The notes beneath the pieces were generated by a model. That model ran no database searches. It was not told the DNA's origin and worked only from the letters and a program-made list of their open reading frames with translations. Positions 1 through 34,772 of a DNA stretch of 34,772 nucleotides are shown one piece after another. Where the stretch lies: the IMG/VR virus record IMGVR_UViG_3300025652_000242, positions 1 through 34,772 of that record. The stretch is one strand, 5' to 3'. Within the stretch, counting starts at the first letter, position 1; each line of letters starts with the position of its first letter. The position numbers and the translations under genes are program-made. The DNA comes from a virus.

Positions 1-2246
1 GCTAACTCTCTATCTTTAGGGTTAGGCAATATAGTTTCTGAAATCATTGACTGAGGTGTGACCGCAGTAGCCGGTGGTATTATCGGCATATCAGACGGCT
101 TAAAAGAATTTAATGCGCTATCAATTTCTGTGGATAGGTTTTCTTTATCTAATAATCTTTGTCCTGCCTCGCCACTATAAGGTCTTTCAGAAGGCTCTGT
201 AATTGTTTCTATGCCCTCTGTAGCTGCTCGTGTTCCTGTTTGTCCACCTAAATATCCAAGTGTTGATAAATAATTGTATGCCTCATCAATAGACTTAGTT
301 GCATCCACATCAAACAACACGTCACCCAATGCTTTATAGTATGACTCTGCTTGTTTAATTGATATGTTTCTTACCACCTCATCGCCGACCTGACCTGACA
401 ATATTCTTCCCGGCAACCTCATGGCAGCAAAAATAGTTTTTAAAGCACCACTTCCCATGCCGCCAGTCTCACTCATTAATTCTTTTTCTAACGCAGCCAA
501 TGGTTGTGTTGGCGAACCACTTTTAGCAACAGAGTAAGCTCTGCCAATAAGCTCTATCATTTTGTTTAGGTTTACAACCTCTTCAGGTTCAAGCAAGGCA
601 TTAACCATCTTTTGCGCATTACCTGTTTGAAAAAACTTTTGAAAGTTAGGCAAGCCTTGGTCAACAGTTCCCTTGGTAAAATCATCTAATGTTTGTAAGA
701 AATATTCTTTTTTAATCTCTTGAAAAGCCTGTGGGTCAACACCTCTTAACTGGTTTTTAGCTGTTCGTAAGGCATTTTCTGTAGCCTTAGGATTAAACAA
801 TACTTTTAATGCCTTAGCTGACTGCTCATCTTTAACCAACTTAGCCATAGAAGAAATGATGCCTCTTTCGTATGACAGTATGTTGGGTTGATTGGGGTCG
901 TATACCTTTCTTGCCATAGCATAGATGCCGTTAGATGCTTCATCCATATTCTTGGTCATTTCAATCTTAATATCGTTCAATACTTTTTTAGAGTAAGGGT
1001 CTGCGTTTTGTATCAAGTTTCCTATAGAACCCGACCTTCTTTGGTGCATGTCCATTAAGTCTGTAATTAAATTGCCATCCGCGTCAAACATTAAAGCTTT
1101 GTATTCTTCCAATCCCTTAGCTAAGTCCGGGTCTAAGCTTCGTTTTGCAAGTTTGTCATCAATCATTTTTACGACACTACCTGCATCAAACTGTATGCGT
1201 TCAGGCGTGTTTTCTAAATAGTCATAAATAATTTTTGCTCTAGCTTTTCTACTAGCATGTGCCTTGTCTAAAGCATCCTGAGATAATTTTTGTATTATTC
1301 TACCCACATCATCAGTGCTTTTTATATTACCCAAGCCTTCAGCAAAATTAGTAATAGTTTCTCTAATTCTTGCATTACGATTATTGTAAAAATCAAATAC
1401 TTTTTCTGTATCAGCCTGTCGGTTAATAAAATGTTGAATACTTCTAGCTTTTGTTCCTATGGCTGTAGCCTCTGCAGGTGTAAGCTCAAAACCAATTTTT
1501 CTAGCTTCTTCTATTATTTCTGACTCGCTTTTTCTAAGATTTAACAAATAGTTGAGAGAATCTTCCTTGCCTGTAAACTTATTAATTAATTGCCTTGTGG
1601 GTCCTGCGCCAAAAGGTATTGCAGAAAAGCCACTGGATATAAGTAAATCTTTATGTGCTTCAGCTATCTCTTCGGCAGGTAGATTATAGAAGGACGATAT
1701 ACCAAGCTCTCTAGCTCCTCTTGCACCGCCTCCTGCTAAATAATTACCACCAAAACCACCAAGAGCAGTGGTGCCTAATACTGTCAATCCTGCTACCAAT
1801 GGATTTTTTGTTTGTGGCATAACAGGACTTGCTACTAATTTTAATCCTTGTTTAAAACCTTCTTTAGCACCCTTTAGTCCACCGTATAAATCAGCAGCAA
1901 AGGTTCCTGCAGGAACTAAGTTTGGATAGATATAGTCGTTAGCTACGTTTAAACCAAACATACCGCCGTCTGTTGGACTTTTAAATTCTTTTGAATATCT
2001 TTTACCATTCTTACTTACATCACCCTTAGGGTCTTCGTAGTAAAGGTCGTTGCCTATAAATGTATATTTGTAAGAAGCCAGTGGGTCGTTAGGGAATCTT
2101 TGACTTGCTAGATAATCTATTTCAGAGTTTTCATCAAAGAAAAGACTTGATTTAATAGTTTTAGAAATATAATCAGAGTTTATCTCTTGATTCTTTTCTT
2201 CTTTATTTTGTAAGGCCGCTAATCTTTCCTCGTATGACTGTGCCAT
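1..2246 (-). CDS. large virion protein, probable internal/DNA-ejection protein (3' end outside window)
   Basis: I read this frame by hand: it opens with ATG at 2246, directly after the stop of the preceding gene, and stays open to base 1, giving at least 748 residues. The N-terminus is hydrophilic (MAQSYEERLAALQNKEEKN). A Gly/Ala-rich hydrophobic stretch (TVLGTTALGGFGGNYLAGGG) lies near residues 155-175 and could cross or enter a membrane. The rest looks helical and charged, with a segment LTPAEATAIGTKARSIQHF. I recognise no enzymatic domain in the visible part. It is the last and largest of three successive genes at the end of the tail cluster, the position that ejection proteins hold in P22-like and T7-like phages. 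The role is inferred from position and composition only; the C-terminus, where an enzyme domain might lie, is not visible. Confidence 0.72.
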   Translation of the reverse strand, partial: MAQSYEERLAALQNKEEKNQEINSDYISKTIKSSLFFDENSEIDYLASQRFPNDPLASYKYTFIGNDLYYEDPKGDVSKNGKRYSKEFKSPTDGGMFGLNVANDYIYPNLVPAGTFAADLYGGLKGAKEGFKQGLKLVASPVMPQTKNPLVAGLTVLGTTALGGFGGNYLAGGGARGARELGISSFYNLPAEEIAEAHKDLLISSGFSAIPFGAGPTRQLINKFTGKEDSLNYLLNLRKSESEIIEEARKIGFELTPAEATAIGTKARSIQHFINRQADTEKVFDFYNNRNARIRETITNFAEGLGNIKSTDDVGRIIQKLSQDALDKAHASRKARAKIIYDYLENTPERIQFDAGSVVKMIDDKLAKRSLDPDLAKGLEEYKALMFDADGNLITDLMDMHQRRSGSIGNLIQNADPYSKKVLNDIKIEMTKNMDEASNGIYAMARKVYDPNQPNILSYERGIISSMAKLVKDEQSAKALKVLFNPKATENALRTAKNQLRGVDPQAFQEIKKEYFLQTLDDFTKGTVDQGLPNFQKFFQTGNAQKMVNALLEPEEVVNLNKMIELIGRAYSVAKSGSPTQPLAALEKELMSETGGMGSGALKTIFAAMRLPGRILSGQVGDEVVRNISIKQAESYYKALGDVLFDVDATKSIDEAYNYLSTLGYLGGQTGTRAATEGIETITEPSERPYSGEAGQRLLDKENLSTEIDSALNSFKPSDMPIIPPATAVTPQSMISETILPNPKDREL

Positions 2247-3632
2247 CTATCCACCTATTTGGTCTAATAGACTTTGTAACTCTGCTTTTCTTTCAGCCGT
2301 TGTTTCGGGTTTTACCATTTCTGCTATGATGTCAGACTTTAATTTTGCAATACTGTCATCTTCATCATTTTTTTGTGCTTCTTTTTGTATGGTAAGGTAG
2401 TTTTTATTAACCTCATTATAAGTTTTTTTATCCGCTATATCTTTAAGTTCTTTTAGCTCTTCGTCAGTTTGTATTAGTTTATTTTCAGGTTTTGCCTTAA
2501 AGTCTGTTTTAAATTTAGCAAACTCTGCATTAATTACACTAATTGGCTCGCCCTGCAGCTCTACACTTTTAGCTTGCCATTCAGCATTATACTTTTCACT
2601 TAGCTCTGCAATCCTATCCATATAGCCTAACATTCTCATATAACCATCGTAGGTAGAGCCAAGAGTCGGTGATGCTTGGAAAAATATTTCCATTTCTTTG
2701 TTAGAAATAGCACCTTTTGTTTTACCAACCAATGCCATAACAAAACCGATACTGGTTTGTGTCAAGGCTTGTTGTGTTGCAAGCTTATCAGTATCAACCA
2801 AGTTGCCCATACCCAAATCAATCATTAAACCTCTTAGACCCATGGTTAAAGAATCTACTGGACCAAATCCTTCACGACCTAATTCGTTAGCCAAACTACG
2901 AGCTATCATTACTTGGTCTCTTAATGCAGTCGCAGCATCTGATTCTTCTTGCCATTTAGCTTCAGCGTCTGCAATTTTGCCTGCTCTTTTCTTATCAAGC
3001 TCATTGCCGCCTGCGCCTAAATTAATATTTGTGGCTGCTCTGTCTATTTCAGTAGCACCAAGAGTTAATAAATCATTTATAAAAGAATCATTTGCCCTGA
3101 CAGTCGTTTTAGATGTAAATGGAACACCTGTTTTTTCGTTTATTACAGGCTCACCATTTTCATCAAGCGCATCAACCAACATGGATGTATCAAAAGTTAT
3201 TGTCTTAATATCTTTGTTCTGCATATCAATCATCTTTAAAGCGTAATCGTTTAAAAACTTTTGACCCTGTTGCTCGTCTTGTAGAGATAGCTCCATAGCT
3301 TTCATGGCTACAGCTTGCTCTTCTTTTCTTTTCTCTTCTTTTCTTTTAGCTATTTCTTCGCTTAATGATTGAAAACCAATACCTAAGCCACGACCTATAG
3401 ATGGGAATTTTTCTGCTTGTTGTGCTAAGAGTCCTGCGCCTATCTTACTTGCTGCTTCATAGAAACTGACTGGACTTCTTTTGCTTTGTATAGCAGATAG
3501 TCTTTGTTGGTATTTATCGAAGCTGTTATCGTATTTTGTTTCTGCTCTTTTTCTTGCAGAGTCTAGTGGGTCAACACCACCACCGTCTTGATAACCCATT
3601 AACGAAGATATACCCATTCTGCTTATAGTCAT
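2247..3632 (-). CDS. helical virion protein, putative internal virion protein
   Basis: A 461-residue protein. The start MTISRMGISSLMGYQDGGGV has the short Gly-rich type of beginning often seen in marine phage virion proteins. Residues about 20-130 are strongly charged and helical, including a KRKEEKRKEEQ coiled-coil-like run. The C-terminal 100 residues are again charged and helical. I see no catalytic motif, signal peptide or convincing membrane segment. Its ATG touches the stop of the upstream gene and the next gene starts right after its stop, so it is translationally linked to its neighbours. Position among the last tail-cluster genes suggests an internal virion or tail-associated protein, but the family is not recognised. 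Confidence 0.7.
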   Translation of the reverse strand: MTISRMGISSLMGYQDGGGVDPLDSARKRAETKYDNSFDKYQQRLSAIQSKRSPVSFYEAASKIGAGLLAQQAEKFPSIGRGLGIGFQSLSEEIAKRKEEKRKEEQAVAMKAMELSLQDEQQGQKFLNDYALKMIDMQNKDIKTITFDTSMLVDALDENGEPVINEKTGVPFTSKTTVRANDSFINDLLTLGATEIDRAATNINLGAGGNELDKKRAGKIADAEAKWQEESDAATALRDQVMIARSLANELGREGFGPVDSLTMGLRGLMIDLGMGNLVDTDKLATQQALTQTSIGFVMALVGKTKGAISNKEMEIFFQASPTLGSTYDGYMRMLGYMDRIAELSEKYNAEWQAKSVELQGEPISVINAEFAKFKTDFKAKPENKLIQTDEELKELKDIADKKTYNEVNKNYLTIQKEAQKNDEDDSIAKLKSDIIAEMVKPETTAERKAELQSLLDQIGG

Positions 3633-5035
3633 TATGTACCTGTTGGTTGTGCATAGTAATTAGTTTGCGGTGGGTTAAAGAAGCTTCCTAGTCCACCCAA
3701 GGCACTTAATCCTGCTCCTAGACCTGTCTGCAAAGCTGATGGCGGTAAGCCATAAGTTGTAGCTGTTTGACTAAATCCTGCAGGCACTGATTGTACAAAC
3801 GGTAGTAACGATTGCATTTGTTGCATCGGAGCCATTTGATACTGCATAGCGTTAGCTCTAGCTGCGTCTAATTGTGCTTGTTGCTGCCCTTGAGTCATTC
3901 CACCTATTCCTAATGTTCTTTGTATGTCCGCTTGTGCAGCTTGTTGTGCTTGCTGTCCTAGTCCTGACATAGCACTACCTGCACCAAACTGTGCTTGTTG
4001 TCTTTGTTGTCCTATTTGTGCTTCTGTGCCACCTAATTGACTTAATTGGTTGGCTAATGTTTGTTGTCCTGCTAAGGCACTTTGTCCTGCTTGTGATAAA
4101 GCCTGCTGTCCTGCTTGACCATAACCTGCTAATGTAGAACCAAGTCCTCTCATTCCTGCAGCTCTTTGTCCTGCTACGTTAGCTAAGCTTCCGCCTAATC
4201 CAGTTAATGCTTGTTGTTGTCTACCAAATTCACCCAATGCTGATTGCTGTGCTTGTTGATATCCTCTACTTCTTATACCGCCTATGGCTTCACCTAAGCC
4301 TCTTCCTAGTGCTTCCTGTCTTTCTGTAGCACCAAGCCTTGCTCTTGAACCAAAGGCTGATTCACCACCTCTACCGATATCAGAAGCTCTTGCAGCTATG
4401 TCGCTTTTTGCACCTGCTTTCATGATATCTTTTGTAGTTTGGTCAACGACTGCTTGTTCGTATGGGTCATAGAAGTCTTGTGTCATGGCCTGATTAAACC
4501 TACCAGTACCACCTTGTCTTAAAAAGTCGCTTGCTTCACCCAGTCCTCTTCCAAATTGTCTTTCTGCGCCTCTTGCTATGCCTGCAGCTTCACCTAATCC
4601 ACCAAACAAAGATTCTAGTCCCTGCTCTCTAAATGCTTGTTCTTGACCAACACCACCTGCAACGCTACCTAAAGCCTCTCTACCGAGACCTCTCGCTGTG
4701 TCTGTGCCTCTAAATAAATCTTGTAGACCTGCTCTATAGGAGCCGCCTGCTTCTTCCAAGTAGGGTGTCTGTATGCCTGTAGCTTGTCTTGATAGCTGTA
4801 TAGCTCTTTGTTGGTCAGGTGATAATCCTGCTACTTGCTGAGGAGCTACAATTGGATTTCCCTGCTCATCAAAGAAAGACCTATTGCTTGCTTGAAATGC
4901 TTGCTGTAAAAAACCCGGACTATAAGAATCTGTGCCGGGAATACCTGAGCCATAGAATAATTCTCTTGTTGCAGGGTCTAGGCTTCTAAATTGTTGTTGT
5001 ACGTCTAATGCTATTGGACCTTGTTCTTCAGCCAT
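3632..5035 (-). CDS. Ala/Gln/Gly-rich helical virion protein, putative internal virion protein
   Basis: A 467-residue protein extremely rich in Ala, Gln and Gly. The N-terminus (MAEEQGPIALDVQQQFRSLD) is followed by a recurring GLGEA/GLGREALG theme at about residues 110-250 and by Gln/Ala-rich helix such as QQAQQAAQAD to about residue 400. The C-terminus is Gly/Pro/Tyr-rich with a hydrophobic GLGAGLSALGGLGSFF segment. This composition is typical of proteins packed in podovirus capsids and ejected with the DNA, but there is no diagnostic motif. It overlaps its neighbours by single bases at both ends. Internal virion protein is the best guess; a tail-associated structural protein is the alternative. 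Confidence 0.68.
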   Translation of the reverse strand: MAEEQGPIALDVQQQFRSLDPATRELFYGSGIPGTDSYSPGFLQQAFQASNRSFFDEQGNPIVAPQQVAGLSPDQQRAIQLSRQATGIQTPYLEEAGGSYRAGLQDLFRGTDTARGLGREALGSVAGGVGQEQAFREQGLESLFGGLGEAAGIARGAERQFGRGLGEASDFLRQGGTGRFNQAMTQDFYDPYEQAVVDQTTKDIMKAGAKSDIAARASDIGRGGESAFGSRARLGATERQEALGRGLGEAIGGIRSRGYQQAQQSALGEFGRQQQALTGLGGSLANVAGQRAAGMRGLGSTLAGYGQAGQQALSQAGQSALAGQQTLANQLSQLGGTEAQIGQQRQQAQFGAGSAMSGLGQQAQQAAQADIQRTLGIGGMTQGQQQAQLDAARANAMQYQMAPMQQMQSLLPFVQSVPAGFSQTATTYGLPPSALQTGLGAGLSALGGLGSFFNPPQTNYYAQPTGT

Positions 5036-6495
5036 TATGCTACGCCTCCAAAGTGTTTCATTAGTTTATACATAACTCTTGTGCCGCCATCTCTACTTGG
5101 GTCGCCATTAGGAGTTAGTGTGAGTATGCCGTTACTATCATTAACATCAAATGCTCCTGCACCTTTAACTGCTTTGGCTGTCATTACAAACTCACCATCT
5201 GAAAGCATTGCAGGTATATCATCTGAAGTTTCAGTACCCGGACCGTCTATTTGTCCATCCATTACTGGAAAGTTTGCAGGGTCTATTGGCATCTCGCCAC
5301 CTTCTGCCATAGCTACTGCTCCGCCTTCTGCAAAGGCCATAATGCCGCCTTGTGCAGCATTTCTTGGCATACCGCCTTGTAAAGCAGGCATACCTTGTGG
5401 ATTTAATCCGTATTCTACTCTGCTTGGTGCTTCTTCGCCTTTCTGTCTAGCCACTTCAGCAGCTACATTGTATCTGCCTAGTTGGTCCATAGTGGTTAAT
5501 GGTGTTAATGGTACGCCCTTATTCTTTTTGGCTTCTTCGTAAGCCAACTTACCGACTAATCCTGCTAGTCCTGCAATACCTAAGTTTCCTAGTCCGCCGC
5601 CCTTGCTATCGCTAAGAAAGCTACCGCCGGGTCCAGTTCCTAGCGCATCTTCTAAACCTTGTGGTAATAATTTCGAACTTAAAAACTCCATAGGTGATTT
5701 ACCATCAAGAAAACCGCCGCTTGTTTGTGCTTGCTGTTGTTGTAGCAAATATAATTGTTGCTCTGTAGGACTTAAAGCGTCAAATTCTTCTTGTGTAAGA
5801 GTTTCTTGTTGTCCACCCATAAGGTTTTTAAACAACCCCTTACCATCTTCACCGGGTAACATATATTCTTTTGCGTCTTGGAATCCACCTTTAAAACCTT
5901 TACCAATGTTGCCAAAAAGACCAACACCATCATCACCTTTAAATATAAATTCACCTGCTTTATCTTTTAAACTACCGATACCGCTACCTAAATTACCAAA
6001 AAGACCTACTCCATCAGAGCCTTTAGTAACAAACTCTTTAATGTTGCCAAATATATTTCCTGTTTTTCCGCCTGTGTATGCTTTTCCGGGTGTAAATGCC
6101 GTTACCAAGTCGCCGATACCACCCTCGCCTTTTGCTATATTAACAACAGCTTTTCCCCTGTTATACATAATTGCAGGTCCCTGCCATGGTCCGGGTATAA
6201 CTGCAGCTACTGGTGCTATCTTCTTAACAACCTTTTTAAGTCCTTTTGCTATTTTCTTAAGAAAGCCAAACTCAGGATTACCTGTAATTGGATTGATAGA
6301 CATGCCTTCACCAACGGTATATTCATCAGGGTCTAAACCCATGTTCATCATATCCTGTTCTAATCTTTGTCTTGTTTCAGGCGTTATAACTGGTGGAACC
6401 ACCATTTCGCCTTGTGCAACGTGTGCTAAATAGTTGTCTTCATCTCTGCCGAGTCTTGCTATTCCTTCGCCACTGTTGTCGATTCTATTCATCAT
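5035..6495 (-). CDS. Gly-rich phage structural protein with 28-residue repeats
   Basis: A 486-residue protein. Residues 1-40 carry the pattern YLAHVAQGEMVVPPVITPE, and residues 77-105 form a basic amphipathic segment (FLKKIAKGLKKVVKKIAP). Three imperfect 28-residue repeats start near K158, K186 and P214, each with a (D)DGVGLFGN-like core. The C-terminal third has MAFAEGGAVAMAEGGE and then IPAMLSDGEFVMTAKAVKGA, a segment I know from many marine phage structural proteins of unknown function. No enzyme motif is visible. It lies between the oxygenase gene and the large virion genes. I infer a minor virion component. Confidence 0.7.
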   Translation of the reverse strand: MMNRIDNSGEGIARLGRDEDNYLAHVAQGEMVVPPVITPETRQRLEQDMMNMGLDPDEYTVGEGMSINPITGNPEFGFLKKIAKGLKKVVKKIAPVAAVIPGPWQGPAIMYNRGKAVVNIAKGEGGIGDLVTAFTPGKAYTGGKTGNIFGNIKEFVTKGSDGVGLFGNLGSGIGSLKDKAGEFIFKGDDGVGLFGNIGKGFKGGFQDAKEYMLPGEDGKGLFKNLMGGQQETLTQEEFDALSPTEQQLYLLQQQQAQTSGGFLDGKSPMEFLSSKLLPQGLEDALGTGPGGSFLSDSKGGGLGNLGIAGLAGLVGKLAYEEAKKNKGVPLTPLTTMDQLGRYNVAAEVARQKGEEAPSRVEYGLNPQGMPALQGGMPRNAAQGGIMAFAEGGAVAMAEGGEMPIDPANFPVMDGQIDGPGTETSDDIPAMLSDGEFVMTAKAVKGAGAFDVNDSNGILTLTPNGDPSRDGGTRVMYKLMKHFGGVA

Positions 6496-6509
6496 TTTAA
6501 AATTTTACC

Positions 6510-7271
6510 CTATTTCTCATGGTTTTGACCAACTTCTTGCATAAATTCTTTCATATATTCTTTTGACTCGTCCTTACATACTAGCCAAAAAACTAACAAA
6601 TACCTGTCTCCACTAATTACAGGCAATCCTCTGTGCATGTGAGTTAGACTTGGAAAGATTAAAGCATTGCCCGTAGGTAAAGGCTCAACCGTTCCTTTTC
6701 TCATAAACTCAGTACCACCACCTTCATAATCTCCAGTATTAAGAGGTACTACTATACTTATATCAGAACTAGCATCGTGATGCCAAGCTCCCTGTTTTTT
6801 ATCTTTTAAATTGTAGTTAGCTATCTGTATATTACCACCAGTAACGTGCCTATTCCAAATACTCAACAATATTGGATTTATAACCGAATCAACCACCTGC
6901 ATCAAAGAGTGATAAAGCTGTGGACATTTATCATATAAAACTATCTCTGGTATCTGTCTTAGCTCATCCTCTTCTTCATTTGGCTCAAAACCAAAATGCT
7001 CTGTCATGTTGTGCATTTCATTGATGAGCAGGTTGCATAGCTCTTTGCTAAACAAAGGGACTGTATGCACATCGGGTAAAGGCTCTTTAATAATAGAGTT
7101 TAACGGAAGGTTGTCTAAAGATTCTGCTTTTTCGTTATAAAAGTCGCTTAGTATTGGTAATGTTTCTTTAGCTTTTTCAAGCGTTTCTTTGTCTACAAAC
7201 CAATCTGAAGCAAAGCCAAGTAAAAGATTTTTTAATTGGTATTCTTGTTCTATGTTAGTTTGAGCCAACAT
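6510..7271 (-). CDS. 2-oxoglutarate/Fe(II)-dependent oxygenase, prolyl-4-hydroxylase-like
   Basis: A 253-residue protein. The C-terminal half has the double-stranded beta-helix signature of Fe(II)/2OG dioxygenases: H164-x-D166 in AWHHDASSD, the distal His at H213 in HRGLPV, and R223 in SGDRYLLVFWL, ten residues after the His, which would bind the 2OG carboxylate. The Gly-rich EGGGTEF strand and the FPSLTHMHRG segment also fit the P4H-type fold. The first 90 residues are helical and do not match the core. The expected reaction is hydroxylation of a protein side chain or small molecule using 2OG and O2. Such enzymes occur in many marine phages without a known substrate. Its place among tail genes suggests a virion protein substrate, which is inference. 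Confidence 0.85.
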   Translation of the reverse strand: MLAQTNIEQEYQLKNLLLGFASDWFVDKETLEKAKETLPILSDFYNEKAESLDNLPLNSIIKEPLPDVHTVPLFSKELCNLLINEMHNMTEHFGFEPNEEEDELRQIPEIVLYDKCPQLYHSLMQVVDSVINPILLSIWNRHVTGGNIQIANYNLKDKKQGAWHHDASSDISIVVPLNTGDYEGGGTEFMRKGTVEPLPTGNALIFPSLTHMHRGLPVISGDRYLLVFWLVCKDESKEYMKEFMQEVGQNHEK

Positions 7272-7280
7272 CTAACAATC

Positions 7281-7604
7281 TTATTGCGGTGCTACTAAAG
7301 ACAGAGCCATTTGAAAATCATCCATATCAAACTCAGGGTCTTGGCTTAATACTTGTATTATAACCTGTTGCGCCTGCATAGATACTTCTGAATCTATTGG
7401 GTTATTTAATATAGCCATAACTTCTTGCTCATAGCCATTTTCAGCTAATGGTATAAATATTTCTTGCATAGCTTCTTCTTTAGACATTTCTATCTCAGCC
7501 ATGCCTTCTTGTTGAGACATGTCAGCCATACCGCCTTCTGCAAAAGCCATAGGCTGCCTTACTTCTCCCATTAAATTATTTATTCTATCTCTTAAATCTG
7601 CCAT
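7281..7604 (-). CDS. small acidic phage protein with MAFAEGG motif
   Basis: A 107-residue acidic, Met-rich protein. Near residues 19-25 it has MAFAEGG, which recurs in the downstream 486-residue structural protein. It then has an acidic helical region (EIEMSKEEAMQEIFIPLAENG) and ends DFQMALSLVAPQ. There is no signal peptide or membrane segment. It lies between a 108-residue tail-cluster gene and the oxygenase, with only short gaps. The shared motif suggests it interacts with or assembles beside the 486-residue protein. The function is unknown. Confidence 0.65.
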   Translation of the reverse strand: MADLRDRINNLMGEVRQPMAFAEGGMADMSQQEGMAEIEMSKEEAMQEIFIPLAENGYEQEVMAILNNPIDSEVSMQAQQVIIQVLSQDPEFDMDDFQMALSLVAPQ

Positions 7605-7613
7605 ATTAATTTC

Positions 7614-7940
7614 CTATCTAATATTAACTGATATATTACCACCAGTTATAACAGAGACAAAGCCTAAGCTAGCTGTTGCCTCATATCCTTGTTCATCAAA
7701 TAACGTCAAATCAATCCATTCATTGCCGCTATACACCTGTAATACATTAAGTGTTGTATTCCATATTACATCACCTTGTACAAAATTCAATTCTGATAAC
7801 TCTGTAGCGTTAAACCTAGGCGTGCTGTTAGGGTCAAATTGCCCTAAGTTAATCTCTAAAACTCTAACCAGTCTATTAAAGACCTCAGGCGTTACCTCTT
7901 GCGTTGCTAAGGGCAGCCTGCTTGGCAATAATTTAGCCAT
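7614..7940 (-). CDS. small tail-cluster protein of unknown function
   Basis: A 108-residue protein. The first half is helical (EVFNRLVRVLEINLGQFDP). The second has a beta-rich QGDVIWNTTLNVLQVYSGNEW segment, resembling the 'N..LQVY.G..W' strands found in phage tail and fibre proteins. The ATG overlaps the stop codon of the 620-residue tail protein, which argues for coupled translation and a shared assembly role. It has no enzyme motif or signal sequence. I would call it a tail accessory protein with modest confidence. Confidence 0.65.
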   Translation of the reverse strand: MAKLLPSRLPLATQEVTPEVFNRLVRVLEINLGQFDPNSTPRFNATELSELNFVQGDVIWNTTLNVLQVYSGNEWIDLTLFDEQGYEATASLGFVSVITGGNISVNIR

Positions 7941-9802
7941 TACCTTCTACCGTCAGGTTGGATATCTAGTCTTGTATATCCTAATCTCCACTTATAACCT
8001 GTTCTATTACCTACTGCAGCATCATCATCGCTTTGCAATCTTAATACAGCCTGTCTGCCTCTTGCCCTTACATGCACTTGGTCAGTATTGTTTGATATAT
8101 CTGTAGTTGCTTTTGTGGTTAAAGATTCGCTTGGTGCGTTTCTAGTTTTAAGCAACATATTAATTTGTGGAACACCTGTGCTTACATTAGTGCCATAAAA
8201 TTTTACATCAGGCATAATTCTTCTAATAAACGTAAAGTTATTGCCCTCTTGTAAATCAAAGTCTGAGCTTTCAATAAAGACACCATCCATAGGAGAACCG
8301 TCATCGTCATCACCATCTTCTTGGTTAAATATATAATTATTAGCTGTAGCTAATGGTTTGCCAAATACATTTTGGTCAACCCAAGCAGTTCTAACTAACT
8401 GACCTATAGACCAAACGCCTTCTAAATAGTTGTATATAACATACCTTGATATCTCTTCAGTGCCATCACTTTCTGCAGGATAGAACCACCACACTTCATT
8501 GAACTCTTTGTTTAATAGTGCGAATACTTTAAATGCTTGGCCTAAATCTAAATCTTCTTGTACATAACTTAATACACTACAAGGTAGTTTTTGAACTGCG
8601 CCGTTGTAAGAATAGAAACCATCATCACCCATCCAAAACACTCCATTAGGAGAGTTGATAGCTGCATTAGGTCCAATCATACCCGTGCCTTCATTAATTA
8701 AATTAACCGCAAAAGTTAATGGCGGTCCAACAAACTGCATACTGTACATAGAAGTATCAGTCCATATTAATGTTTCTTGTCTTGCTCTCAAGCCACCTCT
8801 TATTTCACTACCTGAAGATAGTCTTAAAGAACCTGCTGTATTTGTAGTTTTTGGCTCCCACTCAGTAATACTCTCTTGGTCTGAAAAAGCTATGTTCATA
8901 GGGTCAACAACGCCTGTTCTTGCACCACCTGATACTGGGTCTGCACCTAATACAATAACGTGTCTATCTGTATCACTAACTATTGTTTGTAATCCAACTG
9001 TAGGTGATAAGTTTGCTCCGGCAAGCGTAGTAATATTTACAGCTCTTGCTGCAGTGCCACCTGATTCATCCCAATAAAAAATACCGCCACCCCTAGGGTG
9101 TAATATTAAATCTTCACCAAAGTTATCCGATGACCATAATCTTAATTGGTTAGCAAAGCTTAAGCTTGTAGAAGCTCCATAAGCACCTTGACCCCAAGTA
9201 CCTGAACCAAATCCTGTAGATTGTATAAACACATCCAAACCTACAGTTAATTGATAAGCTGCATCAACTCCTGAGCCGCCATTTCCTGTATCACTACCAT
9301 TTGCTGTAGCCGTTGCTGTAAAGGTAAATGTATTTGCACTTGGTACTGATACGACCTGATATTCTTGATTTAAAACGGCTGCAGTAATATTGCCGCCAAG
9401 AGTTGTCGCACCGCTAAAAGTAACAAAGTCATTAACCACAACTCCGTGAGTAGAATCTGTTGCTGTAATAGTTGCAGAGCCGTTTGTCGCAGCAAAAGTT
9501 ACACCATTGGTTGTTGTTGCTCTTATAGGAGTTATGTCGTTTAAGCTTGTGCCTTCAAGTATGTATGCTTTTAAATGCGTGCCGATATATAAGTATTTAT
9601 TACCTTCTAATGATATCCATGGAAATAGGTTACGACATGTACCTAAAAATGATGTAGCGGTTTGTTTTGTCCAACCGCCTATTTTTTCTACAAAGCCTTT
9701 ACGAAACCTAACAAGAGAAGCATCAAACCAACCACCTGCATTAGTGTAACTGGTTCCTTCTCTGTCTATTCCTGCTTTAAATTGAAACTTTGCAAACGGC
9801 AT
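7940..9802 (-). CDS. large beta-rich tail protein, possible P22 gp10-like hub/stopper
   Basis: A 620-residue, mostly beta-strand protein. The N-terminus MPFAKFQFKAGIDREGTSYT, with GGWFDASLVRFRKGFVEKIGGW following, is characteristic of a large tail protein found in many marine podoviruses. An inserted Thr/Ala-rich Ig-like region lies at about residues 95-170. Strands ending in W/Y residues (VFWMGDDGFYSYNG, EVWWFYP) suggest blades of a beta-propeller, as in tail tubular protein B or P22 gp10 types, which seal the connector and form the tail nozzle. That comparison rests on memory of the family and gene order (adaptors upstream), not on an alignment. It is downstream of both adaptors and upstream of the internal-virion-like genes. 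Confidence 0.75.
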   Translation of the reverse strand: MPFAKFQFKAGIDREGTSYTNAGGWFDASLVRFRKGFVEKIGGWTKQTATSFLGTCRNLFPWISLEGNKYLYIGTHLKAYILEGTSLNDITPIRATTTNGVTFAATNGSATITATDSTHGVVVNDFVTFSGATTLGGNITAAVLNQEYQVVSVPSANTFTFTATATANGSDTGNGGSGVDAAYQLTVGLDVFIQSTGFGSGTWGQGAYGASTSLSFANQLRLWSSDNFGEDLILHPRGGGIFYWDESGGTAARAVNITTLAGANLSPTVGLQTIVSDTDRHVIVLGADPVSGGARTGVVDPMNIAFSDQESITEWEPKTTNTAGSLRLSSGSEIRGGLRARQETLIWTDTSMYSMQFVGPPLTFAVNLINEGTGMIGPNAAINSPNGVFWMGDDGFYSYNGAVQKLPCSVLSYVQEDLDLGQAFKVFALLNKEFNEVWWFYPAESDGTEEISRYVIYNYLEGVWSIGQLVRTAWVDQNVFGKPLATANNYIFNQEDGDDDDGSPMDGVFIESSDFDLQEGNNFTFIRRIMPDVKFYGTNVSTGVPQINMLLKTRNAPSESLTTKATTDISNNTDQVHVRARGRQAVLRLQSDDDAAVGNRTGYKWRLGYTRLDIQPDGRR

Positions 9803-9812
9803 GTTTCATCTT

Positions 9813-10241
9813 CTAAGCTATTCTTATAATAGCTGTGGCTGCTGCCTTAGCAGGAAATACAATAGTAAAATCACCTGCAGTAGAAGTTTTATCTCCACCA
9901 AAGTCAATGGTTGCTACTGATTTATCACTATTAGTATCGTTGTAAATCATACAGCCTCTAGCTGTAATCGTTGCTGTACTAAATGTTAAATCAGAAAAAT
10001 CCGTTACTGCAGTAGTACCAGTAGCTGACGGCGTTACATTAGTTAATGCAGCTCCGCCTGAAGTATAGTTAGTACCACTTGCTTGACCAGTTGTAGTAAA
10101 AGCAGTAGTAGTAGCACCTAAGGTAGCTGAACTTGTATATAAAGCCAGTTTAAAGCTGTTACCACTAGAATTAGTAAAGTTATGTGTTCCTGTCAAAAGC
10201 TCTACTTTAAAGCTTGTTGTAAGAGTAGATGTAATTGCCAT
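9813..10241 (-). CDS. Thr/Ser-rich beta structural protein
   Basis: A 142-residue protein very rich in Thr, Ser, Ala and Gly with alternating beta-strand patterns, starting MAITSTLTTSFKVELLTGTH. It contains FKLALYTSSATLG and a C-terminal FTIVFPAKAAATAIIRIA strand. Such 'FKLALYTSSATLG'-type proteins are common in marine phages, where they are usually annotated as hypothetical or structural. It lies two bases from the 99-residue gene and ten from the tail protein. I infer a minor virion or tail decoration protein. No enzyme motif is present. Confidence 0.7.
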   Translation of the reverse strand: MAITSTLTTSFKVELLTGTHNFTNSSGNSFKLALYTSSATLGATTTAFTTTGQASGTNYTSGGAALTNVTPSATGTTAVTDFSDLTFSTATITARGCMIYNDTNSDKSVATIDFGGDKTSTAGDFTIVFPAKAAATAIIRIA

Positions 10242-10242
10242 A

Positions 10243-10542
10243 TTAAATACCTTTTATTATTTTTGCTAAATCTTCGCTACCCCCACTAGATAAATCTTGT
10301 ATTAAGGTAGCCTTATAAGATTTTAAAGCATTTTTAATATATATCAAACATACTTGGTAAATTAAATCTTGGTAGGCTCTAGCCTGTGCTTTTACATGTT
10401 CTTCATTATCGTCTGAAAAACCAACTATTTTTTCTGTTAATTGCTTTGCCCAAAACTCAGGCGGATGGCCGCCAAACTTAGTTGTAGCCACTTCTACCAT
10501 GCCTAACTCAGGCACACCATCAGGTGTTATTTTGATTACCAT
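10243..10542 (-). CDS. conserved-looking small helical phage protein
   Basis: A 99-residue protein. The N-terminus is short beta (MVIKITPDGVPELGMVEVAT). It then has FGGHPPEFWAKQLTEKIVGF and a helical stretch with YQDLIYQVCLIYIKNALKS. I see no signal peptide or catalytic motif. It overlaps the 3' end of the upstream 243-residue gene by seven bases, so translation is probably coupled. The PPEFWA.....I segment is familiar from other marine phage proteins of unknown function, but I cannot name a family. Confidence 0.65.
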   Translation of the reverse strand: MVIKITPDGVPELGMVEVATTKFGGHPPEFWAKQLTEKIVGFSDDNEEHVKAQARAYQDLIYQVCLIYIKNALKSYKATLIQDLSSGGSEDLAKIIKGI

Positions 10543-11267
10543 TTATTTGGCTCCGGAGCTTTTAGGTGACTATCATACCTGTCTGCAATTTGCGGCAGTA
10601 TTTGTTTTTTTTGAACTTTAAGCTCGCTTATTTTTTTTACTTCTAATCCATCTTTACCCTGAACAGGCACATAAGGGTCTTTTAAACGATGATATCCATA
10701 CAGTCTTTGCTCGCCCGGTATGTTAGTGTCTAGCAATGAGCTACTAGATGCTACCTCAACTTGTATACCTTTTTCCATGCACTTTACTAGCCAAAACTCA
10801 ACGCAAGCTCTACCTGCTTCTGCAAAATATAGGTTGTTCTTGTATGTAAAGTCTATACCAAATAACTTAATATTAGCCACATCATTCCAGTAAGCAAATG
10901 CAACAGCATAAGCCACTGTATTGTTTAAATAATGACAATTGGTTTCTTTAACTATTTCTTGTACAGGATATTCAACAAGGTTTTTACACCTTGCATCGTT
11001 TTCACATGTATAGATAGGCTTGTTGTGATTTGTTAGTAGCTCTTTCATGCAGTCAGTTTGTCCGCCTGCATCTTGTGTATCAAGAAACCTACTTGGTGGG
11101 TCCATCATAAATACACGGTCATGAAATATTACTGAGGCTACAGCATTAATTGCCCACACCTCATCAAACTTTACGCTGTGTGATTTTGCTAGGTTGTAGT
11201 CAAACCAACTTTTGCCTAGACCGACAATAGCTACAGTTTTACCTTTTAGTTTTTTGATTGGTTTCAT
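10536..11267 (-). CDS. Rossmann-like protein, DUF115/MptE-like or sugar-processing (uncertain)
   Basis: A 243-residue protein. The N-terminus has a basic lead, then VAIVGLGKSWFDYN, a nucleotide-binding-type beta-Gly-alpha turn at about residues 11-24. KFDEVWAINAVASVIFHDRVFMMD follows, with the 'D.VWAIN....' strand pattern of DUF115/MptE-like proteins. Further strands are IKLFGIDFTY near 135-145 and GIQVEVASSSSLLD near 167-180. DUF115 proteins act in pterin or surface-glycan metabolism; phage versions have no assigned role. It sits between adaptor and tail genes, which is unusual for a soluble enzyme-like protein. The fold call is moderate and the function unknown. A glycosyltransferase-related fold is the alternative. 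Confidence 0.6.
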   Translation of the reverse strand: MKPIKKLKGKTVAIVGLGKSWFDYNLAKSHSVKFDEVWAINAVASVIFHDRVFMMDPPSRFLDTQDAGGQTDCMKELLTNHNKPIYTCENDARCKNLVEYPVQEIVKETNCHYLNNTVAYAVAFAYWNDVANIKLFGIDFTYKNNLYFAEAGRACVEFWLVKCMEKGIQVEVASSSSLLDTNIPGEQRLYGYHRLKDPYVPVQGKDGLEVKKISELKVQKKQILPQIADRYDSHLKAPEPNKW

Positions 11268-11289
11268 ATTATCTCTCCTTAACTGAAAC

Positions 11290-11937
11290 TTATGTTACAT
11301 TTGTTCTTAGCGAATCATACCTCATTTCATCCCTAGTATCTCTTCCTTCACCTAGGTTCTTTAATCTTAGTAAACTTTCTTTAAATCTTGCTTCATATAA
11401 ACCAATATCGTTTGGGTCTAGTTTTAAAAATACTGCACCCTCTAATAAACAACCGTATAGCAGGGTGTCAGGTGCATCTGTAGATAAATATGTGGTTCCT
11501 GAGTCTCCGCCTGCTGTCAATGATGCAGGCTGTGCTAAATAATGCAACTCCATAGAATAGTTTGTGTCAGGAACAGGTGCTATTTCAAAACTTGTTTGGT
11601 CAAATATAGCGTAATATCTTGGCTTGCCTCTTGTTGTAGTGTCGGTAACAAATTCTTTTATGAAAGAATTATGTTTCAAATCTAAGTAATCATAATTGTT
11701 TGAGCTTATTACAGCCAAAGAAAATGGTGCTAAAAAGTCTGATGGTGTTGTTAAAAATCTATTGTCCTGTGAGACATTGCCCTGCACATTTTTTCTTTGG
11801 TCAGGTATTTGGACTGATTTAAGTATTCTTTCTTCTGCTTGTAAAATTATAGTGTTTAAATTATTAACAAAAGTAGTCTCATCAGACTCTAAGTAATCTT
11901 GTATCGTAGTTTTGAGTGTAGCTAATGTAAAACTCAT
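11290..11937 (-). CDS. adaptor / tail tubular protein A-like
   Basis: A 215-residue protein. The first 45 residues form helices with the pattern TTIQDYLESDETTFVNNLNTIILQAEERI, common in neck adaptors. A beta region with PSDFLAPFSLAV, RGKPRYYAIFDQTSFEIAPVPD and YLAQPASLTAGG follows. It ends in helices (LLYGCLLEGAVFLKLD...ARFKESLLRLKN). This helix-beta-helix order with 'P..RYYAI....I.P.P' is typical of tail tubular protein A and head-tail connector proteins of podoviruses. Its start overlaps the stop of the zinc-ribbon gene. Together with the 231-residue protein at 12251-12946 it gives two adaptor-like genes in a row. Confidence 0.72.
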   Translation of the reverse strand: MSFTLATLKTTIQDYLESDETTFVNNLNTIILQAEERILKSVQIPDQRKNVQGNVSQDNRFLTTPSDFLAPFSLAVISSNNYDYLDLKHNSFIKEFVTDTTTRGKPRYYAIFDQTSFEIAPVPDTNYSMELHYLAQPASLTAGGDSGTTYLSTDAPDTLLYGCLLEGAVFLKLDPNDIGLYEARFKESLLRLKNLGEGRDTRDEMRYDSLRTNVT

Positions 11938-12251
11938 GATGTTGTTATTGTAACTGTACCTAAAGCACTTGTCATGCTGTCAGGAATAGTTAATTTTTTT
12001 CCTATAATGCCTAAGTCGTAATTGGTATACACAATAAAACTTGTTGGAGAAACACTTGTGTCAGGCCTTGGCTCTCTAACCGCCTGTGGGTCTACTACAT
12101 TTTTTACTGGTTCTAATTGTGGGTGTTTGGATTCATAGCACTCAGGACATGTTTTTAAACCGTTCCATTCTTTGCGTAGCTCTCTAAGGCCATATCTAAA
12201 GCCACATCTATCGCAAATTGCGTAAGCGTTTTTGTTAGATGCAAAAGCCAT
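11934..12251 (-). CDS. zinc-ribbon phage protein
   Basis: A 105-residue protein. An N-terminal zinc ribbon uses C13-x2-C16 (CDRCGF) and C35-x2-C38 (CPECYE), with WNGLKTCPEC giving the knuckle. The C-terminal half is hydrophilic then beta-rich (SFIVYTNYDLGIIGKKLTIP). Small ribbon proteins of this kind are regularly found between adaptor genes in marine phages, which suggests a structural or assembly role rather than gene regulation; that is from memory of gene order. It overlaps both neighbours by one to four bases. Confidence 0.72.
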   Translation of the reverse strand: MAFASNKNAYAICDRCGFRYGLRELRKEWNGLKTCPECYESKHPQLEPVKNVVDPQAVREPRPDTSVSPTSFIVYTNYDLGIIGKKLTIPDSMTSALGTVTITTS

Positions 12252-12946
12252 TATGCAATGTTATAGCTTGATATGTCAGGTGTTATGCTGAAAGATGCTC
12301 TGTCTTCATCTGTGTCTAAAGCTCTTTGGAACTCTTCTTCATATATCTGTTTCAGCAATCCAGTTCTATCAGGACTCTTTTTAATTGATATATAGTAAGC
12401 AAGACCTGCTGCTAGGCATGGATAAAACCTAAATGGTAGCTGTAATGTATTAGTAGCTGCATCTACATCATCCATTCTTGTAAGCACGTTTAAGTGTACT
12501 GTGTATGTGCTGCTTGCATCCGGGGTTGGATATACACTTATTGTTGGTGATATTTGTTTATCAACAAAAAACTGTAAAGGTGTGCCTGTTGTAGATTTGT
12601 TAGGTACGGCTGAGTAATCACTTCTTGATAACCTAGTCATCTGTATATCTGAGTTTTCAGAATTTACAGTTTGTCTCATAAAAGCATCTAGCACATCAAT
12701 TGCTGCAGTGCTGTTTGTTGAGTCAACATTATAAGATGTTGTACCTGCAACCATAGCTATTGTTTTTTCTTGTATAGTCCATTGATTAAGACCACGATTT
12801 GCCCATTCAGCTAACAATAAATTTAAACTTCTTCTAGCTGTTTTAAGGTCGTAAGCAGTTCTTAGCTCTAATCCACATCTTTCAAATGCTTCTTCAATGT
12901 AATCAGCTACATCTAATTCAAAGTTTTTTGAGCCTGATACTGCCAT
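12251..12946 (-). CDS. head-to-tail adaptor, P22 gp4-like
   Basis: A 231-residue protein. The N-terminal helices DVADYIEEAFERCGLELRTA and TARRSLNLLLAEWANRGLNQW match the pattern of P22 gp4-type tail accessory factors, where 'EEA..R.G......-...ARRSLN.LL..W...G...W' is highly recurrent. A beta sandwich follows (TTSYNVDS...ISPTISVYPTPD), then helices (LPFRFYPCLAAGLAYYISIK). The product should bind the portal ring and start tail assembly. It is followed by the zinc ribbon and a second adaptor. I rate the family call as good although I could not align it. Confidence 0.8.
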   Translation of the reverse strand: MAVSGSKNFELDVADYIEEAFERCGLELRTAYDLKTARRSLNLLLAEWANRGLNQWTIQEKTIAMVAGTTSYNVDSTNSTAAIDVLDAFMRQTVNSENSDIQMTRLSRSDYSAVPNKSTTGTPLQFFVDKQISPTISVYPTPDASSTYTVHLNVLTRMDDVDAATNTLQLPFRFYPCLAAGLAYYISIKKSPDRTGLLKQIYEEEFQRALDTDEDRASFSITPDISSYNIA

Positions 12947-12949
12947 AAT

Positions 12950-13189
12950 TTACTTCTTAAGTTTTCCGCCTCTACCAAGTTTTTTAACGCCTGCTTTACC
13001 GCCCATACGCATTTTTTTAACGCCTGCTTTACCGCCACCCATCATTTTAACAACACCTGATTTTGGCATAGCTCCACCGCCTGCCATTTTAACAACACTG
13101 CTATCTTTCATGGATTTAGCTAATTCAGACTTATCTGAGTTTGATAAGCTGCCTACTAATTTTTTTAAACCTTTTAATGATTTTGCCAT
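12950..13189 (-). CDS. small basic Gly/Lys repeat protein
   Basis: A 79-residue protein. The first 35 residues are helical with Lys and Ser (LKGLKKLVGSLSNSDKSELA). The rest is a Gly/Lys/Met repeat tract with GGGKAGVKKM and GGKAGVKKLG copies. The DNA shows the same duplication: a perfect 23-base direct repeat at 12981-13003 and 13014-13036. The very high positive charge and low complexity suggest nucleic-acid binding or a packaged virion peptide. It starts at an ATG overlapping the upstream stop. No family is recognised. Confidence 0.6.
   Translation of the reverse strand: MAKSLKGLKKLVGSLSNSDKSELAKSMKDSSVVKMAGGGAMPKSGVVKMMGGGKAGVKKMRMGGKAGVKKLGRGGKLKK
12981..13036. repeat. 23-base direct repeat (period 33) inside a basic-protein gene
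   Basis: Two identical 23-base copies at 12981-13003 and 13014-13036 are separated by ten bases. They encode the repeated GGKAGVKK segment of the 79-residue basic protein. This looks like a recent in-frame duplication of 11 codons. Confidence 0.85.
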
Positions 13190-13683
13190 TATTTACTCCT
13201 TCTATTTAAAATATTTTGGAAATCTTCTACATTCCAATTATTATAATAACCTATTTTTTGCAATCTTTCAGACGCTTTGTTTAATTCATCTAATCTTTGC
13301 ATAAAGACCATATTATAGCTTTCTTCAAAATGCGGCTCAAAGTGTTCTTGCTCTACCACTTCTTTAGCTTCATGGTCTTGATGAAAGCCCATTACCCATA
13401 GGTTATGCTCTTTTAGATAAGAGTTTAACATCAATATTCTGCTATCAAAATGAAAAGCATCAACATCCATGTTTAAATCACAATATATGACAACATCCTT
13501 ATCTTTAGGAAAATCTTTGCTTATATCAATTAAATCTGTCCAGTAAATACACTTAGACAAAACTACGTTTGCTTTTTCTGTTTCCCACGTTTTTTTAGCA
13601 AAAGGACATACAGGGTCTTCGGTTTCTAAAACCTCTTTAGACCAATCTCTTATTTCTTCTTGAATAGAAGCTTGCGTAATCAT
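13189..13683 (-). CDS. phage protein of unknown function with CPFAKK motif
   Basis: A 164-residue soluble protein. Near residues 25-33 it has DPVCPFAKKTWE, followed by VVIYCDLNMDVDAF and a hydrophobic NLWVMGFHQDHE strand. The middle is acidic and His-rich (HQDHEAKEVVEQEHFEPHFEE), which could bind metal. The C-terminus is helical (MQRLDELNKASERLQKIG). The 'CPFA' motif recalls DUF1415-type proteins, but I cannot confirm that. It sits inside the cluster of small basic genes yet is itself acidic. The function is unknown. Confidence 0.65.
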   Translation of the reverse strand: MITQASIQEEIRDWSKEVLETEDPVCPFAKKTWETEKANVVLSKCIYWTDLIDISKDFPKDKDVVIYCDLNMDVDAFHFDSRILMLNSYLKEHNLWVMGFHQDHEAKEVVEQEHFEPHFEESYNMVFMQRLDELNKASERLQKIGYYNNWNVEDFQNILNRRSK

Positions 13684-13925
13684 TTTGCAAATGTTTTTAC
13701 ATTGGTTGGCTTGCCGCCAACTCCTTGTTTTTTTGACCTTTTTCTACTTACTGCTGATTTTTTTTCTGACTTAGACATTCTATTAGCAACGGCCTTGGGT
13801 ACGCATTTAGGATATTTTCTTTTAGAGCCTTTGGCTTTTTTTCTACCACAACTCTCATAGCCACCACCTTTTTTTGGCGAACCTATATCGACCCACTCTT
13901 CTTTAAACCACTTACCTAAACCCAT
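13680..13925 (-). CDS. small basic protein, DUF5872-like
   Basis: An 81-residue very basic protein. It begins with WFKEEWVDIGSPKKGGGYESCGRKKA and continues with KYPKCVPKAVANRMSKSEKKSAV, then GGKPTNVKTF. The 'W..E.WVDI...K.GGGY..CGR...YPKCVP.......' pattern matches the family I remember as DUF5872, seen in phages and large DNA viruses. Four-base overlap with the next gene and an adjoining basic gene upstream indicate one transcript. The two Cys could form a metal or disulfide site. The biochemical role is unknown; nucleic-acid binding in the virion is plausible. Confidence 0.7.
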   Translation of the reverse strand: MGLGKWFKEEWVDIGSPKKGGGYESCGRKKAKGSKRKYPKCVPKAVANRMSKSEKKSAVSRKRSKKQGVGGKPTNVKTFAK

Positions 13926-14197
13926 TACCTGCCACGCATTTTCGTTGTTTTTCTACGAGGTTCCATTACAGCTCCACAGCCACGAGCAATAAAACCGTTA
14001 TTACCTTTTTCAATAATACCACCTGTTGCAGCTTTTTTAGCTCCTGAATATTTACCACCTCTTTTCTTGTATGTTTTTACAAGCCATGAGTTTGCATAAG
14101 CAGACGGGTACACATCAAATTTTCTTTTTGCTTCTGATTTTACTCGGCTATATAAACTTTTATTCGTTACATTACTTGGTACGCTTGATTTTGCCAT
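13925..14197 (-). CDS. small basic phage protein (start chosen at ATG 14197)
   Basis: A 90-residue basic protein beginning MAKSSVPSNVTNKSLYSRVK. It continues with KRKFDVYPSAYANSWLVKTYKKRGG and ends in an Arg/Lys tail. The 'YPSAYAN.WLV..YKKRGG.Y' segment is common in marine phage small proteins of unknown function. I chose the ATG at 14197, which overlaps the preceding stop as TAATG and has AGGTGG eight bases upstream; a GTG four codons earlier would lack this. The gene is sandwiched between two other basic genes. Confidence 0.7.
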   Translation of the reverse strand: MAKSSVPSNVTNKSLYSRVKSEAKRKFDVYPSAYANSWLVKTYKKRGGKYSGAKKAATGGIIEKGNNGFIARGCGAVMEPRRKTTKMRGR

Positions 14198-14505
14198 TAG
14201 CACTTCCACCTTTTTCTTGCTTGCCTAATTCTTGAATTAGGGTCATTTCTAGTTTTAGCAGAGCTACGCTTTAATTGTCCAAGCGACCTTGCACAATAAG
14301 ACTTGCGTCTTTTTGCGGCTTTGCTACCTTTTTTAACTTTGCCTGTTACGGCTGTTTTGAGTTTTGACCCGGGATTAGCTTTTCTATAAGCTTTAACACC
14401 CTTTTTGGTCATGCCTGCACCGGACTTGGTAGGGCGGTAATTACCGCCCTTTCCAGTCGTTTTTTTTATAGGCTTGGCTTTTTTTCTTGGCTTTTTAGCT
14501 GCCAT
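14197..14505 (-). CDS. small highly basic phage protein
   Basis: A 102-residue protein with Lys/Arg throughout: MAAKKPRKKAKPIKKTTGKG at the N-terminus, then GAGMTKKGVKAYRKANPGSKL, TAVTGKVKKGSKAAKRRKSYC and a C-terminal DPNSRIRQARKRWKC. The N-terminal Lys/Pro/Ala tail resembles histone H1-like tails. The central motif 'G.GM...G...YR..NPGS.LK..VTGKV' is widespread in phages as a domain of unknown function. Together with the two following genes it forms a compact cluster of basic proteins between decoration and adaptor genes. I infer DNA binding or packaging into the virion. Confidence 0.7.
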   Translation of the reverse strand: MAAKKPRKKAKPIKKTTGKGGNYRPTKSGAGMTKKGVKAYRKANPGSKLKTAVTGKVKKGSKAAKRRKSYCARSLGQLKRSSAKTRNDPNSRIRQARKRWKC

Positions 14506-14513
14506 TACAAATT

Positions 14514-14921
14514 TTAACCGTAGTTTTTAATTAGCGTAAGAACTATGACATAGGTATCACCACTGGTATGACCTGTTGTGGTTAAAGCTATATCACCTGT
14601 TTTTCCACTAGCTGCAGCAGTATTTAGAATACCGCCAAACTCAGTAAAATCTTCCGAGTCTGCATAGTCAGAATTTAAGTCCCAACATACAGTATTGGTA
14701 TCGGCAACCCATAATAGTCTTGCACTCATACCAAAAGTAGAATAAACAATTTTTGCAAGCTTTACGCCTGTACAAGCCTGTCCATTACTACTTGAGCTTA
14801 AAGCACTTACATCTACTTTCGTTACCGCAGATTCTCCTGTGCCATCAGAAGTATTTGTAAGTTGAATTACAGCCAGTCTTTCACCATCCACTATTGTTGT
14901 TGATGTTACTGCGTCTGCCAT
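14514..14921 (-). CDS. small beta-rich structural protein
   Basis: A 135-residue Ser/Thr/Asp-rich protein with alternating beta patterns, starting MADAVTSTTIVDGERLAVIQ and ending GDTYVIVLTLIKNYG. It has two tryptophan-containing strands (ARLLWVADTNTVCWDL). It is ten bases from the upstream 206-residue gene and nine from the basic-protein genes. Composition and location right after the capsid region suggest a capsid decoration or head-completion protein. I recognise no named family. There is no signal peptide. Confidence 0.68.
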   Translation of the reverse strand: MADAVTSTTIVDGERLAVIQLTNTSDGTGESAVTKVDVSALSSSSNGQACTGVKLAKIVYSTFGMSARLLWVADTNTVCWDLNSDYADSEDFTEFGGILNTAAASGKTGDIALTTTGHTSGDTYVIVLTLIKNYG

Positions 14922-14931
14922 AATTTACTCC

Positions 14932-15552
14932 TTATGATGCGATATCGTAGCCAGTTATCTCAATTAAGAAACGACCTGCTGTATAAGCTGCATGACCTGT
15001 ACCTTGGCCTACAAGATATAAGTATTGGTCTGCTGCAATGTCTCCACCTGCTACCATAGTACCTGCTGAAGCTGCACCTGCATTTATAATTTGTGTTTCT
15101 GTTAAATCACCAATAGCTGTGTCATTAACACCTGTGCCTTCAGTAGCAGAATATAAATCTATATCTGTACCACCGCCTGCAGGGGTTTCTAAACAAGTCA
15201 TCGTAACTCCAAAAACAGTTCCTTGGTTTACAGTAGTCACCTGACCAATGTAAGCAACGCCTGAACCATCTTTACCAATAATATCGCCTGCAGTACCACC
15301 ATCTCTTAAACCTGTTAAATCAATCATAATTTTTGTTTTAACAATGTTTACGTTGGTATCGGTATCACTTTTTAGACGTTCTACCTGAGTAACATATACT
15401 GCTGCTGTGCCTTCTATACCCGCACCGCCAACAGCTTCTGCTGACATTTTATTGCCACTTGTGATTGTAACTACGCCAGTCGTAGCGTTTTTTGAAATAG
15501 TCTCAAAACCATTTTCGGACCTTACCGGACCGCTAAATGTTGTATTTGCCAT
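14932..15552 (-). CDS. putative capsid decoration protein
   Basis: A 206-residue Gly/Thr/Ala-rich beta protein with the N-terminus MANTTFSGPVRSENGFETIS. The 'TFSGPVRS..GF' start is frequent in marine phage proteins encoded just after the major capsid protein, and these are generally regarded as structural. The remainder is beta-rich (VAYIGQVTTVNQGTVFGVTM) and ends GRFLIEITGYDIAS. It has a strong ribosome site (AGGAGG, six bases before ATG). It is the first gene after the terminator at 15661-15690, so its expression must come from read-through or a new start in the gap. Confidence 0.72.
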   Translation of the reverse strand: MANTTFSGPVRSENGFETISKNATTGVVTITSGNKMSAEAVGGAGIEGTAAVYVTQVERLKSDTDTNVNIVKTKIMIDLTGLRDGGTAGDIIGKDGSGVAYIGQVTTVNQGTVFGVTMTCLETPAGGGTDIDLYSATEGTGVNDTAIGDLTETQIINAGAASAGTMVAGGDIAADQYLYLVGQGTGHAAYTAGRFLIEITGYDIAS

Positions 15553-15573
15553 AATTTCCTCCTAAGGAAATAA

Positions 15574-15615
15574 GTTTTACCATCTTGGCTTGTCTGCTAG
15601 GTCAGTTGGTAAAAC
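15574..15615 (-). promoter_or_regulatory. 9-bp-stem hairpin in the leader of the decoration gene
   Basis: Perfect inverted arms GTTTTACCA and TGGTAAAAC (minus strand) flank 24 bases. The structure ends 22 bases before the ATG of the 206-residue protein and just ahead of its AGGAGG ribosome site. It could stabilise a 5' end or mark an RNA processing site for the highly expressed downstream structural gene. No run of T follows, so it is not an intrinsic terminator. Confidence 0.5.
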
Positions 15616-15660
15616 AAGTTAATTAATCCTAGTCCTCTGATTGTATATTAGTTTAAACAA

Positions 15661-15690
15661 TAAAAAAAGGGAGCCGAAGCTCCCCTTATT
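15661..15690 (-). terminator. intrinsic terminator after the major capsid gene
   Basis: On the minus strand AAGGGGAGC pairs with GCTCCCTT around a TTCG tetraloop, and seven T follow. The stem is nine pairs including one G-T. It starts about 15 bases after the stop codon of the major capsid gene. This is a textbook rho-independent terminator and would end or attenuate the packaging-capsid transcript, separating it from the tail genes. Confidence 0.9.
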
Positions 15691-15703
15691 GGTTTTAAGA
15701 ACC

Positions 15704-16621
15704 TTAAGCTCCTTGAGAACCAAAAACTCCACGCCAGTTAGAGACACCGAATGAGTATCTTTCTCTAGCTCTGTACCTAATGTTACCTGTTGAAAATTCA
15801 GGTTCCATAGAAGTTTCCATTCCTGTTCTGTTGAACATTTTTAGACCTTCTCCATCTGCATTAACCGATGTCATAATAAAATAAGCATCAGGGTCATTCA
15901 GATAATGGTTTACGCTGAATCCATTTGGTACTGAAGATTGGTTTTTAATTGAGTTAATGTCATTATCTGCTGTTGACACTCTACCCGGAGTATTTAAAAG
16001 TCTATCCGCAATAAATGTTAATTGTGGTGGGACGATTAATTTATCAGGTCTAACTGCAATAGTTAGGTTTCTGTCATCAACAAATGTTGATATATCAATT
16101 ATATTATCTTCAAGTGAAGTTTCATTTAAGTCAGCCATTGTTGTAGCTCTGTTACGAGCTGTTCCACCACCCGCTAACGGATGTGCTGTGGATATTAATT
16201 GCTGTCCATCACCAATAGCAAAGTTAGCATCGAACGCATTGTTTAATACGTTTGCTCCTTTTACTTCTTTGGTGTGCTGCATTGAACGTGCCAATGCTTT
16301 TGTGTATCTTCTACCTAATTGGTCATACAGATTATCTTCGATTGCCTCTTCAGTTAAAGCAAAAGCAAGAGCCACAGTTTCGTGTGTATATCTTGCTGTA
16401 TATCCTTCTGAAGCATTATCAAAGTTAACGCCTGCACCCTCTTCCTTGACAGGAGCTGCACCAAATCCAACTACAAGCACTTCTTCTTCAAAAGCTCTAT
16501 CTGAGTCTTCTATAGAATATAGTTCTTTGTATTCTTCATTGTTTTCGTCATATTCAAGTCCAAAAAGTGCATTTAGACCGGGTTCCAGTTCTTTCGCCAA
16601 TTGTGCGCGTGAAATAGCCAT
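15704..16621 (-). CDS. major capsid protein (HK97-type fold, gpT-like)
   Basis: A 305-residue protein. It starts MAISRAQLAKELEPGLNALF and has a helical N-terminal arm with acidic residues. It continues with the P-domain-like pattern HETVALAFALTEEAIEDNLYDQ, a spine-type helix TKALARSMQHTKEVKGANVL, then GDGQQLISTAHPLAGGGTARN. The 'L.ST.HP.AGGGT.RN' segment is highly characteristic of Mu gpT-like and marine phage major capsid proteins. The C-terminus GMETSMEPEF...YRARERYSFGVSNWRGVFGS fits the last strands of an HK97-like fold. It lies after scaffold and decoration-like genes and before a strong terminator, as expected for the most abundant virion protein. Confidence 0.88.
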   Translation of the reverse strand: MAISRAQLAKELEPGLNALFGLEYDENNEEYKELYSIEDSDRAFEEEVLVVGFGAAPVKEEGAGVNFDNASEGYTARYTHETVALAFALTEEAIEDNLYDQLGRRYTKALARSMQHTKEVKGANVLNNAFDANFAIGDGQQLISTAHPLAGGGTARNRATTMADLNETSLEDNIIDISTFVDDRNLTIAVRPDKLIVPPQLTFIADRLLNTPGRVSTADNDINSIKNQSSVPNGFSVNHYLNDPDAYFIMTSVNADGEGLKMFNRTGMETSMEPEFSTGNIRYRARERYSFGVSNWRGVFGSQGA

Positions 16622-16632
16622 CTAATTACTCC

Positions 16633-17217
16633 TTATGCTAAGCCTGCGCCTTTAACGCCTGCTATGTGATTTTGAATTACAACTAGAACATTTGTGTTTG
16701 CTGAAGCAACGTCTGAGTTATCAGGGTCTTGACTAATGTCAATTGCTTTTAGCGGCAAACTTGTTGCAGTTGCGCCTGTTGTTACGTCTAACTCTGCTCC
16801 TGAGATACCAGTATAGGTACTTCCTGAGTTTGTATAGACGATATCAAAGTTACCAAACAAGTCAGCCACTGGGAAAGTGTCGTCTGCTTGGACTTCAAAG
16901 ACCGTATTAGGGTCGTCATGTATAAAAGCAATTATGTCTGAAGCGTTAGTGCTTGCAGGGTAATAATTACTAAATATTTGCTCTGATGTTGTTGGGTCTG
17001 TGTACATACAACCGTTGAATACGCCAACTATAGGAACTGTTCCACCATCTGCGTGGATTTCAACACCACCACCAGTAACTTGCATTACTAGGTCGCCTTG
17101 AAAAATACTTGTTCCGTAGTTTGCTGCTATTCTATAACGGCTTTGTCCGCCTGAATAGGGTGAGCCACCCATCATTCTTACAGGCTTAAGACCAAATGAA
17201 GCGTCTTTATTCGCCAT
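16633..17217 (-). CDS. head protein, possible capsid cement/decoration protein
   Basis: A 194-residue beta-rich protein starting MANKDASFGLKPVRMMGGSP. 'FGL.PV....GSPY.G....Y.I....' is a recurring start of proteins encoded immediately before marine phage major capsid genes. Later strands include FQGDLVMQVTGGGVEIH and IVGVFNGCMYTDP, compatible with a small beta-barrel. It has no signal peptide or catalytic motif. Its stop is 11 bases from the capsid gene start. A decoration or capsid-stabilising role is inferred from position and composition. Confidence 0.75.
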   Translation of the reverse strand: MANKDASFGLKPVRMMGGSPYSGGQSRYRIAANYGTSIFQGDLVMQVTGGGVEIHADGGTVPIVGVFNGCMYTDPTTSEQIFSNYYPASTNASDIIAFIHDDPNTVFEVQADDTFPVADLFGNFDIVYTNSGSTYTGISGAELDVTTGATATSLPLKAIDISQDPDNSDVASANTNVLVVIQNHIAGVKGAGLA

Positions 17218-17225
17218 AATTTATC

Positions 17226-17702
17226 CTACCTTTTTTTTCCAAATGATACATTAGATTTTCTATTAGAATCATATTTAACGTACCTGTTATTTCCTTGAAC
17301 TTCATTGAACATTGTATTATCCAAAGCTTCGTTCTGTTGAACATTTTTTTGTTTATAATGCTCGTTCCTTTCTTTAACAGTTTCGCTAGGTATTTTTGCT
17401 AATATCAAACCACCTACTGATATGACTCCTGCGTGTCTTCCATGCTCTATTGTAGGTAAAGGGAAATCAGGTATTTCGTCTTGTCTGACAAATTCCCATC
17501 CTTCTCTCATTCTAGCAGAAACATTGTTTCTGTCTTCTACACCTACATACTCTGACCTAATCCATCGGTATTGATATCCCTCAGGAGCAGGCGGAGTTTC
17601 AAGCATCCTCGCAGGCTGCCATGGTTTTCTTCTAGCGTTTTTATCGTGTTGCTCGTCATCACGAGATTGGCGTGTTGTATTTTCAATTGCATCTATGTCC
17701 AT
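17226..17702 (-). CDS. head-cluster protein of unknown function
   Basis: A 158-residue hydrophilic protein. After a charged N-terminus it has KPWQPARMLETPPAPEGYQY and RWIRSEYVGVEDRNNVSARM, then GWEFVRQDEIPDFPLPT and GVISVGGLILAKIP. The 'PP.P.GY..RWIR.E..G..D..NV..R...GWE.V' pattern is common in marine phages between scaffold and capsid genes; no function is known to me. The C-terminal 40 residues are Asn/Gln/Lys-rich and disordered. The start codon overlaps the scaffold stop. It is probably an assembly or structural component. Confidence 0.72.
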   Translation of the reverse strand: MDIDAIENTTRQSRDDEQHDKNARRKPWQPARMLETPPAPEGYQYRWIRSEYVGVEDRNNVSARMREGWEFVRQDEIPDFPLPTIEHGRHAGVISVGGLILAKIPSETVKERNEHYKQKNVQQNEALDNTMFNEVQGNNRYVKYDSNRKSNVSFGKKR

Positions 17703-18628
17703 TATTTTGCTCCTTCAAGTTTAATCATTTCTTTACCTACTCTTTTCAGCCACTCTTCTTGTGACATTCCGTAAGGTTTCAAATTGCTCTTTACGGAAGC
17801 ATGGTTAGAATTAATTTTAATACCGCTTTTCTTCCCTTGTGTTCCTTGGCGACTTCCGGAGGAAGCAGAAGCAACTCTTTGCACAGTTGAGTTGGTATCT
17901 TTTGATACGCCTTCAGGTTTTTTCCTTAATTCAGGATAAACCTTTGTAAGTCTTTTGTCTAATTCTTCATAATATTCATTATCATGACCGTCAAAACCTT
18001 CGTTTATTAAGTCCTCATGAATACCCATTGCAGTGTATGTCTTGACTCTGTCCTGTTGGAACCAGTCATTTTCTTTTTGCCATTCAACTGCTTTAGAATC
18101 AGGCTTAGGTTTATCATACACTTGTTGTGGCACATTTTGTACACTTTGTGGCACATTTTTAAAACTCTGTTCTTCTTGGCTTTGAAGCTGTACTTTAGCC
18201 AATCTGACTCTTTCTTCTTCTAAAGAAACCTTGTTTAAAAGTTCAACGCTTTTTACCTCTAGGTCAGGGTCGTTAGTTTCTCTTGCTTTTCTGTATAAAT
18301 CTTCTGCTTGTTGCCTTTGAGATTTAACACGATTCTCATATTCCTCAGTGTAGCTTTTGTCTAAAACATTAGCTCTACTTTTAACTGAGTTATATTCGCT
18401 TGAAAGCTGTGTGTATTTGGATTCATATTCAGCAGCTTTTTGTTCTGCTATACGAATTTTATCATTCAGCTTGTTTATTCTTTTTGATACACCTTTAGTG
18501 TACTTATCAAGTTCATCGTCTCCGCCTGAGTCGGTTTCGTTTACAGGTTCTTCGTTAATAGGTGTATCTTCTACATCTACAACAATATCTTCTGCTTCCA
18601 CTTGATTTTCATTATTAATTTCGTTCAT
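17702..18628 (-). CDS. putative scaffolding protein
   Basis: A 308-residue highly charged helical protein. Residues 1-38 are acidic. About 40-165 form continuous coiled-coil-like helix (RINKLNDKIRIAEQKAAEYE and onward). A Gln/Pro-rich linker follows (SVQNVPQQVYDKPKP), then the EWQKENDWFQQD region. The C-terminus is basic, as in scaffolds that bind capsid subunits through a positively charged tail (QEEWLKRVGKEMIKLEGAK). It sits between the co-chaperonin and the head genes. No protease domain is visible. The scaffold assignment rests on composition and order. Confidence 0.8.
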   Translation of the reverse strand: MNEINNENQVEAEDIVVDVEDTPINEEPVNETDSGGDDELDKYTKGVSKRINKLNDKIRIAEQKAAEYESKYTQLSSEYNSVKSRANVLDKSYTEEYENRVKSQRQQAEDLYRKARETNDPDLEVKSVELLNKVSLEEERVRLAKVQLQSQEEQSFKNVPQSVQNVPQQVYDKPKPDSKAVEWQKENDWFQQDRVKTYTAMGIHEDLINEGFDGHDNEYYEELDKRLTKVYPELRKKPEGVSKDTNSTVQRVASASSGSRQGTQGKKSGIKINSNHASVKSNLKPYGMSQEEWLKRVGKEMIKLEGAK

Positions 18629-18639
18629 ATATATTCTCC

Positions 18640-19095
18640 TTATACTGAAACAATGTCATCAGGGTCTAAAATAGTGGCTATGACTTCGTCATCATTTAAA
18701 ATTCTGACTTCGCTTTCATCGGCCAACCTAAACCTAGAACCCGCATATCTACCTATTAATATCCACTGTCCTTTTTCACACCAAGGTTTTGCAAACCTTT
18801 TTGTGTCTTTATAACAATCAGGACCCATGGCTACAACATAGGCAACAACGGTTGCTAGGGTTTCTCTATCAATGGTTTCCTTTACCAACTGGATTCCACC
18901 TTCTGATACTCCTTTACCTTTATAAGGGAGTACCAACATGCGCCAACCAGTTGGTTGAGGCATCCTTTCAAGAATACTTTTATCTAATAAACTGGGGTCT
19001 AAAACTCTGTTGTCCTCTTCAACAAAAGCTTTGTCTAAGTTAATAGTTTCCTCTTCTATCTTCTCATCAACTTTTTTCTCTGCTTCACTATTCAT
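18640..19095 (-). CDS. GroES/Cpn10-like co-chaperonin
   Basis: A 151-residue protein. Residues 1-48 are an acidic extension not found in ordinary GroES. Residues about 50-146 follow the Cpn10 barrel: GWRMLVLPYKGKGVSEGGIQ (first strand and mobile-loop position), VVAYVVAMGPDCYKD (the 'G.VVAVG.G' strand), WCEKGQWILIGRYAGSRFRL (equivalent to 'VKVGD.VLF..Y.G') and DDEVIATILDPDDI (C-terminal 'E.DIL.VL.' element). It would cap host GroEL and help fold phage proteins. It is encoded right before the scaffold and capsid genes, so the capsid protein is the likely client. GroES-like genes are known from T4 (gp31) and from several marine phages. Confidence 0.82.
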   Translation of the reverse strand: MNSEAEKKVDEKIEEETINLDKAFVEEDNRVLDPSLLDKSILERMPQPTGWRMLVLPYKGKGVSEGGIQLVKETIDRETLATVVAYVVAMGPDCYKDTKRFAKPWCEKGQWILIGRYAGSRFRLADESEVRILNDDEVIATILDPDDIVSV

Positions 19096-19285
19096 TCAAA
19101 TCTCCTTTTTCATGTAAGTGTTCTTTTATCTTATCATGAATATAGGATAATGCAGATATTTCACCCATTAAAAATTGATATTTTTCCATATCTTTAATGC
19201 CACCTGACATTAAGATATCCTTAATTTGCTCCTCTCTTTGATTTAAGTCTTTACGGAGAGCATGAATAAAATCATACCTATCCAT
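19088..19285 (-). CDS. small helical protein of unknown function
   Basis: A 65-residue charged protein, predicted all helical: MDRYDFIHALRKDLNQREEQ, then DMEKYQFLMGEISALSYIHD. It has no Cys pair, signal or membrane segment. It overlaps the co-chaperonin start by eight bases and follows the 54-residue basic gene closely. The 'Y....G....L......I...L' helix-turn-helix-like pairing is seen in many small phage head-cluster proteins of unknown role. Confidence 0.6.
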   Translation of the reverse strand: MDRYDFIHALRKDLNQREEQIKDILMSGGIKDMEKYQFLMGEISALSYIHDKIKEHLHEKGDLNE

Positions 19286-19288
19286 ATT

Positions 19289-19453
19289 TTAAAATATGCC
19301 GTTAAACTTATTGCCTCGTAATGCAGCTCCTTTACCTCTGCTTACTCCTTTGCCATAACCCGGTTTATGTGCTGTGTCCACTTTTACCTTTTTTGGTTGC
19401 GACAAGGCAATGCTTCCTTGACCTTTTATTGTGATGGAAGTTTTTGCTTTCAT
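19289..19453 (-). CDS. 54-residue basic Gly-rich protein (small gene)
   Basis: I found this by translating the gap by hand. ATG at 19453 is preceded by GGAGT (six bases upstream) and the frame gives 54 residues ending FNGIF. The product begins MKAKTSITIKGQGSIALSQP. It has the segment GYGKGVSRGKGAALRGNKF, a Gly/Arg/Lys pattern that recurs in small proteins of marine podoviruses. It fills almost exactly the space between the Lys-rich protein and the 65-residue gene, three bases before the latter. The function is unknown, and its charge suggests nucleic-acid or portal association. Confidence 0.65.
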   Translation of the reverse strand: MKAKTSITIKGQGSIALSQPKKVKVDTAHKPGYGKGVSRGKGAALRGNKFNGIF

Positions 19454-19462
19454 AGTTACTCC

Positions 19463-19759
19463 TTATTTGGTTTTCTTTGTAGTAGTTTTTTTGGCTACTG
19501 TTTTCTTCTTTGCTGTTGTTTTTTTCTTTGCAACAGTCTTTTTAGCTTTTTTCTTTGGTGCTTTACCACCCTCCCATGCTTCATTAACATCAGGAGTAGA
19601 TAGGTCGTCTGCTATATAATGACCTTTATCGTCTCTAGCTCTTTTTGCATCTTCAACCACTGGTGCAATTTCTTCAACCTTTGGTGCTTCTGCTGCTTTT
19701 ATTTCAGCTTTTTTCTGTTTTATTTGTGCTACTATTTTTTCGTTAATTGAACTTGTCAT
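19463..19759 (-). CDS. Lys/Ala-rich protein with histone H1-like tail
   Basis: A 98-residue protein. The N-terminal 60 residues are helical and mixed-charge (NEKIVAQIKQKKAEIKAAEA). The last 32 residues are almost only Lys, Ala and Thr, in repeats such as KKTVAKKKTTAKKK. Such tails resemble H1-like and AlgP-like DNA-condensing tails. The start overlaps the portal stop by four bases. I infer DNA binding near the portal or in the head; a regulator of host or phage DNA compaction is the alternative. Confidence 0.65.
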   Translation of the reverse strand: MTSSINEKIVAQIKQKKAEIKAAEAPKVEEIAPVVEDAKRARDDKGHYIADDLSTPDVNEAWEGGKAPKKKAKKTVAKKKTTAKKKTVAKKTTTKKTK

Positions 19760-22257
19760 TTATTCATCCTCGCTTGTAAGTCTATTAGTTTTAACTCAGC
19801 TTGTTGCTGTAGTCTTTGTTTGGCAATATCATTTTTTTCATTACCAATTAAAGCTTGTTGGTCAGCTTTTTGTTGTTGTAATTGAAGCTCAGTACCGCTT
19901 TCCATGGCATCTTGTTGTTCTTTAGCCATAAATTGTTGGTTCTTCATTTCAATTTCTTTGTCACGCAATCCAAGTTCTTGTTGTCTTATTGCAACAAGTG
20001 GGTCGTCTTGCTGTGGTGGTTGTACTGAAGTTAAAAATTCATTGGATAATTGAGCAAGAATAGGAGAGCTAAAGCTTTCTATAATTCCCTGTATTTGCTG
20101 TTGCATGCCTGCTTGCGTTTGTGGGTCTGCCTGTTGTGCTTGTTGCAACATACCTTGTATCTGTTGTTGTACTTCAGGTGGCATTTGTTGTTCAGCCATT
20201 TGATTAGCCATAAATTGTAAATGCTGCATTACATGAGCAATAATTACAGATTGAAGCTGTGGATTCATCATAACAGCTTGTGTTAAAAATAGTGTTTTAT
20301 GTGCCTCTACATGTGCTTCATGGTTCTGCTCAGGAAACGCCTGTTGTGGTATTCCTTGCAATAATCCACTATTTTCTATACCTGCATCAACAGGTTTTGG
20401 TGTATTGTCAGCAGGCGGCATAAGTAAAGTTTCTATATTATCTACGCCCAAGGCTGCATACATTCTTCTGTAAGCCTCATAAATACCCTGTGGACCATGT
20501 AATTCAGGGTTTGATTGAACCATTGTTAATAGCTCTTGAGCCATAATAACTCTTTGGCTCATAGAGAAAATGTTAGGGTCTGATACCGGTATTACGTCTA
20601 CTCTGTTATCAAAATCTTCTACTTTTACTTCTTTAGAGCCGCTTCCTGTTTCGTATGGATAGACAGGTGGTAAAAACTCTTGGAAGATTCTTGCTAATAT
20701 TTTAAATTCATTTTTTTGTGCATAGTGCAATCTTTTATGTATAGCACTCATTACCTTGGTGCCTTTTTCTAAAAGAGCTACTGTCGTTCCAACAGGCATT
20801 GCTGCATTACTATCACCGATATTCATATCAGCTATAGCTGCAAATCTTTTGCCTGAATCTACTAATAAACCAAGTAAGCTAAATAAAACATTGCTTGGCT
20901 CTTTGTAAGGTAATGGCATTAAAGAATCTCTTAATGCTCCGCCGGGTGCATCTACATCTCTAAACTCTCCCGGCTGTAAGGGTGAGGCTTCGTCTCTTAT
21001 TCTAATTCCTCTTGCTTTAAAACCTGCAGGCAGGTTGCTTAATGTTCCTGCATCTATTAACTGTCTTAATATTGATGTAGAGGCTTTAGATAAGCCACCA
21101 ATCATGTGTGATAAACCTAGTCCGTAAAAACCAAGTCCCGGTAAAAACTTGTATTGTACAAAATAATTTATTTTGTTTCTGTATACGTCTTCAGGCACAT
21201 AGTTTCTTCTAATAGACAATATTTGTTGCGATGAGTCATCTATAGTAATGATATAAGGTATTTTTAAACCAGTCGGCTCACCCATATCATCAACATCCTC
21301 AAACCCCTCTATTTCTGCAACAGTGTGTATTTCGTATATTCTTCTTTGTTCATCATCACTGTAATCAGGCTCAACACCTTGTATTTTGTCTATTTCTTTG
21401 TCTATGTTATCTCTAATTACAGACTCGTTATCATTTAAGTCTACATCAGCATAAAATCCTGATAACTGCATTTTTCTTACTTCATTGTTGCTCATAGAGA
21501 CTACATGAGTAACTCTTTCTGCTGATAATAAGTCTGTTGCGTTATAAGGTACAAGCAAATCTTCTGCAGGAATAAACTTGGACATAGGCCTATTTTTGGC
21601 TGCATCGTAATACACTTTCTTAAAAGCACTACCTGATAACGGTAGATAGAACAACAATTGGTCTAAATCAGGGTCATACTCAGGCATCTCATTCATGATG
21701 TAATAATTCATAAATTCACACACTCTTTCAGACTGCATTTCTCTTTCAGCATCTCTTCTGCCTACTATTTGTGTTTTTATTGGGCCTTGTGCAGGTAATA
21801 GCTCTTTATAAGCTTGTGCTTGAAACTGTGTTACTGCTTCAGATAATATTGGATGTATGACACCACTAGAGCCTTCAAACGGCTGACTTCTTTGTTCGTC
21901 AAACCTCATACCAAGATATTTAAGACCGTCAGTATATGTTTTTTCCCATTCTTTTCTTGACTCTTTATCGTTTTCAACTGAAGAGATAAGTTTTGAAGAT
22001 AGCGACCCCAAGATAGAATCATCTAAATATTCAACCAAATTAGCGTCAAAAGGTATTTCTTCTTGCGCTTCTTCCATTGGCTCATCAAAAGATATAGCGT
22101 CTTCACCTATGGTAATCTCCATAGCATCAATCATTGCTTCATCAAATGTTGGTTCGGGTGCATTTACAGCAAACTCATCCACAGGCACGTTAACAGACTT
22201 GCTTTGGTCTATTACGTCAGGATTGTTTTCTGTTCCTAATTGTCTTTCTGTAACCAT
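19756..22257 (-). CDS. portal protein
   Basis: An 833-residue protein, a typical size for portals of podoviruses with a long C-terminal barrel. After an acidic N-terminus it has WEKTYTDGLKYLGMRFDEQR, then FEGSSGVIHPILSEAVTQFQ, the classical portal segment preceding the wing. It continues with LFYLPLSGSAFKKVYYD and the PAEDLLVPYNATDL strand, and with LGFYGLGLSHMIGGLSKAST near the stem. Residues from about 690 on are Gln/Met-rich helix (QQQIQGMLQQAQQADPQTQ), suited to the barrel inside the capsid. It follows the large terminase with one small gene between, the standard packaging order. It forms the dodecameric DNA channel. Confidence 0.92.
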   Translation of the reverse strand: MVTERQLGTENNPDVIDQSKSVNVPVDEFAVNAPEPTFDEAMIDAMEITIGEDAISFDEPMEEAQEEIPFDANLVEYLDDSILGSLSSKLISSVENDKESRKEWEKTYTDGLKYLGMRFDEQRSQPFEGSSGVIHPILSEAVTQFQAQAYKELLPAQGPIKTQIVGRRDAEREMQSERVCEFMNYYIMNEMPEYDPDLDQLLFYLPLSGSAFKKVYYDAAKNRPMSKFIPAEDLLVPYNATDLLSAERVTHVVSMSNNEVRKMQLSGFYADVDLNDNESVIRDNIDKEIDKIQGVEPDYSDDEQRRIYEIHTVAEIEGFEDVDDMGEPTGLKIPYIITIDDSSQQILSIRRNYVPEDVYRNKINYFVQYKFLPGLGFYGLGLSHMIGGLSKASTSILRQLIDAGTLSNLPAGFKARGIRIRDEASPLQPGEFRDVDAPGGALRDSLMPLPYKEPSNVLFSLLGLLVDSGKRFAAIADMNIGDSNAAMPVGTTVALLEKGTKVMSAIHKRLHYAQKNEFKILARIFQEFLPPVYPYETGSGSKEVKVEDFDNRVDVIPVSDPNIFSMSQRVIMAQELLTMVQSNPELHGPQGIYEAYRRMYAALGVDNIETLLMPPADNTPKPVDAGIENSGLLQGIPQQAFPEQNHEAHVEAHKTLFLTQAVMMNPQLQSVIIAHVMQHLQFMANQMAEQQMPPEVQQQIQGMLQQAQQADPQTQAGMQQQIQGIIESFSSPILAQLSNEFLTSVQPPQQDDPLVAIRQQELGLRDKEIEMKNQQFMAKEQQDAMESGTELQLQQQKADQQALIGNEKNDIAKQRLQQQAELKLIDLQARMNK

Positions 22258-22261
22258 TTTT

Positions 22262-22594
22262 TTATTTTACACCTATAATTTCTTTGTACATAACATCTCT
22301 ATCTTTTTCTGCATCAACAGGATTTTTATAACTTTGTATAGTTCCTGATTCTATTAAAGACCTATACTTGTCTAAAATCTTGTCATTATCTGTCATAACT
22401 TCACCTGTTACTGGGTCAAAAGCAGGCAACAAGTAATGTCTGTCAGGAGCATCGCCAACTGAAACTATTTTCATAGTTACTGTATCTTTGCCTTCTTTGC
22501 CTTGCTTGCCTTTTTGCAAAACGTCATTATGAAAGTTTTGTAAAAACATTTTATTCTTACTAAACCGTTCATTTTGATTTTTGTTTTCAATCAC
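22262..22594 (-). CDS. small protein between terminase and portal
   Basis: A 110-residue charged protein. The N-terminus is Asn/Lys-rich. The middle has TVTMKIVSVGDAPDRHYLLP and DPVTGEVMTDNDKILDKYRS, and the C-terminus NPVDAEKDRDVMYKEIIGVK is helical. It has no helix-turn-helix and is not clearly a small terminase. Proteins with 'HYLLPA.DP.TG...' in this place are common in marine podoviruses, with unknown role. Its stop is four bases from the portal start, so it is cotranslated with packaging genes. Confidence 0.68.
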   Translation of the reverse strand: MIENKNQNERFSKNKMFLQNFHNDVLQKGKQGKEGKDTVTMKIVSVGDAPDRHYLLPAFDPVTGEVMTDNDKILDKYRSLIESGTIQSYKNPVDAEKDRDVMYKEIIGVK

Positions 22595-22618
22595 AGTAAA
22601 TCCATTATATCCATAAAA

Positions 22619-24103
22619 TTAATAATATGATAATGCCTTTCTATCCATAGACATGTCATCTTTATAATCGCTGTCTAAATCAATCAATCCACCCTGCCTA
22701 ATTCTCATTAGAGCCATGGTTGTTGAATCACAAAAGTCATCATTTTCACCAAAGGGAAAAGCAGCAAGCTCTTCTATAACCTCTTCTGCAAAAGCGTCTT
22801 CTGTAGCATATACCATACCACTTTCAAACATAGGTGCAATAGAGTTCATTCTTGCAACCTTATCTTGTCCTCTGCTTGGTGAGTAGGCTTGTACTGGTAT
22901 TCCTATCTTTCTAAGTTCTTGTGTCAATGGCGTACCACTTGCTTTTGCCTCAATTAGTACAATATCCGGTTCCCAGTATTTATATTCTTCTAGTGCTATG
23001 TTTTTTAATTCAGGAAAGTCAACTCTGTGTCTGCTTGCATCCAATAATACAATTGCGCTTTCGCTGCCATCTTCGGGGTCAAAAATACCCCATGTAGTAA
23101 TTGCCGAATAGTCAGCAGTTTCTTTTGCGCTGAAGGCTGTATCGTAACTTTGGATTATGCACTGACAAGTTGGTATACCTTCTTTTTCCCAAGTGTTCCA
23201 CCATTCTCTTTTGACTATAGAGCCACTTTCAGCAGTTGGGTTCTGCATCCATTGTGCGTTCCATTTAGATATTGGCAGTGATGCTTTTACTGATAATAAC
23301 TCTTCTTTTTTCCAAAATTCACCCCATAAAGGTTCTTCTGATTCAGGCATAATTGCAGGAAATTCAACAACCTCCCACTGGTCAGCGTGTGTTTCTGACT
23401 GTCTTTTTAATAATCTACCCGCTAAATCTTTGGTACTCCATCTTGTCATCACAAGTACAATAGTGCCTCCGGGCTGTAATCTTTGTCTTGGACCTGATGT
23501 GTACCATTCCCAAGCTGCGTCCATAGCAGTAGGAGACATAGCATCTTGCTCAGAATGTGGGTCATCTATGATAAGTAAATCAGCACCACGACCTGTAATT
23601 GCACCACCAACACCTGAGTAGAAGGCTTCTCCACCATCATCGGTTGTCCAACGACCTGCTGATTTATTATCGCCTGATAGGTTTATTTCAGGAAAGATAG
23701 CTTGGTATTCATCGGTATCAATGATGTTACGAACTCTTCTACCAAACCTTACAGCTAGTTCTGCTGTATGGGTTGCTTGTATAATTTTTAAACTTGGATT
23801 TAAACCCATCATCCATGCGGGAAAATAGGTAGAGGCAAATTCTGATTTTGAATGTCTTGGTGGCAACATAACCATAAGTCTTTTACATTTACCCTGTGCT
23901 ATACGATTTAGTTTTTCTGCGAGGATTTTATGGTGTCTTCCCATAATAAATCCTTCCCAATGAAATTTTACAAATTCTAAAAAATCACCTCGACATCTAT
24001 CTCTTGCATTTAAGTTTTTCCATTTATCTATGAGAGTTAATGCTTCTACTTGCTCATCTCTTGATAAAGCATCAAATGATTTTATGTTTTCTAAATTAAG
24101 CAT
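22619..24103 (-). CDS. terL: terminase large subunit
   Basis: A 494-residue packaging motor. The ATPase domain has a Walker-A-like MLPPRHSKSE near residue 80, a Walker B LLIIDDPHS with acidic residues near 180, and the coupling-type motif VLVMTRWSTKD near 225. The nuclease domain has SYDTAFSAKETADYSA (first metal Asp), DIVLIEAKASG (Glu) and NDDFCDSTTMAL (Asp) at the C-terminus, the RNase-H-like set. I chose the ATG at 24103; a TTG five codons earlier has no better ribosome site. It cuts and pumps genome DNA into the prohead. No small terminase subunit is recognisable beside it. Confidence 0.93.
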   Translation of the reverse strand: MLNLENIKSFDALSRDEQVEALTLIDKWKNLNARDRCRGDFLEFVKFHWEGFIMGRHHKILAEKLNRIAQGKCKRLMVMLPPRHSKSEFASTYFPAWMMGLNPSLKIIQATHTAELAVRFGRRVRNIIDTDEYQAIFPEINLSGDNKSAGRWTTDDGGEAFYSGVGGAITGRGADLLIIDDPHSEQDAMSPTAMDAAWEWYTSGPRQRLQPGGTIVLVMTRWSTKDLAGRLLKRQSETHADQWEVVEFPAIMPESEEPLWGEFWKKEELLSVKASLPISKWNAQWMQNPTAESGSIVKREWWNTWEKEGIPTCQCIIQSYDTAFSAKETADYSAITTWGIFDPEDGSESAIVLLDASRHRVDFPELKNIALEEYKYWEPDIVLIEAKASGTPLTQELRKIGIPVQAYSPSRGQDKVARMNSIAPMFESGMVYATEDAFAEEVIEELAAFPFGENDDFCDSTTMALMRIRQGGLIDLDSDYKDDMSMDRKALSYY

Positions 24104-24139
24104 TAGGTGGAGAGCCAAAATGTTTTAAAGGACGCTTGA

Positions 24140-24165
24140 CTCTCCTGACACGCTGTTGAGGAGAG
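24140..24165. repeat. inverted repeat between lysozyme and terminase genes
   Basis: Perfect seven-base arms (CTCTCCT and AGGAGAG) flank 12 bases. It sits in the 102-base gap before terL. No T run follows on the minus strand, so it is a poor terminator. It may be an RNA element, or part of a packaging recognition site, which often lies next to terminase genes. Confidence 0.45.
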
Positions 24166-24171
24166 AGAGGA

Positions 24172-24187
24172 GATATTCGTGAATATC
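24172..24187. repeat. GATATTC-GT-GAATATC palindrome before the terminase gene
   Basis: Perfect seven-base arms with a two-base centre form a compact palindrome, the shape of a dimeric protein-binding site rather than of an RNA hairpin. It lies 19 bases after the lysozyme stop and 70 bases before the terL start. It may be an operator or terminase-binding site. Confidence 0.45.
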
Positions 24188-24205
24188 CACAAACAAACAT
24201 GTCAG

Positions 24206-24682
24206 TTAAACTGTACCCCATTCTTTGCCCTCAAACAATAAGGCTTCAGCATTTCTTCTTTTCATCAATCCCTCGTTAGGTACTCCTGCGACTTTATTCC
24301 ACCTTTTAATTTGGTTTGGAACATCTGCCCAGTCTTTGTTATTCAAAACCTTTAGCAGTGTAGAGGCTCGCAAATTGCTTGGACCTAGATTAAAAACCCA
24401 TGAAACCAAAGCATCAAATTCATTTTGTTTAAGGTCTGCTTTTACCATGTCATTAATATAACCTTCATACTCGTGTAATTCGTGTGCAAGTAAATCTTCA
24501 GCATCTTGTTTACTTATAGTCATGTCGTCTTTGACTGGACTACCATCTATTAATTTTAGACTGCCAAAACCTATAGTAGCTTTATTGGCTGCACACCTGT
24601 AACTAACTACGTTGCCGTCTTTATCCGTAGGACAGCCTTCAAAAAATTTAATTAAATTAATGCCTTCATTTGATATTTTCAT
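24206..24682 (-). CDS. endolysin, GH24 phage lysozyme
   Basis: A 158-residue T4-lysozyme-family muramidase that cleaves the glycan strand of peptidoglycan. E15 in IKFFEG is the catalytic Glu. The TIGFG strand gives T36. C30 in SYRCAANKATIGFG lies six residues before T36, the spacing of D20 to T26 in T4 lysozyme, so Cys takes the usual Asp position, as in many phage lysozymes. RRNAEALLFEG closes the domain. The start is the ATG at 24682, nine bases after AAGGAG at 24692-24697; a longer frame back to 24748 adds only a basic, non-homologous lead. There is no signal or SAR segment, so release needs a holin. It directly follows the spanin genes. Confidence 0.9.
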   Translation of the reverse strand: MKISNEGINLIKFFEGCPTDKDGNVVSYRCAANKATIGFGSLKLIDGSPVKDDMTISKQDAEDLLAHELHEYEGYINDMVKADLKQNEFDALVSWVFNLGPSNLRASTLLKVLNNKDWADVPNQIKRWNKVAGVPNEGLMKRRNAEALLFEGKEWGTV

Positions 24683-24683
24683 T

Positions 24684-25058
24684 TTAATTATCTCCTTCTT
24701 GTGGTGTCGTAACTTTTTTATAATAGACAACAACTTCTTTAAGTTCATTTATATACCTCTTTAATTCCTGCATGTTGTAAGCCATAAGCTCATAATCAGG
24801 TACTGACATTGCAAAAAATACAACTTGACCGCTTTCTTTTTCTATTCGCACTAAAAACTCATCAATATTTTCATTTGATACTACATACCAATAAGGGTCT
24901 TTAAGGTCTATTTCCCTAGGCATAATAGGCTGCACTATAGTTCTTTCTATAGGCTTAGAAACAATCTCTACCTGTTTAGTTGGTAGCAGACTGCAACTGC
25001 AAGCCATCATCAAGACTGTCAATGTTGCGACTATCTTCTTCAATGCTATCAAATACAT
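24684..25058 (-). CDS. outer-membrane lipoprotein, putative o-spanin (Rz1-type)
   Basis: A 124-residue protein starting MYLIALKKIVATLTVLMMAC. It has a basic N-region, a hydrophobic core and a lipobox-like VLMMAC, so the mature lipoprotein would begin at Cys20. The rest is periplasmic, with a Pro-containing segment (VQPIMPREIDLKDPYWYVV) and a C-terminal helix (YNMQELKRYINELKEVVVYY) that could pair with the inner-membrane partner. It starts inside the last part of the i-spanin gene in another frame (83-base overlap), the classical Rz/Rz1 arrangement. It would fuse inner and outer membranes in the last lysis step. It is longer than most Rz1 proteins, so the spanin call rests largely on architecture. 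Confidence 0.72.
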   Translation of the reverse strand: MYLIALKKIVATLTVLMMACSCSLLPTKQVEIVSKPIERTIVQPIMPREIDLKDPYWYVVSNENIDEFLVRIEKESGQVVFFAMSVPDYELMAYNMQELKRYINELKEVVVYYKKVTTPQEGDN

Positions 25059-25371
25059 CTTTGGTTCCTTTATTTACTCTTGGTTCTATAAGCCCGGGTT
25101 TGGCTGCTGCTAATTTGGTTAAATTATGTCTTTTAAATATGTCAAGATACCTTGACATCTCTTGTTGAATCTCTTGGTTTCTGCCCTGCAGCTCTAATAA
25201 ACTATTTGTTTGTAAAGTAAAATCGTTTTGCAGGCTTTCAATTGCTTCTTTTTGTGTAGCAACAGCTCCTTCTAATGCAAGATTATTGGCTGTAAGTGTT
25301 TGATTTTGGGTAAATAAATAATAAGTTATAGCTGTTAAAACAAAAACTACACCTATTAAAACTTTGCTCAT
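24976..25371 (-). CDS. putative i-spanin (Rz-type)
   Basis: A 131-residue protein with one N-terminal membrane segment (VLIGVVFVLTAITYYLF, residues 4-20). A long periplasmic coiled coil follows (NNLALEGAVATQKEAIESLQ through QEIQQEMSRYLDIFKRHN). The C-terminal third is polar. This is the Rz-type topology: N-terminal anchor, coiled-coil ectodomain, overlapping lipoprotein gene in a different frame, and lysozyme next. It overlaps the 60-residue membrane protein by four bases. The alternative is a generic structural membrane protein, but the context favours lysis. Confidence 0.75.
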   Translation of the reverse strand: MSKVLIGVVFVLTAITYYLFTQNQTLTANNLALEGAVATQKEAIESLQNDFTLQTNSLLELQGRNQEIQQEMSRYLDIFKRHNLTKLAAAKPGLIEPRVNKGTKDVFDSIEEDSRNIDSLDDGLQLQSATN

Positions 25372-25550
25372 ACAAACTTAGATAAAACCACAGAAAGTAA
25401 AATAAACGGATAAACAGCCCATATCATATTTTCTAGCTTATCAAAACGCTTTGAGCCGTCTTCTAGTCTTTTCTCTATATTTGCGTATCTAATCGTACAC
25501 TCTCTTTCGTGTGCTTCTATTTTGGTAATTGCTTCTTTTGTTGTTGCCAT
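25368..25550 (-). CDS. small coiled-coil plus transmembrane protein, XhlA/holin-like
   Basis: A 60-residue protein. Residues 1-40 are a charged amphipathic helix (KIEAHERECTIRYANIEKRL). Residues about 42-58 form one membrane segment (MIWAVYPFILLSVVLSKF) at the very C-terminus. This soluble-helix then C-terminal anchor layout is that of haemolysin XhlA-type and related phage lysis proteins. It sits directly upstream of spanin and lysozyme genes, making it the best holin or holin-partner candidate. It overlaps the i-spanin start by four bases. Confidence 0.68.
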   Translation of the reverse strand: MATTKEAITKIEAHERECTIRYANIEKRLEDGSKRFDKLENMIWAVYPFILLSVVLSKFV

Positions 25551-25558
25551 AAATCTAA

Positions 25559-27322
25559 TTAACTTGTTGTATAAATTTTTAATGGTTTCTCTTTCCCTTT
25601 AACCTTGATAGATTCTAACACTTTTAAAGAATAACCACAAAACTTTTCTGTTTCTTCACCAATGAGTATGTCTACGCCTCTTTCTTTAGTAGCAGACTCA
25701 AGCCTAGCTGCAATATTAACAGCATCGCCAATAGCAGAATAGTCAAACCTAGTATTGCTACCCATATTACCTACGATGGCATCACCAGTATTTAAACCAA
25801 TGCCTATGGCTATAGATGGCATACCTTCTACTTTAAGCTCTTGGTTTACCACTTTAATATTTTTTATTATATCTAAAGCACATTCAAAAGCTATTTGTTC
25901 GTGATGTTTTACATCAAGAGGTGCGTTAAATATGTACATCCCGGCATCGCCAATAAATTTGTCTACCAAGCCTCCGTGTTTTTGTACTGCATCTACTTGC
26001 GCTGTTAAAACCTTGTTCATAATGTATGTCACCTGCTCAGGTTCAACCGACTCACTTAGTGCAGTAAATCCTCGTAAATCTGTAAAAATAAAAGTACACC
26101 TTCTTCTTTCTCCGCCTAATTTTAATAAATCAGGGTTTTTCTGTAATTGTTTTACTTGCCTTGGGTCAAGGTAATGTTCAAATTGTTTTTTAATTTGTAG
26201 GCGCAATTTAAACTGTTCTCTAAAGCGTAAATAGAAAGCAATAGCTCCTGCAATAAATTGTGAGACTAAAGTCCAAGTTACATCAATTAAAATACCTGTT
26301 TGTATTAACCAATAACCGCCTAATGCCGTACACAGCATTGTTAAAATAGCTAATGCAATGCCTAGGGTCATACCAAGATAATTGATTAGCAGCCATGTCA
26401 AAGACACTATTATAGTAAAAATTAGTATTTCTGCTGCTAAAGACCAGTCAGGGATTATTGGTGAGTTTTCTAAAAGAATTGACTCAGCTAGTGCTGCTTG
26501 TATTTTGTGTGGCTCTAATAATCCAACTGGGGTTGCTACTTGTGGCATAACGCCGTTTGCTGTAACGCCAATAATTACAAACTTGCCTGCAACTTTCATT
26601 TCTTCTAATGTGGTTTGTGGTGTATCAACCCAACTAACCCACTTGCGGCCAAAGTTATCTGTTTTTATTGGTGGCAAATGTCTTACTGCTATTTCCTGAA
26701 TACCATTATCATTTGTAGTGATAATATAAGACCTTGTTTCTGTTAATGCTTTTAATATTTCTGTGCCAAAACTTGGCGACCATCCATCAGGTGTTTTCAT
26801 TAACAAGGGTATACGTCTAACTAAATTATCTATATCTACCGGAGCTGTTGCAATGCCTTGATAGGTTTGTTCTTTTAATACATCAATATTTTCTACAATA
26901 CCCTGTGTTGGTATGCCTCCAACTTCGTTTCCCTTAATGACTGTCCCAACTGTTTTTGGATATTGACCGTTTGGTGTTTCAAACATAGCAAGCACACTTG
27001 GAGCAAAAGACAATGCCTGTGCAAAAACATCATCACCACCAAACCTGTCAGCTTCTGAAAAGCTCATAGCCCAACCAACGCCAATAGCTCCTTCGTTAAT
27101 TAAGTCTATTTGTATTTGTGCTAGGTCTCTTCTTGGAAATGGAAAGCCACCTCTTTCTCTAACATCAGATTCTGATATGTTAAGAATTACAAAGTTTTCA
27201 CTTGGTTCTTGTTCTTTAACCAGTGCGTCAAATGTTTTTAGTTTTAGTATTTCTGTTGGAGTAGATTGAAACACTAGCGGTAAAGCTAGTGTTATCAATA
27301 TTGGTACGATTAGTTTTTTCAT
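25559..27322 (-). CDS. CHASE2-domain receptor adenylate cyclase (class III)
   Basis: A 587-residue membrane receptor enzyme making cAMP from ATP. Residues 4-19 are an N-terminal anchor. About 25-290 are an extracytoplasmic CHASE2 sensor (FVILNISESDVRERGGFPFPR, GAIGVGW, VRRIPLL, GKFVIIGVT). Three membrane helices lie near 297-317, 318-340 and 345-366. A linker follows (FEHYLDPRQVKQL), then a class III cyclase domain. All key residues are present: metal Asp D415 (FTDLRGFT) and D459 (FIGDA), adenine-selecting K455 and S529 (FDYSAIGD), and N536 and R540 (AVNIAAR). K plus Ser/Thr is the ATP-specific class IIIb pattern. The gene is intact, translationally coupled to the 106-residue gene before it (TAATG), and abuts the lysis genes. 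A receptor cyclase in a phage is very unusual. Confidence 0.93.
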   Translation of the reverse strand: MKKLIVPILITLALPLVFQSTPTEILKLKTFDALVKEQEPSENFVILNISESDVRERGGFPFPRRDLAQIQIDLINEGAIGVGWAMSFSEADRFGGDDVFAQALSFAPSVLAMFETPNGQYPKTVGTVIKGNEVGGIPTQGIVENIDVLKEQTYQGIATAPVDIDNLVRRIPLLMKTPDGWSPSFGTEILKALTETRSYIITTNDNGIQEIAVRHLPPIKTDNFGRKWVSWVDTPQTTLEEMKVAGKFVIIGVTANGVMPQVATPVGLLEPHKIQAALAESILLENSPIIPDWSLAAEILIFTIIVSLTWLLINYLGMTLGIALAILTMLCTALGGYWLIQTGILIDVTWTLVSQFIAGAIAFYLRFREQFKLRLQIKKQFEHYLDPRQVKQLQKNPDLLKLGGERRRCTFIFTDLRGFTALSESVEPEQVTYIMNKVLTAQVDAVQKHGGLVDKFIGDAGMYIFNAPLDVKHHEQIAFECALDIIKNIKVVNQELKVEGMPSIAIGIGLNTGDAIVGNMGSNTRFDYSAIGDAVNIAARLESATKERGVDILIGEETEKFCGYSLKVLESIKVKGKEKPLKIYTTS

Positions 27323-27642
27323 TAATAACTTGAATCTTCAAAAATTTTATCAATGGTAGCATGATGTTTGTCAAACTGCTCCTTTGTCGTTCTGTCCTCC
27401 GCCTTTTGTGCTTTTGCAATGACTGATTCAATTTCATCAAAATTATTCCAATCAGGTTCAAGATTGTCGCACCTTTCTTGGTCTAGCATAATTGCTAGTG
27501 GTGTCATCGTTTCACCATTTTTGAGACCCAGTGCTATTGCAGGTTTGCCGTCATCCCAAACACAGACCAAGCAAAGGTCTTTTGGATTCTGTTGGATTAA
27601 AGTCATCTTCTCATACACTTTTTGTAATGTAGGTTTACTCAT
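27322..27642 (-). CDS. protein of unknown function upstream of the cyclase
   Basis: A 106-residue soluble protein. The first half is mixed alpha/beta (LCLVCVWDDGKPAIALGLKNG), with two Cys in CLVC. The second half is charged helix (IESVIAKAQKAEDRTTKEQF) ending in a His-rich HHATIDKIFEDSSY. It has no signal peptide or membrane segment, so it should be cytoplasmic, on the same side as the cyclase catalytic domain. Its stop and the cyclase start share a base, and its start touches the stop of the zinc ribbon. Such tight coupling suggests a shared function, but I recognise no domain. Confidence 0.62.
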   Translation of the reverse strand: MSKPTLQKVYEKMTLIQQNPKDLCLVCVWDDGKPAIALGLKNGETMTPLAIMLDQERCDNLEPDWNNFDEIESVIAKAQKAEDRTTKEQFDKHHATIDKIFEDSSY

Positions 27643-27833
27643 TATGCCACCTCCTCTTCAATTCTTTCTTCACGATAGCCACCCCAACCTTCGCCAGTAG
27701 CGTAGACAAGCCAGTAGCCACAGTTTACACAATCCTCACGATTGGAAGTTTGGTCAAGCGTGGAAGCTTGACACTTAGGGCATTTAGAATCTTGAAGTTC
27801 AAAGCCACCAGTTCTTTCTATTCTTATTGTCAT
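27642..27833 (-). CDS. small zinc-ribbon protein, first gene of the cyclase operon
   Basis: A 63-residue protein. One zinc ribbon uses C18-x2-C21 (KCPKCQAS) and C35-x2-C38 (DCVNCGYW), followed by an acidic, Trp/Gly-rich tail (GEGWGGYREERIEEEVA). It is the first gene after the sigma-70 promoter at 27868-27895, with an AAGGAG ribosome site, and is coupled to the next gene. It could bind nucleic acid or RNA polymerase, as many small phage ribbons do. No family name can be given. Confidence 0.68.
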   Translation of the reverse strand: MTIRIERTGGFELQDSKCPKCQASTLDQTSNREDCVNCGYWLVYATGEGWGGYREERIEEEVA

Positions 27834-27857
27834 ATTAATTAACTCCTTTTTATTTAA

Positions 27858-27873
27858 TATACCTACCAGTATA
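27858..27873. repeat. inverted repeat overlapping the -10 element
   Basis: Five-base arms TATAC and GTATA flank six bases, centred just downstream of the -10 box and including it. A repressor bound here would block transcription. It is short and the region is AT-rich, so chance is possible. Confidence 0.4.
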
Positions 27874-27895
27874 CATAGATTTCAACAGAAGTCAA
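27868..27895 (-). promoter_or_regulatory. sigma-70 promoter for the cyclase-lysis-packaging operon
   Basis: Minus-strand TTGACT (27890-27895) and TATACT (27868-27873) are separated by 16 bases. Each box matches the consensus at five of six positions, and it is the clearest promoter in the window. It lies 34 bases before the ATG of the zinc-ribbon gene and directly after the FecR stop, with no terminator between. It would drive zinc ribbon, unknown protein, cyclase, lysis, terminase and head genes toward the terminator at 15661. Host polymerase with the housekeeping sigma factor should recognise it. Confidence 0.8.
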
Positions 27896-27912
27896 CACTT
27901 ATCTACACTTAT
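27893..27912. repeat. tandem 10-base repeat overlapping the -35 box
   Basis: Two consecutive copies, read on the minus strand as ATAAGTGTAG and ATAAGTGTTG, differ at one position. The second runs into TTGACT. Ten-base spacing places both copies on the same helix face, as expected for an activator or repressor site. It also abuts the FecR stop codon. Confidence 0.5.
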
Positions 27913-29031
27913 TTAATCTGACTGAGTAATTGTTATGACCGAATCACCGCCTCCATTTACTTTAACCACATTAGAAATACCGTCTTGTATAAAGATGACT
28001 GTGTAAGAATTGCTGCCGTCTAAATCCACGCGGACGCTTTCATTAACCTGTCTTCTAAGGCTTACAACATTACCTGTTATTAATGTGGTAATTTGTGTTT
28101 CAGGGTCTCTGCCTAAAAGTGTTCCTGTTATTTGCGTGCTAGTTGCTTGTGCTAAAACATCTTCTTCTTCTGCTATAGCCAATGCATCTAAAACATTTAA
28201 TAAGTCTTCCAAATAATTTACATCAAGATAATTGATTGAAAGCTCATTGTATTCAAGGCTATCGTCAGAAAGAAAGTCCTCAGCAAGATAGTCTATATCT
28301 AAATCATTAAAATCAAGCACGCTGTCGCCTTTTGTTGTTGTGGTTTCTTCTTGTATGACTATTTCTTCTTTAGGAGGAGTAACAATAAGCATGTTATCTA
28401 TGACATCAAGTGTTAAATCTAAGATAACAGGTTTACTTGGAGCTGATTCAAACACGCTTACCGTTGTAGCTTGATATGGTTTATTTAAAAGAACGGTACC
28501 CATTGCAGTGACCACCTCTATCTCACCACTTGATAATCCAAGTGCATCAGGTAAAAGTATAATTAATGACCTACCTAGCTCATCTACTGTAGCTGTAAAA
28601 TCGGTACCTCTAATTGAAATATTGGCTGTAGGTGTTTTAAGACTAATATTTTTTTTGTCTATCTTGTTTAGACTGCCTGTAATAAACCTTGCTGTACCTA
28701 GACCAAAGGTAAGAGCCATTTTGGCTTTTGATGGGTCCGGGTCATAGATATATTCATCAATAATTAATTCGCTAAACTCTGTAAGTTTTACAACAGAATC
28801 ATCCAAGAAAGTAATGGCCATACGTCCATTGGTCGTTATAGCCTCATCATTGCTTTGTATAGCAAATTCTAAGTTGGCATCGTAAGGCTTATCTCTTACT
28901 ATTTGTGCTGAACCGTTTAGTTCAGAAATATCTCCAATACTAGCAGCCTGTGCTTGTACCTTGGTCGTTTTGGATAACGCAAACAGTAGAACTAGCGTTA
29001 CCGCCATTTGATATAATTTTAAGCCAGTCAT
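27913..29031 (-). CDS. secreted FecR-domain protein
   Basis: A 372-residue exported protein. Residues 1-28 form a signal peptide ending VQAQA. Residues about 33-150 are a FecR domain: AITFLDDSVVKLTEFSELII, DEYIYDP, GLGTARFITGSLNK and the hallmark SLKTPTANISIRGTDFTA. Residues 238-280 are acidic with DYL/NYL repeats. The C-terminal 75 residues are beta-rich and include FIQDGISNVV and end SVITITQSD, reminiscent of a curlin repeat. FecR domains of this type are periplasmic or surface modules and in bacteria often lie next to CHASE2 cyclase genes, as here. The first 92 bases overlap the curlin-like gene in another frame. A role as sensor or anchor for the curli-like product is inference. Confidence 0.85.
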   Translation of the reverse strand: MTGLKLYQMAVTLVLLFALSKTTKVQAQAASIGDISELNGSAQIVRDKPYDANLEFAIQSNDEAITTNGRMAITFLDDSVVKLTEFSELIIDEYIYDPDPSKAKMALTFGLGTARFITGSLNKIDKKNISLKTPTANISIRGTDFTATVDELGRSLIILLPDALGLSSGEIEVVTAMGTVLLNKPYQATTVSVFESAPSKPVILDLTLDVIDNMLIVTPPKEEIVIQEETTTTKGDSVLDFNDLDIDYLAEDFLSDDSLEYNELSINYLDVNYLEDLLNVLDALAIAEEEDVLAQATSTQITGTLLGRDPETQITTLITGNVVSLRRQVNESVRVDLDGSNSYTVIFIQDGISNVVKVNGGGDSVITITQSD

Positions 29032-29665
29032 TATCTTGGGTACTCAGTTGTTGAATATTAAAAGTTCTTGAGCCGCCAGTATGGTCTAAGTAAAAATATC
29101 CACCTGCTGAAGCATTAGCACCTGTACCTGTATAGGTTAATGTATTATCCGACCCATCAATATCAACGTAGTTTGTGGCTCCGTCAATGTTAATGTTTGA
29201 AGTAATAGTATTGTTAGAACCTTGAATAATCCAATCTAAATTCAAAGATGCTGCTATTGCAGTCGTTCCTTGATTTAAAGTAAAGGTATTACCACTACCT
29301 GTTACAGCTACATTTTGGTCAGAACCGTCTGAACTATATGTATCTGTTGGGTCTACTTGGATAGTAAATGTATTGGTACCACCGGTAAAGTTATACAAAC
29401 CTGTAAAGTTATCTGCAAATATATCACCAAGAAACTTATTAGTTGCACCAATCATATTAATATCAAGAGTCATTGTGTTTCCGTCTAGGTCTAGTGCATT
29501 AACACTGCCTGCTGTAGAGTTTAACCCACCAATAATGTTAGATATTCCTAATTGTTCCAAGTCTATATTTGCACCAGTACCTGATTGGTCTACAAATATT
29601 TCGTTATCTGCCGCAAAAGCTCCCAAAGAAATAATAGCTATTATGCTTATTAATTTATTTTTCAT
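28940..29665 (-). CDS. secreted curlin-like protein (putative CsgA/CsgB-type substrate)
   Basis: A 241-residue exported protein. The signal peptide is MKNKLISIIAIISLGAFA. The mature protein begins with a curlin-type pattern, FVDQSGTGANIDLEQLGISN, with Q-x-G...N spacing. The rest is Asn/Thr/Gly/Asp-rich beta sequence with recurrent GSNNT/GSDNT/GATN turns spaced like rungs of a beta-solenoid. The C-terminus has FNIQQLSTQ and ends SSTVCVIQNDQGTSTGC, with two Cys that could pair outside the cytoplasm. It directly follows the CsgG gene (four-base gap), as expected for the secreted substrate. It is longer and less regular than E. coli CsgA (151 residues), so amyloid formation is not assured. Confidence 0.72.
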   Translation of the reverse strand: MKNKLISIIAIISLGAFAADNEIFVDQSGTGANIDLEQLGISNIIGGLNSTAGSVNALDLDGNTMTLDINMIGATNKFLGDIFADNFTGLYNFTGGTNTFTIQVDPTDTYSSDGSDQNVAVTGSGNTFTLNQGTTAIAASLNLDWIIQGSNNTITSNINIDGATNYVDIDGSDNTLTYTGTGANASAGGYFYLDHTGGSRTFNIQQLSTQDNDWLKIISNGGNASSTVCVIQNDQGTSTGC

Positions 29666-29669
29666 ATTA

Positions 29670-30506
29670 TTATTCTACTCCTTCATTTTTAGGTTGTAAA
29701 ACCCAGTATGATTTGTTATAGCCAATTTGTATTAGTTCTAACACTGCCGTTTCAATGGCTCGCATTAGTGCTATAGTTCCTGACTCGTTTCTAGCATTAC
29801 CCATTTCTATTTCTACTAGCTCGGTATTCGCCTCTATAAATCTAAAAATATCGTCTGATTTGCCGTATGAAAATATGGTTTTTTCTGTTAAAACTTCTAT
29901 TAATATTTCTCCAGTTGCTACTGATACCATTCTCAAAGACAGGGTAACACTGTCTTCTCTATACATAACAGAGGAACTGAGGCCTAACCAACGTGCGCCT
30001 GCACCTCCGCTAGTTAGATTGGTTTCATAAGAAATGACAGCACCTTCTATAAGCACGCCTGCAAATAACAATGGTCGCAATGCTTTCTTTTTATCTTCCT
30101 CTGATGCAGATTGTTCTCTTGCAGAACGAATGAGCTGTCTTTCTTTGGTTAAATTGTCTAAACCAACTCTTTCTACTACTACAAAAAAATCACCGTCTGC
30201 TGCATGTTTTAATGCTCTAATTAATAAAGAACTTGGCTGTTGTGTTATAGCCGTACTAAATAAAGCAAACTCGCTGTTGCTTTTTCTTTGTCCTGTTTGG
30301 TCTGTAAAAGATGATGGATAAACAGCAACTACTGGTTTTACTTGTGGCTTTTGTACATTAAGTAGCTCTAAGGATTGCAGTTCTGATATTTTAACGACAT
30401 CTTTTGCTTTGAATCTTTGCTCATAAGTATCGTCAAATTGGTCAAAGATTGAACAACTAGAAAGTAAAAGTACCGATAGGAATTGTAATTTCTGTAATTG
30501 TGCCAT
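29670..30506 (-). CDS. csgG: CsgG-like curli secretion pore lipoprotein
   Basis: A 278-residue lipoprotein, nearly the same length as E. coli CsgG (277). The signal peptide ends in LLSSC, giving acylated Cys18. The mature domain has PVVAVYPSSFTDQTGQRKSN near residue 60, FSTAITQQPSSLLIRAL near 83-99, DFFVVVERVGLDNLTKERQL near 105-124 and LLFAGVLIEGAVISYETN near 146-163. It continues with the transmembrane hairpin strands (ARWLGLSSSVMYREDSVTLS) and VSVATGEILIEV. These are the hallmark CsgG blocks, so it should form a nonameric outer-membrane channel. Its start lies inside the end of csgF (50-base overlap). CsgE and CsgD are absent from the window. Confidence 0.93.
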   Translation of the reverse strand: MAQLQKLQFLSVLLLSSCSIFDQFDDTYEQRFKAKDVVKISELQSLELLNVQKPQVKPVVAVYPSSFTDQTGQRKSNSEFALFSTAITQQPSSLLIRALKHAADGDFFVVVERVGLDNLTKERQLIRSAREQSASEEDKKKALRPLLFAGVLIEGAVISYETNLTSGGAGARWLGLSSSVMYREDSVTLSLRMVSVATGEILIEVLTEKTIFSYGKSDDIFRFIEANTELVEIEMGNARNESGTIALMRAIETAVLELIQIGYNKSYWVLQPKNEGVE

Positions 30507-30999
30507 CTGCTTCTGTTATTTTAAGTGTTAATGTAACGCCATCACTTGTGTATTCAATGGTATTTCCTTCTAAGGTTATTGTACCTGAGCTTGATGGTGT
30601 TTCGCCAAATAGGTTGTTTACAAGCTGTCTTGATAGTTCTGCATAAACTCTTGATTCAAGATTACGCATAAATCTTGCTAGGGTAGAGTTTTCTTTTTCT
30701 CTTTCTATTTCATCCTGTAAGGCCTTAATCTCCTCTTTGATGGTTAACTTTCTTGAGAACTCTTGGTTTTCTATAGTAAGCCAATGGGAACTTGTGCCTA
30801 TACCGCTAAAACTTGGTGATTTGAACTTATGAACTATTTGGTCTGCTCGTAAGTTTTGTGTAAATATACCTACAAATAAAGCAAATCCTATGGCGATTAC
30901 AAACCATAAAACTTTATTTTTTTCAGCTTCTTCCTTTCTGCGTTTTAGTTCTGCTTTACTTGGTCTGCCTACTTTTCTTTTAATCTTTCCTTTGGTCAT
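30457..30999 (-). CDS. csgF: CsgF-like curli assembly factor with N-terminal extension
   Basis: A 180-residue protein. Residues from about 53 match CsgF: the N-terminal plug IVHKFKSPSFSGIGTSSHWL corresponds to 'TFQFRNPNFGG....GAFLL'. A helical region follows (ARFMRNLESRVYAELSRQLV), then a C-terminal beta meander (TIEYTSDGVTLTLKITEADG...). In bacteria CsgF inserts this N-terminal peptide into the CsgG channel and links nucleation to secretion. Ahead of the domain are 28 basic residues with the AT-hook-like KRKVGRPSKAE and a membrane segment at 29-46, then a possible cleavage site after LRA. E. coli CsgF has only a 19-residue signal peptide. The start at 30999 has AGGCGG upstream, so the extension looks real. 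Confidence 0.88.
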   Translation of the reverse strand: MTKGKIKRKVGRPSKAELKRRKEEAEKNKVLWFVIAIGFALFVGIFTQNLRADQIVHKFKSPSFSGIGTSSHWLTIENQEFSRKLTIKEEIKALQDEIEREKENSTLARFMRNLESRVYAELSRQLVNNLFGETPSSSGTITLEGNTIEYTSDGVTLTLKITEADGTITEITIPIGTFTF

Positions 31000-31330
31000 C
31001 TCTATCCGCCTTTGCTAACCTATCGGTGTGCATCAATTGTGGTACACCAAGTATAGTCTTCAAAAGCGTGTCTTGTCTAATAATCTCATTGTCAACAGAA
31101 CGCACTCTGTCTATAAGAGCTACCAAAATACCGTGTTGTGAGTCTAGTTTTGCTCCTAGTCTTGCTTCTATTTCAGATATTTGCGCAGATACTTTTTCAT
31201 CAAGTACATCTACTTTTGTTTCCATGCCGTCAATGATTTTGTTAATAAGTTTCCAAATAAAAAGACCTAATCCTATAGCTGCTGCTATTGGAAAACCAAC
31301 TTCATTAATTAATTGAACTACACCGTCCAT
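30980..31330 (-). CDS. holin-like membrane protein with coiled coil
   Basis: A 116-residue protein. One membrane segment lies at residues 12-30 (GFPIAAAIGLGLFIWKLINK). A long charged helix follows (KVDVLDEKVSAQISEIEARL through DRVRSVDNEIIRQDTLL) and the C-terminus is charged. The N-terminal-anchor plus coiled-coil layout with 'I.E.GFPI...I.L..F' resembles BhlA/UviB-type putative holins. Its 3' end overlaps csgF by 20 bases, and its start shares a base with the nuclease stop. It may be a holin, or it could act with the curli block. Confidence 0.68.
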   Translation of the reverse strand: MDGVVQLINEVGFPIAAAIGLGLFIWKLINKIIDGMETKVDVLDEKVSAQISEIEARLGAKLDSQHGILVALIDRVRSVDNEIIRQDTLLKTILGVPQLMHTDRLAKADRDDQRKD

Positions 31331-31749
31331 TATTCTACTGGTTCAAATTCACCTAGCTCTATCAGCTTATCTCTATTGACTAGATGTTCTGCTTCTATAT
31401 CGTCCTTGCTTTGACCAAAGTAGGCTACAGCTAAATATTTTTGTATCATTGATTCGTTTAGGTCCACATCATCAGCTATGATGCTACCTAAGACTCTGCC
31501 AAACTTACCTTTTTTATCAAGCTTGGTTTTAACTTTTACAAGGTCTGCTTTTTTTATATGGTCTTTTAAAAACTTAGCAGCCATTTTTCCTCGTGCTTTT
31601 TCGTCTAAGTCCCGGGTCCGGCTCTCCGGGGTGTCAATGCCGTACAAGCGTATACGAGACTTGAAAACAATGTCGAAGCCGCAGTCAATTTCTGCATCTA
31701 CCGTATCACCATCTACAACTCTCGTAATATTACACTTGTATTCGTACAT
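31330..31749 (-). CDS. staphylococcal nuclease-like (thermonuclease) protein
   Basis: A 139-residue SNase-fold nuclease. Metal ligands are in VVDGDTV (D13, D15), and D39-T40 and E42 are in YGIDTPESR. The catalytic arginines are R34 in RIRLYG and R85 in GKFGRVLG, matching R35 and R87 of staphylococcal nuclease. The C-terminal NESMIQKYLAVAYF completes the fold. It has no signal peptide, so it probably acts in the cytoplasm, possibly degrading host nucleic acid for reuse. Its start shares a base with the stop of the 52-residue gene. The codons around D39-R44 are unusually GC-rich. Confidence 0.9.
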   Translation of the reverse strand: MYEYKCNITRVVDGDTVDAEIDCGFDIVFKSRIRLYGIDTPESRTRDLDEKARGKMAAKFLKDHIKKADLVKVKTKLDKKGKFGRVLGSIIADDVDLNESMIQKYLAVAYFGQSKDDIEAEHLVNRDKLIELGEFEPVE

Positions 31750-31907
31750 TACTTATCTTTGGCTTTCATAACATTTAGAGCAAGCATATCTATAACTTTA
31801 TAGAGTTTACCAATCCAAACATCATCTTTTGGCGTTGGTGTACTTGCTGCTATTAAACTAGAAATAGTTACTATAGCTGTTACCCACATTATTATATCTG
31901 CAATCAT
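31749..31907 (-). CDS. 52-residue membrane protein, holin-like (small gene)
   Basis: I found this by hand translation. ATG at 31907 overlaps the upstream stop as ATGA, with AGGGGG seven bases upstream. The stop overlaps the nuclease start as TAATG. The product begins MIADIIMWVTAIVTISSLIA, one membrane helix, then TPTPKDDVWIGKLYKVIDML and a basic KAKDK end. 'W.TAIV...S.IAA.TPTPKDD.W..KLYK..D.LALN...AK.K' is a recurring small phage protein, usually found near lysis genes. It is a candidate holin or antiholin. Confidence 0.8.
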   Translation of the reverse strand: MIADIIMWVTAIVTISSLIAASTPTPKDDVWIGKLYKVIDMLALNVMKAKDK

Positions 31908-32152
31908 TTTTTACCCCCTTTGGTATTATTTGATTTATCATCCATAACTTCTTCTGCTTTTTCTTTGGTAGATTCCACAAAAGAGTTTTCATAAAAACGC
32001 AAACTAGGTAAAAGTTCATTAAGCTCAAATTCTAAATTTGCGATTTTGTTTCTTAAACTTTTTATATGTCTTATCGCGACCAATTGTTCTTGTGTCATTT
32101 CTGACTCAGGTAGTTCTGTGCCGTCAGGCAGTGTTGCTGTATTTTCTTTCAT
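31904..32152 (-). CDS. small helical phage protein
   Basis: An 82-residue hydrophilic protein. The N-terminus has the phrase LPDGTELPESEMTQEQLVAI. A coiled-coil-like helix follows (RHIKSLRNKIANLEFELNEL), and the C-terminus is Lys/Asn-rich and disordered. It has no membrane segment or Cys pair. It overlaps the next small membrane protein by four bases (ATGA). I recognise no family; the helix suggests self-association. Confidence 0.62.
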   Translation of the reverse strand: MKENTATLPDGTELPESEMTQEQLVAIRHIKSLRNKIANLEFELNELLPSLRFYENSFVESTKEKAEEVMDDKSNNTKGGKK

Positions 32153-32182
32153 TTAATATCTCCTCAAATATTATTATTAAAA

Positions 32183-32461
32183 TTAACTGTTGTCAGTTAT
32201 GTATTTCTTACCAGTTGCAACTGCTGCAACGTGAGTAGTCTTTTTACTATCTGCTGCTCCTTTTACATCAGGCGTATCGTCATCACTATCAACAGGTGCA
32301 TACGCTAAAATAACTTCTAAATGGTCTACATTCCTTTGTACCATTTCATTTATTTCAGCTTGTGTCATTCCTTCCACGTTCCAACTTCCAGCTTTTACAC
32401 CGTCAATTAAGTTTACGCTATCAGTTCCTGCTGCTAGACATTCTGTTACTGTTTGTGCCAT
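32183..32461 (-). CDS. small protein downstream of the tail fibre
   Basis: A 92-residue acidic protein starting MAQTVTECLAAGTDSVNLID. It contains WNVEGMTQAEINEMVQRNVD, a helix ending in HLEVILAYAPVDSDDDTPDV, and a Lys/Thr-rich C-terminus. It lacks membrane or enzyme motifs. It follows the fibre stop by one base and has a GGAG ribosome site. Genes in this place often encode fibre assembly or virion accessory proteins, but I cannot show it here. Confidence 0.6.
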   Translation of the reverse strand: MAQTVTECLAAGTDSVNLIDGVKAGSWNVEGMTQAEINEMVQRNVDHLEVILAYAPVDSDDDTPDVKGAADSKKTTHVAAVATGKKYITDNS

Positions 32462-32462
32462 A

Positions 32463-34772
32463 TTATTCTCCTTTTAAAGTTTGTATTTCGGCTTTTAATT
32501 CATCTACTTGCGTAGACAGTTCTTGGACTGCTTTAACCATGACAGACATAATAGCTGCTGGAGCAACTCTTTGCCTTCCATCTGATTCATCTTCTTGCCA
32601 CATATCAAAGCCATCTTTTAAATTGTGATTATCAATTACTTCTTTAACTTCTTGTGCTATAAAACCATGATTATATTTACCATTCATGGTTCTTTCTTCA
32701 GAACCTTCTTTATAGGCTCTCATTTCTGAAGGTATATCTTTTTCTTTTTTCCATTGGAAAGTAACAGGTCTTAAATCGTTTATAAAATCTAAACCTACTT
32801 TTTCATCTTGTATATCTTCTTTTAATCTAATATCTGAAGGAGCTGTAATTGATGTTGCTCCGTATGCTATATTGCTATCAAGTGAAGCATTACCAAATGT
32901 AAAATTATCGCCACCAACTCCTACTACATCAAAACCAATAACAGTAGATGTATTGGTGGTTGATGCTGCTGGACGAGTCTGTATACCTAAACAAACATTT
33001 CCTCCACCCGTAGTTAAGTTATCCCCAGCGTTCATTCCCAAACAGTTATTATTAGAACCTGTAGTAATTGCTCCACCAGCACCTTGACCTACTGCTGAAT
33101 TTTGAATACCTGTGGTATTTGTAATTAAAGCACTATAACCAACTCCTGTATTGCTTGAAGATGTCGTACTATTATTTAGAACGTAATTACCAAGAGCAGT
33201 ATTTTGTGTTCCTGTAGTGTTTGTTTCTAAAGTTTGTGTTCCTACAGCAACATTATTATTTGGAGTAGTATTAGCTGCTAAAGCTAAAGCACCAACTGCT
33301 ACATTACCTATACCTGTAGTGTTTGCTCCTAAAGCATCTACACCAACTGCTGTGTTGCTTGTAGCTGTAGTATTAGCATCCATAGCACCTTTACCAACTG
33401 CTGTGTTGTTTCCGCCAGTTGTATTTGCAGTAAGTGCAGCATAACCTATTGCTGTGTTATGAACAGCAGTAGTATTTAATTTTAAAGTATCAGAACCAAC
33501 AGCTACACATTTATCTCCAACTGTATTTGTATACATAGCATCAGCACCAATAGCTACATTACCACCTATGTTGGTATTTGCTTGTAATGCTCTATTACCT
33601 ATAGCAACGCTATATCCACCAGTTGTATTTGAATCTAATGCTTCTGCTCCAATTGCTACGTTACCTGCACCTGTAGTGTTTGCTGTTAAAGCTGCATGAC
33701 CAACTGCGGTGTTGTTACTTGCTGTTGTATTAGAATCTAAAGCTCCATTACCAATAGCAGTATTTAAAGTACCAGTTGTATTGGCACCTAGAGCAGCATT
33801 ACCAAGTCCTGTGTTATTAGAACCTGTAGTGTTAGCATCTAAAGCACCATGACCCATAGCTACATTTGAAGCACCTGTAGTGTTTAATGCTAAAGCTTCA
33901 TATCCAACAGCAGTATTGTTTGATGCTGTAGTATTGGTTGATAAGGCTCCTTGACCTATACCTACATTTGAACCACCAGTAGTGTTAGAGCCTAAACTAC
34001 TTAAACCCATAGCAATATTAGCTGAACCTGTTGTATTAGCATCTAATGAAACATAACCTATGGCAACATTATAATTACCTGTAGTGTTTGATTCTAATGC
34101 TTGTCTACCTATCGCTACAAGACCTGTGCCTGAAGTATTTAATTCTAATGCTTCATGCCCAACAGCAGTATTGTTATTTCCGTTATTTTCTTGTAATGCT
34201 GCTCTACCAACCGCAGTATTTCCATATCCTGTTGTGTTGGCATACATGGCAAAAGAACCAACTGCTGTATTAATTTCACCTGTGGTGTTAGAACCTAAAG
34301 CGTGTCTACCGACTGCTGTGTTATTTCCTGCTGTGGTATTGGCATCTAAAGCACCTGAACCAATGGCAACATTTTCAGCACCTGTAGTGTTTGCATTTAA
34401 AGCACCATAACCCATAGCAGTATTATTAGCACCTGTTGTAGCAAGTTCCATTGCTTGTCCACCGACAGCAGTATTAGTAGTACCTGTTGTTAGATTTTGT
34501 AAAGACAAAGCACCTACTGCTGTGTTGTAAGTGTCTGCATTACTAGAAGGATTAAATGTTGTTAAAGATTTGTAACCAAGAGCTGTATTTCTGTCTCCTA
34601 CTGTATTAGCATCTAAAGATAATGCACCTATCGCTACGTTTAAATCACCTGTAGTGTTTGCTGTTAAAGCTCTATAACCAAGTCCTGTGTTATTAGATGC
34701 TGTAGTGTTAGCAGCTAATGCTTCACGACCTACTGCAACATTAGTTCCACCTGTGGTGTTTAGCTCTAAAGC
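32463..34772 (-). CDS. tail fibre with beta-solenoid repeats and S74 intramolecular chaperone (5' end outside window)
   Basis: The frame is open from the right window edge to 32463, giving 769 visible residues; an internal TTG at 34508 is not the true start. Residues 1-598 hold about 35 copies of a 17-residue repeat, consensus NTAVGxxALxxNTTGxx, with 4-5 separated by an insertion. Such repeats form a trimeric beta-roll as in YadA-type heads. The last 124 residues are a peptidase S74 chaperone: SDIRLKED holds the Ser/Lys dyad (five residues apart), NHGFIAQEVKEV follows, and a C-terminal coiled coil (VQELSTQVDELKAEIQTLKG) trimerises it. The chaperone cleaves itself off after folding the trimer. 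It probably binds the host surface. Confidence 0.92.
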   Translation of the reverse strand, partial: ALELNTTGGTNVAVGREALAANTTASNNTGLGYRALTANTTGDLNVAIGALSLDANTVGDRNTALGYKSLTTFNPSSNADTYNTAVGALSLQNLTTGTTNTAVGGQAMELATTGANNTAMGYGALNANTTGAENVAIGSGALDANTTAGNNTAVGRHALGSNTTGEINTAVGSFAMYANTTGYGNTAVGRAALQENNGNNNTAVGHEALELNTSGTGLVAIGRQALESNTTGNYNVAIGYVSLDANTTGSANIAMGLSSLGSNTTGGSNVGIGQGALSTNTTASNNTAVGYEALALNTTGASNVAMGHGALDANTTGSNNTGLGNAALGANTTGTLNTAIGNGALDSNTTASNNTAVGHAALTANTTGAGNVAIGAEALDSNTTGGYSVAIGNRALQANTNIGGNVAIGADAMYTNTVGDKCVAVGSDTLKLNTTAVHNTAIGYAALTANTTGGNNTAVGKGAMDANTTATSNTAVGVDALGANTTGIGNVAVGALALAANTTPNNNVAVGTQTLETNTTGTQNTALGNYVLNNSTTSSSNTGVGYSALITNTTGIQNSAVGQGAGGAITTGSNNNCLGMNAGDNLTTGGGNVCLGIQTRPAASTTNTSTVIGFDVVGVGGDNFTFGNASLDSNIAYGATSITAPSDIRLKEDIQDEKVGLDFINDLRPVTFQWKKEKDIPSEMRAYKEGSEERTMNGKYNHGFIAQEVKEVIDNHNLKDGFDMWQEDESDGRQRVAPAAIMSVMVKAVQELSTQVDELKAEIQTLKGE
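32979..34772. repeat. about 35 tandem 51-base repeats within the tail fibre gene
   Basis: The repeat period is 51 bases (17 codons), with one shorter 48-base unit and one 10-residue insertion between units 4 and 5 of the visible part. Units vary in sequence but conserve NT/NV-A-V/I-G and NTTG. This kind of array can expand or shrink by recombination and may change fibre length. Confidence 0.9.

Follow-up and report, generated by a model that had tools for sequence, protein, structure and literature searches.

What would a phage gain from the genes of a curli secretion system, and do such genes form a unit in its genome? This question is raised by record IMGVR_UViG_3300025652_000242, a genome fragment of 34,772 nt that we analysed over its whole length (the window). 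The source phage is of the HTVC023P (SAR11 phage) type, with a TerL that is 55-60% identical to those of HTVC027P, HTVC023P and 023Pt_psg01.

The gene cluster and its setting

The first-pass annotation had described csgF, csgG and a curlin-like gene as a three-gene unit beside lysis genes. These open reading frames do follow one another on the minus strand, near spanin and lysozyme genes, but three more genes of the cluster had been overlooked, namely those of a 116-aa protein, a FecR-domain protein and a cyclase. The complete curli-type cluster consists of six genes (25559-31330, all on the minus strand), encoding a small membrane/coiled-coil protein, CsgF, CsgG, curlin, the FecR-domain protein and a CHASE2 adenylate cyclase. 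The features are as follows.

30980..31330, minus strand: 116-aa protein with one N-terminal hydrophobic segment (TM-like, residues 7-33) and a coiled coil
30457..30999, minus strand: csgF, 180 aa (PF10614)
29670..30506, minus strand: csgG, 278-aa outer-membrane channel lipoprotein (PF03783; lipobox LLSSC)
28940..29665, minus strand: putative curlin-like exported substrate, 241 aa, with a signal-peptide-like N-terminus; relatives match Curlin_rpt
27913..29031, minus strand: predicted exported FecR-domain protein, 372 aa (PF04773)
27642..27833, minus strand: 63-aa CxxC-type (zinc-ribbon-like) protein with four cysteines, between FecR and cyclase
27322..27642, minus strand: 106-aa protein matching no family, between FecR and cyclase
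25559..27322, minus strand: CHASE2 - class III adenylate cyclase, 587 aa (PF05226 + PF00211)
24206..25371, minus strand: lysis genes beside the cluster, context rather than part of the module, comprising the next three
24976-25371, minus strand: Rz-like gene
24684-25058, minus strand: second spanin-like lipoprotein gene
24206-24748, minus strand: lysozyme gene (PF00959, E 9.8e-36)

All six cluster genes are under purifying selection (median dN/dS 0.08-0.13). The spanin-type lysis genes matched phrog_739 (E 9.4e-15) and phrog_812 (E 1.8e-11). Of the two small interposed genes, the 63-aa one gave weak sub-threshold Pfam matches only and is missing from most relatives; the 106-aa one belongs to no family in Pfam or PHROGs and is found in some relatives only, and neither matched curlin in these collections. 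An Rfam search gave no match, and promoter matches did not rise above chance level.

A phage/bacterial chimera, named in the first-pass annotation as a possible flaw, was rejected, as contigs from other metagenomes have the same cluster between the same phage genes. A bacterial donor of the whole cluster was also unsupported: a genome-contig scan gave phage-like contigs inside MAGs only. FecR and cyclase were absent from five chromosomal csgF loci.

CsgF, CsgG and the curlin-like protein

The profile searches that had been proposed as a check bore out both pore proteins. CsgF matched PF10614 in Pfam with E 9.6e-16 (58.6 bits against a cut-off of 25.8), and its N-terminus has a lysine-rich n-region followed by a hydrophobic export segment at residues 30-48. 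Its FKSPSF...TIENQ pore-binding stretch is the most conserved part, with a median pairwise identity of 0.86. Outside this stretch, CsgF (0.72) is conserved to the same degree as CsgG (0.71) and curlin (0.75). CsgG, in which the lipobox is visible, matched PF03783 with E 4.9e-45, and its profile matched E. coli CsgG structures with E 2.6e-65 (223 bits, 231 residues). No PF10627 match to CsgE was found within the 34.8-kb record, a fragment, in agreement with the earlier reading of the window; the E. coli control did match.

The third gene was less straightforward. By itself the protein had no significant Pfam or PHROG match, and its score against Curlin_rpt (E 0.005) was below the cut-off. On the other hand, 9 of 24 family members matched Curlin_rpt at E<=0.1 (best 1.3e-5), and the profile of the phage family found curlin open reading frames of bacterial csg loci with E 7e-7 and 3e-5. 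The protein has 10 GxxN turns against 3.5 expected, a number reached in 15 of 20,000 shuffles. It keeps this ladder together with the N- and C-terminal curlin-type motifs, and within the family the GxxN turns and Q27, Q38, Q206 and Q232 are invariant; most of the glutamine ladder that true curlins have is gone from the protein. HTVC023P-type members have two C-terminal cysteines. The suggested structure prediction, made with AlphaFold, gave an all-beta repeat fold (pLDDT 81.5) that matched a viral 'Curlin associated' entry (E 3.1e-4); a fold search in the PDB gave nothing significant, with no solved structure confidently matched. Because relatives match Curlin_rpt, the profile finds bacterial curlins and the all-beta repeat model is confident, we read the third gene as encoding a predicted divergent curlin-like exported protein.

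The FecR-domain protein and the cyclase

The start of the FecR gene overlaps the curlin gene by 92 nt. Its product matched PF04773 (E 6.2e-9), as did 25 of 25 relatives, in all of which this domain stands alone beside a signal-peptide-like N-terminus. The anti-sigma part and FecI/FecA-like partners are not present, and the conserved downstream partner is the cyclase. Judging from this architecture, the published 'iron regulator FecR' is a stand-alone, putatively exported domain like those that accompany CHASE2 cyclases in bacteria, and its label should be revised. In the model of the protein the N-terminal half is confident, the middle is not and the end is unreliable. A hidden curlin repeat at the C-terminus (which ends ...SVITITQSD) was considered and rejected; the hhalign probability of 3.5% was not significant, and no Curlin_rpt match occurred among the 25 members.

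The cyclase matched PF05226 (E 1.2e-27) and PF00211 (E 8e-20), and its catalytic motifs FTD, DKxxGD and GDAVNIAAR are intact. Its metal-binding aspartates, adenine-specifying lysine and transition-state Asn/Arg indicate a class III enzyme. Clusters of a FecR-domain protein and a CHASE2 adenylate cyclase have been reported in Campylobacterota (PMC9239204). We found FecR directly before a CHASE2 cyclase in bacterial loci L212 and L216, where no csg gene occurs in the retrieved stretch, and FecR was a neighbour at only 3 of the 30 bacterial CHASE2 loci examined. Setting csg-bearing contigs aside, 60 SAR11-family genomes had neither a curli pore nor a class III cyclase, and cAMP receptors were almost absent from these genomes.

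The protein upstream of csgF

The 116-aa protein belongs to a family of 94-118 aa that occupies the position of the published 'histidine kinase'. No kinase domain was found in the family with Pfam, PHROGs or NCBIfam, and none of its His residues is invariant; on this evidence, the published label should be revised. When loci were scanned with the 116-aa protein as the key, csgF followed it immediately in 77/77 cases, and it is present in all 62 csgG-keyed loci having enough upstream DNA. T4-like phages also have the family next to their csg genes. In 11 loci of the pelagimyophage type, csgF does not immediately precede csgG, and in those of them that were listed a second copy separates the two. 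Six of 16 members weakly matched a PHROG labelled holin (best E 5.1e-6). Considering the csg neighbours in T4-like phages, the constant position before csgF and the second copy between csgF and csgG, a role as an ordinary holin only is unsupported.

Linkage across related loci

A search of other viral loci, as had been suggested, found curlin and FecR beside csgG in 69/69 HTVC023P-like and 39/39 HTVC008M-like loci and the cyclase in 47/47 and 17/18, respectively, counts that come from related contigs and are thus not independent. One cyclase was the sole cluster gene missing where these contigs reached far enough. Among HTVC023P-type loci with room, 36 of 37 have lysozyme downstream of the cluster. 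In HTVC008M, a pelagimyophage, DNA-replication genes lie on one side of the cluster and tail genes on the other, and the 17.8 kb shown contain no annotated lysis gene.

Proposed function and alternatives

We consider, with a probability of roughly 0.6, that the phage carries in this cluster a minimal type VIII (curli) secretion unit, whose substrate would coat the infected cell or form a fibre on its surface. In this reading, expression, export and fibres are predictions. During infection, CsgG would make an outer-membrane channel, CsgF would be placed at its mouth and the curlin-like protein would be threaded outward to form the fibre or coat. The CHASE2 sensor domain may have the periplasmic FecR-domain protein as its ligand or partner, and cAMP may be made in response to export or to the state of the envelope. 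Most plausibly, the phage would benefit by altering the surface of the infected cell, so as to tether it to neighbours or shield it from other phages. CsgG/CsgF membership, the near-complete linkage of pore and substrate, purifying selection, the well-conserved rest of CsgF outside the pore stretch, the curlin-like beta repeat, the bacterial FecR-CHASE2 pairs and the intact cyclase motifs argue for this reading. The lack of a CsgE match, the mostly lost glutamine ladder, the Curlin_rpt score, the unmatched PDB, the rarity of FecR at bacterial CHASE2 loci (3/30) and the absence of clumping in Melnitz (PMC9004378) argue against it.

More tentatively, the cluster may be a self-contained export-and-sensing circuit and not a curli operon joined by stray regulators. 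In it, the 116-aa protein, which was seen with this cluster only, would replace CsgE in working with CsgG/CsgF, FecR would inform the CHASE2 cyclase of the state of export or of the envelope, and cAMP would act through a receiver of some kind in a host that has no class III cyclase and hardly any known cAMP receptor.

It is rather unlikely that the curlin-like protein, once exported via CsgG, makes no amyloid fibre but remains a monomer or a short beta-solenoid that acts as a coat or adhesin, for instance in superinfection exclusion. The largely lost glutamine ladder, the two C-terminal cysteines, the self-contained AlphaFold beta repeat and the unclumped Melnitz cultures (PMC9004378) fit such a coat, but the GxxN ladder and the terminal curlin-type motifs are kept. 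CsgF, which in bacteria links export with the nucleation of fibres, is kept as well.

It is improbable that the CsgGF pore serves for lysis or depolarisation (as a gated secretin or pinholin analogue), with the substrate secondary. This was proposed for Melnitz and argued by Buchholz et al. (PMC9004378), and the position before spanin and lysozyme genes in the HTVC023P type, with lysozyme downstream in 36/37, and the weak holin matches of the 116-aa family (6/16) agree with it. However, an outer-membrane channel such as CsgG would not by itself depolarise the inner membrane, the phage already encodes spanins and lysozyme, and curlin, FecR and cyclase are retained under purifying selection. The 17.8 kb shown for HTVC008M, without an annotated lysis gene, also argue against it. 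The 'controlled leak before lysis' of the first-pass annotation is weakened, because the substrate and FecR accompany the pore in all loci examined and the HTVC008M cluster has no annotated lysis gene near it within the 17.8 kb shown.

That an ungated CsgG admits siderophores or larger nutrients to the infected cell's periplasm, as suggested previously (PMC7029224, PMC9599517) and consistent with the missing CsgE gate in this fragment, is very improbable. Uptake accounts neither for the exported curlin-like protein, which 69/69 and 39/39 loci retain, nor for the conservation that CsgF shows outside its pore stretch, and the FecR protein lacks an iron-signalling architecture.

A secretion system supplied by a virus to a streamlined ocean bacterium that has none could alter sticking, aggregation and phage resistance, a point already published. 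What our analysis adds is the nearly unbroken association of pore, substrate, FecR, cyclase and small membrane protein across the examined loci, together with the need to revise two published labels, histidine kinase and iron regulator. In addition, cAMP without an evident receiver in the presumed host family raises concrete, testable questions.

Comparison with known systems

Like the E. coli csgBAC/csgDEFG system, the phage unit has a full-length CsgG, CsgF and a curlin-like substrate, whereas no CsgE was found, the substrate repeats are degenerate and a FecR-domain protein, a CHASE2 cyclase and a small membrane protein are added. With the bacterial CHASE2-FecR clusters (PMC9239204) it shares a FecR-domain protein adjoining a CHASE2 adenylate cyclase; in the phage, no phosphodiesterase/TPR partner was seen and the pair is attached to curli genes.

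Curli genes of the pelagimyophage HTVC008M and the OM43 phage Melnitz were published in 2020 and 2022 (PMC7029224, PMC9004378), with a curlin gene already annotated in the cluster, and the authors saw no clumping of Melnitz-infected OM43 cells (PMC9004378). The gene order is alike, with the 116-aa family upstream, curlin, FecR and cyclase. These phages, which belong to a different family, have two 116-aa-family copies, and one more gene (in Melnitz, a second curlin) separates FecR from the cyclase; the CsgG of our record matches that of HTVC008M at 52% and that of Melnitz at 44%. For HTVC023P-type podovirus pelagiphages, a T8SS cluster was described in the order HK-csgF-csgG-csgA/B-FecR-AC (Wittmers et al. 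2022, PMC9599517). Compared with it, our record lacks the second curlin after FecR, which is frequent there but not universal, and has the 63-aa and 106-aa genes instead; the phage type and the order csgF-csgG-csgA/B-FecR-AC are alike. The first-pass annotation had mentioned csg-like genes in a few marine phages; the present cluster is a further member of the pelagiphage kind described since 2020-2022 (PMC9599517, PMC7029224, PMC9004378).

Results

Three genes of a curli-type secretion module had been proposed in the first-pass annotation, and csgF, csgG and the curlin-like gene were found at the positions it assigned, on the minus strand. Profile checks bore out the identities of CsgF (PF10614, E 9.6e-16) and of CsgG as a member of the channel family (PF03783, E 4.9e-45); a profile of 12 phage CsgG proteins matched E. 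coli CsgG structures at E 2.6e-65 over 231 residues. The unit is larger than that, and the earlier observation is both confirmed and widened:

30980-31330, minus strand: 116-aa coiled-coil protein that has a single hydrophobic segment, upstream
30457-30999, minus strand: csgF
29670-30506, minus strand: csgG
28940-29665, minus strand: curlin-like gene
27913-29031, minus strand: FecR-domain protein (PF04773), downstream of the curlin-like gene
25559-27322, minus strand: CHASE2-class III cyclase (PF05226 and PF00211), downstream

From the coordinates, the 116-aa gene and csgF overlap by 20 nt, csgF and csgG by 50 nt, and curlin and FecR by 92 nt, as in an operon. The FecR frame begins within the curlin gene (28940-29031), so one stretch of DNA encodes both the C-terminus of the curlin-like protein and the signal peptide of FecR; the MTGL-type FecR start is common to many related phages.

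The same gene order was found throughout the CsgG-keyed related contigs where they were long enough. Since the loci were chosen by similarity and are mutually related, all counts given here express constancy and not independent events. Among relatives with enough sequence, the 116-aa family and csgF lay upstream in 62/62, curlin then FecR downstream in 69/69, and the cyclase was present in 47/47. Among CsgG relatives of the pelagimyophage HTVC008M, curlin and FecR occurred in 39/39, the cyclase in 17 and a second curlin-like gene in 14 of 18; csgF lay immediately 5' of csgG in 63 of 74, and a second 116-aa-family copy lay between them in 5 listed cases of the other 11. When loci were collected independently with the 116-aa protein as query, csgF followed it immediately in 77/77. 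All six genes are under purifying selection, with median dN/dS of 0.08-0.13 (only 7 comparisons for the cyclase), values that are rough because synonymous sites are close to saturation.

By itself, the curlin-like protein gave no significant family match in Pfam or PHROGs, Curlin_rpt being sub-threshold (E 0.005). Within its family, Curlin_rpt was matched at E<=0.1 in 9 of 24 members (best 1.3e-5), and the invariant alignment columns are Q27, Q38, G40, N43, G73, N76, G95, N98, G123, N126, G149 and N152. The protein has 10 GxxN turns compared with 3.5 in shuffles (at least 10 in 15 of 20,000), and the phage profile detected curlin ORFs of chromosomal csg loci. AlphaFold confidently predicted an all-beta repeat whose turns fall on the GxxN motifs (pLDDT 81.5, pTM 0.79); its top structural neighbours among viral models are named 'Curlin associated' (E 3.1e-4, TM 0.65). 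The family thus appears, from sequence, to carry the curlin signature, and the predicted fold is curlin-like.

The 116-aa protein was equated with the published 'histidine kinase' by position and copy number. The gene at that position encodes 94-118 aa among relatives, and its family lacks a kinase domain in Pfam, PHROGs and NCBIfam, and an invariant histidine. A PHROG labelled holin gave weak matches in 6 of 16 members; despite these, the family's unbroken linkage to csg genes speaks for a function within the cluster.

The window TerL is 55-60% identical to those of HTVC027P, HTVC023P and 023Pt_psg01, and since these relatives measure 58-61 kb, the 34.8-kb record is probably a fragment. We infer a SAR11 host. 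Two spanin-like proteins, a phage lysozyme (lysis genes) and TerL follow the cluster. Adjoining the spanin genes, a 60-aa protein (25368-25550, minus strand) with a C-terminal TM-like segment is a candidate holin; its match to the GTA head formation family RCAP_rcc01685 stays below the cut-off (E 4.7e-6). Elsewhere on the minus strand lie a long repetitive tail fibre/spike (32463-34772; 5' end beyond the record), in which the unit 'NTTGxxNxAxGxxAL' recurs many times and which ends in a Peptidase_S74 chaperone, and, amid structural genes, a phage 2OG-Fe(II) oxygenase family match (6510-7271; phrog_61, E 1.6e-31).

Discussion

We consider that CsgG would assemble as a channel, the curlin-like protein would be exported, FecR-CHASE2 would sense, and the cell surface would be altered. 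On the one hand, the channel has been hypothesized to be a lysis pore; on the other hand, it could be an uptake pore. Both leave unexplained the retention of a substrate, of FecR, of the cyclase and of distal CsgF, which is as conserved as CsgG. Several points weigh against fibre formation: the glutamine ladder is mostly gone, CsgE was not found in the 34.8-kb record, and cultures with Melnitz (OM43 phage) showed no clumping (PMC9004378).

The phage-cluster FecR is a stand-alone exported domain without an anti-sigma part. In two alphaproteobacterial loci, similar FecR proteins lie directly 5' of CHASE2 cyclases, with no csg genes found in the stretch retrieved; FecR neighboured 3 of 30 CHASE2 loci, and a survey described CHASE2 cyclase-FecR clusters from Campylobacterota (PMC9239204). 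Accordingly, a sensor pair fits better than iron signalling. In a genome of the family of G003, a MAG titled Candidatus Pelagibacter, a CHASE2 protein lies ~2.4 kb from a FecR domain (G101:C1:324111-327853), a further sign that the two associate; that genome gave no class III cyclase match.

The cyclase motifs are present in the phage protein. CsgG and a class III cyclase, the cyclase class searched for, were each found only in the same 2 of 60 G003-family genomes, where they share a contig at a distance of a few kb; in G003 this is the phage contig L171, and in the other genome it is presumably a phage contig too. The cNMP-binding domain of CRP-like receptors occurred in 2 of the 60, one being G003, whose 1.6-Mb assembly may include contaminating sequence, and is absent from the window record. 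If the host is SAR11, cAMP would be produced without a known receiver.

At five chromosomal csgF loci in Alphaproteobacteria, homologues of FecR, the cyclase and the 116-aa protein were absent within ~9 kb. The phage cluster may therefore combine genes of different origins, although five loci are few. CsgG-bearing contigs (L165-L171) from MAGs titled Maricaulis, Flavobacteriaceae, Neomarinimicrobiota, Rhodobacteraceae and Pelagibacter contain all or part of the cluster, in most cases including the 116-aa family, and are likely phage contigs that binning placed in bacterial genomes. GenBank OR851715.1 (1499 bp), named Salmonella phage S.Kent 1-2-1, has a CsgG match (42%, 74% of query) and is possibly bacterial csg DNA filed under phage.

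CsgF and CsgG were reported in pelagimyophages in 2020 (PMC7029224), and the Melnitz csg cluster, with the lysis hypothesis, in 2022 (PMC9004378). For HTVC023P-type podoviruses, the full order HK-CsgF-CsgG-CsgA/B-FecR-(CsgA/B)-AC was published in 2022, common across ocean viromes and present in metatranscriptomes (PMC9599517). Because this order was published and the curlin gene is already annotated in the HTVC008M and Melnitz records, the window cluster is another member of a published kind; what remains testable beyond this is the putative cAMP circuit, along with the small membrane protein.
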